Shown here piece after piece: positions 1 through 64,000 of a DNA stretch of 64,000 bases. The notes below the pieces were generated by a model. The model was given only the letters and a program-made list of their open reading frames with translations. It did no database searches and was not told where the DNA came from. How positions within the stretch are numbered: position 1 is the stretch's first letter; each line of letters begins with the position of its first letter. Both the position numbers and the translations under genes were made by a program. This DNA comes from Muribaculaceae bacterium (lineage in GTDB: Bacteria > Bacteroidota > Bacteroidia > Bacteroidales > Muribaculaceae): NCBI GenBank assembly GCA_023667285.1, contig JAMPAK010000001.1, positions 472,137-536,136 of the forward strand. Direction: 5' to 3'.

Positions 1-436
1 CGCCATCTACACACCCACACGGCTCAAAGGCAAAGAACGGCGCATAAAATACCTCACCTACCGCCGCCCCGACAGCATCCGCGGACACACACTCGCCTAC
101 ATCCTCCTGCTCAACACCCAGGACGCCAAAACCTTCTCACCCCTGCAGGCCCGGCCCGACGGCTTCCTCCGACTCTGGAACGCCCTGCTCCCCGCCCTCT
201 CCGGCTGCGGATTCTTCATCGTCCACATCACCGCACCGCGCACCCGCGGCCACGCCGACAAACTCGCCCGGCTCTTCGCCCGGCGTATGCACCGCATCCT
301 CATACCCGACACTAAAAAGACGTCCGACGAACCGCCACCCACCATCGTCATCACCCTCCCCGTCATATTGCCATACTCAACCCCAACTTCCCCCACAACC
401 TCCCCACCCTCGACCTCCCCACCCCACCCACTCTAG
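1..436 (+). CDS. Dispersed repeated ORF, 3' part (copy 1, 5' truncated by window edge)
   Basis: Reads open from base 2 (AIYTPTRLKG...) to a TAG at 434-436 and matches the last 144 codons of the complete gene at 60946-61623 without any indel. Differences between the copies are almost all third-position and synonymous up to the RMHRIL segment, for example Ile ATC/ATA and Leu CTG/CTC, so this frame has been under protein-level selection. After that segment the copies differ at amino-acid level and the tail becomes Pro/Ser/Thr-rich. Composition is very C-rich and G-poor on the coding strand, unlike its neighbours. I do not recognise the family; no catalytic motif is evident. The segment after the stop is also conserved (see findings). 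Confidence 0.6.
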   Translation, partial: AIYTPTRLKGKERRIKYLTYRRPDSIRGHTLAYILLLNTQDAKTFSPLQARPDGFLRLWNALLPALSGCGFFIVHITAPRTRGHADKLARLFARRMHRILIPDTKKTSDEPPPTIVITLPVILPYSTPTSPTTSPPSTSPPHPL

Positions 437-502
437 CGGTACGCCGTGCTCCGCGACCCAAAGTCAAACCGCACGGCAAGCGAACTTTGACATTTTGGAA
501 AA
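1..502 (+). repeat. Dispersed direct repeat, copy 1
   Basis: Bases 1-502 align without gaps to 61188-61689, including 66 bases beyond the stop codon, and are about 95% identical by my count. The similarity stops in an A-run just after TTTTGGAAAA. The left end lies outside the window. No flanking inverted repeats or transposase accompany it. Confidence 0.85.
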
Positions 503-732
503 AACCTTCCCTCCGCTGGAAATTGCCACCTCGAGGACATATTGGAGTGAAATTAACACACTAAAGTGCAAAAACCCGCTGCGACAACGTTTTCACACTA
601 TAGTGTAATGAAAAGCCGGAAAATATTGATTAACTTTACAGCGTCAAAAACATCGGCGTCATAGAGGCTGCTCTCTGATGCTTTTCTTAATTGCAACTTC
701 ACAATAGTAGATCAATCAAATCACAATTGTAT

Positions 733-1260
733 ATGGACAAATTCTTAGACTCGGTGGGGTTAGGCACAAAGGATGATATTTGGGCCTTTGTTATAACAAT
801 GATTGCCTGCTTGATTTTCGGTAGCATCGTTGGAATGTTCTATGGCAGGAAGAAGGCCTCTAAGGGGGATGCGGTCCCCGCTCCTGCAAAGCAAGGTATC
901 TTCTCCGATGCATGCTCGGATGGCTGGTTCAAGCTCGCACTGTCAATATTCCCTCTCATCCTCTTCTGTAACTACTTCCTGCCTTCGGCATTTGACCTCT
1001 TTGCCATTATAGGCGCGCTGTTTGCTCTCTGCCTTGTGGTGAGAGTGATATGGGTTTTGTCACATAAGCCTTCAGCCTCAAGCCGTGTGGCCCGGGCGGC
1101 AGAGGGTATAACAAGAGTCCCCTTATGGGTCGTCATGTGTGTGATGTTCTATCAGGCTTCTGGTGGTGCACTGCAGATTGTCGTAAGTGGTTATTGCTTG
1201 GCTCTTGTCTGTGTCGCAGCATCAATATCTAAGGCAATCTGCTATCCTCCGGAATCATAA
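733..1260 (+). CDS. Hypothetical integral membrane protein
   Basis: 175 residues from the ATG at 733 (MDKFLDSVG...); an upstream in-frame TTG at 691 is a less likely start because it adds a polar 14-residue leader. Four hydrophobic segments are visible, at about residues 16-38 (ending in GSIVGMFYGRKK, typical of a membrane exit), 65-85, 88-108 and 128-160. I do not recognise a family. It stands alone, converging with nadK with only 9 bases between the stops. The 296 bases before it hold the tail of the repeat and AT-rich sequence with a short ACACTATAGTGT palindrome near 596, but no convincing promoter box. Confidence 0.6.
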   Translation: MDKFLDSVGLGTKDDIWAFVITMIACLIFGSIVGMFYGRKKASKGDAVPAPAKQGIFSDACSDGWFKLALSIFPLILFCNYFLPSAFDLFAIIGALFALCLVVRVIWVLSHKPSASSRVARAAEGITRVPLWVVMCVMFYQASGGALQIVVSGYCLALVCVAASISKAICYPPES

Positions 1261-1269
1261 CCGCGACCC

Positions 1270-2154
1270 CTATCGCTTTGAGATTCCCCAGAGGAGTTTT
1301 GAACTGAGGGTGTCGACAAAGGTGTGGCCGGAGCGATGCAGCACATTGACCACAAACGGCGCGCGCCTTATCCGGAGCCTGACACTGATGGGTAGCACCA
1401 ACAGGCGCCCGTCGAGATTGACACGATATGTCTCCGCGCGGCTCTCTACGCTCGTCTCGATGACATGGCTGTCGCTCACCACCAGCGGGCGCATGGTCAG
1501 GGCGTGGGGCGCCACCGGCGACAGCACCCAGCATGGAGCCGTCGGCTGCACTATAGGCCCCCCGACGGAGAGATTGTAAGCCGTCGAGCCGGTGGGGGTG
1601 GAGATGATGAGGCCGTCTCCCTGATAGGAAGCAATCTCGATGTCGTCGAGGCGCGTGTGCACATTGATCATCGAGGCCGAGTCGTGGCGCAGGATGGCCA
1701 CCTCGTTGAGAGCATAGGGGCTTCCGGTGAGCAGGTCGGAGGCGCCATAGCCGAGAGCCTTCACCTCGAGAAGAGAGCGGGGCTCGGTGAAATAAGCACC
1801 CTCCACAAGATAGTCCACAATATCTCCGGCATCTGTCAGCGACTCCTCGGCCAGGAAGCCCAGATGACCCGTGTTGAACCCCAGGATAGGAGTCTCCTTG
1901 GCTGCGATGCACCCGGCGGTGCGCAGGAAAGTCCCGTCCCCCCCGATGCTGATGGCCAGGTCTGCGTCAAAATCAGATCCCTCAAAGACATCGTCCACCT
2001 CCAGCGCGCTCCCCAGCTCGCGCGACATCGCCTCATAGAAAGGCTGCTGGGCGGCCACAAACACATCACGGTCAGCCAGGTCACGGATCAGGCCGACAAT
2101 CAGAGGTAAATCCTGCGGACTCTGGCGCCGCTTGCCGAAAATCGCTACTTTCAT
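1270..2154 (-). CDS. nadK: NAD kinase
   Basis: ATP-dependent NAD kinase, cytosolic, making NADP from NAD. The 294-residue length is normal for the family. The diagnostic GGDGT motif is at residues 71-75, followed by GFNTGHLGFL near 92-101, the NE dipeptide at about 150-151 and the nucleotide-binding segment with TPTGSTAY near 178-187. It begins 3 bases after the stop of the upstream ACT-like gene, so the two are probably cotranscribed; the pairing of nadK with a CBS/ACT protein next to pdxJ is a common Bacteroidales arrangement. Confidence 0.97.
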   Translation of the reverse strand: MKVAIFGKRRQSPQDLPLIVGLIRDLADRDVFVAAQQPFYEAMSRELGSALEVDDVFEGSDFDADLAISIGGDGTFLRTAGCIAAKETPILGFNTGHLGFLAEESLTDAGDIVDYLVEGAYFTEPRSLLEVKALGYGASDLLTGSPYALNEVAILRHDSASMINVHTRLDDIEIASYQGDGLIISTPTGSTAYNLSVGGPIVQPTAPCWVLSPVAPHALTMRPLVVSDSHVIETSVESRAETYRVNLDGRLLVLPISVRLRIRRAPFVVNVLHRSGHTFVDTLSSKLLWGISKR

Positions 2155-2157
2155 ACT

Positions 2158-2544
2158 CTACATTTCAAGATAGTGAATCAATTCAGCCAGGCGCGACGAC
2201 ATGAGGGTGTCGTCAGCGATTGTCCCTTTGTCGACATCAAGCACCTCATAGCCATATCGCTCCAGCGAGCGCGCCACAGCCAGTGGTGACCGGTGGGTCA
2301 CCCTGAGCTCAAAGACAGTGCGGTTGTCAAACCGGGAACTGTCCGAGGTGACGTTGAGATTGACGAGCTGTGCGTCGCAGTCCTCCACAGCGCGAGCTAT
2401 GCGCGACGCGCTGTAGTCTGACGGCAGGCATGCGGCCAGCAGCCGCGATGACTCGTCGAGAGGTGGGTAAAGCCGTGCAGCCTCAGGCTCCGTGGAGAGT
2501 GTCGGAGCCGATTCCTCAGGCAATATGTTTTCTTTTAACGGCAA
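2158..2544 (-). CDS. ACT-like domain protein, apparently CBS-less remnant of an AcuB-type regulator
   Basis: 128 residues starting from a TTG; a stop codon lies just upstream and no in-frame ATG exists before the conserved part, so this start is forced. The second half (SASRIARAVEDCDAQLVNL ... YGYEVLDVD ... LAELIHYLEM) resembles the C-terminal ACT-like part of the CBS-domain proteins that usually precede nadK in Bacteroides. The roughly 130-residue CBS pair expected before it is absent and is replaced by about 40 low-complexity residues. Function is unknown; a metabolite sensor is the family expectation. It may be a degraded gene kept by its operon position. Confidence 0.7.
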   Translation of the reverse strand: MPLKENILPEESAPTLSTEPEAARLYPPLDESSRLLAACLPSDYSASRIARAVEDCDAQLVNLNVTSDSSRFDNRTVFELRVTHRSPLAVARSLERYGYEVLDVDKGTIADDTLMSSRLAELIHYLEM

Positions 2545-2572
2545 TTTATTTCACTTTTTAGGATTTTCTGAG

Positions 2573-2630
2573 TAAATTTGCACTCTGTTAACCCATGAGG
2601 GTGGAGTAGCGCTCAGATTTTACAAAGTTA
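2573..2630. promoter_or_regulatory. Face-to-face -7 boxes between the nadK operon and pdxJ
   Basis: On the plus strand TAAATTTG at 2573-2580 fits a -7 box for pdxJ, giving a leader near 98 bases. On the minus strand TAACTTTG at 2630-2623 fits a -7 box for the ACT-like gene and nadK. The implied starts (about 2587 plus, about 2617 minus) would make the first 30 bases of the two transcripts overlap. Neither has a good -33 element at the usual spacing. Confidence 0.5.
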
Positions 2631-2684
2631 CAAAAAATCCATCATATCTCCACCCGCGGCAATGACAAAAAAACAATAGGATAC

Positions 2685-3398
2685 ATGACAAATCTCAGTG
2701 TAAATATCAACAAAATAGCCACCCTGCGCAATGCCCGTGGCGAGAACACACCTGATCTTCTCGCTGTGGCTGAGGACTGTGAGCGCTTCGGCGCCCAGGG
2801 AATCACTGTCCATCCGCGCCCTGACGAGCGCCACATCAAGCGCGACGACGTCTACAGGCTCCGCTCACAGGTGAGGACTGAATTCAACATAGAGGGATAT
2901 CCCACGGACGATTTTATGAAACTCGTGCTGCAGGTGCGCCCTGAGCAGGTCACCCTCGTCCCCGATGCTCCTGATGCCCTGACCTCGAGCGCCGGATGGG
3001 ATGTGGCTCCAAACATGGAGTTTCTCTCAGGAGTGGTTGAGCGGCTCCGCGAGGCCGGGATACGATCCTCGATATTCGTGGGGACAGACACCGACAATAT
3101 CCGCATGGCCGCCAAGACCGGCGCTGACCGCGTGGAACTCTACACCAAGCCATATGCCGACATCTATCCCACCGACCCCGAGAAGGCTATAGCTCCCTTC
3201 GTCACCGCCGCCGAGGCCGCCCTCCACTGTGGCCTGGGGGTCAATGCCGGGCACGACCTGAGCCTTCAGAACCTTGAGTGGTTCCACCGCCACATCCCGC
3301 GCCTCAGTGAGGTCTCAATAGGCCACGCCCTCATCTGCGATGCCCTCTATCTGGGACTCGAGCAGACCATACGCCGCTATCTCGACTGTCTTAAATAA
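2685..3398 (+). CDS. pdxJ: Pyridoxine 5'-phosphate synthase
   Basis: Condenses 1-deoxy-D-xylulose 5-phosphate with 3-amino-2-oxopropyl phosphate to pyridoxine 5'-phosphate, the last ring-forming step of DXP-dependent vitamin B6 synthesis. 237 residues, full length. Family signatures are visible in order: [14 protein letters not shown] at the N-terminus, the catalytic-site segment [12 protein letters not shown] near 40-50, NIEGYPT near 68-74, VTLVPD, and the C-terminal NAGHDL and IGHALI phosphate-binding segments. It heads a run of same-strand genes (exbB, exbD, TonB-like) with a 36-base gap to exbB. Confidence 0.97.
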
Positions 3399-3434
3399 CC
3401 CCATCTTCTCATCAGCATATCTCCCCTTCAACTT

Positions 3435-4106
3435 ATGTTACAAACCGAAACTCTGGCCGCTGTGGCCACCGAGGCCGCTCCGATCCAGGAACTCTCAGTG
3501 TGGGATCTGGCACTCCAGGGGGGCTGGATCATGATTCCCCTGCTCATCCTCTCAATCATCAGCGTCTATATATTCGTGGAGCGCTCCATCGTCATAGGCC
3601 GTGCGCGCCGCGACGACGACACCTTCATGAAGCGCATCAAGGACTATATCCACGAAGGGGAGATCGACAGCGCCCGTCGGCTATGCGCCACAACAGACAC
3701 CCCTTACTCCCGCCTCATATCCAAGGGCATCTCGCGCATAGGCCGCCCCATGCAGGATGTGCTTGTGACAATAGAGAACACCGGAAACATCGAGATTGCC
3801 AACCTTGAGAAGGGGCTCCCCTGGCTCGCCACAACCGCGGCCGGAGGCCCCATGCTCGGATTCCTGGGCACGGTTGTCGGAATGGTGAAGGCCTTCTACA
3901 ACCTTGCAGCCGCCGGCACCGGAGCCAACATCGCCGTGCTGGCCGACGGCATCTATGCCGCGCTTGTCACCACTGTGGCCGGCCTTATTGTCGGCATCAT
4001 CGCACTGTTTGCCTACAACTATCTCGTGGCCCGCATCAACAAGGTGATGAACATGCTTGAGGCCAAGACCATGGAGTTCATGGACCTCCTCAACGAGCCT
4101 GCATAA
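3435..4106 (+). CDS. exbB: MotA/TolQ/ExbB proton channel family protein
   Basis: Inner-membrane proton-channel subunit that energises TonB- or Tol-type transport. 223 residues with one N-terminal membrane span near residues 34-55 (MIPLLILSIISVYIFVE) and two C-terminal spans near 135-160 and 178-200. The conserved GLPWLATTAAGGPMLGFLGTV block, typical of the family, precedes the second span. The exbD and TonB-like genes follow immediately, so this is a complete ExbB-ExbD-TonB-type set. Confidence 0.93.
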   Translation: MLQTETLAAVATEAAPIQELSVWDLALQGGWIMIPLLILSIISVYIFVERSIVIGRARRDDDTFMKRIKDYIHEGEIDSARRLCATTDTPYSRLISKGISRIGRPMQDVLVTIENTGNIEIANLEKGLPWLATTAAGGPMLGFLGTVVGMVKAFYNLAAAGTGANIAVLADGIYAALVTTVAGLIVGIIALFAYNYLVARINKVMNMLEAKTMEFMDLLNEPA

Positions 4107-4122
4107 CAATCCCCCCGCAGCC

Positions 4123-4563
4123 ATGTCACTCAAGCGAACCAACAACATGATGGCGGCATTCTCCATGGCATCCATGACCGATGTCATCTTCCTGCTGCTC
4201 ATATTCTTCATGGTCACTTCGACAGTGGTGTTTCCCACTGCCCTTGAGGTGAATCTCCCCGAAAGCTCACACCAGACAGCCCTCAAGCCCTCAACCCGTG
4301 TCTACATAGATGCCGACAACCGGCTCTATGTCTCCGTGACCGGCGAGGAGCCTGTAGAGGTCACAATCGAGTCGCTGGCCGGAGCATTGGCCGAGGCCGC
4401 TGCCAAGACTTCCCCTGAGGACGGAGACTACATAGCCGTCTATGCCGACGAGGCCGTCACTTATGGTGCACTCGTAGAGGTGCTGGACCTCGGAGCCGGA
4501 AACAATCTCAAGATGGTGCTTGCCACCAAGCCGGCCCCGGCGTCCGCCAAAATTAACAATTAA
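4123..4563 (+). CDS. exbD: Biopolymer transporter ExbD/TolR
   Basis: 146 residues from the ATG at 4123; longer readings into the exbB 3' end are not credible. A single membrane span at about residues 15-35 follows the family pattern MASMTDVIFLLLIFFMV, with the channel Asp in the MTD motif. The periplasmic C-terminal domain has the usual beta-alpha character. It starts 16 bases after the exbB stop and is followed after 10 bases by the TonB-like gene. Confidence 0.93.
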   Translation: MSLKRTNNMMAAFSMASMTDVIFLLLIFFMVTSTVVFPTALEVNLPESSHQTALKPSTRVYIDADNRLYVSVTGEEPVEVTIESLAGALAEAAAKTSPEDGDYIAVYADEAVTYGALVEVLDLGAGNNLKMVLATKPAPASAKINN

Positions 4564-4573
4564 TTATCTCACA

Positions 4574-5374
4574 GTGTCATCACGCCGACAACATATCATC
4601 GCCCTCATCATCACTCTCCTGTTTCACGGAGCGGTGCTTGCCGTGCTTATGCTCATCTATCTGCGCTACAATCCGTCTGAGACGCTCGAGCGCGAGTGGC
4701 CTCCGGTGGACTCATCTGAGGTCCTGTTTGGAGGTGAGTATGTGATGGTGGGAGACACCCCTGAGCCTGATATGGCCGATGAACCCTCCCCCGAGGCTGC
4801 GGAGGAGGCATCAGCCACTGTAGAGCAGACCCCCGCAGCCCCTGATCCGACTCCGGAGCCGGTTACGCCCAAGACTCCGGCTGTGGCCTCGAAGACACCC
4901 TCGCCCGCCAAGGCGGACGACCGCGAGACTGCCGCCGCAAGGGAGAAGGCCGAACGTGAGAGAGCCGCTGCCGAACAGGCTAAACGCGAGCAGGAGACAC
5001 GCGACGCCATAGCTTCGCGCGTCAAATTCGGCAAGAATGGCTCCAGTGGCTCAGGGTCCGGGAAATCCGGCTCCCCCGACGGCAATTCTGACATAGGGAA
5101 GTCGTCAGGGACACCGGGCTACAGCCTTGGCCGACGCACCATCGCCTCATGGAAGACACCACCTTCCGCTCCGATAGGCTCAATCACCATCTCAGTCACT
5201 GTGAACCGTGAGGGGCATGTGGTTGCTGCCTCCTATCAGTCAGGCACGGGAGCCGCCGCGGCCAGCACAAAGGCCCGCACGGAGTGTGTCAATGCCGCCA
5301 AGCAGTCGCGCTTCTCAGTCGACCCAGACGCCCCAGTCTCCCAGAAGGGCACTATAACTTATCACTTCAAATAA
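4574..5374 (+). CDS. TonB-like periplasm-spanning protein
   Basis: About 266 residues from a GTG at 4574, 10 bases after the exbD stop; the alternative TTG at 4520 would overlap exbD. N-terminal span near residues 6-30 (HIIALIITLLFHGAVLAVLM), then a long Pro/Glu/Ala-rich linker with TPEPVTPKTP-like repeats, an Ala/Glu/Arg-rich helical stretch (EKAERERAAAEQAKRE), a Gly/Ser linker, and a C-terminal domain with GSITISVTVNREGHV. This layout matches TonB/TolA family proteins. It lacks a clear classical TonB YP motif, so the exact subclass is uncertain. Confidence 0.8.
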   Translation: MSSRRQHIIALIITLLFHGAVLAVLMLIYLRYNPSETLEREWPPVDSSEVLFGGEYVMVGDTPEPDMADEPSPEAAEEASATVEQTPAAPDPTPEPVTPKTPAVASKTPSPAKADDRETAAAREKAERERAAAEQAKREQETRDAIASRVKFGKNGSSGSGSGKSGSPDGNSDIGKSSGTPGYSLGRRTIASWKTPPSAPIGSITISVTVNREGHVVAASYQSGTGAAAASTKARTECVNAAKQSRFSVDPDAPVSQKGTITYHFK

Positions 5375-5392
5375 AAAAACTTCTATCTCATT

Positions 5393-5848
5393 ATGGCATC
5401 AATGTGGTTTGAAACTAAAGTCCGTTATGATAAGACAATGGAAAACGGAGCTGTGAAACGTGTCACTGAGTCCTTCATGGTCGATGCGCTCTCCTTCACC
5501 GAGGCAGAGGCCCGCATCTCAGAGGAGGTGGCTCACTTCACCTCTGAGTTTACAATCTCAGCAGTCAAGATTACAAAAATCGCTGAGATTTTCCAGCAGT
5601 ATAACGGCGACAAATGGTATCTTGTCAAGGCAGCCTTCATAACTCTCGATGAGAAGACCGCTGTAGAGAAAAAGTCCATCTCACAATATCTTGTGGCTGC
5701 CGACTCTTTCAAGGAGGCATATGACCACTTCATGGAAGGAATGAAAGGCACTCTCGCCGACTTCGAGATCAACACCATCCAGGAGACACCCATCATGGAT
5801 GTCTATGAGGCAGACCTCAGCGGCAAGAAGACTGAGAACAAGGAATAA
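5393..5848 (+). CDS. DUF4494 domain-containing protein
   Basis: 151 residues, cytosolic, no signal peptide. The start WFETKVRYDKTMENG and the internal EAEARISEE and WYLVKAAFITLDEK segments fit the Bacteroidetes-specific DUF4494 family, whose function is unknown. The stop is 3 bases before yggS, an association seen in other Bacteroidales, suggesting cotranscription. The alternative start two codons on (Met4) cannot be excluded. Confidence 0.88.
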   Translation: MASMWFETKVRYDKTMENGAVKRVTESFMVDALSFTEAEARISEEVAHFTSEFTISAVKITKIAEIFQQYNGDKWYLVKAAFITLDEKTAVEKKSISQYLVAADSFKEAYDHFMEGMKGTLADFEINTIQETPIMDVYEADLSGKKTENKE

Positions 5849-5851
5849 TCC

Positions 5852-6520
5852 ATGTCCGTCTCCGACAATCTCAATGCTCTGCGCGCATCCCTTCCCGAGG
5901 GGGTTGTGCTTGTGGCTGTGTCGAAATTTCATCCCGTCTCAGCCCTGCGCGAGGCCTACGACGCCGGTCAGCGGGTGTTTGGAGAGAGCCGCGCACTCGA
6001 GATGACCGTCAAGGCCGGGGAGATGCCAGAGGATGTGGAGTGGCACTTCATAGGCCATCTGCAGACAAACAAGGTGCGCCCCGTGGTGGCCACAGCCACG
6101 ATGATCCACAGCATCGACTCTCCACATCTCCTAGAGGCAGTCGAGAAGGAGGCTATGAAGGCAGGCCGGCGGGTGAGAGTGCTGATGCAGCTCCATGTGG
6201 CGCTTGAGGAGACTAAATTCGGCTTCACTCCTGAAGAACTTGATGAGTATCTCACACCCGCTCTGGTCCGCTCCCTGAAGGGGGTGGAGATTGCCGGAGT
6301 GATGGGGATGGCCTCCAATGTCGACGATGAGGAGCGCATACGCCGCGACTTCTCTGCAATCCGCCACACCTTTGATCGGCTCAGGAACAGTGTGTTTGCC
6401 GCTGACGACCGATTCTCTGTCGTCAGCATGGGCATGAGCCACGACTGGCCCATAGCCGTGAGCGAGGGTGCCAATATGGTCAGGGTGGGTACAACAATCT
6501 TCGGCGAAAGGGAATACTGA
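5852..6520 (+). CDS. yggS: YggS/PLPBP family pyridoxal phosphate homeostasis protein
   Basis: Single-domain fold-type III PLP-binding protein implicated in vitamin B6 and amino-acid homeostasis; no enzymatic activity is established for the family. 222 residues. The PLP-lysine segment VAVSKFHPVSALREAY is near residues 20-35, followed by FGESRALE, WHFIGHLQTNKVR near 66-78, the SIDS motif near 90, and C-terminal SMGMSHDWPIAVSEGANMVRVGTTIFG. The stop overlaps the start of neuC by one base (TGATG), so translation may be coupled. Confidence 0.95.
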   Translation: MSVSDNLNALRASLPEGVVLVAVSKFHPVSALREAYDAGQRVFGESRALEMTVKAGEMPEDVEWHFIGHLQTNKVRPVVATATMIHSIDSPHLLEAVEKEAMKAGRRVRVLMQLHVALEETKFGFTPEELDEYLTPALVRSLKGVEIAGVMGMASNVDDEERIRRDFSAIRHTFDRLRNSVFAADDRFSVVSMGMSHDWPIAVSEGANMVRVGTTIFGEREY

Positions 6521-7671
6521 TGAGACGAAGGATAGCCATTGCCACAGGGACACGTGCTGACTGGGGACTCCTCAGCCCCGTGGCCTGCGCTCTCGCCAGG
6601 CGAGATGATTGTGAGGTCGAGGTCCTGGCCACTAACATGCATCTGATTCCTGAGTATGGCGACACCATCACAGAAATTGTGGCCGACGGCTTTGCCTCAG
6701 TGAGGCGTGTGGAAATGCCCGTAGTCACCGATACACCCCTCTCGACAGTCAACGCCATGGCCGGGTGCATGGAGGGGATGGCAAAGGCTCTGACCGAGAT
6801 GCGCCCTGACTGCATAGTCATTCTGGGAGACCGCTTCGAGATGCTGGCCACGGCTACGGCCGCCCTCATGACCGGTGTGCCAATAGTCCATATAGCCGGC
6901 GGTGAGATCTCCGAGGGAGCCGTCGACGACTCCATCCGCCATGCCATCACCAAGATGTCGTGGCTCCACCTCACGGCCACTGAGCCTTACAGAGAGAGAG
7001 TCATCGCTATGGGCGAGGAGCCTGACAGGGTGTTGAACACCGGTGCAATCGGCGTGTGGAACATGCTCCATTCGCCGCGCCCCACTCGCCGCGCCCTCGA
7101 GGAGTCCATCGGCTTCAGCCTGCCCGAAGGCTCGCTCCTGGTCACCTATCATCCCGCCACACTCGATGAGGCCGATCCGGCCATGCGCTGCCGCGAGCTG
7201 CTCAGCGCGCTCGAAATGTCGGGAGACCGCCATATCCTCATCACATATCCCAACAACGATGCGCGCGGACGTGTCATCATAGCGCTCATCGAGGAGTATG
7301 CCAGACTCAATCCCAGGCGTGTGAGGGTGGTCCCCTCTCTGGGACGTCAACGATACATAGCCGCCCTTCAGTGTGTCTCGGCCGTCATCGGAAACTCCTC
7401 GAGCGGCATAGTCGAGGTCCCCTCCATGGGGATTCCGACGGTCGATATAGGCATCAGGCAGCGTGGACGCCTCGCGGGGCCCTCAGTGATCCATTGCGGG
7501 GACTCTCGCGTCGAGATAGCCCAAGCCATCTCCATGGCTCTCACTCCTGAGATGCAGGAGGTGGCCCGCACCGCTCCTAATCCCTATGCCAAGGCAGACA
7601 CGCTCGACATCATGGCCGAGACCATAGCCACCTCCCCGCTCTCCCTCACCAAACATTTCCACGACCTATGA
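6520..7671 (+). CDS. neuC: UDP/GDP-N-acetylglucosamine 2-epimerase (hydrolysing), NeuC/LegG type
   Basis: Releases UDP or GDP while inverting C2 of an N-acetyl sugar, an early step of sialic- or legionaminic-acid synthesis. 383 residues, full length: N-terminal ATGTRADWGLLSPV (residues 8-21), DCIVILGDRFEML near 100-112, the VHIAGGEISEGAVDDSIRHA block with catalytic residues near 126-145, and the C-terminal GNSSSGIVEVPSMGIPTVDIG. The neighbouring ptmE-like gene, which makes GDP-linked sugars, argues for a LegG (GDP) preference. It overlaps neuA by 4 bases. No neuB is in this window. Confidence 0.93.
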   Translation: MRRRIAIATGTRADWGLLSPVACALARRDDCEVEVLATNMHLIPEYGDTITEIVADGFASVRRVEMPVVTDTPLSTVNAMAGCMEGMAKALTEMRPDCIVILGDRFEMLATATAALMTGVPIVHIAGGEISEGAVDDSIRHAITKMSWLHLTATEPYRERVIAMGEEPDRVLNTGAIGVWNMLHSPRPTRRALEESIGFSLPEGSLLVTYHPATLDEADPAMRCRELLSALEMSGDRHILITYPNNDARGRVIIALIEEYARLNPRRVRVVPSLGRQRYIAALQCVSAVIGNSSSGIVEVPSMGIPTVDIGIRQRGRLAGPSVIHCGDSRVEIAQAISMALTPEMQEVARTAPNPYAKADTLDIMAETIATSPLSLTKHFHDL

Positions 7672-8360
7672 AGCCCTTAGTCATAATCCCTGCCCGTGGG
7701 GGCAGCAAGGGGATTCCCCGCAAGAACATCAGGCCACTGGGCGGACGTCCGTTGGTGTGCTATGCCGTCGATGTGGCGCGGGCGGTGGCACCTGATGATA
7801 TGATTGTCCTCTCGACTGACGATGAGGAGATAGCGCAGGTCGCCAGAGATTGCTGCGGACTTAGCGTGGACTATCTCCGCCCGGCTGAACTTGCCACTGA
7901 CACTGCCGGCTCGCGCGAGGTGATGCTTGATGTGATGGACTGGGCTGACAAGCGCGGTCTGGAATATGACTGCGTTCTCCTCCTGCAGCCCACATCACCC
8001 TTGCGGACCTCTGATGATGTGAGGCGCACACTAGAGGCTTATGACAGCGAGTGTGACATGGCTGTCACCGTATGTGCCGCTCCCTGCAACCCTTATTACG
8101 ACTGCTTTGAGACTACCCCTGAGGGCTATCTGCATGTCTCGAAGGGTGACGGCCTCATAACACGCCGTCAGAACGCGCCCGCGGCATGGCAGATGAACGG
8201 CGCAGTCTATGCCATCAATCCCGAGTCGCTCCGCCGCGCTCCTCTCGGGGCTTTCATCAAACGGATTCCTGTCGAGATGCCGCGCGAGCGCAGCGTCGAT
8301 CTTGACACATCTCTCGACTGGATCATAGCCGAAACTCTCTTAAGCCATGGACAGGTCTAA
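7668..8360 (+). CDS. neuA: CMP-nonulosonate cytidylyltransferase (NeuA/LegF type)
   Basis: Activates a nonulosonic acid with CTP. 230 residues. The nucleotide-binding loop IPARGGSKGIPRKNI at about residues 6-20 and PLVCYAVDVA are diagnostic, with STDDEEIAQVA, LLQPTSPLRTSDDV near 105-118, and C-terminal DLDTSLDWIIAE. The length and the AAWQMNGAVYAI segment fit the bacterial sialate/legionaminate group. It overlaps both neighbours (4 and 14 bases), so these genes form one tight transcription unit. Confidence 0.93.
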   Translation: MKPLVIIPARGGSKGIPRKNIRPLGGRPLVCYAVDVARAVAPDDMIVLSTDDEEIAQVARDCCGLSVDYLRPAELATDTAGSREVMLDVMDWADKRGLEYDCVLLLQPTSPLRTSDDVRRTLEAYDSECDMAVTVCAAPCNPYYDCFETTPEGYLHVSKGDGLITRRQNAPAAWQMNGAVYAINPESLRRAPLGAFIKRIPVEMPRERSVDLDTSLDWIIAETLLSHGQV

Positions 8361-9399
8361 AGTTGAACTTCACACCGTCAGTGCATCGGCCACTCTGCTA
8401 GATGCACTCAGCAGACTTAACTCACTCCCGTCAGGCTCCTCCATGACCCTTGTGGCCATCGGGGAGGACAACCGCGTGTGTGGGACTGTCACCGATGGAG
8501 ACCTGAGGCGCGCCATGCTCCGCGGCCTTCCCCTCTCAGCCCCAGTCAGCGAGGCCATGCACCGAGAGTTCGGTCATATACCGGCCGGAAATGCAGAAGT
8601 CGAGTCGATAAGGGAAATGAGGCTCCGCGGCATCCGTCTCATACCCGTCACCGACGGCGACCTTCACCTCGCAGATATACTCGACACAGCCGAGACGCGC
8701 AATATGCTCCCCCTCTCGGCCATCCTCATGGCCGGCGGCAAGGGTGAGCGGCTGCGTCCCCTCACGCTCACCACACCGAAGCCACTTCTCCCCGTGGGTG
8801 GACGTGCTATCATCGACTATAACATCCTCGCCCTCCATGATGTAGGGGTCAGGAATATCAGCGTGACGGTCAACTATATGGCCGAGAAACTCCAGGCTCA
8901 TTTCGCAGGGACAGATGTCAGGACGGTGCTTGAGACCTTCCCCATGGGGACACTTGGCTCGGCCTCGCTTTGCGACATCCCTGAGGAAGGGGACACCATA
9001 GTGATGAACGCAGACCTCCTCACCTCCATCTCGCTCGAGGACTTCTATCTGCATCATCGCCGTGAGGGGGCCGATATAACAATTGCGGCCATCCCATATA
9101 ATGTATCTGTCCCTTATGCCATCCTTACGACAGACGGCTCCTCAGTGAGGGGACTGGAGGAGAAACCCTCTTACTCATATTATGCCAATGCGGGCATATA
9201 TCTGATATCCAATCGTCTGCTGCGCTCGCTGCCGCAGACACAGCGCACCGATGCCACAGACTTCATCGACGCCGCCCTGGCCGATGGGCGCAATGTCAGT
9301 TTCTTTCCCATCTCCGGGACATGGATAGACATAGGGTCGCCCGTCGATTACTCTCATGCCTGCGAGCTCATGCAACACACCGGGCTGTTCAGGTGTTAG
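8347..9399 (+). CDS. CBS-domain sugar-1-phosphate nucleotidyltransferase (PtmE-like)
   Basis: 350 residues. Residues 1-118 form a CBS-domain pair (VCGTVTDGDLRRAMLRG; RLIPVTDGD), followed by a nucleotidyltransferase domain starting at LSAILMAGGKGERLRPLT near 123-140 with TPKPLLPVGG and MNADLLTSISLEDF. This is the architecture of PtmE, which makes GDP-glucosamine for CMP-legionaminic acid in Campylobacter. Together with the epimerase and cytidylyltransferase it points to legionaminate-type rather than neuraminate synthesis. Substrate is inferred from context only. The window lacks the dehydratase, aminotransferase and synthase. Confidence 0.85.
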   Translation: MDRSKVELHTVSASATLLDALSRLNSLPSGSSMTLVAIGEDNRVCGTVTDGDLRRAMLRGLPLSAPVSEAMHREFGHIPAGNAEVESIREMRLRGIRLIPVTDGDLHLADILDTAETRNMLPLSAILMAGGKGERLRPLTLTTPKPLLPVGGRAIIDYNILALHDVGVRNISVTVNYMAEKLQAHFAGTDVRTVLETFPMGTLGSASLCDIPEEGDTIVMNADLLTSISLEDFYLHHRREGADITIAAIPYNVSVPYAILTTDGSSVRGLEEKPSYSYYANAGIYLISNRLLRSLPQTQRTDATDFIDAALADGRNVSFFPISGTWIDIGSPVDYSHACELMQHTGLFRC

Positions 9400-9473
9400 G
9401 TAATAGAGAGGCCACGGCAAGGCATGATGCCTGAATTATAATCATCATCTCTCACTCCTCAACTTCAAGAAAT

Positions 9474-10688
9474 ATGGCAGACTCAAATTTCATAGACTAT
9501 GTTAAAGTCCTTTGCCGCTCAGGCAAGGGGGGCGCGGGGTCGCGTCATTTCCACAGGGCAAAATATGTGCCTAAGGGTGGCCCGGACGGAGGCGACGGCG
9601 GACGTGGCGGACACATCATTCTCCGCGGCAACTCCCATATGTGGACCCTCCTTCCGCTGCGCTATCGCCGCCACATCTTTGCCGGAAACGGCATGAGCGG
9701 TGGAGCGGGCAGGTCGTTTGGCAAGGATGGCGAGGATGTGATTGTCGATGTCCCCTGCGGAACCGTTGTCTTTGACGCTGACACGGGTGAGTTCCTCTGT
9801 GAGGTCACCTCAGACGGCGAGGAGGTAAAGCTCCTCAAGGGTGGACGCGGCGGTCTGGGCAACTGGCACTTCAAGAGCGCCACCAACCGCACTCCACGCT
9901 ATGCCCAGCCGGGTGAGCCTGCCATAGAGAAGAGTATCATCATGGAGCTTAAGCTCTTGGCTGATGTTGGTCTGGTGGGATTCCCTAACGCCGGAAAGTC
10001 CACGCTGCTCTCTGCAATCTCCGCGGCGCGCCCCAAGATTGCCGACTATCCTTTCACCACGATGGAGCCGCAGCTCGGCATTGTCGAATATCGCGGAGGC
10101 CGCTCATTTGTCATGGCCGATATTCCCGGCATCATCGAGGGCGCCAGCGAAGGCAAGGGCCTGGGGCTGCGTTTCCTGCGCCATATCGAGCGCAATGCGG
10201 TGCTTCTGTTCATGGTGCCTGCTGATGCTGATGATATCAAGGCTCAATATGAGATACTCTCCTCTGAACTTGAGAAATTCAACCCCCAGCTTGCTGACAA
10301 GCCCCGCCTGCTCGCCATCTCGAAGAGCGATATGCTCGATGATGAGCTGCGCGAAGAGATAACCGGGACGCTCCCCGAGGGGATTCCACATGTGTTCATA
10401 TCATCGGTGACCGGACAAGGCATCACCGAGCTCAAGGATATGCTATGGAGCGAGATCACGGATGAGAGAAACCGCATTGAGGTCAATCCCATCACTCATC
10501 GTCCCCTCGACGGCCACCACCGTGTGCGCGAGGAGGATGAGTTTATCTTCCAGAACATTGAGGCTCCTGAGGATGAGGATGAACTCCTCGATGAGGAGTA
10601 TGACTGGGATGATGAGGCTGAGGGTGACGCTGACCTCGACTGGGAGTATGGCGTGAACGACGACACTGACCCCGATGGCGATTCATAA
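9474..10688 (+). CDS. obg: GTPase Obg
   Basis: Ribosome-associated GTPase needed for large-subunit assembly and stress control. 404 residues: the glycine-rich Obg fold (residues 1-160; [12 protein letters not shown]), then the G domain with G1 [11 protein letters not shown] near 167-177, DYPFTT, the G3 DIPGIIEGA and the SKSD guanine-specificity motif near 283. The C-terminal 50-60 residues are strongly acidic (Glu/Asp/Tyr/Trp-rich) instead of the OCT domain seen in some homologues. A 74-base gap separates it from ptmE; it overlaps yraN by 14 bases. Confidence 0.97.
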
Positions 10689-11046
10689 CGACCTCGGAGC
10701 CTGGGGTGAGCGCGTCGTGCGTGAGTATCTCCTTGCCCGAGGGTATGCCATCGCTGCGGAAGACACAAAGGTCGCGGGAGTAGAGATTGACATCATAGCC
10801 ACTCGCGGCGACCGCATCTGCTTTGTGGAGGTGAAGACACGCAAGGACAACTTCGTGGATCCTCTCGAGGCCATCGATTCGCGCAAGCGGGCGCGCATGG
10901 TGAGGGCAGCCGACAGATGGATGCAAAGTTATCCTGACCTGCCTCTCGAGCCTCAATTTGATGTGGCGATAGTCATAGGGACACCTGAGTCTTACACGCT
11001 GGAATATATACCGGATGCATTCTATCCGGGCATCACGAGCCGATAA
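10675..11046 (+). CDS. YraN family (UPF0102) endonuclease-fold protein
   Basis: 123 residues. The family signature is clear: [18 protein letters not shown] at the N-terminus, then [22 protein letters not shown] near 40-61, which contains the D...E-x-K type restriction-endonuclease-fold core. The biochemical role is unknown. Its start lies inside obg (14-base overlap), and its end overlaps the oppositely directed glycosyltransferase by 14 bases. Confidence 0.93.
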
Positions 11047-12151
11047 ACTCGCTCACGTTGCCCATGACGGTGTCGATGTCAAACTGACGGCCTGCCTCTG
11101 CGGTCTGTGAGCGAAGCGTGGCGAGCAGCCGGGGGCTGTCCATCACCCGTGCCAGTGCATCTGCAATCTCCACGGGGGCATGTCCCGTGAGGATTCCGCC
11201 TCCATTGGCCAGCATGTCCGTGACACCGTTGACCGTGGTAGACACCACGGGGGTGCCCACTACAAGAGCCTCGGCAACGACCATCCCGAACCCCTCAGCC
11301 TCTGAGGTGAGGCAGAATATGTCTGCATCCTTGATACGTGAGTAAGGATCTTCGACAAAGCCCTTGAACGAGACCATTTGGCCGACTCCTGCATCCTCTG
11401 CCTGAGCCTTGAGCTGCTGCTCCAGCGGGCCTGAGCCATAGATGTCGATGGAGAAGTCGTAGCCACGCTCAGAGAGTAGGCGCGCGGCCTCGATGAGACG
11501 ATCCTGACGTTTCTGTCTCACCAGTCGCCCCATGGTGACAATGGAGAATTTTCCTGAGCCTTTCCTTCGGCCGTTCCCCTCGGAGTCATCCTTGATTGAG
11601 GCGGTGTCCACGGGATTGTGCACCACTCTGAGTTCGGCCCGGGATTTGAACATCTGTGAGAAAATCTGGCGGTTTCCTTCAGATACAAATGCAATCCTGT
11701 CCACCGACGCATAGAACCGGGCCTCATCCTCGGGTGTGATCCAGTAGCCATACCAACGGGCATCCTGAAGGTTGTTGTGGACCCACGTCATGTTGAGCGG
11801 GGCAAGGTCGAGAAGCTGGGAATGCAGTTTTGCCGTCGGACCCTCCATGAACGATACGGTCACATCAAACCTCTCCCCCTTGAGAAGCCTGCGGGCCATG
11901 GCCTCGCGATAGCGGTTTCTGACCGGGGCAAAATGGTTCAGCAGCCTTGTGAGCGGGGCATCATAGTTTCTGAAGATGCTTCTCTGCCTTATGTCGGCCG
12001 GGACCGCCTTAAGGAAGGTTCCGGCGCCATAGATGAGCAGCAGCGTTATGTCAAAGCGGTCTCTGTCGAGCCGGCTGAGGATAGTGGCGAGGACGCGCTC
12101 GGCACCCCCGCCCGACATGGACTCGTGGATTATGAGAACCTTTTTCTTCAC
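11033..12151 (-). CDS. Glycosyltransferase family 4
   Basis: 372 residues. GT-B layout: the N-terminal acceptor half begins IIHESMSGGGAERVLATIL and the C-terminal donor half contains SIVTMGRLVRQKRQDRLIEAA near 203-223, SFKGFVEDPYSRI and the retaining-GT4 block ADIFCLTSEAEGFGMVVAEAL near 278-298. Donor and acceptor cannot be read from the sequence. It lies downstream of the pyruvyltransferase-like gene and UpxY on the same strand, but also has its own -7 box, so it may be expressed both ways. Confidence 0.92.
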   Translation of the reverse strand: MKKKVLIIHESMSGGGAERVLATILSRLDRDRFDITLLLIYGAGTFLKAVPADIRQRSIFRNYDAPLTRLLNHFAPVRNRYREAMARRLLKGERFDVTVSFMEGPTAKLHSQLLDLAPLNMTWVHNNLQDARWYGYWITPEDEARFYASVDRIAFVSEGNRQIFSQMFKSRAELRVVHNPVDTASIKDDSEGNGRRKGSGKFSIVTMGRLVRQKRQDRLIEAARLLSERGYDFSIDIYGSGPLEQQLKAQAEDAGVGQMVSFKGFVEDPYSRIKDADIFCLTSEAEGFGMVVAEALVVGTPVVSTTVNGVTDMLANGGGILTGHAPVEIADALARVMDSPRLLATLRSQTAEAGRQFDIDTVMGNVSEFIGS

Positions 12152-12173
12152 CGGCTGAGTTATTTTCGTGACG

Positions 12174-12181
12174 CAAAGTTA
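12174..12181 (-). promoter_or_regulatory. -7 promoter box for the GT4 gene
   Basis: TAACTTTG on the minus strand, 22 bases before the ATG at 12151. No convincing -33 element at 19-21 bases spacing, so confidence is moderate. Confidence 0.45.
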
Positions 12182-12190
12182 CGAAAAAAA

Positions 12191-13249
12191 TCAGGACACG
12201 GTGCGCATAACGTTTGAAAATTCAGAGAGGAGGAAGTTTGCCGAATTGTTTATGTGGGTCTGGAGTTTCTCGGCCGACATGCCTGAGAGGTCAAGGAGTC
12301 GGGCATTCGATATGTCGGCACGCATGATCAGGTTCATCCTGCGACCGAACAGTTTGGAGAATGCCAGTGCATGATATGAGTTTGACCACATATCCCTGGT
12401 CCGCAGCATGAGGGCCAGGAATTCGAGCGGCCCGCAAGGAGCCGTGCGGAGCCCACACTTGATGGAGCAGTTGCCGATGGTGACAAGCGGGCGGTGAAGG
12501 TCGCGGGCATCCTCCTTGGCCTTTGTGCGGAGGAGGTGGGAGCCTTCCACATCATAGAGAAGCACAAACTTCTCAGGAATCCATGACGGGAGTCGGGCCT
12601 CCGAGGCCAGGTCGCGCCAAGTCTGCTCAGAGAGCAGGAAGATGGGGTCGCAGACGTGGGTCCCCTGCTTGCCGAGCTGGTTGAGTATGGCCACTCCTGA
12701 GGCCTCGCGCACGGAGATTGAGTCAAAACGTCCGAGATGATGGCTGATGACCTTCTCAGAGCCTTGGGCAAGGATTGCAGATGTGAAACTTGCGCCAAAT
12801 GAGATGCGTCTTGCCTCATTGGAGCCAAAGTCGAGATAGAAGGCCGGGTCGCTTCCTTGACGGCTGCGGCTGTTCCATATCTGCCCACTGCCGGCTATGA
12901 GCAGGTCGGCGGCAATCCCTTTTGAACGGAGATCAGAGTGAGATGTGTAGCGTTCGGAGGAGAGAGGGAGATATTTTGCAGTAAACTCATCGAAGAGAGA
13001 CTTGCGATGGTTGAACATCAGCCTGCCCGGGAGAGTAGCGAGAATGTAGAGCTGTCTCAAGACCGGATAGTCCCATCCGGGATTTGAGACAGACGCGAAC
13101 CCGAACTGTTTGGTGAGATAGTCCGGTTTGTAGTCGATAATCTTTACATCATGTCCGATATCCTCAATGAACCGGGCCAGGGCATATGTCTGGAGCGAGG
13201 CGCCGTAATTGTAGATGTCGTGACAAGTGATGATTGCAGCTTGACACAT
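12191..13249 (-). CDS. Polysaccharide pyruvyltransferase family protein
   Basis: 352 residues, PS_pyruv_trans family (CsaB/WcaK-like). Family signs are the N-terminal CHDIYNYGASLQTYALARFI, the GSGQIWNSR segment near 120, ISFGASFTSA near 148-157, SVREASGVAIL near 180 and the C-terminal HALAFSKLFGR near 296-306. Members transfer pyruvate or act as related glycan enzymes on surface polysaccharides; the substrate is not predictable. It follows upxY by 132 bases with no -7 box in the gap, so it is probably read through from the upxY promoter. Confidence 0.88.
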   Translation of the reverse strand: MCQAAIITCHDIYNYGASLQTYALARFIEDIGHDVKIIDYKPDYLTKQFGFASVSNPGWDYPVLRQLYILATLPGRLMFNHRKSLFDEFTAKYLPLSSERYTSHSDLRSKGIAADLLIAGSGQIWNSRSRQGSDPAFYLDFGSNEARRISFGASFTSAILAQGSEKVISHHLGRFDSISVREASGVAILNQLGKQGTHVCDPIFLLSEQTWRDLASEARLPSWIPEKFVLLYDVEGSHLLRTKAKEDARDLHRPLVTIGNCSIKCGLRTAPCGPLEFLALMLRTRDMWSNSYHALAFSKLFGRRMNLIMRADISNARLLDLSGMSAEKLQTHINNSANFLLSEFSNVMRTVS

Positions 13250-13381
13250 AGTGTGTATTTATTCGCAGGTTTGATGAATAATAGTAAATGGTTTGTGCGT
13301 AAAAAACTCTGTGGAAGTTTTTATAGACAGCATTCCGTATATATAACAGAATTAGGGACGGGTGGGTTCACGAGACATGTG

Positions 13382-13942
13382 TCATTGCGATGGGATCCGC
13401 TCCAGGAAGGCTCCGGGGATAAACCCTGTAGCCACTGCACAGACACCTTTGATAGAGACTATGAGGCGGCGGTTGTCCTTGATGCGGACAATGTGTCCCT
13501 CAGCCCCCTTGAAGGGCCCATCTATGACTCTGACAAGGTCCCCCTTATGATATCGGGGGCAGTCATCGCCGAGATATTCGACACCTTCGTGGCCCCCTGA
13601 GGTGATGAACTTGAAGAGTTCCATCTCACGGTCAGGGATGGGAGCAGGCTCTAGTCCTGAGGCGGTGTGACGGGTGTAGACCATGGCCTCACCTTCGACT
13701 AACGGTTGCAATTCACATGCACGATCCGGCCGGACACAGACAAAGAGAAGGGATGACACCAACGGACGTGTCATCTTCTGTCGCTTACCGTCGCGCACCA
13801 CTACCTCCGAACGCAGCGGGACATAACTCTCGGCTACGGAGGGTGCAAGGCGGTCTCGCAGGGCGAAAACCCTATTATAGAAGACCTTTAGGGCATACCA
13901 TCGCGGTGTGTCCGGATCGGATGCATGGATGTTGTCTGTCAT
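13382..13942 (-). CDS. UpxY family transcription antiterminator (NusG-like)
   Basis: 186 residues from the ATG at 13942; upstream codons to 14017 run through the terminator and promoter and are not coding. N-terminal NGN domain (RWYALKVFYNRVFALRDRL) and C-terminal KOW domain (YHKGDLVRVIDGPFKGAEGHIVRI). UpxY proteins prevent premature termination in the 5' leaders of surface-polysaccharide operons. Here it precedes only two carbohydrate genes, so its target may be this short locus or one elsewhere. The -7 box is 11 bases from the start codon, leaving a very short leader. Confidence 0.9.
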   Translation of the reverse strand: MTDNIHASDPDTPRWYALKVFYNRVFALRDRLAPSVAESYVPLRSEVVVRDGKRQKMTRPLVSSLLFVCVRPDRACELQPLVEGEAMVYTRHTASGLEPAPIPDREMELFKFITSGGHEGVEYLGDDCPRYHKGDLVRVIDGPFKGAEGHIVRIKDNRRLIVSIKGVCAVATGFIPGAFLERIPSQ

Positions 13943-13953
13943 GTTTCGTGGGG

Positions 13954-13961
13954 CAAAGATA
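13954..13961 (-). promoter_or_regulatory. -7 promoter box for upxY
   Basis: TATCTTTG on the minus strand, 11 bases before the upxY ATG. It abuts the terminator hairpin at 13962-13993, so the -33 region of this promoter is the terminator of the gene upstream. Confidence 0.6.
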
Positions 13962-13993
13962 CAAAAAAAAACGGCACAAGGCCGTCTTTTTTT
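13962..13993. terminator. Bidirectional intrinsic terminator
   Basis: An A-tract, ACGGC, a 5-base loop, GCCGT and a T-tract form a short GC stem flanked by U-runs on both strands. On the minus strand it would end transcription of the MetE-like gene before upxY. Confidence 0.7.
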
Positions 13994-14033
13994 AGAAAAA
14001 TCGCACGAATGTCTCAATTAATGAGACAAATTG

Positions 14034-15158
14034 CTATGCTTCATCTCTCAGCATGTCAGCTGCGGCATTGAGAAGGTCGATCTTTGTCCACTGGCTCTCA
14101 TAGTTGAGTCCCTGGAGTTCGCGGTTCCTTACCTTGAATCCACATGTGGGTGAGATGGAGATCCACTCTGGACTGACATACCTGCGGGCCACAAGCACGG
14201 CGTTGACAATATCGTCGACGCTCTCGAGCCCTGAGCGGCTTCCGTCGACAAGGCCGAGTATGGCGCGCCTGCCTGACGGGAATCCTTCGAGACCCTCCAG
14301 CTGGGCCGGGGTGTGGATGTCGAAGGGGAGGAGGAATGCGTCTGCGTCAATCTCCTCAAGCATGCGATGTAGATGGACACGCTCATCGTTGTCGTCCCAA
14401 CGGGGGATATGGGTCTCGTCTGCGGCGATTGAGAGTGTTATCTCCAGGTCGTCCGGACGGTCTGAGATTGAACTGTTGATGAGATGGACAAGGGTGTCTG
14501 TGATGACGTCGGGGTTAAGCCCGCCCAGCAGGAGTGTGCGCTGGAAGTCCATTTCGCAGAGTCTGCCCCACACGGAGCTGTCAAGCTGGATGTGACGGCA
14601 CCCCAGGCGATAGAACTCGTTTATGGTGAGTTTGTAGGCGTTGATGATATCGTCAATCATGGTCTCGGGCGATTCATATATCTTGCCCGGTTCACCGTTG
14701 CTTATCATCAGTATGCGCATGTAGAGTTCGCCGGGTGAGGGGATGGTCTGGCGCACCTCGGCGCGTCCGGAGGCAAGCTCGTGCAGGTGTGTGAACTTCT
14801 CAAAGAACGGATGCTCGGGGTTGAAGGCAATACGTCCGTCAAATTTCAGAAGCGCCTGGCGGACAGGCTCCGTCTGCCATATACGGCCGGTGTCGATGCG
14901 CTCGCGCTCAACGCCCGTAAGGCCTTCCCAGAAGTCGCGGTCCCAGGATTTGCGTCTCATTTCGCCGTCGGTCACAATCTCGAGGCCGGCCTCTATCTCG
15001 CGGTCGATGAGCCTGTCGATGACCTTATCCTGCACTGCCCGGAATTCATCATCGCTCATCTGTCCTGACTTGCGGGCCGCGATGGCCTCTTCAAGTTCTT
15101 CAGGGGCGAGGAAACTCCCCACGATTTCTACGCGGGGACGAGATGTCTTGTTAGTCAT
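14034..15158 (-). CDS. MetE C-terminal-like (cobalamin-independent methionine synthase/YxjG) family protein
   Basis: 374 residues, a single barrel domain of the MetE/UROD superfamily (IVGSFLAPEELEEA, VTDGEMRRKSW, HIQLDSSVWGRL, ISPTCGF). The family binds zinc through His-x-Cys plus a later Cys. The later Cys (SPTCGF) is present, but the expected HxCRGN reads HIPRWDDND, so one thiolate ligand and the following Arg-Gly-Asn are changed. Methionine synthase activity is therefore doubtful. A possible substrate is another thiol or corrinoid methyl donor. The promoter fits 15240-15243/15213-15220. Confidence 0.85.
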   Translation of the reverse strand: MTNKTSRPRVEIVGSFLAPEELEEAIAARKSGQMSDDEFRAVQDKVIDRLIDREIEAGLEIVTDGEMRRKSWDRDFWEGLTGVERERIDTGRIWQTEPVRQALLKFDGRIAFNPEHPFFEKFTHLHELASGRAEVRQTIPSPGELYMRILMISNGEPGKIYESPETMIDDIINAYKLTINEFYRLGCRHIQLDSSVWGRLCEMDFQRTLLLGGLNPDVITDTLVHLINSSISDRPDDLEITLSIAADETHIPRWDDNDERVHLHRMLEEIDADAFLLPFDIHTPAQLEGLEGFPSGRRAILGLVDGSRSGLESVDDIVNAVLVARRYVSPEWISISPTCGFKVRNRELQGLNYESQWTKIDLLNAAADMLRDEA

Positions 15159-15212
15159 AACCTTGTAAGAAATTACTTGGGTATATTGATGAACTCACTT
15201 TTTTCAGCGCTG

Positions 15213-15243
15213 CAAATTTACAAAAAATAATCCAACTGACAAA
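15213..15243 (-). promoter_or_regulatory. Promoter of the MetE-like gene
   Basis: On the minus strand TTTG (15243-15240), 19 bases, TAAATTTG (15220-15213). Implied start near 15206, leader of about 48 bases. Confidence 0.6.
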
Positions 15244-15255
15244 ATCACAGTCAAA

Positions 15256-15774
15256 TCACTCTCTTAGAAAGGGGTGTAGGTCTGTGGGGTCGCTGCTGAG
15301 TGAGCGGTTCACTTCCTTCAGTGCCGTCTCGGCCTGCTGGCTGAAATTCTCTGCCAGGTGCCATCCCGCTGAGGTCTCAGAGTCTGTTGCGGCTACGAGC
15401 CTGGAGAGGGCTGTCATGGCTACAGCCTGCTCGAGCGCCCTGCGCAGGCTCCATCCGGCTCCGGCGGGGAGTCCGGCGGGGAGTCGGAGCTCCACTTTCA
15501 TTATGTCGCTCTCCGAGGGACCCTCTGCAGGTGTGGCGGGAGGACTTGACGATGAGTTCTCAGAGCCAAGGGTGAAGTCTGTGGTGAAGGGGAGCAGGCG
15601 CAGCACAATCTCTGAGAACGATTGGCGGACAATGTTGATAAGTATCCCCCGGCGTGAGGAGTCGAGGATTGGCGCGAGGAGGTCGTGCTCTGGTCTATCA
15701 GATGTGAGGCTGCGGAAGGCTGCCAGCGAGCGGACAGTGTCGCATATCACTGTGTTTGAAAGGGCGAATATCAT
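15256..15774 (-). CDS. Hypothetical protein of the portal-like cluster
   Basis: 172 residues from the ATG at 15774; a TTG at 15816 would overlap the preceding gene and is less likely. The N-terminal part (NTVICDTVRSLAAFRSL) is hydrophobic-helical, the middle is Ser/Pro-rich (residues 70-85), and the C-terminal half is helical. No known domain is recognised. As last of four same-strand genes containing a phage portal-like protein it may be a small virion or assembly-type protein, but this is guilt by association only. Confidence 0.65.
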   Translation of the reverse strand: MIFALSNTVICDTVRSLAAFRSLTSDRPEHDLLAPILDSSRRGILINIVRQSFSEIVLRLLPFTTDFTLGSENSSSSPPATPAEGPSESDIMKVELRLPAGLPAGAGWSLRRALEQAVAMTALSRLVAATDSETSAGWHLAENFSQQAETALKEVNRSLSSDPTDLHPFLRE

Positions 15775-15796
15775 GGAGGGAGCAGTTGAGGATGGT

Positions 15797-16177
15797 TTAT
15801 CTGAGGCGCTCTGCAAGTGAGAGGGCTCTGGCAGGAGAGATGAAGAACTGTGATGCTGACGCTGAGGCGAGGATATGGCCTAGTGCGCGTGGGAGGGTAT
15901 AGGAGGGATTGCGCTCCATGAGGCGGTCTATCTTACCGTTGATTTCCTCATACATAGCCAGGCGGCGGTCGCGCCTCATGGGGAGACGCCCGTGACGAAG
16001 CACTCGTATCACCCTCAGGGCATAGTCGTAGGAGCAGTAGTAGCATGGCGCGGGGCTCATGGCAGCCCTGTGGGCTATATCTTCGCGAGAGATGGGTTTC
16101 CCAGCCGGTGTCTTAGCCATCAGCTGACGGCAGCGGGCTATGAAGTGACGGTTTCTGGTTTCGATAAGGTTGAGCAT
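15797..16177 (-). CDS. Hypothetical protein of the portal-like cluster
   Basis: 126 residues, basic (many Arg), no signal peptide or membrane span. Segments ISREDIAHRAAMSPAPCYYCSYDYALRVIRVL suggest a helix-turn-helix-like N-terminal half, but I cannot assign a family. It lies 77 bases after the portal-like gene and just before the last gene of the cluster, so it is probably cotranscribed. The role is unknown. Confidence 0.65.
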   Translation of the reverse strand: MLNLIETRNRHFIARCRQLMAKTPAGKPISREDIAHRAAMSPAPCYYCSYDYALRVIRVLRHGRLPMRRDRRLAMYEEINGKIDRLMERNPSYTLPRALGHILASASASQFFISPARALSLAERLR

Positions 16178-16254
16178 TGATAAAAAATTTTATGTGGTTA
16201 TTTTACATTGGCAAAATTACCACAATGATTGGGCAGAATAACCCGTCAGGTATG

Positions 16255-17541
16255 TTAAATTTTGTTTAACAGCGAGAGGGCTTTCTCAGTGCGCTGACGA
16301 CGGAAGGAGTTGAAGGTCTCATAGACGTCGAGGAGAGCGACTGCCGAGTTCTGGACCTGGCTCTCATAGAGCGAGGCTGATGTTGTCCCCGATGGAGCCT
16401 GGCCCTGGAGGGCATTGGTGACCCCGGATATCTGCTGAAACAGTCGCAGTTCGATGTCGAGCAGACCGGAGGCTCCCTCGCTGCGTCCTGCGCTCGAGAT
16501 TTCCTCAGGCATGCGTCTGGCCGACGGATTGACCGGGATAACACCTCCAGGCTTCCCCCAGAGCGCGGCGGCCTCAGTGATGCTGACACCCGGAGGAAGG
16601 GCATCTGTGGGGAACAGCAGCACACCCTTGGCGCTGTGTGACAGAATCTGGTCGATAGATGTGATGAGCAGATTGATGTGGCGCTGCTGGTCTATGACAT
16701 CCTCTATGAATGGATGCACCTCCCCATCGGTGAGTGGATAGAGGTTGACCACAAACGGGTGTGAGCGATGGGGGAAAGGAGACAAGGTCTCATCAATCAG
16801 AGTCCCTCCTGAGCTATAGAACCGGCATTTCCACACGGGTCCCTGGCGTTTGTCAATCTCAAAGGTCCACACTTCGATGACACGGCAGAGGGAACGGTCA
16901 GATGGATAGTGGAAGGTCACCTCATCGGCTCTGGAGGCCAGTTCGGACACAGTGGGGCTTTTTGGTGAGTCGGCAAATATGGCTGCCAGCTCGCGGTGGC
17001 GGCGACGCGAGCCACGGCCAAAGCGCAGACACATTTCGGGGAGAGACATGTCGTGGAGCATTCCTACAAGGCGCAGGTCTGTCCCCCTCGGGTCGAGATA
17101 GCGGTTGCAGAAGAAGAGCGAAGGGTTCACATTGTCCACCCACACATTCTGCCCCTCGAACCTGCGCTCAAGCACCACCCTCTGGATGGCGCAGCCTGAG
17201 ATGAGGAATTCCTCGAGAGCACGGGCGTCGAGTTCGTCGAGGCGGTTGGTGAGACGCACACGCTCCTCCTGAGAACCAGGCTTGCGGCGTTCGTCAGCGA
17301 TGTTGAGGCGGAAGCGTCCCACGATGCTCTTGACCAGCGAGCGGATGAGGTTGTTGGTGAGCGGACGCCGGTTGGTCTGCAGGCAGTGCTCCTCATAGTT
17401 CGAGAGGGCCGACGATGACCCGGCTGAGGAGAGAATGGCCTCCCACTGTCGTCCATAGGTGAAGAGTTTGAGAGTGCGTCGGGTGGCGCGCATCGCTGAG
17501 GCTTGGTTCCACGCCTCGCGGGCTTGTTCAAAAGGTGTCAT
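16255..17541 (-). CDS. Phage portal-like protein, no other recognisable phage genes nearby
   Basis: 428 residues. The layout fits podovirus/siphovirus portal proteins: an N-terminal helix-rich part with NNLIRSLVKSIVGRFRLN near 62-80, a central wing with VWVDNVNPSLFFCNRYLDPRG, CRVIEVWTFEIDKRQGPVWKC, then HPFIEDVIDQQRHINLLITSIDQIL and a C-terminal helical region with SASLYESQVQNSAVALLDVY. I see no terminase, protease, capsid, tail, integrase or lysis gene around it. It is flanked by bacterial metabolic genes, with normal host-like composition, so a domesticated element or a remnant is likely. Confidence 0.7.
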   Translation of the reverse strand: MTPFEQAREAWNQASAMRATRRTLKLFTYGRQWEAILSSAGSSSALSNYEEHCLQTNRRPLTNNLIRSLVKSIVGRFRLNIADERRKPGSQEERVRLTNRLDELDARALEEFLISGCAIQRVVLERRFEGQNVWVDNVNPSLFFCNRYLDPRGTDLRLVGMLHDMSLPEMCLRFGRGSRRRHRELAAIFADSPKSPTVSELASRADEVTFHYPSDRSLCRVIEVWTFEIDKRQGPVWKCRFYSSGGTLIDETLSPFPHRSHPFVVNLYPLTDGEVHPFIEDVIDQQRHINLLITSIDQILSHSAKGVLLFPTDALPPGVSITEAAALWGKPGGVIPVNPSARRMPEEISSAGRSEGASGLLDIELRLFQQISGVTNALQGQAPSGTTSASLYESQVQNSAVALLDVYETFNSFRRQRTEKALSLLNKI

Positions 17542-17564
17542 AAGGGAGATGGGGGATTTTAGGG

Positions 17565-18098
17565 TTAAGGCATGATTTCACCGAGCGCCGCTTCATGGAA
17601 GTGATATGTCCCGTCAGAGTGTCGGGCAGCGCAGAGAAGGCTCTGCGCCGTGGCTCCGGCTCCGGCTGGATAGAGCATGATGCGTCCGCCCGGCCTGACT
17701 ATGGCGATGGGAGTGAAGGGGGTGGCGCGTGTGTAGGGGTCGTGCTGAAGGCTGAGTATCGACTCTCCCTCGTCAGGGTCTGTGATGATGCGCGCGTCAC
17801 ACCACCACCCGACGAGCCTGACAGATATCAGTCTGAGGGCCTCAGGGGGCAATGTCACCGTGACGCCACCCTCCACAGGCTCCGGAAGAGCCACCCGGTT
17901 GGAATAGTCCACAGGGTCAATGAGATGGGGAGGGGCTGTGAGCAGCAGCCGCATATACCACTCCTCAATCTGAGCCGTCAGCAGGGTGTCGGCGGCGTCA
18001 GGTGTGGCCAAGGAAACCGCCGAGGAGTCAGCGAGAGGAAGCAGGCCGTGGTGGAGTTTCCAGCGGTCGAGCATCTGGGGAAGTGTGAGGATGAGCAT
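17565..18098 (-). CDS. Hypothetical protein heading the portal-like cluster
   Basis: 177 residues, no signal peptide. Segments such as TLPPEALRLISVRLVGWW and GRIMLYPAGAGATAQSLL suggest a beta-rich domain; a phage head-completion or connector-like role is conceivable from position before a portal gene, but not shown. It starts 23 bases upstream of the portal gene. A minus-strand TAACTTTG at 18138-18131 is a likely -7 box 32 bases before its ATG. Confidence 0.65.
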   Translation of the reverse strand: MLILTLPQMLDRWKLHHGLLPLADSSAVSLATPDAADTLLTAQIEEWYMRLLLTAPPHLIDPVDYSNRVALPEPVEGGVTVTLPPEALRLISVRLVGWWCDARIITDPDEGESILSLQHDPYTRATPFTPIAIVRPGGRIMLYPAGAGATAQSLLCAARHSDGTYHFHEAALGEIMP

Positions 18099-18130
18099 AG
18101 GGATGGGGTTTAGGGATTTTCAGTGTGATG

Positions 18131-18202
18131 CAAAGTTACAAGTGGCAATGACACAAAAAGATGCGATTATGCCGATGGTTCGCAAAAAAATCAGTACTTT
18201 TG
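18131..18202. promoter_or_regulatory. Divergent -7 boxes: portal-like cluster (-) and bioB (+)
   Basis: Minus-strand TAACTTTG at 18138-18131 and plus-strand TACTTTTG at 18195-18202 lie in the 126-base gap between the two start codons. The bioB start would be near 18208, giving a leader of about 17 bases. The -33 elements are weak. Confidence 0.5.
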
Positions 18203-18224
18203 CAGGTTGTTTTCAACCACAGAG

Positions 18225-19220
18225 ATGAAAGTTGATATAAACTTGCTTAAGGACAAAGTCCTTTCAGGAGAGGAACTGACTGCGGCCGAGGCTATGAGCC
18301 TGGCAGACACAACCCTCTATGACATAGCGGAGTTGTATGAGGCTGCTGCAGAGGTGACACGCCGTCTGCATCCGCGCCACTTCGACTCATGCTCCATCAT
18401 CAATGCCCGCTCCGGGCGTTGCGGCGAGGACTGCAAGTGGTGTGCGCAGGCTGCATGCCATCACACCGGCGCGCTTGAGTACCCTCTTGTCGACCACGAC
18501 ACATGTCTGGCACTCGGAGAGTATAACAACAGCCGTGGCATAGGGCGCTTCTCGTTCGTCACGAGTGGCCGCAAGACCGGAGGGACAGCCCTCGACACCC
18601 TCTGCTCATACTACCGCGAACTGCGTGAGAAATGTCCGGAGATGGGGCTGTGCGCGTCCATGGGGCTTCTGCGCGAGGGCGACTTCGTGAAACTCAAGGA
18701 GGCAGGTGTGGAGCGCTATCACTGCAACATGGAGACGGCTCCCTCTCACTTCCCCTCGCTCTGCTCGACCCACACGCAGGCAGACAAACTGCGCTCCATC
18801 CGCGAGGCTCGACGGGCGGGGCTGTCCATATGCTCCGGAGGCATCATAGGGATGGGGGAGACCATGGCTCAGAGGATTGAGTTTGCCCTCTTCCTGCGCG
18901 ATGAGGTCCAGCCGGTGAGCATCCCTATGAATATACTTGTCCCTATCCCGGGGACACCGCTTGAGAATATGGCTCCCCTCACTGACGATGAGATACTTAC
19001 CACTGTGGCTATCTTCCGCCTCATTCATCCGCGCGCCGTCATCCGGTTTGCCGGGGGACGCACACGCATCCCGGCCGACACTCAGAGGAGAGCCATCGCC
19101 ATCGGTGTGAACGGTGCCATAATGGGCGACCTTCTTACCACCATCGGCGCCCAGATTGACGATGACATCCGCATGGCTGAGGAGTGTGGATATAAATTTG
19201 GAGGAAAGCACGATGCCTGA
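18225..19220 (+). CDS. bioB: Biotin synthase
   Basis: Radical-SAM enzyme inserting sulfur into dethiobiotin. 331 residues from the ATG at 18225, downstream of the -7 box; an upstream TTG at 18207 is not needed. The radical-SAM CxxxCxxC is seen in RCGEDCKWCAQA near residues 60-71. Cluster-ligating and substrate segments YHCNMETAPSHF, CSGGIIGMGE and the Arg-containing GGRTRIPADTQRRA of the [2Fe-2S] site follow. The stop overlaps the next gene by 8 bases, coupling it to a ThiF-like protein. Confidence 0.97.
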   Translation: MKVDINLLKDKVLSGEELTAAEAMSLADTTLYDIAELYEAAAEVTRRLHPRHFDSCSIINARSGRCGEDCKWCAQAACHHTGALEYPLVDHDTCLALGEYNNSRGIGRFSFVTSGRKTGGTALDTLCSYYRELREKCPEMGLCASMGLLREGDFVKLKEAGVERYHCNMETAPSHFPSLCSTHTQADKLRSIREARRAGLSICSGGIIGMGETMAQRIEFALFLRDEVQPVSIPMNILVPIPGTPLENMAPLTDDEILTTVAIFRLIHPRAVIRFAGGRTRIPADTQRRAIAIGVNGAIMGDLLTTIGAQIDDDIRMAEECGYKFGGKHDA

Positions 19221-19935
19221 GATTTTTGACAGGGAGGAGAAGCAGCGCTATCGGGGGCATCTGTCGCTCTGCGAGATAGACATAGAGGGGCAGCGCCGTC
19301 TGCGCCAGGCACGGGTGTTGATAGTCGGAGCCGGAGGGTTAGGCTCACCGGTGGCCCTATATCTGGCCGCGGCCGGGGTGGGGAGGATAGATATCATCGA
19401 CAACGACACCGTGAGCCTCTCCAATCTGCAGCGCCAGATTGTCCACGGTACGCCAGACATCGGCTTTGCAAAGGTCGACTCCGCCCGCGAGTCGATGAAC
19501 CGCATAAACCCTCACGTGCATGTGGAGGGCTACAAGGAATTTCTCACTGTCGGCAATGCCGGCAGCTTGATCAAGGGTCACGACCTTGTGATGGACTGCA
19601 CCGACAACATGGAGGTGCGGCTCCTCATCAACGACATATGTCAGGCTAATGAGATTCCTTATATATATGGTGCCGTGAGGCGTTTCAGCGGACAGGTGTT
19701 CACCTGGAAGCCCGGTTTCCACGGCTATCGCGACATCTTCCCCTCAGACCCGGCCATGGCTCCTGAAGACCTGCCCTGTGCCATCGACGGGGTGCTCAAC
19801 ACTGTCGTCGGGGTGATAGGGTGTCTGCAGGCCACAGAGGCCGTAAAGCTTCTGACAGGCACCGGCGACCTCCTCACCGGGCGTCTACTCACATTCGATG
19901 CCATCACAATGAAATTTGAAGAATATACCTTTTGA
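19213..19935 (+). CDS. HesA/MoeB/ThiF family adenylyltransferase lacking zinc cysteines
   Basis: 240 residues from the ATG at 19213. E1-like fold: nucleotide loop VLIVGAGGLGSPVALYLAAAGVG near residues 34-56, DNDTVSLSNLQRQIVH with the adenylation Arg, DCTDNMEVR near 124-132, and the crossover PCAIDGVLNTVVGVIGCLQATEAVKLL containing a catalytic-type Cys. Normal MoeB/ThiF have two CxxC zinc pairs; here the first site reads GYRDIFP without Cys and the C-terminal pair is missing. A sulfur-carrier activating role next to bioB is plausible but the partner is not in view. Confidence 0.88.
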   Translation: MPEIFDREEKQRYRGHLSLCEIDIEGQRRLRQARVLIVGAGGLGSPVALYLAAAGVGRIDIIDNDTVSLSNLQRQIVHGTPDIGFAKVDSARESMNRINPHVHVEGYKEFLTVGNAGSLIKGHDLVMDCTDNMEVRLLINDICQANEIPYIYGAVRRFSGQVFTWKPGFHGYRDIFPSDPAMAPEDLPCAIDGVLNTVVGVIGCLQATEAVKLLTGTGDLLTGRLLTFDAITMKFEEYTF

Positions 19936-19938
19936 ATC

Positions 19939-20481
19939 ATGGATATCCCTAACGGAGTGGCCGTCTACTGCGCGTCGTCGAGCCGAGTACCTGAAATCTA
20001 TATGCAGAGCGCCCGCGAGACCGGGGCGCTGATAGCCCGCGCCGGGCTGACCCTTGTGTGTGGCGGCGGCTTTCGCGGCCTCATGGGGGCCGCCATCGAG
20101 GGCGCGCTCGCCGAGGGTGGCGAGGCAGTGGGTGTCCTCCCGGAATTCATGATTGAGAGAGGATGGGCACATCCGCGTCTCACTCAGACCATCTCGACCC
20201 CGACGATGCATATCAGGAAGGAGACCATGGCCTCGATGAGCCGGGGCGCCATCGCCCTGGCCGGTGGAATCGGGACTCTCGACGAACTGGCCGAGATGAT
20301 GACATGGCATCAGTTGGGACTCTTCAAGGGACCCGTGGTGATAGTCAACACCGATGGCTTCTATGACCCGCTCATAAGCATGTTCGGACGCATGCAGCAA
20401 CAGCAGTTCATGCGCGGCGGTGTCATCCCGGCCACTGTAGTGTCAACCCCGGCTGAGGCCTTAGCAGTGATAATGAGATGA
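19939..20481 (+). CDS. LOG family protein (TIGR00730)
   Basis: 180 residues, Rossmann-like nucleotide 5'-monophosphate phosphoribohydrolase (LOG/YvdD) family. VAVYCASSSRVPEIY at the N-terminus, CGGGFRGLMGAAIEGAL near 34-50, then MHIRKETMASMSRGAIALAGGIGTLDELAEM near 90-120. The PGGxGTxxE signature has Ala in place of the first Pro, while GG-GT--E is kept. It follows the ThiF-like gene by 3 bases and overlaps the DUF4271 gene by 4. Confidence 0.9.
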   Translation: MDIPNGVAVYCASSSRVPEIYMQSARETGALIARAGLTLVCGGGFRGLMGAAIEGALAEGGEAVGVLPEFMIERGWAHPRLTQTISTPTMHIRKETMASMSRGAIALAGGIGTLDELAEMMTWHQLGLFKGPVVIVNTDGFYDPLISMFGRMQQQQFMRGGVIPATVVSTPAEALAVIMR

Positions 20482-21308
20482 CCGCCCAGACCGACTCGCT
20501 GACAACCCTCTATCCATGGAGCCCCAAGGTGTGCCGCCAGACAGACGGCCCGCTGACGGCTTCGGAGAAAGCTCAGTTCACCATTGGCAAAATACCATAT
20601 ACCGAGGGTCTCCCTCCCAGGGAGCGCACGACCCTGCCGGGCTACGACTCAGGGGTGTTGTGTCTGCTCATAGGCCTGTTCCTGCTGCTGAGTTATAATT
20701 TTCGCCATTACTCCACCTTCCTCAAGAATTTCCTCACAGACCTCGTCAGCATCCGCCGCCGCGAGGGGACATTTGAGGTTAGGACCTTCTCAGAGATGGG
20801 GCTTCTGATGTCTCTGGTGCTTGTGGCCTGTCTGAGCGAGGGCATCATCATCAACGCGGCCGTCACAGGCATGGGGGTGGCAACGGGTGTCCCCGGGGTG
20901 TTCCTCATGATAGGGGGTCTGACGCTCGCAGCCGTGCTGTATTACCTCTGGCAGGTAGGAGCCTATGCCCTCACCGGATATGTCTTCACTGACAAAGTGT
21001 CGGCGCGTATGTGGATGAAGGGGTTCAACGCCTCGCAGACACTCCTGGCCTTCATGCTGGTGATACCCGCGCTCATCGTGCTTTTCAATCCCGGAGCCAC
21101 GGGAGTAGTGGTGCCGATAGCGGTTTCTGCTTACATTCTGGCGCGTCTATTGTTCATTTGCAAGGGTTTTAGACTTTTTTACGACAATTTTTATTCGTTG
21201 ATTTATTTTATTTTGTACCTTTGCACCCTTGAAATTGTACCCATTGCAGCAATGTATCGCGCAGCCGTTTATTTGAATAATCTGTTGCTGCATTATACCA
21301 ACATTTAA
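20478..21308 (+). CDS. DUF4271 domain-containing integral membrane protein
   Basis: 276 residues with seven or so hydrophobic segments: near residues 58-75, 105-130, 133-158, 185-205, 210-232 and 240-265. The loop containing YNFRHYSTFLKNFL and the end FYDNFYSLIYFILYLCTLEIVPI match the Bacteroidetes DUF4271 family, which is typically encoded just before uroporphyrinogen-III synthase, as here. Function is unknown. The last 100 codons are markedly AT-richer than the rest of the operon. Confidence 0.9.
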   Translation: MTAQTDSLTTLYPWSPKVCRQTDGPLTASEKAQFTIGKIPYTEGLPPRERTTLPGYDSGVLCLLIGLFLLLSYNFRHYSTFLKNFLTDLVSIRRREGTFEVRTFSEMGLLMSLVLVACLSEGIIINAAVTGMGVATGVPGVFLMIGGLTLAAVLYYLWQVGAYALTGYVFTDKVSARMWMKGFNASQTLLAFMLVIPALIVLFNPGATGVVVPIAVSAYILARLLFICKGFRLFYDNFYSLIYFILYLCTLEIVPIAAMYRAAVYLNNLLLHYTNI

Positions 21309-21312
21309 CACT

Positions 21313-22080
21313 ATGCCAAGCGACGTGAAAGTGAAGAAAATACTGGTTTCCCAGCCCAAGCCCGAGTCCGGAAAATCTCCCTACTATGATATTGCAGACA
21401 AGTATGGCGTAGAGGTGATCCTCCGCCCTTTCATCAAGGTAGAGGGTCTTTCGGCCAAGGAATTCCGTCAGTCGAAGGTCAATATTTCAGACTTCACGGC
21501 CATAATATTCACAGCGCGCACAGCCATCGACCATTTTTTCCGTCTCTGCGAGGAAATGCGCATCACCATCCCTGACACCATGAAGTATTTCTGCACCACA
21601 GAGGCCATAGCGCTCTATCTGCAGAAGTATATCGTGTATCGCAAGCGCAAGATTTTCCATGGCGACTCAGGCAAGCTCGACTCGCTCCTGCCACTCCTTG
21701 TCAAGCATAAGAAGGAGAAATTCCTTTGGGTTGTCTCAGATGTCCACAAAGAGGACTCCGGCCTGCTCGACAAGAACGGCATCTCATACACCAAGGCAGT
21801 GATGTATAGGACCGTCAGCAATGACTTCGGCCCCGACGAGCCTTTCGACTACGACATGCTCATCTTCTTCAGCCCCTCAGGCATTGACTCGCTCATGAAG
21901 AACTTCCCCGACTTCAAGCAGGGAGACATCCGCATAGCATGTTTCGGCCCCTCGACCGCCCAGGCTGCCCGTCAGGCGGGGCTGCGCCTCGACATCGAGG
22001 CTCCCTCCGCCCAGTCTCCGTCGATGACAGGAGCGCTTGATGCCTTCCTCGCCGCACAGCAGAAGGAGGAGGACGAGTAA
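21313..22080 (+). CDS. hemD: Uroporphyrinogen-III synthase family protein
   Basis: 255 residues, two alpha/beta domains as expected for HemD, which closes hydroxymethylbilane to uroporphyrinogen III. The family diverges strongly; support comes from IIFTARTAIDHFF (the usual IFTS..A), the second-domain MLIFFSPSGIDSLMKNFP and IACFGPSTAQAARQAGL, and the conserved DUF4271-hemD-rnpA-yidD order in Bacteroidales. Many members here are annotated only as HemD-like because the organisms have incomplete heme synthesis. Confidence 0.88.
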   Translation: MPSDVKVKKILVSQPKPESGKSPYYDIADKYGVEVILRPFIKVEGLSAKEFRQSKVNISDFTAIIFTARTAIDHFFRLCEEMRITIPDTMKYFCTTEAIALYLQKYIVYRKRKIFHGDSGKLDSLLPLLVKHKKEKFLWVVSDVHKEDSGLLDKNGISYTKAVMYRTVSNDFGPDEPFDYDMLIFFSPSGIDSLMKNFPDFKQGDIRIACFGPSTAQAARQAGLRLDIEAPSAQSPSMTGALDAFLAAQQKEEDE

Positions 22081-22130
22081 CGGTCTCCGCCCCTCCCGTT
22101 CATCACCGTCAGATTCAGGATATAAGTATT

Positions 22131-22514
22131 TTGAAAGGTCTCCGGCTTTATAAGACAGAGAAACTTTGCAGCGAGGTTGCCATAGGGCAGCTCTTCAACC
22201 GCGACAGCGATGATGTCAAGTCATCGCTGGCTTATCCGTTGCGTGTGGCCTGGAAGCACAATCCCGGCCGCAAGGGTCCCGATGTGGCCCAGTTTCTGGT
22301 GTCTGTCCCCAAGAAGCGCATACGCCATGCCGTCGACCGTGTGACGGTGCGCCGCCGTGTCCGCGAGGCATATCGCCTCAACCGCGACCTGCTCCCGCCG
22401 GGACTGAAGGTGGACCTGGCCCTCATTTATGTGGCCAAGGAGGTGCTCCCCTCCTCTAGGATAGTCCCCGCGCTGCGCAAACTCCTCTCACGCATCACCA
22501 CCCCCGAGCCATGA
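22131..22514 (+). CDS. rnpA: Ribonuclease P protein component
   Basis: 127 residues starting from TTG at 22131. The RNA-binding motif [19 protein letters not shown] near residues 71-89 is the RNR-type signature, and the start [19 protein letters not shown] is typical for Bacteroidetes RnpA. Works with RNase P RNA in 5' processing of tRNA precursors. It overlaps yidD by 4 bases. Confidence 0.95.
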
Positions 22515-22729
22515 GCCTGATAAGCCATCTCTTCATCCTCCCTATCAGGTTCTACCAGTGTGCCATTTCCCCCCTGTTCCCTCCATCATGCCGGTTCACC
22601 CCCACATGCAGCCAGTATGCTGTCGAGGCCATCAGACGCCACGGAGCGGCCAGGGGGCTTTGGCTTGCCATAAGGAGGATAGCCCGCTGCCATCCGTGGG
22701 GAGGCTCGGGATATGACCCTGTGCCATGA
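22511..22729 (+). CDS. yidD: Membrane protein insertion efficiency factor YidD
   Basis: 72 residues. The hallmark cysteine segments [16 protein letters not shown] near 27-42 and [13 protein letters not shown] at the end are both present. It is a small membrane-associated protein aiding YidC-dependent insertion, normally next to rnpA. Overlaps rnpA and tatD by 4 bases each. Confidence 0.96.
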
Positions 22730-23388
22730 CTCTGTTTGATTTTCACACACATCATCTCCGCCCCGGGTCCATTGTCAATGTCGACCCCTCGTCCGCGCAT
22801 GACTCAGAGATTGTCCTGAAGGCTCCATATCTCTATTCTGTCGGGATTCATCCCTGGAATGCAGGGGCTGTCCGGCCTGAGGACATCGACGCTCTCAGAC
22901 GGCTCGCACACGCACCGAGGGTCATAGCCATAGGTGAGACCGGACTCGATTCCCTCCATCCCGGAGACCGACAGGCTTTCATCCTAAAACAGCAGGAGGA
23001 ATTGCTCAGGCTCCACATAGGCCTCAGCGAAGAGACCGCCAAGCCGCTTATTCTCCATATAGTGAGGCGCTTTCCTGAGATTATACGTATGAAATTGAGT
23101 CTGAAGCCCACGCAGCCTTGGATAATCCATGGTTTCAGGGGGAAGCCTGAACTTGCCCGCGAACTGACGCGCCACGGGTTCTATCTGAGTTTCGGCGAGC
23201 ATTTCAATCCTGCCGCCCTTGCCGCCACGCCCCCTGACCGTGTGCTGCTCGAGACAGACGATTCAGCCCTTTCTGTCAGGGAGATCGCTGCCATCGCCGG
23301 GGTCACTGACCTCAGGTCCCAGATGGAGCGCATTGCGCCTCAGGCCGGCAAGCTTGGCACGCTTGATGGCGGAGTGCCTGAAGATTGA
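22726..23388 (+). CDS. tatD: TatD family metal-dependent hydrolase
   Basis: 220 residues, a short TatD-type amidohydrolase. Metal-binding [10 protein letters not shown] at the start, [10 protein letters not shown] near 70-79, ILHIVRRF near 106-113, [10 protein letters not shown] near 129-138 and VLLETDDSA near 175-183 are all in order, although the family GLDY/H... spacing is slightly reduced. Its last 42 codons overlap queG on the other strand, so the C-terminal 15-20 residues may be an accidental extension. Confidence 0.92.
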
Positions 23389-24219
23389 TGAGAATTCCTC
23401 CTGGGCCATCTCCAGGATGTCATCCTTTCGGAGCGCCAGGATGGCAGGCCGTGGCGCAAACTCAGGGATAGACGATAGGGGAGCACCCTGATTCCATGGA
23501 CACACTTCCTGGCAAATGTCACATCCATACACTCTGTCGGCCAGCGCGGGCAGGTCGCAGTCCCGGCTCTCTATGGTGAGATAAGAGCGGCATAGGCGCG
23601 CATCCATCCCTCCATGGCCGTCGAGCGCATGTCCCGGACACGACTCTATGCACCTCTCGCACCTGCCGCAGTCTGCCGTTGAGGGTGATCCCGGCTGAAG
23701 AGGCAGAGTGGTGATGATGAACCCCAGCAGGCAATATGAGCCTATGCCGGGGATGATGAGCAGATTGTTAAGCCCCACGAATCCGAGTCCTGACCTCACG
23801 GCCCAATATCGCTCGCGCAGTGGTGCGGTGTCAACACACACCCTGCACTTGGCGCCTATCTCCTCAGTTATTCTATCGGCCACCGCTGTGAGCCGCCGGC
23901 GTATCTCCTCATGATAATCGTCGCCCAGGGCATAGCGGGCCCATAGCAGTCCACCTTCCCCTGAGTTTTCAGTTGTGTTGTAGTTGAAAGCCGCCGCTAT
24001 CACAGTCGCCGCTCCCTCGAGCAGAAGGCGTGGGTCAGAGCGCACATCGCTGTATCGGCCGAGATAATCCATCCCTCCGTGGCGTCCGGCCTTGATCCAT
24101 TCATCGTGGAGGGACTTGGCGGCAGGGTCGACCTCAGATGCCTCGGCAAATCCACATGCCGCAGCCCCGGCCTCGCGCAGCCACTTCCTGATGAGGTCAC
24201 CTCGCTCCATGGCGCTCAC
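23263..24219 (-). CDS. queG: Epoxyqueuosine reductase
   Basis: Cobalamin-dependent reductase for the last step of tRNA queuosine synthesis. 318 residues: HGGMDYLGRYSDVRSDPRLLLEGA near 46-70, two 4Fe-4S motifs CGRCERCIESCPGHAL and CDICQEVCPWN, and the family-type end [19 protein letters not shown] near 283-301, followed by a 17-residue extension. The 3' end overlaps tatD by 126 bases. queA, the preceding pathway enzyme, is 24 kb away in this window. Confidence 0.95.
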   Translation of the reverse strand: MSAMERGDLIRKWLREAGAAACGFAEASEVDPAAKSLHDEWIKAGRHGGMDYLGRYSDVRSDPRLLLEGAATVIAAAFNYNTTENSGEGGLLWARYALGDDYHEEIRRRLTAVADRITEEIGAKCRVCVDTAPLRERYWAVRSGLGFVGLNNLLIIPGIGSYCLLGFIITTLPLQPGSPSTADCGRCERCIESCPGHALDGHGGMDARLCRSYLTIESRDCDLPALADRVYGCDICQEVCPWNQGAPLSSIPEFAPRPAILALRKDDILEMAQEEFSSIFRHSAIKRAKLAGLRRNALHLGPEVSDPGDGSDLPDRKG

Positions 24220-24929
24220 ATGGGGAGGGTTTCAAACTCATAGCCCTTCTGCTTGAGCCACTTGATGGAGCGGGGAAGGGCATAGCGCATATTGTGGTGG
24301 GCCTTGATGGAGTCGTGAAACACGATGATGCTCCCGTTGCGGGCATAGCGGCGCACATTCTTGAACACTCTGCGCCCGTCGACGCGCTTGGAGTAGTCGC
24401 GCGTCACCAGGTCATACATCACTATGTTGTATCTTCTCCTTATCATCCTTGCCTGCCCGGGCCATATTATTCCGTGAGGGGGGCGGAACAGCGTGGAGTC
24501 AATCAGCTCAGATGCTTCGGTGATGTCCCTGAAATATTTGGCATTCCTCTCCTTGAGGCCCTGCAGATGGTGCATGGTGTGGTTGCCATACGAGTGGCCG
24601 CGGCGCTTCACCTCCTCGAGCAGTTCAGGATGGCGCCTCACATTGTCGCCCACCATGAAGAAAGTGGCCTTCACTCCCTCACGGTCAAGCAAGTCGAGCA
24701 CCCATGGAGTTTCCTCAGGCACGGGGCCATCGTCGAATGTAAGGTAGACCACCTTCCTGCCGCCGCGCTTGAAGCGCCACAGCCCCTCAGGGAAGAGCAG
24801 GCGGTAGATGAACGGCGGCCGTTCTATCAGACGGTCGGGTCGCAGACGGTCGAGCAGCCTGAGCCATCGTGAGCGTCGTTCAGAGGGTCTCTGGGGTGTC
24901 AGCTGATGTCGGGTCATCGGCATCGTCAT
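24216..24929 (-). CDS. Polysaccharide deacetylase (CE4, NodB-like)
   Basis: 237 residues. NodB homology: motif 1 TFDDGP near 64-69, motif 2 HSYGNHTMHH (H-x-x-x-H metal pair) near 112-121, motif 3 FRPPHGIIWP near 148-157, and C-terminal VFHDS near 203. No signal peptide is obvious; the first 40 residues are Arg-rich. Three closely spaced Met codons (24929, 24923, 24917) all overlap the hflX 3' end. It overlaps queG by 4 bases. Substrate is unknown, perhaps peptidoglycan or another amino-sugar polymer. Confidence 0.9.
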   Translation of the reverse strand: MTMPMTRHQLTPQRPSERRSRWLRLLDRLRPDRLIERPPFIYRLLFPEGLWRFKRGGRKVVYLTFDDGPVPEETPWVLDLLDREGVKATFFMVGDNVRRHPELLEEVKRRGHSYGNHTMHHLQGLKERNAKYFRDITEASELIDSTLFRPPHGIIWPGQARMIRRRYNIVMYDLVTRDYSKRVDGRRVFKNVRRYARNGSIIVFHDSIKAHHNMRYALPRSIKWLKQKGYEFETLPM

Positions 24930-26130
24930 ATTTCTGGAACAGGAAGTCGTTGTAGGGGAATCTGGTCAGATGTATCTCCTTGGCACGCTCATAGAGGAGT
25001 TGCTTGAGCGAGTCGATGTTCTGTCCGGTCTTGGCCGATATGAAGACACAGTCGTGGGGGCGGCGTGTCATCCACATGCGCTTGAACTCATCAAGGGGTA
25101 TGTTCTCGCGTGTGCGCTCCGTCAGGTCGTTCTCATCCTTCTCCACATGCCTGAAGGCGTCAATCTTGTTGAACACCATGATCATGGGCTTGTCGGCGCC
25201 GTCACAGACCTCGCGCAGGGTCTTGTCGACAACCGCTATCTGCTCCTCGAAGTGGGGATGGGAGATGTCCACTACATGGACAAGGAGGTCAGCCTCGCGC
25301 ACCTCGTCGAGGGTCGACTTGAAGGAGTCGACAAGGTGGGTGGGGAGTTTGCGGATGAAGCCCACGGTGTCTGTCAGCAGGAACGGCAGGTTGTCGATGA
25401 TAACCTTGCGCACCGTGGTGTCGAGCGTGGCAAAGAGCTTGTTCTCCGCAAAGACATCGCTCTTGCTGAGCAGATTCATCAGCGTCGACTTCCCGGCGTT
25501 CGTATAGCCCACGAGAGCCACACGGGTCAGTTTGCCGCGGTTCTTGCGCTGAACGGCCTTCTGCTTGTCTATGGCGCGGAGCTCCTCCTTGAGATGGCTT
25601 ATCTTGTCGAGTATGATACGGCGGTCAGTCTCTATCTGAGTCTCGCCCGGACCACGCATGCCTATGCCGCCGCGCTGACGCTCCAGGTGGGTCCACATTC
25701 GTGTCAGGCGCGGGAGGAGATACTGGTACTGTGCGAGCTCCACCTGCGTCTTGGCGTTGGCCGTGCGTGCGCGCTTGGCAAAGATGTCGAGGATGAGGCT
25801 TGTACGGTCGAGAATCTTCACCTTGAGCTCGCGCTCAATGTTGACCACCTGCTTCGATGTGAGGTCATCGTCAAAGATGGCCATACCTATGTCATTGTCC
25901 TCGATATAGGCACGTATCTCCTCGAGTTTCCCTTTGCCCACATATGTGCGTGGATTTGGGTAGTCTAGGCGCTGCATGAAGATTTTGACGGCCTCGGCTC
26001 CGGCTGTGTCAGCCAGGAAAGCCAGCTCGTCGAGATATTCGCGCGCTTTCGCCTCGTTCTGCTCATTGCTGATGAGGCCCACGAGCACCGCCCGCTCCGT
26101 CACCTCCTCGCTCAATATGTGGTCTATCAT
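24880..26130 (-). CDS. hflX: GTPase HflX
   Basis: 416 residues. N-terminal HflX domain (NPRTYVGKGKLEEI near 54-67; VKILDRTSLILDIFAKRA), the linker RGGIGMRGPGETQIETDRR near 155-173, then the G domain: GYTNAGKST near 208-216, LFATLDTT, DTVGFIRKLP near 257-266 and NKID near 322. It is a ribosome-binding GTPase acting on stalled or inactive 70S/50S particles. First gene of a minus-strand run hflX-deacetylase-queG with overlaps throughout. Confidence 0.97.
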   Translation of the reverse strand: MIDHILSEEVTERAVLVGLISNEQNEAKAREYLDELAFLADTAGAEAVKIFMQRLDYPNPRTYVGKGKLEEIRAYIEDNDIGMAIFDDDLTSKQVVNIERELKVKILDRTSLILDIFAKRARTANAKTQVELAQYQYLLPRLTRMWTHLERQRGGIGMRGPGETQIETDRRIILDKISHLKEELRAIDKQKAVQRKNRGKLTRVALVGYTNAGKSTLMNLLSKSDVFAENKLFATLDTTVRKVIIDNLPFLLTDTVGFIRKLPTHLVDSFKSTLDEVREADLLVHVVDISHPHFEEQIAVVDKTLREVCDGADKPMIMVFNKIDAFRHVEKDENDLTERTRENIPLDEFKRMWMTRRPHDCVFISAKTGQNIDSLKQLLYERAKEIHLTRFPYNDFLFQKYDDADDPTSADTPETL

Positions 26131-26268
26131 TTCTGTTTGTTTTTATGAGACACGCTCTAAGATATAACGCCGGGCGCCAGGCGTTCGTTGGGGCGAAGAT
26201 ACAAAAAAAGAATGGATAATGAAATCCATATAAATGAATTGCCATTACCCATTCTCCTCTCTCCTCAG

Positions 26269-26342
26269 CGGTATGGACGGGACTCGAACCCGCGACCCCC
26301 TGCGTGACAGGCAGGTATTCTAACCAGCTGAACTACCACACC
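26269..26342 (-). tRNA. tRNA-Asp (GTC)
   Basis: 74 bases, complete cloverleaf on the minus strand. Acceptor stem GGTGTGG pairs with CCATACC (one G-U), anticodon loop CTGTCAC gives anticodon GTC, T-arm GCGGGTTCGAGTCCCGT, discriminator G. CCA is not encoded. Confidence 0.97.
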
Positions 26343-26383
26343 AAGGTTTTTGAGGCGTTACGGTTAGTTCCGTTTTGCGAGTG

Positions 26384-26415
26384 CAAAGTTAAGGCAGTTT
26401 TTCATTCTGTGCAAA
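26384..26415 (-). promoter_or_regulatory. Promoter of tRNA-Asp
   Basis: On the minus strand TTTG (26415-26412), 20 bases, TAACTTTG (26391-26384). It is the cleanest housekeeping-type Bacteroidetes promoter in the window. The implied start is about 35 bases before the mature tRNA. The rest of the gap to 26520 shows only an eight-G run at 26482-26489. Confidence 0.75.
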
Positions 26416-26520
26416 TATTCTGACCCTAAATTTCATGAAAAAATGAAAAATGCGAGAATCAGAATATAAATTAGTCTATTTGGGGGGGGAAACACTCTTG
26501 AAAGGGAGTATTGCAGGAAA

Positions 26521-26551
26521 AAGAAAAACCCCGGGGCATTGCCTCGGGGTT
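26521..26551 (-). terminator. Intrinsic terminator after the secreted-protein gene
   Basis: On the minus strand an 11-bp stem (AACCCCGAGGC/GCCCCGGGGTT, one G-U) with loop AAT, followed by a U-run. Lies 24 bases beyond the stop at 26575. Confidence 0.85.
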
Positions 26552-26574
26552 ATGTGAAATCTGAGTGATTCGGA

Positions 26575-27381
26575 TTACTTAACGAGCACCTTTGTCACTT
26601 CGTTGCCCTGACGACGGATGTAGAGGCCGTTTGCGGGGTTCTCTACGCGCACGCCCTGGAGGTTGAAGTACTCAACAGCGGCGTCCTGAGCAGCCTCGAT
26701 TGTCTCGATGCCTACCTCGTTGGGGTCAACAACGTTGATGTAGTAGATGTGGCAGCCGTTGGTGTTGGTGATCTGTACATCGCCACCTGCAGTTGCGAGC
26801 CACTCCTGCTCTACGTAAGTTGTGGGAGCTGCAACAGCGCTTCCGTCGGGAGCCATGAGGACTGTGCCGTTTACAGAGAGCTCAACGCCACGGGCGTCTG
26901 TGATCTTGTGTGACTCAACGCCCATCTTGATTGTAGCGCCTACGGGAACTGAGGGAATTACAAAGTAGTTGATGTTCTTGCTGCCGAGCCAGAGATAAGC
27001 GGGTCCATGATAGGGGCCAAAGTCATTGTCGGGGTTGGGGTCCGGATAGTTGATGGCGATGGCGAGTGAGCGGTTAGACTTCTCGTTTGTGTAAACGAGA
27101 CCCTCGAGCTCAGCGATCACAACATTGTTGGCGGTAAGATATCCAGCCTCAGTGATGCCTTCTGCATAGGAAACCTGCCAGAAGCAGTTGTCCTTTGACT
27201 TGGCTGTGGGCTCTGTGGCGTCGGCCTTCTCGATGTCTGACCAGTTGCCACCGGCTGCATTGGCAGCCTTGAGGTTAGCGACTGTGGCGTCGCTCCAATT
27301 TGTGAAGTCCCATGACTTCGACTCAGCGTTTGCTGAAACGGCCATAGCGGCCACTGCAAGAAGAGTAAAAATTTTCTTCAT
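26575..27381 (-). CDS. Secreted protein with Muribaculaceae-type C-terminal tail
   Basis: 268 residues. A Sec signal peptide is clear (MKKIFTLLAVAAMAVSANA, cleavage before ESKSW). The mature protein starts with WDFTNWSDATVANLK and is probably a beta-rich carbohydrate- or surface-associated domain; I cannot assign a family. The last 30 residues contain YFNLQGVRV and NGLYIRRQGN ending KVLVK, a tail shared by many secreted Muribaculaceae/Prevotella proteins and resembling a shortened type IX sorting domain (family knowledge). Its own promoter and terminator make it monocistronic. Codon use is more restricted than neighbours, suggesting good expression. Confidence 0.85.
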   Translation of the reverse strand: MKKIFTLLAVAAMAVSANAESKSWDFTNWSDATVANLKAANAAGGNWSDIEKADATEPTAKSKDNCFWQVSYAEGITEAGYLTANNVVIAELEGLVYTNEKSNRSLAIAINYPDPNPDNDFGPYHGPAYLWLGSKNINYFVIPSVPVGATIKMGVESHKITDARGVELSVNGTVLMAPDGSAVAAPTTYVEQEWLATAGGDVQITNTNGCHIYYINVVDPNEVGIETIEAAQDAAVEYFNLQGVRVENPANGLYIRRQGNEVTKVLVK

Positions 27382-27430
27382 ACGGTTTGATTTAGGGTTA
27401 GTTATTTATGATTGATTGATTCGTGAGGGG

Positions 27431-27492
27431 TTGCCGGGCGTGCCTGGCAAATTCCGCCACAAAGTTATAAATTTTTTTCATTCTGTCACAAA
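27431..27492 (-). promoter_or_regulatory. Promoter and leader hairpin of the secreted-protein gene
   Basis: Minus-strand TTTG (27492-27489), 21 bases, TAACTTTG (27467-27460); start near 27454, leader about 73 bases. The leader opens with a hairpin at 27450-27431 (TTGCCAGGC/GCCCGGCAA, one mismatch), which could stabilise the mRNA 5' end. Confidence 0.55.
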
Positions 27493-27558
27493 ATTTTTCT
27501 TAAATATTTTCGTTGGCCCTCGCGATTACCCTTATTATACTCTACAGTCTCCAATTAT

Positions 27559-27590
27559 TTTGTGCAAACGGAGGATTTTATGTAACTTCG
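27559..27590 (+). promoter_or_regulatory. Promoter of sufCDS
   Basis: TTTG at 27559-27562, 20 bases, TAACTTCG at 27583-27590 (one mismatch to TAnnTTTG). Start near 27596, leader about 16 bases. Confidence 0.5.
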
Positions 27591-27611
27591 CGTTAAAATT
27601 TCAAACTTCTT

Positions 27612-28373
27612 ATGAGCGATATACTTCTTGACGTGCGCGACCTTCACGCAAGCGTCGATGGAAAAGAGATACTCAAGGGCATCAACCTCACAGTCCGTGA
27701 GGGGGAGGTGCATGCGATAATGGGGCCTAACGGTTCCGGAAAGTCAACTCTCTCAGGGGTTCTCGCCGGCAATCCGGCTTATGAGGTGACAGCCGGCTCG
27801 GCTAAGCTCCATGGTGTAGAGCTTCTGGGACTGCCCCCTGAGACACGTAGCCACGAGGGCCTGTTTCTCTCGTTTCAGTATCCCGTGGAGATACCCGGAG
27901 TGTCCATGGTCAACTTCATGCGCGCCGCTCTCAACGCCAAGCGCAAGTTCTACAACGAGGAGCCTCTGTCGGCCAGCGAGTTCCTGAAACTCATGCGCCA
28001 GAAACGCGAGATAGTCGAGCTCGACAACAAACTTGCCTCCCGCTCCGTCAACGAGGGTTTCTCTGGGGGCGAGAAGAAGCGCAACGAGATTTTCCAGATG
28101 GCAGTGCTGGAGCCAAGGCTCGCCATCCTCGACGAGACCGACTCCGGACTCGACATCGACGCGCTGCGCGTCGTGGCCGGAGGTGTCAACAAACTAAAGA
28201 ACGAGAAAAACGCCACTGTCGTCATCACCCACTACCAGCGTCTCCTAGACTATATCCGCCCCGATTTTGTCCACATCCTCTATAAAGGCCGCATCGTGAA
28301 GACCGGTGGCCCTGACCTGGCTCTGGAACTCGAGGAGAAGGGATATGACTGGATTAAGGAAGAAAACGCCTAA
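27612..28373 (+). CDS. sufC: Fe-S cluster assembly ATPase SufC
   Basis: 253 residues, ABC-type ATPase of the SufBCD scaffold. Walker A GPNGSGKSTLSG near 37-48, Q-loop FLSFQYPVEIPG, the SufC signature VNEGFSGGEKKRNEIFQM near 143-160 and Walker B LAILDETDSGLD near 167-178, followed by the HY switch ITHYQRLLDYI. First gene of sufC-sufD-sufS; sufB, usually the first gene, is not in front of it. Stop and sufD start share one base. Confidence 0.97.
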   Translation: MSDILLDVRDLHASVDGKEILKGINLTVREGEVHAIMGPNGSGKSTLSGVLAGNPAYEVTAGSAKLHGVELLGLPPETRSHEGLFLSFQYPVEIPGVSMVNFMRAALNAKRKFYNEEPLSASEFLKLMRQKREIVELDNKLASRSVNEGFSGGEKKRNEIFQMAVLEPRLAILDETDSGLDIDALRVVAGGVNKLKNEKNATVVITHYQRLLDYIRPDFVHILYKGRIVKTGGPDLALELEEKGYDWIKEENA

Positions 28374-29716
28374 TGAAATCATCAGACCAATACATAAAGC
28401 TCTATGAGCGAAACACGGCTGCCATCGACGCCGGTTCAGGCCCCGCCCTCAACCGCCTGCGTCCCGCCGCCCTGTCGACTCTCAAGAGCACCGGGCTCCC
28501 CACTCTCCACAACGAGGGCTATGAGAAGACCTCGATTGAGGAGATGTTTGCTCCTGACTATGGCGTGAACATCTCAAGGGTGAGCATCCCGGTCGACATC
28601 GCCGCGTCGTTCCGCTGCGATGTCCCCAATCTCTCTACCCTCACCGGATTTGTCATCAACGACTCATTCGTCCCCTCGGCCGGACTCGACAACCGCCTCC
28701 CTGAGGGTGTCACCTTCATGAGCCTGGCCAAAGCCGCCCGTGAGATGCCTGAGACTGTCAACAAACACTATGGCTCTCTGGCTCCCATCACCTCTGCTCC
28801 CGTAGCGCTCAACACACTCCTGGCTCAGGATGGTGTGTTCATCCACATTCACAAGGGATGTCGGCCCGAGAAGGCACTGCAGATTGTGGAGATTTTCTCA
28901 GCCCCGGTTGAGATTGCCGCTTTCCGCAGGATGCTGATTGTAGTCGACGACGACGCTGATCTCCGCCTCCTTGTGTGCGACCACACACAGGAGCGCACAC
29001 GCCGCTATCTCGCCTCAAGGGTCATAGAGGTTGTCGTGGGCCACAATGCCCGCTTTGAGATGTGTATGCTCGAGGAGTCATCCGCCATGACATCTGTCCA
29101 CTCTCTCCTCTACATGGCTCAGAATGAAGGCTCAGAGGCTCTCATCAACGCCACGACCCTCACCTGTGGCAACTCGCGCAACGAGTTTGACATCAACCTG
29201 CGCGGCCCACACGCCTCTGCCCGCCTCACGGGCATGGCCATCGGCGGCGACCGGATGCACATCGACAACAACTCAGCCATCACCCACACGGCGCCACACT
29301 GCCACAGCGACCAGCTCTTCAAATATGTCCTCGACGACCATTCGACCGGTGCATTTGAGGGTAGCATACTAGTCGAGCCGTCAGCACAGTTCACCGAGGC
29401 ATATCAGAGCAACCGCAACATCCTGGCCTCCGCCGATGCCCGTATGCACTGCAAGCCGCAGCTCATCATATACAATGACGATGTGAAGTGCAGCCACGGG
29501 GCTACCACCGGTCAGCTCGACACCGACGCTCTCTTCTACATGAGGCAGCGCGGCATACCTGAGGCCGAGGCCCGAACCATGCTCATGCAGGCTTTCATGG
29601 TCGATGTCATCGACACGGTCCATATTCCCGGTCTAAACGAGCGCCTGCGCCACCTTGTGGAACGCCGTTTCTCAGGCTCACTGGGAGACTGTCCCGGATG
29701 CAGGGCTGAAAACTAA
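28373..29716 (+). CDS. sufD: Fe-S cluster assembly protein SufD
   Basis: 447 residues. The C-terminal beta-helix core is typical: NARFEMCMLEESSAM, NLRGPHASARLTGMAIGGDRMHIDNN, THTAPHCHSDQLFKYVLDD, QSNRNILASADARMHCKPQLIIYNDDVKCSHGATTGQLD and the RQRGIPEAEARTMLMQAFM helix. It partners with SufC and, in standard systems, SufB. The terminal CPGC motif is common in Bacteroidales SufD. Nothing in the sequence shows that this protein replaces SufB. Confidence 0.95.
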   Translation: MKSSDQYIKLYERNTAAIDAGSGPALNRLRPAALSTLKSTGLPTLHNEGYEKTSIEEMFAPDYGVNISRVSIPVDIAASFRCDVPNLSTLTGFVINDSFVPSAGLDNRLPEGVTFMSLAKAAREMPETVNKHYGSLAPITSAPVALNTLLAQDGVFIHIHKGCRPEKALQIVEIFSAPVEIAAFRRMLIVVDDDADLRLLVCDHTQERTRRYLASRVIEVVVGHNARFEMCMLEESSAMTSVHSLLYMAQNEGSEALINATTLTCGNSRNEFDINLRGPHASARLTGMAIGGDRMHIDNNSAITHTAPHCHSDQLFKYVLDDHSTGAFEGSILVEPSAQFTEAYQSNRNILASADARMHCKPQLIIYNDDVKCSHGATTGQLDTDALFYMRQRGIPEAEARTMLMQAFMVDVIDTVHIPGLNERLRHLVERRFSGSLGDCPGCRAEN

Positions 29717-29720
29717 CGCT

Positions 29721-30938
29721 ATGGATATTCAGGAGATTCGCTCACTTTTCCCCATTCTGGACCGCAAGCTCTACGGGCGGCCCATGGTATATCTCGACAA
29801 CACAGCCACATCTCAGACCCCCATGGAGGTGGTGGATGCCATCGTGAGCGGCTACACAAACACTAAGGCCAATGTCCACCGCGGTGTACACACTCTCTCA
29901 CAGGAGGCCACAGACCTCCAGGAGAATGCCCGCCGCCGGGTCAAGGAGTTCATAAATGCCGGCTCAACGGATGAGATTGTCTTCACGCGCGGCACCACCG
30001 AGGCTCTCAATCTCGTGGCCTCCTCGTTTGGCAGGACCATGCTCCGCGATGGCGACGAGATGATTCTCACGGTGATGGAGCATCATGCCAACATTGTGCC
30101 ATGGCAGTTGCTGCAGAGATACATCAACTTCACCATCAAGGTGATACCCATCGACAGTGAGGGGCGCCTGGATCTCGAGGTCTATCGGTCCCTTTTCAAC
30201 GAGCGGACACGCCTTGTCTCCTTCTGTCATGCCTCAAATGTGCTGGGCACAGTAAATCCCGTCAAGGAGATGATTGCCGAGGCTCACAGCCACGGTGTGC
30301 CTGCCATCATTGACGGCGCCCAGTCAGCACCTCATCTTAAGATTGATGTAGCCGACCTCGACGCTGATTTCTACACCTTCTCTGCCCACAAGATGTATGG
30401 CCCCACGGGTGTGGGTGTCCTCTATGGCAAGCGCAATCTCCTGGAGCAGATGCCACCTTATCAGGGTGGCGGAGAGATGATAGAGAGTGTCTCCTTTGAA
30501 CATACCACCTTTGCAGCCCTCCCCTACAAGTTTGAGGCCGGAACACCTGACTTCATCGGCATCGCCGCCCTCCACAAAGCCATAGATTTCATGGAGAGAT
30601 TAGGCGTGGAGAATATCGCGGCCCACGAGCATGATCTCCTCGGGTATGCCACATCGCGGTTGGAGGCCGAGATTCCCGGCATCCGCATCTTCGGGCGTGC
30701 TCCCGGCAAGTGTGCCATCATCTCATTCCTCCTCGACTCAGCCCACCATTATGACACCGGGATGCTCCTCGACAAACTGGGCATCGAGGTGCGCACCGGC
30801 CATCACTGCGCCCAGCCTCTGATGCATGCTCTCGGCATCGAGGGGACTGTCAGGGCCTCGTTTGCGGTCTACAACACCCGTGAGGAGGTCGACTTGTTTG
30901 TCGACGCCCTGAAACGTGTCAACGCCATCCTGGGCTGA
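29721..30938 (+). CDS. sufS: Cysteine desulfurase SufS
   Basis: 405 residues from the ATG at 29721, 4 bases after the sufD stop. Group II (SufS/CsdA) class: LDNTATSQTPMEVVDAI, NVHRGVHTLSQEATD, FTRGTTEALNLVA, EHHANIVPWQ, the PLP-lysine segment FSAHKMYGPTG near 220-230 and the catalytic Cys in RTGHHCAQPLM near 362-372. It provides persulfide sulfur to SufBCD, normally via SufE or SufU, which are not seen here. Confidence 0.96.
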   Translation: MDIQEIRSLFPILDRKLYGRPMVYLDNTATSQTPMEVVDAIVSGYTNTKANVHRGVHTLSQEATDLQENARRRVKEFINAGSTDEIVFTRGTTEALNLVASSFGRTMLRDGDEMILTVMEHHANIVPWQLLQRYINFTIKVIPIDSEGRLDLEVYRSLFNERTRLVSFCHASNVLGTVNPVKEMIAEAHSHGVPAIIDGAQSAPHLKIDVADLDADFYTFSAHKMYGPTGVGVLYGKRNLLEQMPPYQGGGEMIESVSFEHTTFAALPYKFEAGTPDFIGIAALHKAIDFMERLGVENIAAHEHDLLGYATSRLEAEIPGIRIFGRAPGKCAIISFLLDSAHHYDTGMLLDKLGIEVRTGHHCAQPLMHALGIEGTVRASFAVYNTREEVDLFVDALKRVNAILG

Positions 30939-30954
30939 CACACCTGTCACCACA

Positions 30955-31662
30955 ATGGCTTTCGCTACTCTCTTCGATCAGGAACTCGGCGAGGTGAGAA
31001 TCTCGTGGAGACGCACCTCGCGCGTCACTGCGCGTTGGGACAAGGGCCGCGCGCTTCTGATAGTCCCTCTGCAGTGTTCCATGGATCACGCCAAGAAAAT
31101 TCTGGAAGATGTCAGGGAGTTTCTTCTGACACATCGTCCATCACATCTCTTTGTGATAGGATGCCCTCTGAGGATTGACGGCGGTCCCGACATAAACTTC
31201 GAGCGCTCGCGCCAGTTGAGGGAGGGGGTCGATGTGCGCCTCTCACACGACGGTGGCGTGGTGGTGAGGATTGCCGAGGGGATTGACCCATCAGACCCTC
31301 ACGTCGAGGGCGTAATATCACGTCTGCTTGTGAAAGTGGCCGAGTATCTCGCTCCATCCATCCTTCTTCCTGAACTGAGGGCTGAGGCCACACGGCTAAG
31401 GCTCGCTCCATCGTCAATGAAAATTTCGCGCGGACATAAAGTGCTGGGCCACTGCAGCCGCAGCGGTGAGATAGCCATCTCTGCGGCCTGCGTGTTCCTG
31501 ACAAAGGAACTGAGGCGATATATCTATTGCCATGAATTGGCTCACCTCACCGAGATGAACCACTCTCCGCGCTTCCATACGCTATGCGACAGTTATCTGG
31601 ACGGAAAGGAGCGCGAACTTCAGTCCGCGCTCCGCAAATATCATTGGCCTGTGGCCCTCTGA
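30955..31662 (+). CDS. YgjP-like (DUF45) zinc metallopeptidase
   Basis: 235 residues from the ATG at 30955. Zinc motif YCHELAHLTEMNHSPRF near 197-213 gives HExxH plus the third His, as in the YgjP/M48-like DUF45 family. Preceding IAISAACVFLTKELRRYI is the usual YgjP strand-helix. The substrate is unknown. A GTG at 30916 would overlap sufS and is rejected. It ends 4 bases from the stop of the convergent tricorn-like gene. Confidence 0.9.
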   Translation: MAFATLFDQELGEVRISWRRTSRVTARWDKGRALLIVPLQCSMDHAKKILEDVREFLLTHRPSHLFVIGCPLRIDGGPDINFERSRQLREGVDVRLSHDGGVVVRIAEGIDPSDPHVEGVISRLLVKVAEYLAPSILLPELRAEATRLRLAPSSMKISRGHKVLGHCSRSGEIAISAACVFLTKELRRYIYCHELAHLTEMNHSPRFHTLCDSYLDGKERELQSALRKYHWPVAL

Positions 31663-31666
31663 ATCC

Positions 31667-34600
31667 TTATTTCAAGTCGTTGAGCAGGGTCTCCACGGCC
31701 TTCTCAAGCTGCTGGTCGCGCCCCGTCACAATCACCGCCGGATCGTTGGCTATCTTGACGTCAGGCTCAAGTTGCTGATTCTCCAGGAACCGTCCCTGGG
31801 CATCGCGAAATCCCACCACCGGAACTCCAAACAGCATCGAGTCATCCTGAAGGTCAATCCAGTTCACCGAGCTCATGGTGCCGGGGACAGGCATCCCCAC
31901 AATCTTGCCAAGGCCGCGGTTGTGATACATCCAAGGGGTGCCATGAGCATTCGAGTAGTTTGCCTCGCAGGTGATCATCACAGACGGCCTCAGCCAGCGC
32001 TTTGAGGGCATCTCGCCGCTCTTCACGCCGCGAATCTCCTGGTCAAGATACTTCTTGCCGCTGAAAAGAACCTCGATATCCTCATGCAGGCGGCCGCCGC
32101 CGTTCCAACGGGTGTCGATGACGATTCCCTCACGGTCAGCATAGCGGCCCAGAACATCGGCATAGATGTCGCGATATGAGCCATCGCTCATCGAGCGGAT
32201 GTGGACATATCCCAGGCGTCCGCCTGAGAGAGAGTCGACTGTGGCACGGTTTCGCTCAACCCAGCGCTTGTAGAGGAGCTCGTTCTCGGCCGCTGCGGAG
32301 ACGGGTATCACCACCTCCTCCACACTCTCACCGCTGGGAAGTGTGAAGGCCACAAGGGTCTTGCGGCGAGCCGGGGTGTTGAGGGCTGAGAGGGGAGAGT
32401 CAAGGGTGGAGAGAGCCACACCGTTGATGGCTGTGATGACGGCTCCGGGTGTCATGCGCGATGTCGACCGGTCGAAGGGACCCTTCTCTATCACCTCGGC
32501 CACCTTCAGTCCATCAGCCATCGGCGCTGCCAGGTCATAGATGAGACCCAGTGCTGCTGTAGGCTCCTTGGCTCCTGAGGGATAGTAGCGCGCACCTGTG
32601 TGCGACACATTGAGCTCGCCCAGAAGCTCGGAGGCCATCTCCGCGAAGTCATAGTTGTTTGAGATGTGGGGCAGATAGCGGCGATAAGCCTCGCCAAGCC
32701 CTTTCCAGTCAGCGCCAAACATATCCTCGACAAGGAAACGCTTCCCCTCCTCGGTGAGGATATAGTCAAACATATAGTCGCGCTCAGCGCGTGTGTCGAT
32801 TTTCTGTACGCCTGAATAGGTGATGTTCTCAGTCTTCCCTCCGGCAAGGGTCATCTTCTTCATCGACGAGGGACCCAGCAGGAAGAGCGACTTGCCTGAG
32901 CCGTCAGGGATGAGCGAGAGACCCGAGGCTCCGAGTTTTTTATAGAGCTCCACATCGTCCTTGCGCATATCCATCTTCCAGAGGTCATAGCCGTCATCGA
33001 CGCTCGAGAGAAAATAGAGGTTCTCTCCGTCATTGTCGATATAGGCGTCAGCGAGGTCAGATGAGAATGGGGTGAGGCGCACAATGCGGTCCTCAATCCC
33101 TGCCTCCTCCACATTGACGTTATCGTCAGGCTTCTCCTCCTCAGCCGCAGGGGCTTTCTTGTCTTTCTTCTTCCCCTTCTTGTCCTCCTTGGCTTTCTCC
33201 TTATCCTTTTTCTGAGCCTTCTCGACCTCCTTCAGAAGCGCGAAGTCCTCAGGCGAGAGGCGATAGCGGTCATAAGCCTCCTTGTTTGTGAAGGCTATCA
33301 TGACATCGTCCTGAGAGCCCCACGAGGCCAGATTCTTCATGCCATAGCGGTCTGAGAGGAAGATGACGGCGTTGCCTCCCATCACCCAGCGGGGAGAGTG
33401 GTTGGTATAGGCATCGTTTGTGACGCGCACCATCTTGCCGTCTGACACACGATAGAGGGCTATGTCATAGTATGGATCACGCTTATGGGTATCTATCGTA
33501 GCCACGAGCCACTCGCTGTCCGGGCTCCAGTCCATCTCGATGGCGGCATCGTTGGCCGTGTAGGTCTCACCGTTGGTAATGAGGGTCTCCTTGTGTGAGT
33601 TAATGTCGTAGACCGCTATCTTGCGGCGGTCACGGATATATGCTATCTTCTCCCCGTTGGGCGACACTATCGGGTTTGACCGCTCCACACCATCTGAGGC
33701 CGGGAAGACGGCAGTCTCCTCGATCAGAGTGGCGTTGGGGAAGTTGGGGTCATCCTTACGCGAGATGCGCGCACGATAGATGTTGTCGTGCCCGTCTCGG
33801 TCAGATGTATAATATAAGGTACGGTTGTCCGCTCCCCACGATGGCTCTCGCTCACCCTGAGGAGTCGTGGTGACCTGCTTAGTGGTGGCATAGTCTGACG
33901 AGGTCACGAAGATGTCGCCCCTCGATGCGAAGGCCACCTGCTTGCCGTCGGGCGAGGGGACTGCTCCTGTGGCTCCCTTGGCGAAGCGGCGGATAGTGGC
34001 CGGCTCACTGTAGTCAGCCACGATGTCTACGGCCACCTTTGTGGGCTTCCCGCCCGGAGTGAGGGTATATATCTCACCATCATAGCCGAAGGTGAGTGTC
34101 CCGTTGTCTGCCCGTGAGAGGAACCGGACGGGGTGGACTGTGAAGTCTGTCAGGCGTGTGGCCTTAGAGAGATCAGAGAGTGGAGCCGACCAGACATTTA
34201 TGCTCTTGTCGCCGTCGCGCTCGCTCAGGAAATACAGTGTCTCGGAGGTCGGGTCCAGGACCGGGTTGAGATCCTCGCCACCGCCCTTTGTCAGATTAGT
34301 GTGGCTCCCTGTTGTCCCGTCATAGAGCCAGAGGTCGCGTGTGACTGACGATGTGTGGTGCTTGCGCCACTGGTCCTCAAACCCTTTCACATCCTGATAT
34401 ACAAATGATTTTCCATCCTTGAGCCATGAAATGTTCATGGCCGGTGTCCCCAGTATCTGACGGGGCGTCCCTGTACCGTCGGCTGCGATGGAGTAGAGCT
34501 GGGCCAGGCGCGTTGTAGGGAATGTCCGTGAGGCTGCCGGGGCTTGGATTGCCGCTGAGTATATCACACACTTGCCATCAGGAGTGAATGCCTCGGGCTG

Positions 34601-34924
34601 CTCAGCCGTGGAGTGGGAAGTGAGTCGGCGCGGTGTGCCTCCGGCCACGGGTATGACATACACATCCATCGACCCCTCGGTGTCGGCGGCATAGGCCAGC
34701 GAGCGGCTGTCCGGGCTCCACACAGGCGAGGTCTCATAGGCAGGCGATGAGGTGAGCCGTGTGGCTCTTCCGCCCGCGGTGGGGACGGTGTAGATGTCAC
34801 CTTTATAAGTGAAGGCTATCGCGCTGCCGTCCGGCGAGATACTGACGTCGCGCATCCACAGAGGTGTCTCAGCCGAGACGCTCATGGTAGAGGCTGCGAG
34901 TAGTGTAAGGAGGATTTTTTTCAT
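31667..34924 (-). CDS. Tricorn-like S41 family peptidase
   Basis: 1085 residues with a signal peptide (MKKILLTLLAASTMSVSA). Order: TolB-like beta-propeller repeats (ISPDGSAIAFTYKGDIYTV; WSPDSRSLAYAAD; WGADNRTLYYTSDRDG) over about residues 20-560, a Lys-rich insert (KKDKEKAKEDKKGKKKDKK) near 580-605, a second propeller part, a PDZ domain near 770-860, and a C-terminal S41 core with GIVIDTRWNGGGRLHEDI and the nucleophile region ITCEANYSNAHGTPW. Expected to be a periplasmic or outer-membrane peptidase. The EamA gene upstream is 5 bases from its stop side neighbour (34930) in the opposite order, on the same strand. Confidence 0.93.
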   Translation of the reverse strand: MKKILLTLLAASTMSVSAETPLWMRDVSISPDGSAIAFTYKGDIYTVPTAGGRATRLTSSPAYETSPVWSPDSRSLAYAADTEGSMDVYVIPVAGGTPRRLTSHSTAEQPEAFTPDGKCVIYSAAIQAPAASRTFPTTRLAQLYSIAADGTGTPRQILGTPAMNISWLKDGKSFVYQDVKGFEDQWRKHHTSSVTRDLWLYDGTTGSHTNLTKGGGEDLNPVLDPTSETLYFLSERDGDKSINVWSAPLSDLSKATRLTDFTVHPVRFLSRADNGTLTFGYDGEIYTLTPGGKPTKVAVDIVADYSEPATIRRFAKGATGAVPSPDGKQVAFASRGDIFVTSSDYATTKQVTTTPQGEREPSWGADNRTLYYTSDRDGHDNIYRARISRKDDPNFPNATLIEETAVFPASDGVERSNPIVSPNGEKIAYIRDRRKIAVYDINSHKETLITNGETYTANDAAIEMDWSPDSEWLVATIDTHKRDPYYDIALYRVSDGKMVRVTNDAYTNHSPRWVMGGNAVIFLSDRYGMKNLASWGSQDDVMIAFTNKEAYDRYRLSPEDFALLKEVEKAQKKDKEKAKEDKKGKKKDKKAPAAEEEKPDDNVNVEEAGIEDRIVRLTPFSSDLADAYIDNDGENLYFLSSVDDGYDLWKMDMRKDDVELYKKLGASGLSLIPDGSGKSLFLLGPSSMKKMTLAGGKTENITYSGVQKIDTRAERDYMFDYILTEEGKRFLVEDMFGADWKGLGEAYRRYLPHISNNYDFAEMASELLGELNVSHTGARYYPSGAKEPTAALGLIYDLAAPMADGLKVAEVIEKGPFDRSTSRMTPGAVITAINGVALSTLDSPLSALNTPARRKTLVAFTLPSGESVEEVVIPVSAAAENELLYKRWVERNRATVDSLSGGRLGYVHIRSMSDGSYRDIYADVLGRYADREGIVIDTRWNGGGRLHEDIEVLFSGKKYLDQEIRGVKSGEMPSKRWLRPSVMITCEANYSNAHGTPWMYHNRGLGKIVGMPVPGTMSSVNWIDLQDDSMLFGVPVVGFRDAQGRFLENQQLEPDVKIANDPAVIVTGRDQQLEKAVETLLNDLK

Positions 34925-34929
34925 AGCAG

Positions 34930-35862
34930 TTACTCAATTTTTTTGGTATTCTTTAGGTTCCTGCGCTCCAGGAAGTCTGCAAGCCAGACCCCGAGCAGTA
35001 TGAGGGCACACCCCACAAACCCTGTCGGGGTGATCACCTCGTTTAGTGCGAGCCATGCAAAGATCATAGTGACCACAGGCTGGAAATACATATAGTTGGT
35101 GGCTGTCACCGGGCCTATCTTCACAATGGCGATTGCCCAGAGCAGATATCCGGCCATAGAGCAGAAGAGGGCAAGGAAGAGGAGGTTCCACAGACATGCC
35201 GGGTCGAGGAGTATGCGTGGATCGGCTATCTCAGGCTCCACTGCAAGGAAGGGGAGGGCGGTGAGCACTCCGTAGAAAAACACCTTGCGCGTGATGAACA
35301 TCTCAGTGTAGTGGGCATTGAGAGGCTTGAGCATCAGACCGTAGATGGCCCAGCAGAATGCCGCCAGCAGTGACAGAAGGTCGCCCAGAGGGTTGAGGGC
35401 CATGTTGAACGAACTGTTGAAAATCACAAGCCCTACCCCCAGGAAGGCCACGATACTCCCTATGTAGGCCCCCTTGCCGGGGCGGTTGTTCTTATAGACC
35501 AGCCCCACCAGAAGCACCGTCAGCAGCGGCGGCATCGCCGTGATGAGCGACACATTGGTGACAAGGGTATATTCCAGAGCCACGTTCTCGGCTATGAAAT
35601 AGACCGAGCCGGCCACAAGGCCGCAGGCCACGAAGAGCAGCTCATCCTTGATGGAGTTGGCCAGTATCTTCTTGTGGCAGAAGCACAGGATGGCCAGATA
35701 TGCTAGTGTAGAGCGATATATGAAGATTTCCACCGGGTGTAGACCGTGGTCAAGCAGGATGCGGGTGGATACAAGCGAGAGTCCCCATGCCGTCACTGTG
35801 AAGAGCGCGCACAGGTGATAGACCCAGATGTTTCCTTTGGCAGCTTTGCGCTGTGATTCCAT
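34930..35862 (-). CDS. EamA/DMT family transporter
   Basis: 310 residues from the ATG at 35862. About ten membrane spans in two EamA repeats: the first begins YHLCALFTVTAWGLSLVSTRIL and the second LGDLLSLLAAFCWAIYGLMLK, with Pro/Gly-rich ends such as IGPVTATNYMYFQPVVTMIFAWLALNEVITP. Solute unknown; family members export amino acids or other metabolites. It ends 5 bases before the start of the tricorn-like gene's upstream boundary (34924), hence probably cotranscribed with it. Confidence 0.92.
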   Translation of the reverse strand: MESQRKAAKGNIWVYHLCALFTVTAWGLSLVSTRILLDHGLHPVEIFIYRSTLAYLAILCFCHKKILANSIKDELLFVACGLVAGSVYFIAENVALEYTLVTNVSLITAMPPLLTVLLVGLVYKNNRPGKGAYIGSIVAFLGVGLVIFNSSFNMALNPLGDLLSLLAAFCWAIYGLMLKPLNAHYTEMFITRKVFFYGVLTALPFLAVEPEIADPRILLDPACLWNLLFLALFCSMAGYLLWAIAIVKIGPVTATNYMYFQPVVTMIFAWLALNEVITPTGFVGCALILLGVWLADFLERRNLKNTKKIE

Positions 35863-35898
35863 TTTGTTCGTGAGGTTTGGTTTGTGTCTGTGGTGAAG

Positions 35899-35929
35899 CA
35901 AAATTAGTGATTTTTTCCCAATCGGCCAA
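35899..35929 (-). promoter_or_regulatory. Promoter of EamA-tricorn unit
   Basis: Minus-strand TTG (35929-35927), 20 bases, TAATTTTG (35906-35899). Start near 35892, about 30 bases from the ATG at 35862. Confidence 0.6.
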
Positions 35930-36011
35930 CATCTTTATGCCTCTCAACCCGATTACACTCTAAACTTTATGTATGCCTGGAGCGTATTAAAAGAAGATTG
36001 TAAGTCTGAAA

Positions 36012-36043
36012 TTGTGCAGAGTCGCGACGTTTCGTTACTTTTG
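36012..36043 (+). promoter_or_regulatory. Promoter of the OmpA-family lipoprotein
   Basis: TTG at 36012-36014, 21 bases, TACTTTTG at 36036-36043. Start near 36049, leader of about 40 AT-rich bases, typical of strongly translated Bacteroidetes messages. Confidence 0.65.
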
Positions 36044-36088
36044 CAGCGTGAAATTAATAAAATTAACTAAAATAAAATTTCTATCGGT

Positions 36089-36796
36089 ATGAGAATTCTT
36101 AAGGTATTAGGTGTCCCCGCTCTCGCTCTCTGTGTGCTGGGCATGGGGATGACAGGATGTTCATCAATGAATAACACCGGCAAGGGCGCTGCCATTGGCG
36201 GTGCGGGTGGCGCAGGCCTCGGCGCTGCTGTCGGCGCTCTCATCGGAGGCGGCAAAGGCGCCGCTATCGGTGCAGGCGTGGGCGCTGCTGTCGGTGCAGG
36301 GGCCGGTGTGCTGATCGGCAAGAAGATGGACAAGCAGCAGAAGGAACTGCAGGAGCAGCTGGCCCAGCAGGCCAAGGTCGAACAGACCACTGACCAGAAC
36401 GGCCTACAGGCCATCAAGGTGACATTTGACGGTGGAATCCTCTTCCCCACAAACGGAACCTCACTGAGCCAGAACGCCAAGGTGGACCTCACCAAATTCG
36501 CTGCTTCGCTCAACTCTAACCCTGACACAAACGTGCAGATTTATGGTTATACCGACGATACCGGCACACTTCAGGTCAACGAGAGAGTAGCCACAGGCCG
36601 TGCTGATGCCGTCCGCAACTATCTGCTCAACTCAGGCGTCTCTGCCACACGTCTCTTTGCCGAGGGTCTCCCCATGCAGGACTATATCGCATCAAACAAC
36701 ACTGCCGAGGGACGCGCGCAGAACCGCCGTGTCGAAATCTACATCACCGCCGACCAGAAGATGATCGAGGCCGCCAACAACGGCACTCTCAAGTAG
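36089..36796 (+). CDS. OmpA family lipoprotein with glycine-zipper domain
   Basis: 235 residues. Lipobox with Cys at GMGMTGCSS (about residue 24), then a long Gly/Ala zipper (GGAGGAGLGAAVGALIGGGKGAAIGAGVGAAVGAGAG) at about 30-75, a Gln-rich coiled stretch (KQQKELQEQLAQQ), and a C-terminal OmpA peptidoglycan-binding domain with VQIYGYTDDTGT near 152-163 and AEGRAQNRRVEIYI near 210-223. Likely anchored in the outer membrane and bound to peptidoglycan. It has its own promoter and terminator. Confidence 0.93.
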   Translation: MRILKVLGVPALALCVLGMGMTGCSSMNNTGKGAAIGGAGGAGLGAAVGALIGGGKGAAIGAGVGAAVGAGAGVLIGKKMDKQQKELQEQLAQQAKVEQTTDQNGLQAIKVTFDGGILFPTNGTSLSQNAKVDLTKFAASLNSNPDTNVQIYGYTDDTGTLQVNERVATGRADAVRNYLLNSGVSATRLFAEGLPMQDYIASNNTAEGRAQNRRVEIYITADQKMIEAANNGTLK

Positions 36797-36823
36797 CCTT
36801 CTGAGCCCCTGAATGAAATATTG

Positions 36824-36877
36824 TCCTCCCCACGGGTTAAATTATGTCAAATGATTTGCCCGTGAGGAGGATTTTTT
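36824..36877 (+). terminator. Intrinsic terminator after the OmpA lipoprotein gene
   Basis: A 12-bp stem with one mismatch (TCCTCCCCACGGG pairs with CCCGTGAGGAGGA) around a 22-base loop, followed by six T. It starts 28 bases after the stop at 36796. Confidence 0.85.
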
Positions 36878-36886
36878 GTAAATTTG
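36855..36886 (+). promoter_or_regulatory. Promoter of the ECF sigma gene, overlapping the terminator
   Basis: TTTG at 36855-36858, 20 bases, TAAATTTG at 36879-36886. The -33 element sits in the loop edge and the spacer covers the 3' arm of the preceding terminator. Leader about 110 bases to the ATG at 37004. Confidence 0.6.
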
Positions 36887-37003
36887 CATTCAGAAACACA
36901 GGAATATTGTGTGACACAAACTATATTTAACCGATTTTAAAGTAATTTTAACCATAGTTGCCTATTGAACATTGCTACTCTAATCAATCACACTGAGAAA
37001 ACA

Positions 37004-37594
37004 ATGGAACATCTGACTAAGCTGTCTGACTCAGAGCTGGTCGCCGCTTACGCCAACGACAACAACGAGGCTTTCGATGTATTGCTTGAACGCCACAAGC
37101 AGAAAGTCTATTCCTATATAATCCACATCGTCAAGAACCGCGACGTGGCTGACGATATCTTCCAAGAGACATTCGTCAAAGCCATCATGACTATAAGACA
37201 GGGCCGTTATGCCGAGCACGGGAAATTCTCCGGCTGGCTCACACGGATTGCCCACAATCTCATCATTGACTATTTCCGTCAGGAAAGAATGGAGAATACA
37301 GTCTCCACCGACAGTGAGGACTGCGATCTCCTCAACCGCCGCGACCTCTCAGACGGAAACATCGAGGATGAGATGGTGGAAGAGCAGATCGACGAGGACC
37401 TGCGACGGATTGTGATGTCGCTCCCCGACCCTCAGCGTGAGGTGCTTGTGATGAGGATTTACCGTAACATGTCGTTCAAGGAAATAGCAAAGGCCACAGG
37501 GGTCAGCATCAACACGGCGCTGGGCCGCATGAGATATGCCATCCTGAATATGCGCCGCATAGCCGGAGAGAAAAACATCGTCCTGGCTGTGTAG
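37004..37594 (+). CDS. RNA polymerase sigma factor, ECF family
   Basis: 196 residues from the ATG at 37004. Region 2: DNNEAFDVLLERHKQKVYSYIIHIVKNRDVADDIFQETFVKAI near 17-60 and FSGWLTRIAHNLIIDYFRQ near 70-90. Region 4: LPDPQREVLVMRIYRNMSFKEIAKATGVSINTALGRM near 134-175. No anti-sigma gene follows; the next gene is a porin 29 bases on, which may be a target or merely cotranscribed. Confidence 0.93.
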   Translation: MEHLTKLSDSELVAAYANDNNEAFDVLLERHKQKVYSYIIHIVKNRDVADDIFQETFVKAIMTIRQGRYAEHGKFSGWLTRIAHNLIIDYFRQERMENTVSTDSEDCDLLNRRDLSDGNIEDEMVEEQIDEDLRRIVMSLPDPQREVLVMRIYRNMSFKEIAKATGVSINTALGRMRYAILNMRRIAGEKNIVLAV

Positions 37595-37623
37595 AAAAAC
37601 ACAAATTACGTGAACCGAAAAAT

Positions 37624-38673
37624 ATGAAGCCGTCTGTTAGCCGTCTTCACCTTATATGGTGTGCCCCGGGGGTAAGATTCCTTGCGGGGCTACTGTTTTT
37701 TTCGGCTTTCGGATTGAGAGGAGAGACCCCAGACACCCTGAGCCGCCTCCCTCACATCCACGGCGCCCTCCGCGCCCGCTATGAGATGGCCACGCAAGGA
37801 GGCGAGGAGCGTTTCCAGATGAGAAATGCACGTGTCACCATCGACGGCCTCATCTCCCCCGCCATAGACTATTTTGTGCAGGCCGACCTCTGCGACCGCG
37901 GCAAGATGAAGATTCTCGATGCATGGGGTCGCCTCGAGGTCGCACAGGGGTTGAGGCTCCAGGCCGGACAGTTCCGCCTCCCTTTTGGAACGGATTGCTT
38001 CAAAGCCCCCTCAAACTATATCTTTGCCAACCGCTCATTCATCGGCAAGAACATGAACAATGTGCGCGGCGTCGGCGCAAAAATCTCCTGGACACACAGT
38101 CTCCTCACCCTTGAGGGTGGCGCTTTCAACCCCACATCCATCACCGACCAGGAGAGATGGGTCAAGCGGTTGGCCTATGCCGGAAAGGCTGTCCTCAGAC
38201 CCGGTCATGGCCTCACCATCGCAGCCGGAGCGCAGACCATCATCCCTGACTCCGTGAGGATAAACCTCACCGGCGCAAGCGTGGGCTGGACCCACGGCGG
38301 CCTGACGCTTGAGGGCGAGTATATGAACAAGCATTACACTCGGTCGGCTCACTCCACGGCCCATGCCTGGAATCTGTTTGCCGACTATGCCTTCCCCGTC
38401 AAGGCCGGCATTTTCAACCGTGCATCAGTCCAGGGGCGCTGGGACGGGATGACCGCTCACAGCAACGGGATAAGAGACTCCCTGGGAGAACTCACCACAA
38501 ACGACCCTGCAAGAAACCGCATCACACTCGGCGCCACACTCACATATGGATATAAGGCTGTGAGGTGTGACCTGAGGCTCGACTACGAGAAATATTTCTA
38601 TCACCATGGGGTGAAGGCCCCGTCGCTCGACGCTGCCGATAAGGTCTGCGCCGAGCTTGTCATAAGATTCTGA
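37624..38673 (+). CDS. Porin (OprO/OprP-like) outer-membrane barrel
   Basis: 349 residues. N-terminal signal region (residues 10-33, FLAGLLFFSAFGLRGE), then alternating beta-strand sequence: ALRARYEMATQGGEERFQMRNARVTIDG, the phosphate-porin-like FVQADLCDRGKMKILDAWGRLEVAQGLRLQAGQFRLPFG near 78-117, and a C-terminal Phe (VIRF) typical of barrel assembly signals. Shorter than classical OprP (about 400). Cargo unknown. It starts 29 bases after the sigma factor stop and ends 2 bases before dapB. Confidence 0.85.
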   Translation: MKPSVSRLHLIWCAPGVRFLAGLLFFSAFGLRGETPDTLSRLPHIHGALRARYEMATQGGEERFQMRNARVTIDGLISPAIDYFVQADLCDRGKMKILDAWGRLEVAQGLRLQAGQFRLPFGTDCFKAPSNYIFANRSFIGKNMNNVRGVGAKISWTHSLLTLEGGAFNPTSITDQERWVKRLAYAGKAVLRPGHGLTIAAGAQTIIPDSVRINLTGASVGWTHGGLTLEGEYMNKHYTRSAHSTAHAWNLFADYAFPVKAGIFNRASVQGRWDGMTAHSNGIRDSLGELTTNDPARNRITLGATLTYGYKAVRCDLRLDYEKYFYHHGVKAPSLDAADKVCAELVIRF

Positions 38674-38675
38674 TT

Positions 38676-39467
38676 ATGAAGATTGCACTGATAGGGCATG
38701 GCAAAATGGGCCATGCCATCGAGAAGATAGCCCGCGAGAGGGGCCACGAGATTGTCGCCATAATCGATGCCGACAACACCGCTGACATGGGCTCTGAGGC
38801 TTTCGCCTCAGCTGATGCCGCCATTGAGTTCACAACCCCCTCCACCGCGGCGGCCAATGTTGAGCGGGCCGTCGCTAAGGGTGTCCCCGTGGTCTGCGGA
38901 TCCACAGGGTGGTACGATGCCAAGCCACAAGTGGACAAGGCCGTCCTCGAAGCCGGGACAGCCCTGATTGCCTCCACCAATTTCTCAGTGGGTGTCTACG
39001 TCACACGCCTTGTCTCAAAATATCTGGCCGGCATCATGGGCCATCTTCCTCAGTACACCCCCTCGCTCACCGAGACCCATCACATACATAAACTCGACTA
39101 CCCCTCGGGGACAGCGCTCACCATGGCCGCAGACATTGTGGAGGCCGACCCTCTGCTGAACACCTATGAGAGCATAGGAGAGGTTAGGGTCGACGAGGAA
39201 GGGACACACGTCGTGCGCCCCGAGTCTCCGGCTGATTCGGCCAAGGATTCCCTCCCGGTTCTTGCCATCCGCCGCGGCGAGGTGCCGGGCATCCACACTG
39301 TGGAGTGGACATCGGATGTAGACACCATCACTCTCACCCACGAGGCCAAGAGCCGCGAGGGGTTTGCCCTCGGAGCCGTGATGGCTGCTGAGTGGATCCT
39401 GGGGAAGAAGGGTGTCTTCTCCATCGACGACATGATGAACGATATTCTTAACACTTCAGCAAAATGA
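38676..39467 (+). CDS. dapB: 4-hydroxy-tetrahydrodipicolinate reductase
   Basis: Lysine/diaminopimelate pathway reductase. 263 residues. Dinucleotide loop IALIGHGKMGHAI at residues 3-15, EFTTPS near 51-56, the STGW and STNFSVGV segments near 78 and 103-110, the catalytic motif HHIHKLDYPSGTAL near 133-146 and the C-terminal SREGFALGAVMAAEWI. Overlaps lepB by 4 bases; the dapB-lepB-wbqC order is usual in Bacteroidales. Confidence 0.96.
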   Translation: MKIALIGHGKMGHAIEKIARERGHEIVAIIDADNTADMGSEAFASADAAIEFTTPSTAAANVERAVAKGVPVVCGSTGWYDAKPQVDKAVLEAGTALIASTNFSVGVYVTRLVSKYLAGIMGHLPQYTPSLTETHHIHKLDYPSGTALTMAADIVEADPLLNTYESIGEVRVDEEGTHVVRPESPADSAKDSLPVLAIRRGEVPGIHTVEWTSDVDTITLTHEAKSREGFALGAVMAAEWILGKKGVFSIDDMMNDILNTSAK

Positions 39468-40909
39468 AAGGCCCGTCGTTTCAGGAACGCATCAAATCAA
39501 CCCGCGCCTCGCGCTGGGTGAGATTCGGGATTGTCTCATTGATATTTTTCCTTTGGGTGGCCTGGCTTGGCAACTGGTGGGTGGCCCTCTGGTGGATATT
39601 GCTGCTCGACATCTATATTCTCGGCTACATCCCCTTCACCTGGTGGAAGAAGTCAAAGAACGCTGCCGTGCGCTCAGTGATGAGCTGGGTCGATGCCATT
39701 GTCTACGCCCTCATCCTGGTCTACTTCGTGTTCACCTTCGTGGGACAGAACTATCAGATACCCTCATCCTCTCTTGAGAAATCCCTCCTGGTGGGAGATT
39801 ATCTGTGGGTCAACAAGATGGCCTATGGACCCCGTGTCCCCAATACCCCTGTCCATTTCCCTCTGGTGCAGAACACATTCCCCATCATCAACACCAAGAG
39901 CTACCTTGAATTCCCTCAGTGGGACTACAAACGTCTGAAAGGCCTTGGAAAGGTGGAGCGCGGTGATATCGTGGTGTTCAACTTCCCGGCCGGCGACACT
40001 GTCTGCACAAAGGTGCAGAATCCTGACTACTACTCGCTTGTAAAGATGTATGGCCGCGCCACCATCGACGCCAACCCGCAGACCTTCGGCGAGGTCATAT
40101 ATCGTCCCGTGGACCGCAGGGAGAACTATGTCAAACGCGCAGTGGGTCTCCCCGGCGAGCGCCTCAGCATTGTCGACGGTGTCATCCATATCAACGGCGA
40201 GCCCATTCCGCAGCCCGAGAATGTGCAGTTCAACTATTATTTCCAGCTCAAGCAGGGCGAGATGACAGACGCCATGTGGCAGTCGCTCGGCATATCCATG
40301 GACGACCGCCACGTTGTCCCTGTCTCAGAGGCCGACCTCCCTGCCCTCAGTTCCCTTGGCTTCACAATAAATCCTGACGGCACCGTCCCCACGGTCTATG
40401 CCTCACCCCTCACCCCCGCCATGGTGAAGTCGCTCGAGGAGAACTCTGCCGTGGCCAGGGTGATGAAGATGCCTGCACAGCAGGGCGAGATGCTATATCC
40501 TGAAGGCCCGGCTGACTCTTGGACGCGCTCAGATTATGGAGAAATCTGGATTCCGGCCAAGGGTGCGAAACTTAAGATGGGTTCCAGGGCATGGCAGATA
40601 TATGGCCGCGTCATCCGCGACTATGAGGGTAACCCAACTGCTCAGTGGCGTGACGGTCAGATGTTTATCGATGGACAACCCGTGGATACCTACACCTTCA
40701 AGATGGACTACTACTTCATGATGGGCGACAACCGCGACAACTCGCTCGACTCGCGCTACTGGGGTTTCGTCCCCGAGGACCACATCGTGGGGCGACCGGA
40801 GCGTGTGCTGATCTCCTTCGACAAGGACCACAACATATTTAATGGCGGAATCCGTTGGAACCGTATCCTCCACAACGCCAATCCCGATAAACCCAAATAC
40901 GTCGGATGA
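39464..40909 (+). CDS. lepB: Signal peptidase I
   Basis: 481 residues, the long Bacteroidales form. N-terminal membrane segments near residues 22-60, then YALILVYFVFTFVGQNYQIPSSSLEKSLLVGDYLWVNKMAYG near 85-127, holding the catalytic Ser of the SS-L motif, RRENYVKRAVGLPGERL with the catalytic Lys near 222-238, an insert, and the C-terminal YYFMMGDNRDNSLDSRYWGFVPEDHIVG box. Cleaves Sec/Tat signal peptides on the periplasmic face. Overlaps dapB and the WbqC gene by 4 bases each. Confidence 0.96.
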   Translation: MKGPSFQERIKSTRASRWVRFGIVSLIFFLWVAWLGNWWVALWWILLLDIYILGYIPFTWWKKSKNAAVRSVMSWVDAIVYALILVYFVFTFVGQNYQIPSSSLEKSLLVGDYLWVNKMAYGPRVPNTPVHFPLVQNTFPIINTKSYLEFPQWDYKRLKGLGKVERGDIVVFNFPAGDTVCTKVQNPDYYSLVKMYGRATIDANPQTFGEVIYRPVDRRENYVKRAVGLPGERLSIVDGVIHINGEPIPQPENVQFNYYFQLKQGEMTDAMWQSLGISMDDRHVVPVSEADLPALSSLGFTINPDGTVPTVYASPLTPAMVKSLEENSAVARVMKMPAQQGEMLYPEGPADSWTRSDYGEIWIPAKGAKLKMGSRAWQIYGRVIRDYEGNPTAQWRDGQMFIDGQPVDTYTFKMDYYFMMGDNRDNSLDSRYWGFVPEDHIVGRPERVLISFDKDHNIFNGGIRWNRILHNANPDKPKYVG

Positions 40910-41583
40910 CTCCTCGTCTCTCACCTGCATCAGGGGTCTGTCTCATCCTTCCCCCCCGGCTCTGTGGGGGGATAGATGACTATGTCGCTGCATGGTCGGC
41001 CGCAGGGTCGTGCAGGTGCTGGAATGTGAGGTTTGACAAGCGTGAAAAAACTGCCCACAGGTTCACCATTGCCGACACCCGCGGTCCTCTCGACCTCACG
41101 GTGCCTATAGAGAAGCCTCAGACTCACAGATGCCTTTGGAGCGATATCCACATCTCTGACCACGGCTCCTGGTGGGATGTCCATAGAGTTGCCCTCGAGA
41201 GTGCATATGGCCGCACACCATACTTCGAGTTTTACATTGACCGCTTTCTCCCCATGCTGACAATCGGCGTCACCGACCGCTTCCCGCTCCTTGAGCAACT
41301 GGCAGGCGCATGGGAGAGCGAGATTAGGGATATACTCTCACTGGGCCATGAGACATATCCCGTCACAGATGTCACCCCCGTGGTCATGAACCCCGGTTTC
41401 AGGTATCTGACCCCCGCCTATCGGCAGGTCAGGGAGGATAAACTCGGATTTATCCCCGGATTGAGCATCTTGGATTTGGTCTTCAACCTCGGCCCTGAGT
41501 CGCAATTCTACCTCAACTCTGTGGCTGTTGAGATGCTGAAGTCCCCTTCTCAGCCTCAGTTTTTGGAGCGGCCTGTTTGTTGA
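40906..41583 (+). CDS. WbqC family protein
   Basis: 225 residues. Family segments include the FDKREKTAHRFTIADTRGPLDLTVPIEKP block near 43-72, DHGSWWDVHRVALESAYGRTPYFEFYID near 85-112 and the C-terminal GFIPGLSILDLVFNLGPES near 183-201. WbqC proteins are proposed to act in glycan or amino-sugar metabolism, but activity is not established. The last 24 codons overlap the convergent pgpH 3' end by 71 bases. Confidence 0.9.
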   Translation: MTPRLSPASGVCLILPPRLCGGIDDYVAAWSAAGSCRCWNVRFDKREKTAHRFTIADTRGPLDLTVPIEKPQTHRCLWSDIHISDHGSWWDVHRVALESAYGRTPYFEFYIDRFLPMLTIGVTDRFPLLEQLAGAWESEIRDILSLGHETYPVTDVTPVVMNPGFRYLTPAYRQVREDKLGFIPGLSILDLVFNLGPESQFYLNSVAVEMLKSPSQPQFLERPVC

Positions 41584-43615
41584 GCTCCGGATATGAGATG
41601 CGCGTGTGATACATGGTGCGCAGGCGCTGGGCAAACACCTCCTTGACGGCATTCACATCCCTGAACGAGATGGGCGACTCATTGTGCAGCCCCTCGGCAA
41701 TCTGTCCGTCTATAATCTTGTTTACAAGCGCGGTTATCGCCTCAGGTGTATGCTCCTTCATCGAGCGCGAGGCCGCCTCGACGGCGTCTGCCATCATCAG
41801 CAGCGACGTCTCACGGCTCTGCGGGTTAGGCCCCGGATATGTGAAGAGCGACGGATCCACAGTCTCTCCAGGGTGGGTGTTCACATAGGTGTTATAGAAA
41901 TAGCGCGCTTTCCCTGCACCGTGATGCTCGGCAATGAAATCCTTGATGGCCTGTGGAAGTTTTGCCTTGTCAGCCATCATCAGACCGTCGCGCACATGGC
42001 CTGTCACGATTCGTGCGCTCTGGATAGGGTCGAGGGCATCATGTGGATTCACACCGTGTTGGTTCTCGGTGAAGAAGGCCGGGTTACGAATCTTGCCTAT
42101 GTCGTGATAGAGTGCGCCGGTCCTCACCATCTGCACATTGGCTCCGATGCGCTGGGCGGCCGCAGATGCAAGGTTGCTCACCGACATCGAGTGGTTGAAT
42201 GTCCCCGGACACTCCTCAGAGAGCTCACGTAGAAGGGGGTTGTTGGTGTCTGAGAGTTCCACAAGCGTCACCTTGGAGGTATAGCCGAACACTCTCTCCA
42301 GCAGGAACATCAGCACATAGCTGAACGAGATGAGAATGGCGTTGACAGCAAATGCTCCAAAGATACGCGGCTCGGCCTTCGAGATGGTGCCGGTCTGCAT
42401 CACCTCCACTGATACATAACACAGGGCATAGGCGATGAAGATTAGGGCCGCTGTACGGATGAGCTGACTGCGCCTCGACAGGTCCTTGAGCGAGTCGATG
42501 GCCACAACTCCCGCCATCACCTGCATGAAGACGAACTCCAGCGGGAAGGATGCCACGATGGCACACAGAAGCACCACGGTGAGGTGGACAAAATAGGCCG
42601 TCCGCGAGTCAAGGAATATCACCACCAGAATCGGCACCATCGTGAAGGGGGTGATGTACATCCCCGATGAGAACGCCGCCCCCATGGCAAACGAGAAGAG
42701 CGTGAAGAGGGTGGTGAGGCTCACAAGGAACAGAACAGTCCGGAAATCCTTGAAATACTTCATGCGGAATATGTGCAGGTAGCCGAAGAGGCCCACCATC
42801 ACAATCATCACATACAGAATCTGACCCGCCACCGGATAGTGATGCTGTGTCAGCTGCCCCTCATGTCCGCGCTCCTCTGCCATCTCCTCATATGTCTCAA
42901 GGATAGTGGCTATGCGTGTGGTGACAATGTCACCCTTGTCGATGATTCTTTCACCCTGCTGCACCACTCCGATGGGCGCCAGAGCTTTCTGATAGGCATC
43001 CTCAAGCAGCGACTTTGTCCTCACGGAGTCGAGCGAGATGTTGGGCTTGAGCATCTCGGATAGTTTTGTGGCCGTGAGCGCCCCGTGGATATCCTTGTCG
43101 CGCAGGATGGAGTCGAGATGCTCATAGGCCCTGAAGGCCGAGAGAAACCTCGACGATGGCACGGAGATAGCTATATTGTCGTTGACAAACCTCACGGCGG
43201 GGAGATCCCCCGAGGTGATGCGGGCATATGTGTCGCGGTCTACGATGCCGTCCTCATATACACCCCGTATGGCCTTGATAATTTGGTTTTTCTGTGCCGG
43301 AGTTATGTCAAGGCCCTTGGTGTTGTTGAGCCTGGTTGTAAAGTCTGAGACTATGGTCTTCTCAAGAGCCGCATCACGCTTGAACACCGGCTCGAAACGG
43401 GCGTCTATGCTGTCCTTGAGCCGCGAGGCGCTCACAGAGTCGAGATGCTCGGGGATATCGAATGGCGCTGTAAAGAGGGCATAGGTCCAGGGACGGTTCA
43501 CCTCATAGACAAACCTGTCCTTGTCTGAGCGAGGCAAAAAGTAGACTATGAGAGCCACTGAGACTACGAAGAGCAGCACTCGCAGAAGTATATCCCGTTT
43601 TGTCAGAGTGTTCAT
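41513..43615 (-). CDS. pgpH: 7TM-HD cyclic-di-AMP phosphodiesterase (PgpH type)
   Basis: 700 residues. N-terminal span near 10-25, extracellular 7TMR-HD domain to about 260, seven membrane spans near 265-470 (YVMIVMVGLFGYLHIF; ILISFSYVLMFLLERVFG), and a cytosolic HD domain: CPGTFNHSMSVSNLASAAA near 484-502, GALYHDIGKIRNPAFF near 513-528, DPIQSARIVTGHVRDG, IAEHHGAGKARYFY. Degrades c-di-AMP in characterised relatives. Convergent with the WbqC gene. Confidence 0.92.
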   Translation of the reverse strand: MNTLTKRDILLRVLLFVVSVALIVYFLPRSDKDRFVYEVNRPWTYALFTAPFDIPEHLDSVSASRLKDSIDARFEPVFKRDAALEKTIVSDFTTRLNNTKGLDITPAQKNQIIKAIRGVYEDGIVDRDTYARITSGDLPAVRFVNDNIAISVPSSRFLSAFRAYEHLDSILRDKDIHGALTATKLSEMLKPNISLDSVRTKSLLEDAYQKALAPIGVVQQGERIIDKGDIVTTRIATILETYEEMAEERGHEGQLTQHHYPVAGQILYVMIVMVGLFGYLHIFRMKYFKDFRTVLFLVSLTTLFTLFSFAMGAAFSSGMYITPFTMVPILVVIFLDSRTAYFVHLTVVLLCAIVASFPLEFVFMQVMAGVVAIDSLKDLSRRSQLIRTAALIFIAYALCYVSVEVMQTGTISKAEPRIFGAFAVNAILISFSYVLMFLLERVFGYTSKVTLVELSDTNNPLLRELSEECPGTFNHSMSVSNLASAAAQRIGANVQMVRTGALYHDIGKIRNPAFFTENQHGVNPHDALDPIQSARIVTGHVRDGLMMADKAKLPQAIKDFIAEHHGAGKARYFYNTYVNTHPGETVDPSLFTYPGPNPQSRETSLLMMADAVEAASRSMKEHTPEAITALVNKIIDGQIAEGLHNESPISFRDVNAVKEVFAQRLRTMYHTRISYPELNKQAAPKTEAEKGTSASQQPQS

Positions 43616-43649
43616 GTGATGTGGTTTGAGTTACGATAGTGGTTACACA

Positions 43650-44138
43650 CTACATCGAGAGGATGGAGTAGAGCATGTAGAATGGCGCCCAGATGAGGCC
43701 TGCTATGAATGTGATGACACACCAGATGCCCGCCTTCTCAGAGGCCTTCTCGGCCCCGTCGATGTCGCCTCTCATCCATGTGGGTGAGACCTTGGCGGCA
43801 TAGATGATGGCCACCACCCCGGTGGGAATGCAGCACAGCAGCATCAGCGCGATGGCCCAGCCAAGATATGAAGGTGGCTGTGGTGTGTCCGGAAACCTAT
43901 GTGGAACGGCCATTGAGGGTTGGGGCGTCCGCTCAGGAATTGGCGGAATAGTGGTGTCAGGAATATCGACTATCCAGACGGCCGCTATCTCAGGGAGGTC
44001 TCCGGCCATGCTCCAGTCTGCCATGCCGTCACACCACACTGGGGTCTCGGGCGTGAGGTCAGGACGTGCGGTCAACTCTGACAGGGTCATCGGCCCTATC
44101 CGTGTGTCGCCCGACATTATCCAGTAAGATTTTTCCAT
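43650..44138 (-). CDS. GYF-2 and CD225/dispanin domain membrane protein
   Basis: 162 residues from the ATG at 44138 (MEKSYWIMSGDTRIGPM). N-terminal GYF_2 domain (RIGPMTLSEL, ETPVWCDGMADW), a Pro-rich linker, then a CD225/dispanin-like membrane part: YLGWAIALMLLCCIPTGVVAIIYAAKV near 91-117, a short loop with GDIDGAEKASEKA and the second span WCVITFIAGLIWAPFYMLYSI. Such proteins are frequent in Bacteroidetes but have no settled role. It lies between pgpH and deoC. Confidence 0.85.
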   Translation of the reverse strand: MEKSYWIMSGDTRIGPMTLSELTARPDLTPETPVWCDGMADWSMAGDLPEIAAVWIVDIPDTTIPPIPERTPQPSMAVPHRFPDTPQPPSYLGWAIALMLLCCIPTGVVAIIYAAKVSPTWMRGDIDGAEKASEKAGIWCVITFIAGLIWAPFYMLYSILSM

Positions 44139-44199
44139 TGCTTTGTGATGAGGGAGAAGCCGGGCAGTAGGCGCGGCCGCCACCCGGCTCTCCGGTTAA

Positions 44200-45084
44200 T
44201 CAAAAGAATTTGGTCTCCTCACCCAGAATGTCGGAGAGGATATTGTTGGCAAGGCGTGAGGCTCCGATGCGGAAGTACTCGTTTGTCTCCAGCCACTTGT
44301 CGCCAAGGACAGTGCGCACGATTGTGTAATACTTCAGAGCATCCTCAGTCGTCGAGACGCCCCCTGATGCCTTGAAGCCCACCATGCGGCCGGTCTTGGC
44401 ATAATACTCCTTGATGCACTCACACATCACATAGGCGGCCTCGAGCGAGGCTCCGTCATATTCCTTGCCTGTCGATGTCTTGATGAAGTCTGCACCGGCA
44501 TACATGCTCAGGACTGAGGCGTTGCGGATATTCTCAGCCGTCTTGAGAGCGCCCGTCTCGAGAATCACCTTGAGCAGCGAGTCTCGGCATGAATGCTTCA
44601 TCTCTGAAATCTGGTCACACACCTCCTCATAGTCCTTGTCGAAGAAGTCTCCGAGGGGAAGAACGATGTCAATCTCGTCGGCTCCGGCCTCAACGGCCAG
44701 GCCTACCTCTGCCACCTTCACCTCGATGAAACTCTGGGCTGAGGGGAAACATCCTGACACAGCGGCAATGTCGACCTCACTGACATCAAGCACGGTGCGC
44801 ACGATGGGCACAAAGTTGGGATAGACACAGATGGCCGCTACGTTGGGAAGATCCGGGTGCTCATGCTCAAAGGCGTTGACACGTTCAGTGAAGTCGGCCA
44901 CAGAGCGCTGTGAGTCTGTCGACTTGAGAGTGGTCAGATCGATGGAGTTGAATATGGCTTTGAGGACTTCAGGTTTCCTGTTCTCCTCGAGGTGCTTGTC
45001 GAGAATCTCGGCAACTTTGGCCTTAACCTCAGCGTCGTCGGTGGTGACGTGAGAGTCGGCGATGGCTTGCTGATATTTGTCCAT
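44200..45084 (-). CDS. deoC: Deoxyribose-phosphate aldolase
   Basis: Splits 2-deoxyribose 5-phosphate into glyceraldehyde 3-phosphate and acetaldehyde in deoxynucleoside catabolism. 294 residues, the longer Bacteroidetes type. Barrel landmarks: NVAAICVYPNFVPIV near 80-94, EIDIVLPLGDFF near 138-149, LKVILETGAL, the Schiff-base lysine in AGADFIKTSTGKEY near 200-213, and GRMVGFKASGGVSTTEDAL near 235-253. It is 15 bases after the MazG-like gene. Confidence 0.94.
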   Translation of the reverse strand: MDKYQQAIADSHVTTDDAEVKAKVAEILDKHLEENRKPEVLKAIFNSIDLTTLKSTDSQRSVADFTERVNAFEHEHPDLPNVAAICVYPNFVPIVRTVLDVSEVDIAAVSGCFPSAQSFIEVKVAEVGLAVEAGADEIDIVLPLGDFFDKDYEEVCDQISEMKHSCRDSLLKVILETGALKTAENIRNASVLSMYAGADFIKTSTGKEYDGASLEAAYVMCECIKEYYAKTGRMVGFKASGGVSTTEDALKYYTIVRTVLGDKWLETNEYFRIGASRLANNILSDILGEETKFF

Positions 45085-45099
45085 GGCGGGTAAGTGTTT

Positions 45100-45426
45100 T
45101 TATTGATGATTATCTTTGAAACGCTCGCTGTCGCGGCGGTTCTTTTTCGCTATATTATGTCTGATGGCCTCCGTCAGGTCAATCCCGGTCTGGTTTGCTA
45201 TTGCTGTGGCCACCCAGAGCAGGTCGGCCAGTTCATCGGCCAGGGCCTCTTTCGTGGCTTTGTCGCCCGGCTTGGGACGTTGGTCGCCGTAAAGCCGCGC
45301 CATCACACGCGCCACCTCGCCGGTCTCCTCGGCGAGCACAGCGGCATTGGTGAGTTCGGAGAAGTATCCCCCTCCGGTCCCGCTTATCCAGGCATCGACG
45401 GTGTGCTGCAGCTCTTCTATGGTCAT
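45100..45426 (-). CDS. MazG-like nucleotide pyrophosphohydrolase
   Basis: 108 residues. The metal-binding ExxE and ExxD pattern is seen in AVLAEETGEVARVMAR near 29-44 and ALADELADLLWVATAIA near 81-97, as in single-domain MazG/RS21-C6 proteins that clean non-canonical NTPs. Overlaps dtd by 4 bases, so these form dtd-mazG-deoC. Confidence 0.9.
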   Translation of the reverse strand: MTIEELQHTVDAWISGTGGGYFSELTNAAVLAEETGEVARVMARLYGDQRPKPGDKATKEALADELADLLWVATAIANQTGIDLTEAIRHNIAKKNRRDSERFKDNHQ

Positions 45427-45866
45427 TCTGAATTTAAAACAATTGTGACGGGCCCGTCGTTCACGAGAGACACCTCCATGTCGGCTCCGAACACTCCCAT
45501 CTTAGTCTCGCGCCCTGTCAGACGGCTGCACTCCGAGCAGAAGAGTTCATAGAGCGGCACGGCCACATCATGCCCCGCGGCCTCTATATAACTCGGGCGG
45601 TTCCCCTTGCGGGTCGACGCCAGCAGCGTGAACTGGCTCACGGCCAGCATCTCGCCCCCGGTCTGAAGGAGCGACAGGTTCATCACACCCCCCTCATCGT
45701 TGAATATGCGGAGGTTGACAGCCTTGGCTGCCAGGCGCATCACATCCTCAGCTGTGTCGCCCTTGCGGATACCCACAAGAGCGAGCAGTCCCGGCCCTAT
45801 TGCACTATGGATTTTTCCATCAATGCGGACAGATGCACCTGTGACACGTTGCAATACTATTCTCAT
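45423..45866 (-). CDS. dtd: D-aminoacyl-tRNA deacylase
   Basis: 147 residues from the ATG at 45866 (MRIVLQRVTGASVRIDG). Removes D-amino acids from mischarged tRNA. Characteristic SQFTLLASTRKGNRPSY with the substrate-site SQxT and the C-terminal MEVSLVNDGPVTIVL (Gly-cisPro variant reads NDGPVT) are present. The -7 box ends only 6 bases before the start codon, implying a leaderless message. Confidence 0.94.
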   Translation of the reverse strand: MRIVLQRVTGASVRIDGKIHSAIGPGLLALVGIRKGDTAEDVMRLAAKAVNLRIFNDEGGVMNLSLLQTGGEMLAVSQFTLLASTRKGNRPSYIEAAGHDVAVPLYELFCSECSRLTGRETKMGVFGADMEVSLVNDGPVTIVLNSE

Positions 45867-45872
45867 AATGTG

Positions 45873-45952
45873 CAAATGTACGGAAAAAACTTCAAAAGTT
45901 TACGAGACACCCTGCAGAAAGTTTAGGGATTCAGCCAAATATCGTATCTTTG
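45873..45952. promoter_or_regulatory. Divergent promoters with essentially no leaders (dtd and GT4)
   Basis: Minus strand TACATTTG at 45880-45873, six bases before the dtd ATG. Plus strand TTTA at 45922-45925, 19 bases, TATCTTTG at 45945-45952, six bases before the GT4 ATG. With the usual start about 6-7 bases past the box, both messages would begin at or next to the AUG. Confidence 0.6.
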
Positions 45953-45958
45953 CATGTC

Positions 45959-47017
45959 ATGAATGTCCTGATGTGTTGCTCAGACCTCTCCTACAAGGGT
46001 GGGATGGTCTCTGTGGTCAAGAATCTGCTTGAAGCGCTTCCCGCAACGGGAGGTGTCAGTGTGAACTTTGTGCCAACCCACACCGATGGAGGCAAGCCTC
46101 GTCTCATAGCCTGTTTCGCAAAAGCTTATCTAAAGATAGCGCGGATGGCGCGCAGAGGTGAGATTGATGTCGCCCACCTGCATGTGGCAGAGCGCGGAAG
46201 TTTCGTTCGCAAGGGTATTCTTCTCAGGCTGCTGCATCGATATGGGATTCCTGTCGTGCTTCATCATCATGGCGCCGAGTTCGACCCTTGGCATGCTTCA
46301 CTCGGTCCTCGCATGAGACGCTGGGTCAACGACACCCTCACAAAGGCCGATGTCAACATCGTACTGAGCCCCAGGCTTATCCCCATGATTTCCAGTAAGG
46401 CTCCCGAGGCCAGGGTCAAGGCGGTCTACAATGCCGTCCCCACCCCCGTGAGCAACCGCTATCCAGTCTCAGCCCGTGGAGTCCTGCTCCTTGGCCGTCT
46501 TGGCGAGCGCAAAGGCGCCTACGACCTCATAGAGGCCATAAGGATGATAGACACTGAGATTCCTTCTGACATCAGGTTCTATCTATGCGGCGACGGTGAG
46601 GTCGACGAGGTGCGCCGATGGGTCGAAACAGCCGGCCTCTCACACCGTGTGGCCCACATAGGATGGATCGATGGACCCCGGAAGGAGCAGATTCTGTCAG
46701 AGACAATGATAAACGTGCTTCCGTCCTATAATGAGGGCCTCCCCATGACCATCCTCGAGACAATGGCCCGTGGAATCCCCAACATTTCCACTCCCGTAGC
46801 CTCAATCCCTGAGGTGATAACCGATGGTGTGACCGGTCTCCTTGTCAAGCCGGGCGATGTCCCTGCCCTCGCATCTGCGATAAAAAAACTGATAAACGAC
46901 CCCGGCCTGCGGTCAAGAATCTCCGATGCCTCCTTCAGGCAGATACACGAGCGTTTCTCACTCCCCGTCATAGCCGGAGAGATCTTGCAGATTTATCGGG
47001 AACTAAATGAAGATTAA
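45959..47017 (+). CDS. Glycosyltransferase family 4
   Basis: 352 residues from the ATG at 45959. N-terminal half starts VLMCCSDLSYKGGMVSVVKNLL and contains DVAHLHVAERGSFVRKGILL and PVVLHHHGAEFD. The C-terminal half contains GVLLLGRLGERKGAYDLIEAI near 175-195, HIGWIDGPRKEQIL and the GT4 nucleotide-sugar block MINVLPSYNEGLPMTILETMARGIP near 250-274. Isolated glycan gene in a housekeeping setting; donor and acceptor unknown. It runs to within a few bases of the dispersed 43-bp repeat. Confidence 0.9.
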   Translation: MNVLMCCSDLSYKGGMVSVVKNLLEALPATGGVSVNFVPTHTDGGKPRLIACFAKAYLKIARMARRGEIDVAHLHVAERGSFVRKGILLRLLHRYGIPVVLHHHGAEFDPWHASLGPRMRRWVNDTLTKADVNIVLSPRLIPMISSKAPEARVKAVYNAVPTPVSNRYPVSARGVLLLGRLGERKGAYDLIEAIRMIDTEIPSDIRFYLCGDGEVDEVRRWVETAGLSHRVAHIGWIDGPRKEQILSETMINVLPSYNEGLPMTILETMARGIPNISTPVASIPEVITDGVTGLLVKPGDVPALASAIKKLINDPGLRSRISDASFRQIHERFSLPVIAGEILQIYRELNED

Positions 47018-47021
47018 AAAA

Positions 47022-47064
47022 ACATAGAAATGTTTACCATGTTATTTTTTAATCGTCATTAAAG
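47022..47064 (+). repeat. Partial copy of the MITE-like element
   Basis: Matches the right arm of the palindromic element at 53078-53236 (ACATAGAAA..GTTTACCA.GTTATTTTTTAATCGTCA) with few mismatches and also ends next to a TAA. It fills the gap between convergent GT4 and queA and supplies the queA stop codon. Confidence 0.7.
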
Positions 47065-48267
47065 AAATAGACAGGCATCCCCATAGGAAAGGAACCGATA
47101 ATCCCCCTCGAGGGCATGGTCATAGAGGTTGCGCCACCCGCCGTTGTCACCCAGGAAAGCCGACACAAGAAGCAGCAGGGTGGAGCGTGGCTGATGGAAA
47201 TTGGTCACCATCCCCTTCACGATGCGATATCTGTAGCCCGGCGCTATCATGAGCCTTGTCGAAGCCACAAACGAAGGCCCCTCAAATGTTGGCAGAAGTG
47301 CCTTCATGGCCTCTGCCATACTGAGAGAGGGATGATTGTCGCCATATGGATACCACTGCGGCAGTTCATTGGGCTGCACCCCCTCTGATGCCATGCACCC
47401 CAGATGATAAAGGCTCTCCAGAGTGCGCACAGAGGTGGTCCCCACTGCGATGACCCGCCGGTCTGTCGAGGCGAGTTCCTCGATGAGCGTGCGCGGCACT
47501 GAGATGAACTCGCTGTGCATCTCATGTTCACCGATAGTGTCCGACTTGACCGGTTGGAATGTCCCTGCGCCCACATGCAGTGTGATCTCACGCCTCAATA
47601 TCCCTCGCTTGTCAATAGCCTCGAGCACCGACGGTGTGAAGTGCAGTCCGGCTGTCGGAGCCGCCACAGAGCCGTCGATGTGTGAGTACACGGTCTGATA
47701 GTCAGATGAGTCTGATTCCTCTGTGGGCCGGTTGAGATAAGGAGGAATGGGAATCTCCCCTATGGCAGAGATGATCGATGAGAATGTCACCCCCTGATTG
47801 TCCCAGTCAAACCTCACCACTGATGCGTTTCCGCGGCGCTCTGTGCGTGTGGCCGTGAGGACAACCTCCCGCCCTTCCACATTCACATGGGCTGTTAGCG
47901 ACCCCTCCTTCCATCGCTTGCTGTTGCCCACAAAGCATATCCACGAACACCCGGTGGTCGAGGCGAAGTTCACGGCATAGTCGGCAGGGCTCTCAGGCTC
48001 GAGACAGAATATCTCGATGAGCGCGCCCGTCGAGTCTGCCCCCTTGCGGAAGCGCAGGCGCGCGTTGATGACACGGGTGTTGTTGTAGACAAGCATCGAG
48101 TCAGCCGGCAGCAACGACGGGAGTGCATCGAAGCGCGTGTCTTCGATATGCCCGTCAGCATGGCGCACCAGCAAGAGGCATTTGTCGCGCTCAGCCAGAG
48201 GGTGGGAGGCTATGCGCCCGTCGGGGAGAGGATAATCGTAGAGGTCTATTCTAATATCCTTGATCAT
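47059..48267 (-). CDS. queA: S-adenosylmethionine:tRNA ribosyltransferase-isomerase
   Basis: Transfers and isomerises the ribosyl of SAM onto preQ1-tRNA to make epoxyqueuosine. 402 residues from the ATG at 48267; this start avoids overlap with the upstream gene. The long Bacteroidales form with YDYPLPDGRIASHPLAERDKCLLL at the start, VYNNTRVINARL, PPYL.R, YQTVY, PTAGLHFTP near 215-223, LHVGAGTFQPVKSD near 241-254, and NFHQPRSTLLLLVSAF near 362-377. Its last codons fall in the 47022-47064 repeat. Confidence 0.94.
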   Translation of the reverse strand: MIKDIRIDLYDYPLPDGRIASHPLAERDKCLLLVRHADGHIEDTRFDALPSLLPADSMLVYNNTRVINARLRFRKGADSTGALIEIFCLEPESPADYAVNFASTTGCSWICFVGNSKRWKEGSLTAHVNVEGREVVLTATRTERRGNASVVRFDWDNQGVTFSSIISAIGEIPIPPYLNRPTEESDSSDYQTVYSHIDGSVAAPTAGLHFTPSVLEAIDKRGILRREITLHVGAGTFQPVKSDTIGEHEMHSEFISVPRTLIEELASTDRRVIAVGTTSVRTLESLYHLGCMASEGVQPNELPQWYPYGDNHPSLSMAEAMKALLPTFEGPSFVASTRLMIAPGYRYRIVKGMVTNFHQPRSTLLLLVSAFLGDNGGWRNLYDHALEGDYRFLSYGDACLFL

Positions 48268-48277
48268 CGCGGTTGGT

Positions 48278-50038
48278 TCAGAATTTATATGATGCGCCAA
48301 TCAGGGCAGTCACACCCTGCGAGGGCCTGAAGCCTATCTCCTGCCACTTGCGCGAGAGGAGGTTCTCACCGCTCACAAACAATGTGAGCCGCTTGGTGTA
48401 GCGCCACGATGCTGCCAGGCGCAGGTTCGCCACAGTCCCCAGGCTGATGCGCTCAGGGGCATAATATGTCGTGGTCGCCTCATCTGCGGAGCCGTAGTCA
48501 TATCCATAGAGCGCTCTTCCTGAGCGGAGCTCAAATCCGGCAGTGACGGCCAGGGGCTTAAGAGGACGCACTGTAACCTCGGCGTTCAGCACATTGCGTG
48601 CCCTGTCGCGCCACTCATACCATCCCTTGAACTGCTTCGACGGCGCTGTGGCCCAGCCAACGCTCGCCTCGATGTTGCGTCCGTTGTCATAGCGCAGGTC
48701 CACTCCGGCCTTGTATCCCTTGAGATCCAGACGCTCGAAGGCGGCGCCTCCGTTCAATATGCTGTATGTCTCAACGGGCATGAGCCACCCGTCTGTCTTG
48801 GCCCAGTTGAAATATCCCTCCACGGTGAAGTTGAGGAACGGACCGAACGTCAGGCGTCCACCCAGGTCGTAGGGGAGGCGTGAGGAACCGTAGGCAAGCG
48901 AGGTGTTGAGATAAGGGGTCACCCCTTCATAGAGCGACCCTACGCTGTTGAGCACCGTCCCACCCTTGGCCTTGAACTCTATGCCGAAAATCTGTGATGG
49001 CATCCAGGCCAGAGTGACATCCGGAGCAAAGTTAAGTGCCTTGCCCGACTTTATGGCCACATCCATCACCGCACCGATGGTGACAGAGGTGGCTCCGTTG
49101 CGGTTCACAAACCGCGGCCTCACGGAGAAGATGCCTGAGGTGGCGCCGTCGACGGCTGAGATGTCATTGATTGTATAGGGAATCCGGGCTGACAGGTGGT
49201 CTCCCGTGTGGAGCATGTGGAGGTCAAGGTCGAGTGCCACATGCGAGGTCTCACCCACGGCCAGCGACCCCGTGCCCCCCACTCCGAAAAGGCTCTGCCC
49301 CACAAGGTCTCTGTCTAGCAGCGTCAGGTCAATCACATCGTGCGCTGACGTAGCCTTGGTGAAGGCAAATCGGTTGAACTTCGCGCGTATCGAGTAGTCA
49401 AGCCCCTCGGCCGATGAGGAGTATGACGCATTCACATTGAAATGTGATGAGGCATGTGAGTAGTCATCAATGCCGTTCCCTTTCTCGCTCCAAAGGTTAT
49501 GGTAGCCATATGTATAGTCGATTCCGGCATCCAGAATGGCGCGCGACCCTATTGTCTGGTGCAGGTCAACCCCGGCGGTAGCCGTGTGGTCGCGCCACAG
49601 CATCTTGTGAGGTTTCGCCCCTGTCAGTGGTGCCGTGCGTCCGCGGTGATAGAGTCGCCCGTCATACTGTCCCCATAGCGACAGGCGTGTGCGGTCGTTG
49701 TCGACAAGCCGATAGCCCGCAGAGACGGCTGCGTTGAGAAGCGGGAAGATTCCGCCGGTCACATAGCCTCTGGTGTCAGGCGCCGCGTCAGGGTCGGCCC
49801 ATGCTGCCGGCTCGAGGGTGGAGATGACCCCCGGGACACGTGTCGACACGACCTTGGGACTGTAGGGGAGTGCGGTCTTCGACAGAGCAGGGAGTTGGAC
49901 CTGCGGGAGTATGGGGATACGCGCCGCCTCGCGCAACACCGGCGCCGTCTCCTGGTCTACGTTGATATCCTGGTGGAGTGTCTGGGCGCCCGCCGCCAGA
50001 GGAAGCGTCGCGAGGATTGATATGATTGTCTTTCGCAT
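48278..50038 (-). CDS. Outer-membrane beta-barrel protein (TonB-dependent receptor-like)
   Basis: 586 residues from the ATG at 50038. Signal peptide (RKTIISILATLPLAAGAQTL), no plug domain, a short linker (residues 25-95), then many amphipathic strands ending with FVSGENLLSRKWQEIGFRPSQGVTALIGASYKF, a TonB-receptor-like C-terminal with final Phe. It starts 15 bases after the stop of the TPR gene, an arrangement that suggests the two work together at the cell envelope. Cargo unknown. Confidence 0.82.
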   Translation of the reverse strand: MRKTIISILATLPLAAGAQTLHQDINVDQETAPVLREAARIPILPQVQLPALSKTALPYSPKVVSTRVPGVISTLEPAAWADPDAAPDTRGYVTGGIFPLLNAAVSAGYRLVDNDRTRLSLWGQYDGRLYHRGRTAPLTGAKPHKMLWRDHTATAGVDLHQTIGSRAILDAGIDYTYGYHNLWSEKGNGIDDYSHASSHFNVNASYSSSAEGLDYSIRAKFNRFAFTKATSAHDVIDLTLLDRDLVGQSLFGVGGTGSLAVGETSHVALDLDLHMLHTGDHLSARIPYTINDISAVDGATSGIFSVRPRFVNRNGATSVTIGAVMDVAIKSGKALNFAPDVTLAWMPSQIFGIEFKAKGGTVLNSVGSLYEGVTPYLNTSLAYGSSRLPYDLGGRLTFGPFLNFTVEGYFNWAKTDGWLMPVETYSILNGGAAFERLDLKGYKAGVDLRYDNGRNIEASVGWATAPSKQFKGWYEWRDRARNVLNAEVTVRPLKPLAVTAGFELRSGRALYGYDYGSADEATTTYYAPERISLGTVANLRLAASWRYTKRLTLFVSGENLLSRKWQEIGFRPSQGVTALIGASYKF

Positions 50039-50052
50039 TTTGTCTTTCTGTT

Positions 50053-53000
50053 TCAACCGTTGATTTTTATCCTGTTATCAATCATCTCGAAGATGTCGGC
50101 CTCCGTGCCTGGATAGTTCGAGCGGAGCGACTTGAGATACTCGTCAGCCTCAAACTTCTTCCCCTGCTTGCGCAGAATGTCGCTGTAGAGGATAAATCCT
50201 CTCGCCAGCCAGTAGGCCTGGGGAGTGTCAGATGATATCAGTTTGTCTGCCACAGTGAAGGCAGCGTCGGTCTTTCCGGCATCGAAGAGCGCCTGGGCAT
50301 GGTGATATGCAGCCCTGGCACCATATGGAGAGCGCAGGTCCCTCTCAAGAAGTTCCCAGTCAGCATATGCCTCATCGCGGTTACCCAGGCGGTTGTTGGC
50401 CATGGCGCGGAGGAATCTGATCTCCTCCGTCTCACCCGATGAGGCTGCCGCTGTCGAGGCCAGCATCTTGTCGGCTGTGGCCACGACCTCGGCATAGCGC
50501 CCCAGGTCTGAGGCCGTGCGGATGATTCCGGTGCGGGCTTCCCCGAGCATGTTCGACCCCGAGGCTTTGCTCTCAAGCTCAAGGAACGAGCTGTGGGCTA
50601 TCTCAGTCTTGCCCATCTCCATCTCAGCCTTGGCCTTGATGAGCAGGGCTTCCTCAGCCACCTCAGCGTCAGGATGTCCCAGAAGCACCTGGGTGGCATA
50701 GCCCTGGGCTGTCCGCGAGTCCCCTGCATTCCATGCGCTCTCAGCCAGATAGTAGAGAGCCTGTGCCCTCGATGCCCCTGACGGATAGTCGGCTATGTAT
50801 GACGACAGACCGGCTGTGGCGCCGCTCGACACATAAGCATTCTCAGCAGCCTGCCATGCGCTCTGCTCAATCTCAGATGCATCATAGCGCGGCGCGCCGG
50901 GCACGGAGGCAAGGAACCCCACGAGCTCATCGAGCTTGCCGTCGGCCGCATATATCTGCCTGAGGTCATCGGCGGCTATGCGTGCCTCCTCAGAGGTGGG
51001 AAAGGTGGTGATCACTTTGCGGTAAGTCTCTATCCCCTTCTTGCGGTCGCCTGAGTTGATATATGTGATGGCCAGTTGCAGATAGCCGTTGCGCCCCGGG
51101 GCGGTCGATGGATAAAGTCTCACAAGTTCGTTGTATGTCCTGATGGCAGCCGATGTCGACCCCGTGGCGCTCTGTGTCTCTGCCTTCTCCAGCATAGCCT
51201 GAGGCACAAGCCCCGACGATGGGAAGGCCGCTATCATCTTGTCGAGCGTCGAGAGTTTCCCCGGATAGTCTCTGAGATGCCCCTTCATCACCGCGCTCTG
51301 GAACAGCGGATAGTCACCTGCGGCGGGCTTGAGGGTGTAGGCGCGCTCATAGTCCTTGAGAGCGGCCTCATAGTCCTCCTCATAATACAGGCAGTCCCCC
51401 AGACGGTTGTATATGTCAGGCAGAAGATTGGCACGGGTCTCCGGGTCGAGCCTTCCGGCCTCCTGGGCGGCCTTTGTGAAGTCTGTGGCCGCATCTGCAA
51501 ATTCCTCCTGCGCAAACCTTGTGTAGCCCAGTCCATAGCGGGCCAGGGCAGTCCCCTCAGTCGTATCCCCCAGCGGATTGGAGAGATAAGCAAGATATGA
51601 GGAGGCTGCGCGGTCATAGTCTCCGCGCGCATACTGTGCGTCACCCAGCCAGAGGTCACACTGGCGGCTTATCGTGGCATCTCCCTCGATGGACCGCGCC
51701 TCGGTGAGGTCGCGCAGAGCCTCCCCGGTCTTCCCTGCAGCCAGCGCACGGGTCCCAAGCACAAACAGCGCCCGCTGCTTGGCTCTGGTCATCGCCGCCG
51801 TTGGGCGTCCCACACGCCTGATGGCGGCCAGGGCGCTCTCATAGTCGTTGTCGGTCATATATCCCTCAACGATATAGCGCTCTACCTCAGGTGCATATGC
51901 ACTGCGCGGATATTCCTTGAGAAATTGTTCGAGCAGGGCCACTGAATTGCCGAAGGGGATTCTTCCGCCGTCGAGCCTGGCCACAGCATAGTTATAGAAG
52001 GCTTCTTCACGAACCTTAGGGTCAAAGTCCATCCCATAAGCCTTCCCGAAAGCCATCATGGCCGACGATTTGTCACCTCGCTTCATATAGGCTTGCCCCA
52101 GATAAAGCCATGCGCTCTGGCCCATGGCTGAGGGGGAGTCCGTGGCCTGCTGCAGCAGTTTGATGGCTGCGTCCGTATCACCCTTGGCATACTCGTCAGT
52201 GCCAAGGATATAGAACGCCGATGGCTGGGGCGTCTTGGCCTCAGCGCAGTATTTCCACAGATAGGGGATAGCCTCGCGCGTACGCCCGAGATTGTAGAGC
52301 GACTCACCCGCCAGGCGGTTGCATTCAGGGATAAACTCCTTCACCGCCCCATCCGCCAGCATAGCCTGAGCATCCTTGAGCGACTTCTCATAGTCACCCT
52401 GCGCGTATTCAATCTGGGCTATGTAGTAAGGAGCAGCATTCCCCGGCGCCGTAGTGGTGTCCGCCTGCCTCAGATAGTCGAGGGCCACCTTGTAGTCTCC
52501 CGAGGCATATGCCAGATATCCAATGTAGAACCGCGCCGTGTCGCGCCACGCATCCTTTCCCAGCAGCGTGCGGAAAAGTTGTTCGGCCGTCTTGCTCTCA
52601 CCCAGCAGCATGTAGGCATAGGCCATGCGGAAATTCATCTCGTCACACCTTCCCGGTGTCAGCGCCATCGGATTGATCTTCTCATACACCGCCAGCGAGG
52701 CCGCATAGTCTCCGCGGTCCCACCGATAGTCCCCTATCAGGCTCGCCACCTCAGCGCGTCGAGGAGACACCGGATATTCCCCCAGAAACCTCTCAAGCAG
52801 AGGCAGCGCATCATCATCGCCCGCGCGCAGTGTGGCAAGCCCCATATAGTAGAGGGCCTCCTCACGCTCGGCCGCCGTGGCAGGCATGGAATACAAGCGA
52901 GCAAGTTGGTCGATGCAGCCGCCATAGTTGCGGTCATTCTCAAGCATGGCTATGGCGCGGTCCAGATAGCCACGTGCATCAGGATTGTTTATTTGGGCAT

Positions 53001-53055
53001 CCGTCGAGGCCGCTGCAGCCCCAAGGACAGTGGTCAGTAGAATCAGACGTTTCAT
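50053..53055 (-). CDS. Large tetratricopeptide repeat protein, exported
   Basis: 1000 residues from the ATG at 53055 (MKRLILLTTVLGAAAASTDAQ, a signal peptide). The body consists of some 20 or more TPR units such as EEALYYMGLATLRAGDDDALPLLERFL, AAPYYIAQIEYAQGDYEKSLKDAQ and AQALYYLAESAWNAGDSRTAQGY. Resembles periplasmic scaffolds of the BamD/YbgF sort but much longer. The reading back to 53145 would run through the promoter and the MITE end and is rejected. Confidence 0.88.
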   Translation of the reverse strand: MKRLILLTTVLGAAAASTDAQINNPDARGYLDRAIAMLENDRNYGGCIDQLARLYSMPATAAEREEALYYMGLATLRAGDDDALPLLERFLGEYPVSPRRAEVASLIGDYRWDRGDYAASLAVYEKINPMALTPGRCDEMNFRMAYAYMLLGESKTAEQLFRTLLGKDAWRDTARFYIGYLAYASGDYKVALDYLRQADTTTAPGNAAPYYIAQIEYAQGDYEKSLKDAQAMLADGAVKEFIPECNRLAGESLYNLGRTREAIPYLWKYCAEAKTPQPSAFYILGTDEYAKGDTDAAIKLLQQATDSPSAMGQSAWLYLGQAYMKRGDKSSAMMAFGKAYGMDFDPKVREEAFYNYAVARLDGGRIPFGNSVALLEQFLKEYPRSAYAPEVERYIVEGYMTDNDYESALAAIRRVGRPTAAMTRAKQRALFVLGTRALAAGKTGEALRDLTEARSIEGDATISRQCDLWLGDAQYARGDYDRAASSYLAYLSNPLGDTTEGTALARYGLGYTRFAQEEFADAATDFTKAAQEAGRLDPETRANLLPDIYNRLGDCLYYEEDYEAALKDYERAYTLKPAAGDYPLFQSAVMKGHLRDYPGKLSTLDKMIAAFPSSGLVPQAMLEKAETQSATGSTSAAIRTYNELVRLYPSTAPGRNGYLQLAITYINSGDRKKGIETYRKVITTFPTSEEARIAADDLRQIYAADGKLDELVGFLASVPGAPRYDASEIEQSAWQAAENAYVSSGATAGLSSYIADYPSGASRAQALYYLAESAWNAGDSRTAQGYATQVLLGHPDAEVAEEALLIKAKAEMEMGKTEIAHSSFLELESKASGSNMLGEARTGIIRTASDLGRYAEVVATADKMLASTAAASSGETEEIRFLRAMANNRLGNRDEAYADWELLERDLRSPYGARAAYHHAQALFDAGKTDAAFTVADKLISSDTPQAYWLARGFILYSDILRKQGKKFEADEYLKSLRSNYPGTEADIFEMIDNRIKING

Positions 53056-53060
53056 ATCTG

Positions 53061-53068
53061 CAAAATTA
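53061..53068 (-). promoter_or_regulatory. -7 box of the TPR-barrel operon
   Basis: Minus-strand TAATTTTG, five bases before the ATG at 53055, again implying a leaderless or nearly leaderless message. The MITE-like element begins 9 bases upstream of the box, so its terminal bases serve as the -33 region. Confidence 0.5.
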
Positions 53069-53077
53069 CACAAATAA

Positions 53078-53236
53078 GTGACGATTAAAAAATAACTTGA
53101 TAAAAATTTCGTATATGTTATTTGTGAAGATTTACTTTTGAACAAGCACGAGTTTAGCGAGCTAAATGACTGCTTGGAAAAAGTTAAGATTCATAAATTA
53201 CATAGAAAAGTTTGCCAAGTTATTTTTAATCGTCAC
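53078..53236. mobile_element. MITE-like palindromic element, 159 bp
   Basis: Arms of about 79 bp run as an imperfect inverted repeat. The outer ends are GTGACGATTAAAAA...TTTTTAATCGTCAC, the inner part includes CAAGCA/TGCTTG and TTTAGC/GCTAAA around 53159. Both ends are flanked by TAA (53075-53077 and 53237-53239), consistent with a 3-bp target duplication. It has no ORF. It separates the TPR gene's promoter from the 3' end of the MG2 gene. A partial relative lies at 47022-47064. Confidence 0.75.
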
Positions 53237-53273
53237 TAAGATCAAACGTCCCTATCCTGCAGCCAAAAAATCT

Positions 53274-54284
53274 CTACTTGTTGTAGAACTTTCTGGTCGA
53301 GAGAATCTGCCCGCTCTTTTTGTCGACAAGCGTCAGCGTCACCATCCCCTCATACAGCGACGACGACTCGATGGCTATGCTGCTCTCCGATGGTTGCATG
53401 GTCGACATCTTGCCCCTGTTCACAATGATGAGCTCCATATCCTCCGGACTGCAGTTGTTGCAGTCAACCCCGATATAGACCTTCCCCTTCCTCTGCTTCA
53501 CATGCAGGATGGCCCCCGTCTCCCTTATATCCTTGATCTCACTCTGCCCATACATCCCTCGCGGAGTGTATGCCTCCAGAATATAGCGCCGCCCCTTCAG
53601 GGGAGTGAAAAGCACCTCGCCATATCCACCTATCTCCGTCTCCCCATATGTTATAATCGAGTCAGTCTCAGCATCAATCAGCCTCACCTCAGCGCTCTGC
53701 GGATAACGCTCAGTGTCAGTGATGAGAAACGTCAGTGTCTGCAGGCGGTCGGTGAGCAGCGCTCCCCCCTCCGGACAGACATTCACCCTCAGCCTGTCAT
53801 CGCGTTCAGCGATCCTGGCGTCCTCCTCGTCCGTGTCGCCAACCACCGAGAACTCCCTGTAGGCAAAGTTGCGCTCACTGAAGTTGGTCATCCACCGCGT
53901 GTAGGCCACGAGCATATAATAGCCCGCCTTGATGTCATATTCCAGAGGGATAGCGTTGGCAAACACTCCCATCGAGTCAGCCTTGATCTTATACCTCCTC
54001 ATGAGCGTATCTGCCTTGCAGTCATGCAGCTCCACATACACGAATTTCGACCTGTCCTTAGGATAGAGCGGACTGGTCGAGGGGATATTTGTAGCCCCGT
54101 CCACAAGATTGCACCTGAACCACACAGTGTCACCCTTCGCATAAAACGGCTGGTTTATCTGGATATATATCTTCTCGCGTGGAATCTCATCCTGATGCCA
54201 CGTTTCAACCCCCTTGTCCTCAGTCAGTGCAAACGCCCACTGCGCCACTATCATCAATAAGGCTATTGCCAATGGATATTTCAT
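53274..54284 (-). CDS. MG2 (macroglobulin-like) half-protein, exported
   Basis: 336 residues from the ATG at 54284, signal peptide MKYPLAIALLMIVAQWAFA. Shows the N-terminal modules of large Bacteroidales MG2/TonB-plug proteins: EKIYIQINQPFYAKGDTVWFRCNL near 36-59, KFVYVELHD, MRRYKIKADSMGVFANAIPL, YYMLVAYTRWM, CPEGGALL, and MVTLTLVDKKSGQIL near the end. Typical members run 800 or more residues with a plug/carboxypeptidase-like C-terminal half; here the protein stops at residue 336, 38 bases before the MITE-like element. A stand-alone half encoded elsewhere in the operon (58614-60020) resembles the missing part. Confidence 0.75.
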   Translation of the reverse strand: MKYPLAIALLMIVAQWAFALTEDKGVETWHQDEIPREKIYIQINQPFYAKGDTVWFRCNLVDGATNIPSTSPLYPKDRSKFVYVELHDCKADTLMRRYKIKADSMGVFANAIPLEYDIKAGYYMLVAYTRWMTNFSERNFAYREFSVVGDTDEEDARIAERDDRLRVNVCPEGGALLTDRLQTLTFLITDTERYPQSAEVRLIDAETDSIITYGETEIGGYGEVLFTPLKGRRYILEAYTPRGMYGQSEIKDIRETGAILHVKQRKGKVYIGVDCNNCSPEDMELIIVNRGKMSTMQPSESSIAIESSSLYEGMVTLTLVDKKSGQILSTRKFYNK

Positions 54285-54330
54285 ATTTTTTAATCGATAA
54301 ATGATTGTTAATCTGATTGCTGTTCTGTTC

Positions 54331-54492
54331 TTATCCAACGTTCCCCGCTATTTGTCTCAGCCTGTAGACCCTCTCCCCCTTATCGCCCACACCCTCAATC
54401 AAGATCGCAAAGCCCGAAGCCCTGGCAGCATGAGAGATAAAATCACACAGAAAATGCACATAATCAATAGATTGGTTTAGAAAAGTCGACAT
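54331..54492 (-). pseudogene. Remnant of the C-terminal end of a plug-type protein (53 codons)
   Basis: Open from an ATG at 54492 to TAA at 54331. The reading (…DFISHAARASG, FAILIEGVGDKGERVYRL…) matches the end of the 58614-60020 protein, which reads ISIKIEGISDKGELICKR near its C-terminus, and the family pattern IEG-DKG. Upstream of the ATG there is an in-frame stop and AT-rich sequence, so only the last module survives. It now lies in the leader of the MG2 gene. It could alternatively be a real 53-residue peptide. Confidence 0.6.
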
Positions 54493-54592
54493 GAATTAAT
54501 CACACCATTTCGCACATTTCCTGAATGGATAAATTATATGATTGATAATTACGAAAACTTTTGAACACATTGTTTTTGAATTATAGTCATTG

Positions 54593-54623
54593 CAAATTTA
54601 TAAAATAATTTTCAAGTTCGCAA
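54593..54623 (-). promoter_or_regulatory. Promoter upstream of the remnant and MG2 gene
   Basis: Minus-strand TTG (54623-54621), 20 bases, TAAATTTG (54600-54593); start near 54587. It allows the MG2 gene to be expressed separately from the rest of the operon, with a leader of about 300 bases. The gap 54493-54592 otherwise shows only AT-rich sequence. Confidence 0.55.
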
Positions 54624-54629
54624 GTCGTA

Positions 54630-56600
54630 TCAATGCCAGATTTGCTTCCCATCCTCATATTCAAAAATACGCTCCTCTTTGCCACGAGTGTAATCGCGAA
54701 GCAGCAATATCGAGTTGCCGGGCACATCATCATAGACTAAAAAGTCCGAGTTTGCCGTCTGTCTGCCAAGCGAGTTCCATACCCCTTTATGGAAATAAAA
54801 AAGTTCATATTCATGTGACGGTTGAATCTGATTCTCATCATTCCACATTATTATCCTCATTTTATTGACTTTTCCCTTCTTATTACCGAGATCGAACCCT
54901 ATCCAAAAAGGGAAGAGTTTGAAAAATGTTGTAGACAATTTATTATCAAATAGTTTAGCCGTCACCAAAGTGTCGCCGGTTAAAACTCCACCGACTGCAT
55001 AGATTTCATGCCTTGAATAATCTATTTTGGTGTCATGCTCATCTAAAAACTGCAGTTCTGCAAAAACAGGATAAACGCTATCCTTAGGCATGATTCTGAG
55101 ATATCTCTTGGACATATTCCCAAGAGGTATGGTTATAGTCTCTTTTGTAGGGGTCTCGGTGAAGGTGTGAACCTCCGACACATCGTTAGCGAAAGTCCTG
55201 TCATTGGACGTTTCGATAACTGACCCTACAACCTCATCCCACCGGTTGACCCAAGAGCAACGCAACATATATTTCCTGTTGAGCCTAATGGCCCTTTTCT
55301 TAGAAAAATCAGGGGCAAATTCGCGAGGTTCTCCATTATGTCTTATCAAGTAAGGCGATGAGATTGGAACAAAGCATCCATCTGTATATTCAGACACAAC
55401 GATTACATTCTCATTTATCATTGGCCCTATATTGACTTTGCTCTCATCTATCCTCTCAGCAGTCCCAACGGGTATCCATCCCTCTACTTGACTATATGTG
55501 CAGACATAAAGATCTGAGAATGCTGAAGTTTTCAAGTCTATAATATTGTTAGTGGCCACATTTGCATACTGACAGGTGACATCATAGGTATGAAGATCTC
55601 TAAGATGGTCATATTTGATATCATCATCCTCCGAAAATCCATCACGAGCCTTTTCAAAAGTAATTCTATACACTTTAGCTATCTTCTTCAGACTGTCGAC
55701 TGTACATGTAAACCTATCCGTGTCAATCTCTCTTGTGAACGATTCATACGTCCCGTCTATATATCGTGATGGAGTGATGGCTCTATGAGAATTATCGACA
55801 AGCGAAACCCAGTAGTGACCATTTTCACTATAGTTAGCCCATATAGGCGTATAATCTATTGCGGCGGGGAGCCCTAATGCCCTCATGACATATGCCATAT
55901 GATATGTCCGTTGACGACAATTGCCTCCATGGAGTTCATCCAATAGTATTGGGTCTTGTTCATAGGGAAAGAAGGTGTCAATAACGGGAAAATTCTTAAT
56001 CTCATAATCGTGGATTTTCTTGAATGCCTCCTCCATATTCTCAACCCCCTCAATCAGAAACGAGTACTTATTTCGGTAATACGGTTTCCACTCAACCACA
56101 GGTTCTTTGCCTATCTTATAAGGAAGAAGGAACTTACAGAAATTATCAAAACTGACCTCACGGCTCCACGGAGAACTTTGCCATATCTGAATTGATTCTT
56201 TTATGTTAGTCCAAAGAAAGTCTGTCGTCAGCACCTTTGTGTCCTTGAGCAACTCAGGCTCAATCCTGTTTTGGGCATTAAATCCAAGCCACTTCTTTTT
56301 TATGGAAAGATCCTGGTTCTCTTTGATATAATGAAGATAGTTTTGAGAAACCGTTGCATCATATGAAAACTGCCCCCTCATATTCTTCAACAGCCATGAG
56401 GTTGCATCCTTCTCCATCCTTGACTCGCATTTCCTCAGGATGGCATTTCTGTTCCGGTAGGTAGTCAGACGCTCGTCGATATAAGATGACGTAGTTGCTC
56501 TGAGATCATCACAACTTGTGACCACTAACAATAACACACCTAGCCCCGTCAGGACACCGTAGAGAACTATCTTCTTTATGTCAACTCTTATTGATTTCAT
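54630..56600 (-). CDS. Transglutaminase-like lipoprotein with discoidin-type C-terminal domain
   Basis: 656 residues. Lipoprotein signal with Cys30 in VVTSCDD. A helical N-terminal part is followed by a transglutaminase-type core: Cys228 in HGGNCRQRTYHMAYVMRALG, His262 in NGHYWVSLVD and a candidate Asp in the following strand. The C-terminal half is beta-rich and ends in a discoidin (F5/8)-like fold (AELQFLDEH ... AKLFDNKLSTTFF ... WIGFDLGNKKGKVNKMRI). It faces the periplasm or cell surface. Overlaps the Wzy_C gene by 20 bases. Could be a protease rather than a cross-linking enzyme. Confidence 0.82.
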   Translation of the reverse strand: MKSIRVDIKKIVLYGVLTGLGVLLLVVTSCDDLRATTSSYIDERLTTYRNRNAILRKCESRMEKDATSWLLKNMRGQFSYDATVSQNYLHYIKENQDLSIKKKWLGFNAQNRIEPELLKDTKVLTTDFLWTNIKESIQIWQSSPWSREVSFDNFCKFLLPYKIGKEPVVEWKPYYRNKYSFLIEGVENMEEAFKKIHDYEIKNFPVIDTFFPYEQDPILLDELHGGNCRQRTYHMAYVMRALGLPAAIDYTPIWANYSENGHYWVSLVDNSHRAITPSRYIDGTYESFTREIDTDRFTCTVDSLKKIAKVYRITFEKARDGFSEDDDIKYDHLRDLHTYDVTCQYANVATNNIIDLKTSAFSDLYVCTYSQVEGWIPVGTAERIDESKVNIGPMINENVIVVSEYTDGCFVPISSPYLIRHNGEPREFAPDFSKKRAIRLNRKYMLRCSWVNRWDEVVGSVIETSNDRTFANDVSEVHTFTETPTKETITIPLGNMSKRYLRIMPKDSVYPVFAELQFLDEHDTKIDYSRHEIYAVGGVLTGDTLVTAKLFDNKLSTTFFKLFPFWIGFDLGNKKGKVNKMRIIMWNDENQIQPSHEYELFYFHKGVWNSLGRQTANSDFLVYDDVPGNSILLLRDYTRGKEERIFEYEDGKQIWH

Positions 56601-58251
56601 CCTCTAATATCTTCTTGCATTGTTTCTTCATCACTTGAATCTGATAGGAGTCAATCTTAATCTCCTTTTCATAAATCTCTCTTGCGGTCTCAAGATATTT
56701 TTCACGGTCAGTCCTTTTATAGCATTGCAGAAGCCCCCAAAGTGGCTGGAAGCGTGTCGGACACATTTCATGAGAACGTTGATAATCTCTTATAGCCGTT
56801 TCATAATCCTCAAGTTCATATGAGTTGTCACCCCGAAGGATTACACTTTGATAATCATTGACATAATTATTGTAGTGTTTTATCAGAGCATTGCTTTTCT
56901 CATAGTCGCCTGACAGATTAAGGACGGCTGCATAATTATAGAGAAAAAACGGATTGTGGTGCCACTCATGATACAGGATTTCATACTCCTCAATGCCCCG
57001 CTCTCTGGATCTTGCAGTCAGAAAATCATTATAGGCTTCCTTCCATCTCAGTTCAAATCTCATATCTGAGATGACATATATAAGACAGGCTGAAAGCAAA
57101 ACCAATGATGGGTATCTGATCGGTGCCAAATCAAACTTCTTGCTCCTTGATGAGAATTGAGATATGAATAGTATTGCGAAAACCCACACAAAAGAATATC
57201 GCAGACAATTGGTAATCAGGAGCATCAGCGCCAAGTTTAAAAGCCCCGAGTAAAACACCTTGTCATACTCATGCCTGTCCTTGATGAGATAATATATGAA
57301 CACTGCAATGAATAAGAAGCCAATATAGCCCACATTCAAAACATAATTCAGATATTCATTCAATGGATGCATTGGATTTCCCTCCAATCCGGCAAACCAA
57401 CCAGCTTGGTCAAGACTGAGCATCGTCGATTGGCTCTCCATGTAATGTTTATAAAAACCATAAGTCCCATATCCAAATATAGGCATGCTCCCTATCATAG
57501 AGAGTGTTGACACAAGTATCAGCAATCTCCCTAAACTTGGTTTAGGATCGTAGAGACATATGGCAAGCACGATAATTGGAATGAGAATCAAGAATCTTTT
57601 CTGTGCGATGAGTCCCCTGATTTTCCCCGACATAAACAGGTATGTAAGAAGACAGCATATCAAGGCCGTCCTGCATTCCACGATAAGAAGCATGAGGACA
57701 ACGGCACTTACGACAGTGATATAAAATGGTTTGTGGGTTGACTCTTTGTATGAATGTAGAATGAACGGAAAACACAGGGATGTGAAGATGCCATAGGTGT
57801 TGGGGTTCTCAAAACTCCCTGTCACATGGAAGAATGAGTTTGTACTATCTGTGATATTGAGAAGTTGGAGATAGCACACAATTGTCTCTACACTGCATAT
57901 TGCGGTGACACATCTTGCTATTGTTCCTTTTTTGAAAGTCAACCCGTTTGCCATCAGCAACAGGCATGTAAAAGCTATAGCACAAATATTCACAAGATAA
58001 TCAGACGGATTGCGGACCATGATTAACAGAAGTCCACAGAGCACAGCCACAGAGAGGCTGTTCACATAAATCTGCCTGACCTTCCCTGAAAATAGGTAGA
58101 TTATGAACAGAATTATGGAGACCGCCACAAAGAAATAATCCCGCAACAAATTGATATTGTCTACAACAAACGAGTCCGGTATAAATATGCATCCTGAAAT
58201 CAGTAATGTGAATATCAGATATCGCCTCTTGCTAATCATAAGGGATAACAT
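56581..58251 (-). CDS. Wzy_C O-antigen ligase-like membrane protein with TPRs
   Basis: 556 residues (ATG 58251; a second ATG at 58239 would shorten the overlap with the DUF1573 gene). About ten to eleven membrane spans occupy residues 10-405. The Wzy_C signature GSFENPNTYGIFTSLCFPF near 142-160 is present, followed by ECRTALICCLLTYL and a large loop with MHPLNEYLNYVLNVGYIG near 291-308. Residues 430-540 form TPR units (NPFFLYNYAAVLNLSGDYEKS, DNSYELEDYETAIRDYQ). The family includes O-antigen ligases and protein O-oligosaccharyltransferases. No glycan-synthesis genes adjoin, favouring a specialised role. Confidence 0.82.
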   Translation of the reverse strand: MLSLMISKRRYLIFTLLISGCIFIPDSFVVDNINLLRDYFFVAVSIILFIIYLFSGKVRQIYVNSLSVAVLCGLLLIMVRNPSDYLVNICAIAFTCLLLMANGLTFKKGTIARCVTAICSVETIVCYLQLLNITDSTNSFFHVTGSFENPNTYGIFTSLCFPFILHSYKESTHKPFYITVVSAVVLMLLIVECRTALICCLLTYLFMSGKIRGLIAQKRFLILIPIIVLAICLYDPKPSLGRLLILVSTLSMIGSMPIFGYGTYGFYKHYMESQSTMLSLDQAGWFAGLEGNPMHPLNEYLNYVLNVGYIGFLFIAVFIYYLIKDRHEYDKVFYSGLLNLALMLLITNCLRYSFVWVFAILFISQFSSRSKKFDLAPIRYPSLVLLSACLIYVISDMRFELRWKEAYNDFLTARSRERGIEEYEILYHEWHHNPFFLYNYAAVLNLSGDYEKSNALIKHYNNYVNDYQSVILRGDNSYELEDYETAIRDYQRSHEMCPTRFQPLWGLLQCYKRTDREKYLETAREIYEKEIKIDSYQIQVMKKQCKKILEDEINKS

Positions 58252-58624
58252 TCGATACTACGCGGATATAGTGTATCACTGTGTCTGTATTTGCCTCGAT
58301 GACAACAAAATTCTCAGTCATACCGTCCTTCCCTGTTGAATCAAACTTTATATGGATAGTCGCCGAGTCATTAGGGGCGATTGTTTTATTATCAATATTC
58401 GCTTGGGTGCAGGAACAATCTGTTGTTATGGCTCGTATTAACAGCGTTTCATTCCCTTTGTTATAAACTTTAGCTTCTGCTACACCCTGCTCATTCTCAT
58501 CAATATTTCCTAAATCTATTTCGTGAGTAGATAAAACCAAATTCGGTTTGGAAATATATGAACATGATGTCAGTGTCAGTATAAAGGCTGCAATTGTGAT
58601 TAATGTAAATTTGCTAATTCTCAT
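58232..58624 (-). CDS. DUF1573 domain lipoprotein
   Basis: 130 residues. Lipobox at LTLTSCSY (Cys about 21). The single Ig-like DUF1573 domain shows IDLGNIDENEQGVAEAKVYNKGNETLLI near 38-65, the hallmark TTDCSCTQANI near 68-78 and APNDSATIHIKFDSTGKDG near 84-102. Common in Bacteroidetes, often near TlpA/thioredoxin-like or peptide-export genes; function unknown. Overlaps both neighbours (11 and 20 bases), so the operon is tightly packed. Confidence 0.9.
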   Translation of the reverse strand: MRISKFTLITIAAFILTLTSCSYISKPNLVLSTHEIDLGNIDENEQGVAEAKVYNKGNETLLIRAITTDCSCTQANIDNKTIAPNDSATIHIKFDSTGKDGMTENFVVIEANTDTVIHYIRVVSNVIPYD

Positions 58625-60020
58625 GGGTTATATCCATTCGTTTACATATAAGTTCCCCCTTATCGCTTATCCCTTCAATTTTAATTGATATATTCATGGG
58701 ATATGGCAAATCAAATCCTTTTAGTAAATTAGAATTATATTTTGATGGTATAAAATTGGGTTCCCAATATAGTGTTGAATTATACAATGTCATGTCTCTC
58801 ACAGAAAATTCCATCGGTGGCTTATAACCGAAAGGAGAGACATTTAACAACGATACAGGCCGATTTCTCTTAAAGCGTGAGAAATCCGTCGGAGATTTCA
58901 GCCAAATAATCAAAAGACCTCGGATGCTCGCCTCGCCATATAGACCTTTTATAGGGGGGCCACCTCTTCCGGCAAGATTGCCAAATGACTCATAATTTGA
59001 AGGCAGAAAATATCCTATTTGCTTTATATTTGCAGGGTCAAAATATACAACCTCAGAAATGTCAAAACCACCAATCAGATGTTCGTCCAATATAACCTCG
59101 CTGATTACAAACTCGCCATTTATTACCCGACCATATCCTTCAATTTCAATTACTTCTGAGGCCAAATCTCCAGGTTCCATGTGAACTTTTCCCATGCCTC
59201 TTCTCAATCCGAATCTAGAGACTACTTGATCCATTGTATGGCTCATCTCAAGAATTGGGTCGTCTTCAAGAATATTTCTGTCGGGTATTAAACTTCTATA
59301 ATATATTGGCTTTACCCTCCTCTCTCGCACTACAACATCAGGCAATTCGATTGCGTTGATTATATCAGCGAATCGTGACTTCTTCTTGAGATGATCTGAG
59401 GCTGACTCTGACAAACCTGTTTCCCTACCCTTGTAGTGGTAGCCTTTCACGGATATGTTTGGGAATTCTGATTCGTCGATATAGAGACGCAGCGATCCTT
59501 CCTTGTCATTGCTCTTCAGGGCTTGAAGCGTGAATGTAGTCCCATCAACGAAATCCAGCCCACTGATATTAAAGTGTCGGCCTTCGACGTGATTCTCATA
59601 TATCTCACCGATAGACGGAACCATAATCTTCAGATTAAATCCGTCAAGTTTCTTCGAGCCCCCCTCCATGCGGCCACTTATGGTCTGCTCGGTCTCAAAT
59701 GGGCGAATCTCTCCATTCGAGTTGATCCTGTTTTCACTGCTGTCCGAGAGGCAATAGTAATCCAACAGCCGCTCATCATTGCTTTTTATCGTCTGCCGAA
59801 GGAATATGTAGGTCTCCGGGCTGAAGTCAAGTTGATTTCTTATTTCTCGGCCATCATTGTCTGGCGTTGAGAACTCTGCGCGTGTGATTGACAATGTATA
59901 CGTCCCCTCCGGTATTCCCTTGCACATCTCCTTGATTGTATCTGCCACGGATACTTGATTGTTCCCGGCAGATACAACTAAAGATGAAAGTGCAAGTATG
60001 GTTGAATATAGGAAACACAT
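58614..60020 (-). CDS. Exported plug/carboxypeptidase-like half of an MG2-type protein
   Basis: 468 residues from the ATG at 60020 (MCFLYSTILALSSLVVSAG, signal peptide); a TTG at 60044 is unlikely. The segments EQTISGRMEGGSK near 118-130, FNISGLDFVDGTTFTLQALK near 168-187, LPDVVVRERR near 242-251, and the end with PFGYKPPMEF, TLYNSTLYWEP and IKIEGISDKGE match the C-terminal half of large Bacteroidales MG2/TonB-plug proteins. No transmembrane barrel is present. The N-terminal MG2 half is missing here but present separately at 53274-54284. Confidence 0.7.
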   Translation of the reverse strand: MCFLYSTILALSSLVVSAGNNQVSVADTIKEMCKGIPEGTYTLSITRAEFSTPDNDGREIRNQLDFSPETYIFLRQTIKSNDERLLDYYCLSDSSENRINSNGEIRPFETEQTISGRMEGGSKKLDGFNLKIMVPSIGEIYENHVEGRHFNISGLDFVDGTTFTLQALKSNDKEGSLRLYIDESEFPNISVKGYHYKGRETGLSESASDHLKKKSRFADIINAIELPDVVVRERRVKPIYYRSLIPDRNILEDDPILEMSHTMDQVVSRFGLRRGMGKVHMEPGDLASEVIEIEGYGRVINGEFVISEVILDEHLIGGFDISEVVYFDPANIKQIGYFLPSNYESFGNLAGRGGPPIKGLYGEASIRGLLIIWLKSPTDFSRFKRNRPVSLLNVSPFGYKPPMEFSVRDMTLYNSTLYWEPNFIPSKYNSNLLKGFDLPYPMNISIKIEGISDKGELICKRMDITHEN

Positions 60021-60058
60021 ACTATTATTCAAATGAAATTCCAAAAATATTCAGAGTG

Positions 60059-60691
60059 TTAGTCACAGCCGTGAACGCATATTTCGTAATTTTTCTGTGC
60101 CTTATATTCGCAATAGCGAGATTTATCCCATTCATCATTTGGACCAGGGCAAGGATTATGGGTGTCGGCATTAGCATCACAACCGTAAAGAGTAGTCCAA
60201 TATTCTTGTTCACAGTTGTAGTAGCATTCATCACTGCCAACCTCATTGGTAGATCTTGAGAGCGAGCGATGTTTCATGTTGAGGCATTGGCGTTGCATTG
60301 CATCGAGGAAATCTTTCTTAGAGAAATTCATCTTTGACTTGAGTTCAGTTTTTACCTCATATATCCTCCTCAATCTTTTGTCGGTGTCAATACCAGTGAG
60401 TTGCTTGATCTCTGCAACAAGGACATTGTATTCCTCATCAGACATTTCGGGGTACACGCTTCCCATCAGTTCGAAATATCTCGCATTCTCATCCTTGGTC
60501 AGTGCCTTCAGTGCATTGCGGACAATTCTGGAATCCTCTTTAAGCATTTTTTCAAACTGCTTGAATTCATCAGATGCAAGAAACAAGTCTGCCTCAGTGA
60601 CTTCTGTGGCATCATCTACGTCAAGATGTGACTGGCTGCACGACGTAAGGCATATTGCAGCCAAAAGAAACATGAATAATTTGCGAAACAT
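60059..60691 (-). CDS. Cys-rich exported lipoprotein, first gene of the accessory operon
   Basis: 210 residues. Lipoprotein signal MFRKLFMFLLAAICLTSC (lipid Cys18). The middle (residues 30-135) is helical and charged. The C-terminal part has eight more Cys at 136, 156, 160, 171, 181, 194, 205 and 209 among Tyr/Asn/Asp-rich sequence, suggesting a disulfide-stabilised or modified domain. No known family. As first gene of the operon it is a candidate substrate of the downstream transglutaminase and Wzy_C proteins. Leader about 137 bases from the palindromic promoter. Confidence 0.75.
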   Translation of the reverse strand: MFRKLFMFLLAAICLTSCSQSHLDVDDATEVTEADLFLASDEFKQFEKMLKEDSRIVRNALKALTKDENARYFELMGSVYPEMSDEEYNVLVAEIKQLTGIDTDKRLRRIYEVKTELKSKMNFSKKDFLDAMQRQCLNMKHRSLSRSTNEVGSDECYYNCEQEYWTTLYGCDANADTHNPCPGPNDEWDKSRYCEYKAQKNYEICVHGCD

Positions 60692-60812
60692 GATTATGTG
60701 ATATGTTGATTAGTTGCTGCAAAGATAAAGAATTAATTTTAATTATGCAAAAATCTCCAAAAAAAGAAAATCCAAAAATCTCCATGCAGACATTGAAATG
60801 CTCTATAAATCC

Positions 60813-60851
60813 GTAAATCTTATACCTTTGCAGCAAAGGTATAAGATTTAC
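60813..60851. promoter_or_regulatory. Perfect 39-bp palindrome with back-to-back -7 boxes
   Basis: 19-base arms (GTAAATCTTATACCTTTGC and its complement) around a single A. Each strand carries TACCTTTG (plus 60823-60830, minus 60841-60834), a Bacteroidetes -7 box, three bases apart. The minus box would serve the Cys-rich lipoprotein operon, the plus box the repeated ORF. Neither has a clear -33 element, suggesting need for an activator; the palindrome itself could be its site. Confidence 0.65.
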
Positions 60852-60905
60852 CACCCCGAAGGCACTCGTCCGCATTATCGCACTACCAAACACACATCTC
60901 ATTCA

Positions 60906-60913
60906 TACCTTTG
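60906..60913 (+). promoter_or_regulatory. Second -7 box before the repeated ORF
   Basis: TACCTTTG, 32 bases before the ATG at 60946; start near 60919. No -33 match in the C/A-rich sequence upstream. Confidence 0.45.
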
Positions 60914-60945
60914 CAACCTAACATTCATTTTCTCGAAGTCCAACC

Positions 60946-61623
60946 ATGAAAAAACTCATCACCACCTCCCGCAAACAAACCTACTCCCCCATCCTTGGGA
61001 TACGTGGCTTCGAGACATATCTCAACCGACGCCTCACGAAAAACGAGCGCAAAGTCATTTCCTACCTCGAGCGCCAGAAACGCGCACGCCCCGTCCTCGT
61101 CATCGACCCGCCCGGCCGGAACTCCGCACCAATCCTTCAGCAATACCTCAACTACCGCCTCGCCAAAGGCCCATCGCAGGCCCTCGGCGCCATCTACACA
61201 CCCACACGGCTCAAAGGCAAAGAACGGCGCATAAAATACCTCACCTACCGCCGCCCCGACAGCATCCGCGGACACACACTCGCCTACATACTCCTCCTCA
61301 ACACCCAGGACGCCAAAACCTTCTCACCCCTGCAGGCCCGGCCCGACGGCTTCCTCCGCCTCTGGAATGCACTCCTCCCCGCCCTCTCCGGCTGCGGATT
61401 CTTCATCGTCCACATCACCGCGCCGCGCACCCGCGGCCACGCCGACAAACTCGCACGGCTCTTCGGTCGGCGCATGCACCGCATCCTCAAACCCGACACA
61501 GACCGAAAGTCCGACGAACCGCCACCCACCATCGTCATCACCCTCCCCGTCAGATTGCCATACTCAACCCCAACTTCCCCCACAACCTCCTCACCCTCGA
61601 CCACCCCTCCACACCCACTCTAG
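60946..61623 (+). CDS. Dispersed repeated ORF, complete copy
   Basis: 225 residues (MKKLITTSRKQTYSPILGIRG...). Basic, no signal peptide or membrane span. Two blocks look folded: RPVLVIDPPGRNSAPILQQYLNY near 48-70 and the segment from PDSIRGHTLAYILLL near 104-118 through FFIVHITAPRTRGHADKLARLFGRRMHRIL near 150-180. The last 30 residues are Pro/Ser/Thr low complexity. Third positions are overwhelmingly C, and G is rare on this strand. Substitution pattern against copy 1 supports this frame up to residue about 180; downstream another frame may be used (see findings). No family recognised. Confidence 0.65.
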   Translation: MKKLITTSRKQTYSPILGIRGFETYLNRRLTKNERKVISYLERQKRARPVLVIDPPGRNSAPILQQYLNYRLAKGPSQALGAIYTPTRLKGKERRIKYLTYRRPDSIRGHTLAYILLLNTQDAKTFSPLQARPDGFLRLWNALLPALSGCGFFIVHITAPRTRGHADKLARLFGRRMHRILKPDTDRKSDEPPPTIVITLPVRLPYSTPTSPTTSSPSTTPPHPL

Positions 61624-61689
61624 CGGTACGCCGTGCTCCGCGACCCAAAGTCAAACCGCACGGCAAGCGCACCTTGACATTTTGGAAAA
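61188..61689 (+). repeat. Dispersed direct repeat, copy 2
   Basis: Gap-free match to 1-502. Same orientation, about 61 kb apart. The extent to the left is set by the window edge in copy 1, so the true repeat may include the whole gene and its promoter region. Confidence 0.85.
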
Positions 61690-61788
61690 CCCTCCGGCAA
61701 CGTAATTCTACGCCCCCTCTATCTCTACCTCGATATTCTCTTCTGAACCTTATCCATTGGAGGTGCGTTTTAGAGTAAAGTTTCAACT

Positions 61789-64000
61789 ATGAAGAGATTA
61801 GGGATTTTTACATTGGCGCTTCTGGCGGCTGTGTCAGTTGTATCAGCCGAGCGGCCTAGCGTTGGTCTCGTCCTCAGCGGGGGCGGGGCAAAGGGTGTGG
61901 CCCATATAGGTGTGATAGAGGCCCTCGAGGAGAACGACATCCCCATCGACTACATCACAGGCACCTCCATGGGAGCCATTGTGGGAAGCCTCTATGCTGC
62001 AGGCTACTCCCCGGCCGAGATGCTCGCACTGCTGGCCTCCCCGGGGTTCGCACAATGGTCCACGGGACATGTCGACCCCGCCGACAAATACTTTTTCCTC
62101 GAGCCTCGCGAGACCCCCTCGTTCATCACCATCAATCTGGGGCGCGACTCCACAGCCGTGAAATCCGTCCTCCCCATGAGCCTCATAAACCCCATCCCGA
62201 TGAACATGGCTTTCCCTGAGATCTACTCAAGGTTCACTGCCCAGTGTGGCGCCGACTTCGAGCATCTGTTTGTGCCGTTCAGTTGCGTAACATCCGACGT
62301 CTATGCCCGCCACAAGGTTGTTCTCTCGAGCGGCTCCCTCGCAGACGCTGTGAGGATGTCGATGTCATTCCCCATGGTGTTCGAGCCTATCGACCTTGAC
62401 GGAGTGCCTATGTATGACGGCGGCATCTATGACAACTTCCCCGTCGATGTGATGATGGAGCATTACAAGCCCGATGTTGTCGTAGGCGTCAACGTGGGGT
62501 CGAAAGACGCTCCCCCCACCACACGCAACCCCATGGCTCAGCTCGAACAGATGATCATGCAGCCCAACAACTATCCCTTCCCCTTCGACAAGGGAGTCTA
62601 CATCCGCATAGACCTCGATGAGTTCAGTCTCCTGGACTTCGGCAAGTATCAGGAAATCTACGATATAGGATACCGCCACGGACTCGCCATGGTCGACTCC
62701 GTGAGGATGAAGACCGGAGCCGGAGCCCCGGCAGCCGAGGTCAGGAAGCGCAGAGCCGACTTCAAGTCCCGCACACCTGAGATGGTGATATCAAAGGTCG
62801 AGGTGACAAGCGGAAAGCCAGGCGTGAGGCGATATCTCACCCAGCTCTTCGAGCCGCGCCGGGGAGCCACAACCCTCACATTCCCCGAAGCCAAGGATGC
62901 ATACTATCGCGCCGTGTCAGGGGGCAGGCTCCAGAACCTTGTCCCCACCCCCGTGCTCAACACCGACTCCACTTTCACCCTCAAGTTCAAGCCCGTCACA
63001 AAGGAGGACTTCTCAATCGGCATAGGAGGCTACGTCTCATCCTCCACATCAAGCATGCTCTTCTTTCATGGCGGCTACAATCCCCTGCGTTTCAAAGGCC
63101 TCGATGCCGACGTCAACCTATGGGTGGGTCAGAGTTACCTGGGAGCTGAGGCCGTTGGTGCCTTCTACTACAACACCATCCGCCCCTCCGCCCTCTCCCT
63201 CAGGCTCGTGGCCACACGCCGCAAATATCATGAGACCGAGAGGCTGTTCTATGAATTCAACTCCCCCGACTTCATCAACCGCTCCGAGGTGTTCACAAGG
63301 CTCCAGTATTCAGTAGGCCCCACACGCCGCTCGCGCATCGACGCCGGGCTGGGCTACGGCCATCTCACTGACAAGTATGTCGCAGACCTCGATGACCCCG
63401 GAGCCGATAGCCGTAAACGCGATGTCTGGAACCTCGGCCAACTCTTTGGCCGCTGGGAGCGCAACACACTCGACAACCTCCACGCCCCCACAGCCGGAAC
63501 ACGCCTCATAGCCACCGCCATGGGCGTGGCCGGACGCTATCACTATGACAACCCCGCCCCCTCTGACCGCCTCACCCGTGAGAGCCGCAACCTCTCATGG
63601 CTGCAGGCCGACCTCTCAGCCCTCCACTTCATTCCCCTGGGACGGCAGTTCGCACTCGGCCTCGAGGGACGCGCACTCCTCTCCACCCGCCGGCTCCTCC
63701 CCACCTACCAGGCATCCATAGTCGCAGCCCCTGCCTCTCACCCCACACCCTCCACCTTCAACTCCTTCAACAGCGCATTCCGAGCCAACTCATTCCTCTC
63801 CGTCGACCTCCAGCCCGTCTGGAAAGCCACCTCGACCTTCCAGGTCAGAGCCGACCTCCACGGCTTCCTCCCCGTGCGCAAGATCCTCCCGGCCCGTCAA
63901 GGCCCCGGAGCCCGGTGGGGCAGATGGCTCTCTGACCCAGAGTTCTTCGGCGAGCTCCGCGCCCAGCTCAACCTCCCCTTCGGCACAATCAGCGCCTATG
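61789..64000 (+). CDS. Patatin-like phospholipase with POTRA/surface-antigen barrel (3' truncated by window edge)
   Basis: 737 codons read open from the ATG at 61789 to the window end. Signal peptide MKRLGIFTLALLAAVSVVSA. Patatin domain: oxyanion GGGAKG at residues 31-36, nucleophile Ser60 in GTSMG, and DGGIYDN with the dyad Asp near 207. After about residue 300 comes a POTRA-like region (EMVISKVEVTSGKPGVRRYL) and beta-strand-rich barrel sequence (IGGYVSSSTSSMLFFHGGYNP, LRLVATRRKYHETERLFYE). This matches PlpD-type type Vd autotransporters, common in Bacteroidales. The C-terminus is outside the window. Confidence 0.9.
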   Translation, partial: MKRLGIFTLALLAAVSVVSAERPSVGLVLSGGGAKGVAHIGVIEALEENDIPIDYITGTSMGAIVGSLYAAGYSPAEMLALLASPGFAQWSTGHVDPADKYFFLEPRETPSFITINLGRDSTAVKSVLPMSLINPIPMNMAFPEIYSRFTAQCGADFEHLFVPFSCVTSDVYARHKVVLSSGSLADAVRMSMSFPMVFEPIDLDGVPMYDGGIYDNFPVDVMMEHYKPDVVVGVNVGSKDAPPTTRNPMAQLEQMIMQPNNYPFPFDKGVYIRIDLDEFSLLDFGKYQEIYDIGYRHGLAMVDSVRMKTGAGAPAAEVRKRRADFKSRTPEMVISKVEVTSGKPGVRRYLTQLFEPRRGATTLTFPEAKDAYYRAVSGGRLQNLVPTPVLNTDSTFTLKFKPVTKEDFSIGIGGYVSSSTSSMLFFHGGYNPLRFKGLDADVNLWVGQSYLGAEAVGAFYYNTIRPSALSLRLVATRRKYHETERLFYEFNSPDFINRSEVFTRLQYSVGPTRRSRIDAGLGYGHLTDKYVADLDDPGADSRKRDVWNLGQLFGRWERNTLDNLHAPTAGTRLIATAMGVAGRYHYDNPAPSDRLTRESRNLSWLQADLSALHFIPLGRQFALGLEGRALLSTRRLLPTYQASIVAAPASHPTPSTFNSFNSAFRANSFLSVDLQPVWKATSTFQVRADLHGFLPVRKILPARQGPGARWGRWLSDPEFFGELRAQLNLPFGTISAY

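Follow-up and report, generated by a model that had tools for sequence, protein, structure and literature searches.

A cysteine-rich lipoprotein beside a split MG2/plug protein and DUF1573, Wzy_C-like and transglutaminase-type genes: a candidate envelope locus of a Muribaculaceae bacterium

Do six neighboring genes on one strand of a Muribaculaceae genome act together on a cysteine-rich lipoprotein, or do they only share a place on the chromosome? The locus lies in a window of 64,000 nucleotides (contig JAMPAK010000001.1), for which an earlier note, made from the sequence alone, had proposed one envelope system of six exported or membrane proteins. ORF calls in the window confirmed these six ORFs, A to F, all on the minus strand and all with exported or membrane products. 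A (60059..60691) encodes an exported lipoprotein of 210 aa with the lipobox cysteine at position 18, as assigned by eye. It is followed by B (58614..60020) for a secreted protein of 468 aa, C (58232..58624) for a short DUF1573 lipoprotein of 130 aa, D (56581..58251) for a Wzy_C/O-antigen ligase-like GT-C membrane protein of 556 aa with C-terminal TPR, E (54630..56600) for a lipoprotein of 656 aa with a transglutaminase/PNGase-type core and a C-terminal discoidin/CBM-like region, and F (53274..54284) for a secreted MG2-type protein of 336 aa. B was first called as 60044-58614, for which the ATG at 60020 is the better start, and F as 54338-53274, with an ATG start at 54284. The junctions had been described as overlapping except for one gap of 345 bases. 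Three of the five do overlap (B/C by 11 nt, C/D and D/E by 20 nt each), and the E/F gap measures 345 nt if F begins at its ATG, but A and B are 14 nt apart, or 38 nt with the ATG start of B. Likewise, the lower GC content compared to the flanks applies to A to E (42.0, 41.9, 36.6, 40.0, and 41.2%, respectively), but not to F (53.1%), which is unlike the other five; the upstream spacer has 53.6%, the next gene 57.8%, and the patatin gene 60.2%. A capsule or O-antigen locus, already disfavored in the note, was rejected, as glycosyltransferase, flippase, and chain-length genes are absent from A to F and the three adjacent genes scanned.

Lipoprotein A carries eight cysteines from residue 136 onward, in line with the cysteine-rich C-terminus noted before. 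The tail cysteines follow the arrangement C156-x3-C160-x10-C171...C194-x10-C205-x3-C209, and this spacing (C-x3-C-x10-C...C-x10-C-x3-C) is found in all four A proteins, in which 15-28 residues separate the two tail halves. The three A copies of a congener, G014, have heads with 92-97% identity and tails with 60-75% identity, every A copy found adjoins its own B, and a lipobox is present by eye in three of the four copies. Family A is rare. Among 297 genomes of the bacterial family, four gave matches, two of them weak and partial (E 0.004 and 0.006), which leaves G000 and G014 as real carriers; a scan of 84,980 species genomes, limited by a pattern, gave a single MAG, again G014. Therefore, A is not a Bacteroidales-wide partner. 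Membership in known families was also checked. A gave no match to PF14055 (NVEALA) at E 1, nor did genome G000 at E 0.001, and no match to NF033852 (fulvocin C-related, cut-off 35 bits) at E 1, with an hhalign probability of 2%; both memberships were thus ruled out. A search of solved structures with A returned nothing meaningful. A defence system was rejected as well, with weak PADLOC matches of A (E 0.002 and 0.033) and none in PHROGs at E 0.01.

B and F appear to correspond to the halves of a single MG2/plug protein of ~900 residues, which agrees with the split protein proposed initially. B consists of a plug-like part and a C-terminal ..LYWxP..IEGxSxxG.. module, which matches ~900-aa frames at E 1e-9 to 2e-15 and a full-length MG2/plug relative by hhalign at E 2e-5 (probability 76.5%), while a second hhalign of B against a full-length protein gave a weak match, at E 0.0013 and a probability of 18.5%. 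F reached 19.3 bits with the MG2 profile, under the cut-off of 32.8, and matches ~900-aa relatives by phmmer, the MG2 match being N-terminal in the relative checked (L139). Compared to such proteins of Muribaculaceae and other Bacteroidales, whose C-terminal part resembles B and whose N-terminal MG2 part resembles F, the locus differs in having two genes, with the C-terminal half located upstream and paired with A. The similarity of the B copies (57, 68, and 71%, using B1 of G014) ranks as that of the A tails (60, 67, and 75%), in three pairs only.

The order in G014 is A-B-C-D-E-A2-B2-F, beside the same TPR gene as in the window, and this genome additionally has a lone A-B pair elsewhere without C-D-E, so that A may not need C, D, and E. 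Directly upstream of F, the window retains the final codons of a second B gene (54331..54408, minus strand; intact counterpart in L042); judged by this comparison, the window locus has lost A2 and all of B2 except these codons. A to F share 44-65% identity with G014, and the flanking TPR and patatin genes 83% and 81%. The gene order DUF1573-Wzy-TG (TG, transglutaminase-type) is seen again in G014 and in a different genus, a recurrence which, going by the gene orders compared, is beyond chance. In a second genus (L043), B-C-D-E-F is kept, with B cut by the contig end. L139, an independent case from another family, has Wzy-TG followed by two pairs of a lipoprotein and an MG2/plug protein, in which the first halves of the lipoproteins are nearly identical and the second halves differ. 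L143 has the order Cys-rich protein - MG2/plug - Wzy - signal peptidase I - TG, the first protein being apparently exported, with 177 aa and 14 cysteines in its last 60 residues. TG, Wzy, and DUF1573 genes were also found without A, and B-F pairs without A in L187 and L188 of another genus (in a third locus, L186, the contig breaks off).

One defined system, as initially proposed, does not agree with these separate occurrences of A-B, of TG/Wzy/DUF1573, and of B-F. Of the suggested co-occurrence, what stands is that A homologues adjoin the operon in G014, but A is limited to G000 and G014; the genes also occur independently, yet A does have a homologue beside the same operon. It might therefore be asked whether there is a functional unit at all, or whether the modules A-B, C-D-E, and F were gathered and reshuffled at an AT-rich, fast-changing spot and have separate jobs. 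The lone A-B pair, the B-F pairs, the deviating GC content of F, the loss indicated by the B2 remnant, and the many other neighbors kept by the C-D-E families would fit such a history. The order conserved in L043, the tight gene junctions, and the renewed meeting of the same partner class (MG2/plug, lipoprotein or Cys-rich protein, Wzy, TG) in L139 and L143 argue against it, and we regard it as doubtful.

Small Cys-rich ORFs (at least 80 aa, 10 Cys, and 8% Cys, limits chosen after the data had been seen) were found within 1.5 kb of full-length MG2/plug relatives in 7 of 20 genomes and at none of 20 control loci; five of the seven start with MKKI and one (G144) is probably a shadow frame. In another control set of 46 focal genes, one ORF (135 aa, 12 Cys) would pass the strict limits, too. 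With looser limits, such ORFs were counted at 11 of 19 focal genes against 9 of 46 in the control, and at 22 of 30 loci against 3 of 20; as shadow frames make up many of them, these counts were not used. L192 contains MG2/plug relatives inside a lanthipeptide-like cluster (TIGR03891 182.8 bits, LanC-like), which links them to the class I lanthipeptide clusters of Bacteroidetes, whereas LanB and LanC are absent from A to F and the three adjacent genes scanned. A search for passages in one lanthipeptide paper showed no mention of macroglobulin, MG2, or NVEALA.

These neighbors bring up a toxin/immunity or contact-antagonism pair of bacteriocin type, in which the tail of A would be active and B/F would protect the producer or export A. 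A variable Cys-rich tail on a conserved head, one partner per copy, duplications, and fast divergence would be expected of such a pair, and a lipoprotein related to the bacteriocin-named fulvocin is present in a TG-DUF1573-Wzy locus. Since the lipobox is kept in most A copies, a known killing domain is absent, A is not detectably fulvocin-related, and PADLOC and PHROGs gave nothing convincing, we consider this explanation possible, though on the unlikely side.

The domain names given before proved firm for C (DUF1573, PF07610, 71.8 bits; cut-off 26.1) and just tenable for E (Transglut_core, 24.0 bits; cut-off 23), whereas Wzy_C in D (10.2 bits; cut-off 31.7) and MG2 in F remained below the cut-offs for the window proteins alone. 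For D, the name is backed by its family: 13 of 16 scanned members, a set that does not include the window protein, match Wzy_C, and a family profile matches WaaL (7tpg) at E 9e-7 and the oligosaccharyltransferase 9rmk at E 4e-5. As in WaaL (GT121) and the PglL-PglS O-oligosaccharyltransferases, the membrane core and both lipid-pyrophosphate arginines are found in D, Arg194 and Arg242 aligning with Arg191 and Arg265 of WaaL, which, according to PMC10920833, bind the lipid pyrophosphate, with His313 as the acceptor-activating residue. In an alignment of 34 proteins including D (one of 35 rows, a mislabelled TPR protein, was dropped), Arg242 is conserved in 34, Arg194 in 32, and Asn298 and Glu/Asp299 in 34 each. 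The ligase histidine is absent: D has Leu297 at this position, followed by Asn298-Glu299, and 33 of the 34 proteins have Phe, Leu, or Tyr, with His in one; the remaining acidic residue aligns two positions after it. D also differs from these enzymes by its C-terminal TPR. E has a predicted catalytic triad of Cys228, His262, and Asp269, of which Cys and His are kept in 26 of 31 relatives while five have lost the catalytic Cys. Pieces resembling CBM62 and CBM32 are present in it (best E 3e-21), and the closest of the solved transglutaminase folds matched by its core is peptide:N-glycanase, a weak match (E 0.002).

Two enzymatic interpretations concern D and E. In a protein O-glycosylation locus, D would move an undecaprenyl-linked glycan to A, and the sugar-binding region and thiol core of E would act on the glycoprotein. 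The profile matches of D to both structures, its phosphate-binding arginines, the CBM-like pieces, and the glycanase-like fold point in this direction; the replacement of the acceptor-activating histidine and the absence of glycan synthesis and flippase genes from A to F and the three adjacent genes scanned make it unlikely. Alternatively, E might be a transglutaminase cross-linking A into an envelope coat, for which a Transglut_core score above cut-off and the Cys-His-Asp residues could be cited. As this fold is common to proteases and glycanases, A is too rare and variable for a coat protein, and the catalytic Cys is lost in some relatives, we consider this very improbable.

To see which genes accompany the TG type in general, partners encoded on the same strand no more than 8 genes away were counted at 35 loci of the bacterial family and 36 loci of the order. 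The family counts (Wzy 15, propeller 12, DUF1573 11, NVEALA 9, signal peptidase I 4) are not independent, since the partner labels derive from these loci, while the order counts (Wzy 16, propeller 16, signal peptidase I 15, DUF1573 13, NVEALA 7) are; MG2 labels include sequences of L113, L139, and L143, which makes MG2 counts there circular, and does not concern the other partners. At least one partner was present at 22 of 35 family loci, 30 of 36 order loci (Fisher p 3e-10 against control), and none of 20 control loci, which were hand-picked domain-only matches (genes of 793-901 residues); 13 family and 6 order loci had no partner at all. Matches of ~530 residues covering about profile positions 1-426, most domain-only matches, and L147, a repeat of L133, were left out of the TG loci. 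No more than 8 of the 35 family loci and 5 of the 36 order loci combine TG, Wzy_C, and DUF1573, so that the C/D/E set is loose. TG was present in 9 of 13 genomes with NVEALA versus 29 of 198 overall (p 4.5e-6; both counted as one 198-genome draw).

NVEALA loci combine a TG-type lipoprotein, Wzy_C-TPR, and DUF1573 in varying combinations beside a Cys-rich exported peptide, in one case with a DUF1573 protein fused to a redoxin-like domain; a literature search found no described function. The A-F locus has the same three neighbors, but its cargo would be an unrelated, larger lipoprotein, and an MG2/plug pair is found instead; neither a beta-propeller lipoprotein nor signal peptidase I is encoded by A to F, by the two genes that follow F, or by the upstream ORF of 225 aa. 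Fulvocin C-related proteins (NF033852) resemble A as lipoproteins with a longer head and a Cys-rich tail, and differ in showing no detectable homology to it. Two of eight genomes with matches have them next to Wzy_C and DUF1573; in two of the other six the contig is short or starts at the gene. As regular Wzy/DUF1573 cargo they failed at the order level except for G038, which was also in the family draw.

The reading we prefer, to which we give an even chance, is that A, a lipoprotein with a variable tail, works with an MG2/plug partner of its own, and that C/D/E are a maturation set of the periplasm which has been added to this pair and is elsewhere used with other Cys-rich cargo. A would be a cassette product whose conserved head comprises the lipid anchor and a segment of helical appearance, and whose short variable tail is probably a disulfide-rich hairpin. 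The partner, split into B (plug/C-terminal) and F (MG2), would capture A or hand it over at the outer membrane. The families of C, D, and E may also serve other Cys-rich peptides, of the NVEALA type and occasionally fulvocin-related. C would help with folding or with the disulfides; D, a GT-C protein with TPR, would take hold of the substrate and transfer a lipid-linked group onto it; and E, which has a thiol centre and a domain of sugar-binding type, would cleave, de-amidate, or ligate the product. We infer this chemistry of D and E as well as the role of A as their and C's substrate. A had been suspected earlier to be a substrate that is glycosylated, cross-linked, or trapped, and the NVEALA-type peptides beside these families in part of the loci fit the substrate role. 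Counting against the preferred reading, the NVEALA label applies to no more than 9 of the 35 family and 7 of the 36 order loci, A has no detectable homology to NVEALA or fulvocin-related proteins, and the L139 tails are not Cys-rich. Biologically, contact antagonism or signalling would be more likely than a structural coat.

A wider, rather improbable reading is that Bacteroidales have a general envelope-side route of peptide maturation, separate from the RiPP and bacteriocin routes used for comparison. Unrelated Cys-rich cargo families (NVEALA, A-type, perhaps fulvocin-related) would be folded and processed periplasmically by DUF1573, a His-less GT-C protein, and a transglutaminase/glycanase-fold lipoprotein, and then handed on by way of a matching MG2/plug partner; in this Muribaculaceae lineage, cargo tail and partner would diversify by cassette duplication like toxin/immunity or ligand/receptor pairs. 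Bacteroidales genes often carry the bare names NVEALA, DUF1573, 6-bladed beta-propeller, MG2, or transglutaminase-domain, and one cargo-handling route would give many uncharacterised surface proteins a shared, testable role. The ligase-like enzyme without the histidine would pose an enzymatic question of its own, and specificity could be tested directly by swapping between the A/B pairs, in which the heads of A are conserved and the tails vary.

Upstream of A, a perfect inverted repeat with 19-nt arms and a 1-nt spacer is located at 60813..60851, with TACCTTTG in each arm and no other such site found in the assembly. A candidate operon promoter, TTTG - 20 nt - TATCTTTG, was identified from the sequence at 60720..60751 on the minus strand, which we take to match the Bacteroidetes consensus.

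The six minus-strand genes A–F of the window encode a Cys-tailed lipoprotein (A), the probable C-terminal and N-terminal halves of an MG2/plug protein (B and F), a DUF1573 lipoprotein (C), a Wzy_C-TPR membrane protein (D) and a transglutaminase-type (TG) lipoprotein (E). In the simplest account of the locus, A is a lipoprotein whose tail varies; it would have a cognate MG2/plug partner and be joined to a maturation set. GC content is 36.6–42.0% in A–E, 53.1% in F and 53.6–60.2% in the measured flanks. Three of the five junctions overlap, the A/B junction has no overlap, and the E/F gap is 345 nt, provided that F starts at ATG 54284. On the F side the locus is flanked by a TPR gene (53145–50053), and on the A side by a divergent patatin gene (start 61789). 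Between A and the patatin gene, in front of the latter, lies a plus-strand ORF of 225 residues (60946–61623), for which Pfam, NCBIfam and PHROGs gave no family match. A perfect palindrome upstream of A (19+1+19; 60813–60851), whose arms hold TACCTTTG in both directions, is perhaps a two-way promoter or operator; no second such site was found in the window's assembly.

The congener genome G014 carries the genes as A1-B1-C-D-E-A2-B2-F, and next to F comes the TPR gene that also flanks the window locus. A third A-B pair of G014 stands alone on another contig, adjoining a patatin gene with 81% identity to the part of the window patatin gene that is visible in the window. The window has lost A2 and almost the whole of B2; the final B2 codons are left directly before F (54408–54331). 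By alignment score, this remnant matched the window B tail (score 45) and the three G014 B tails (38 to 39) better than any of 2000 shuffles in each case; against the B tail of L043, a locus from another genus, the score was 23 and 91 of 2000 shuffles were as good. L043 keeps the order B-C-D-E-F, but its contig end cuts B, so that the upstream A position lies beyond the contig. Identity between the two congeners is 44–65% for A–F, whereas it is 83% for the flanking TPR gene, so the cassette evolves far more quickly than the DNA around it. When 84,980 species genomes were scanned with a pattern-limited search, A turned up in only one Muribaculaceae MAG (NALB_7863_17), probably G014; the genus of the window thus probably belongs to Muribaculaceae. 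Within the bacterial family, A matches occurred in 4 of 297 genomes, including those in G032 and G192, which were taken for chance since they are weak and partial.

The cysteine spacing C-x3-C-x10-C...C-x10-C-x3-C recurs in all four A copies found, its two halves being 15 to 28 residues apart; the lipobox is unclear in one copy (L083; judged by eye). This palindromic spacing suggests that the A tail may form an antiparallel helical hairpin with three disulfide rungs. The G014 copies are 92–97% identical in their heads and 60–75% in their tails; in its architecture, A resembles a precursor whose tails vary. The B proteins adjoining these copies show 57–71% identity, and their ranking by similarity follows that of the A tails, which hints, from three pairs only, that A tails and B may co-diversify. 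By its sequences, locus L139 from another family is an independent case of conserved head and variable tail: downstream of Wzy_C and TG genes lie two tandem pairs, each made up of a lipoprotein (253–255 residues) and an MG2/plug protein (943–1022 residues), the two lipoproteins being nearly identical in the first half and divergent in the second, with tails that are not Cys-rich. Given the head/tail pattern of A, a role of A and B as an antagonism or signalling pair would fit best.

The assignment of B and F to a split MG2/plug protein was examined by profile and genome searches. B aligned with the C-terminal module of MG2/plug proteins of about 900 residues (hhalign E-value 2e-5, probability 76.5%; in a second comparison 0.0013 and 18.5%) and matched frames of about 900 residues with E-values down to 2e-15 in the genome search, while F matched such proteins by phmmer. 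Split B-F pairs without A occur at two loci of genus g13 (L187, L188); at L186 the contig ends inside B. A search of 139 family genomes for relatives of a full-length MG2/plug protein gave 20 carriers (E-value 1e-60), and seven of the 20 (G119, G104, G156, G064, G153, G150, G144) have a small Cys-rich ORF nearby, compared with 0 of 20 control loci, under criteria set after a first look at the data (≥80 residues, ≥10 Cys, ≥8% Cys, within 1.5 kb). The ORF starts with MKKI in five of the seven, a short extension preceding the motif in G119 and G104, and that of G144 is probably a shadow frame. Locus L192 (G119:C48), which holds an MG2/plug relative, resembles a class I lanthipeptide cluster, with a TIGR03891 match (182.8 bits), a LanC-like protein and an elimination-type LanB; its leader match of 15.5 is below the cut-off of 22. 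Full-length MG2/plug genes adjoin small Cys-rich genes at L192, L195, L194, L196, L203 and L207, several of which have the MKKI start and a lanthipeptide-like leader that scores under the curated cut-off. At L143 (11371–11904), an apparently exported protein of 177 residues with 14 Cys among the last 60 neighbours MG2/plug, Wzy_C, signal peptidase I (SPase I) and TG genes; it has no Pfam or NCBIfam match.

At a cut-off of 1e-12, the TG family of E was present in 29 of 198 family genomes. Around TG at 35 family-level and 36 order-level loci, partner labels were given to genes on the same strand and no more than 8 places away. Wzy_C was found at 15 and 16 of these, respectively, a beta-propeller lipoprotein at 12 and 16, DUF1573 at 11 and 13, Cys-rich exported NVEALA peptides at 9 and 7, and SPase I at 4 and 15. 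At least one partner occurred at 22/35 family and 30/36 order loci, compared with 0/20 loci of another transglutaminase family (793–901 residues; Fisher p 3e-10, order versus control), while TG, Wzy_C and DUF1573 stood all together at only 8/35 and 5/36. With an E-value limit of 0.001, 13 of the 198 family genomes had NVEALA peptides (11 above the curated cut-off), and nine of the 13 carry TG (p 4.5e-6). Lipoproteins of the fulvocin C-related family NF033852 occurred in 3/198 family and 6/295 order genomes, eight in total since G038 falls in both draws, with Wzy_C and DUF1573 beside them in only two (G038, G123). In the account given above, the C-D-E families would form a maturation set that Bacteroidales employ with several exported, Cys-rich peptides of unrelated families. 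The putative link of A to this set is based on the gene order that the window shares with G014, together with an analogy to NVEALA loci. The protein families of such loci are already named in databases; no published description of the loci was found in the open-licence literature. Among side observations, G078 and G137 have strongly expanded NVEALA families (14 and 13 matches), the NVEALA locus L105 has a long DUF1573 protein with a redoxin-like domain (Redoxin 23.6 bits, below the cut-off of 26.6), and a TG gene adjoining a fulvocin-related lipoprotein (L063:8553–10467) seems fragmented, with two in-frame stops.

Profile searches matched D to the O-antigen ligase WaaL (7tpg) and to an oligosaccharyltransferase (9rmk). 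Across 34 compared D-type proteins, the second Arg is invariant and the first is retained in 32, with Lys in its place in G014 and Thr in one other protein; the ligase His position holds Phe (25), Leu (4), Tyr (4) or His (1). D thus retains the donor-binding arginines of WaaL but lacks the His that acts as the ligase base. Asn-Glu/Asp follows the His position in all 34, and the acid two positions past this site could be a replacement base. PMC10920833 gives Asp or Glu at the ligase His position in related families, and PMC12800693 names the His324Ala variant of the O-oligosaccharyltransferase PglS as an inactive control. In E-type proteins, Cys228 and His262 are kept in 26 of 31; E also matches CBM62- and CBM32-type domains and, weakly, peptide:N-glycanase. 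The catalytic Cys is absent from five TG relatives (L052, L061, L062, L065, L068), all of which share permease-like and RibBA-like neighbours of two clusters, c6 and c7 (gene names assigned by eye).
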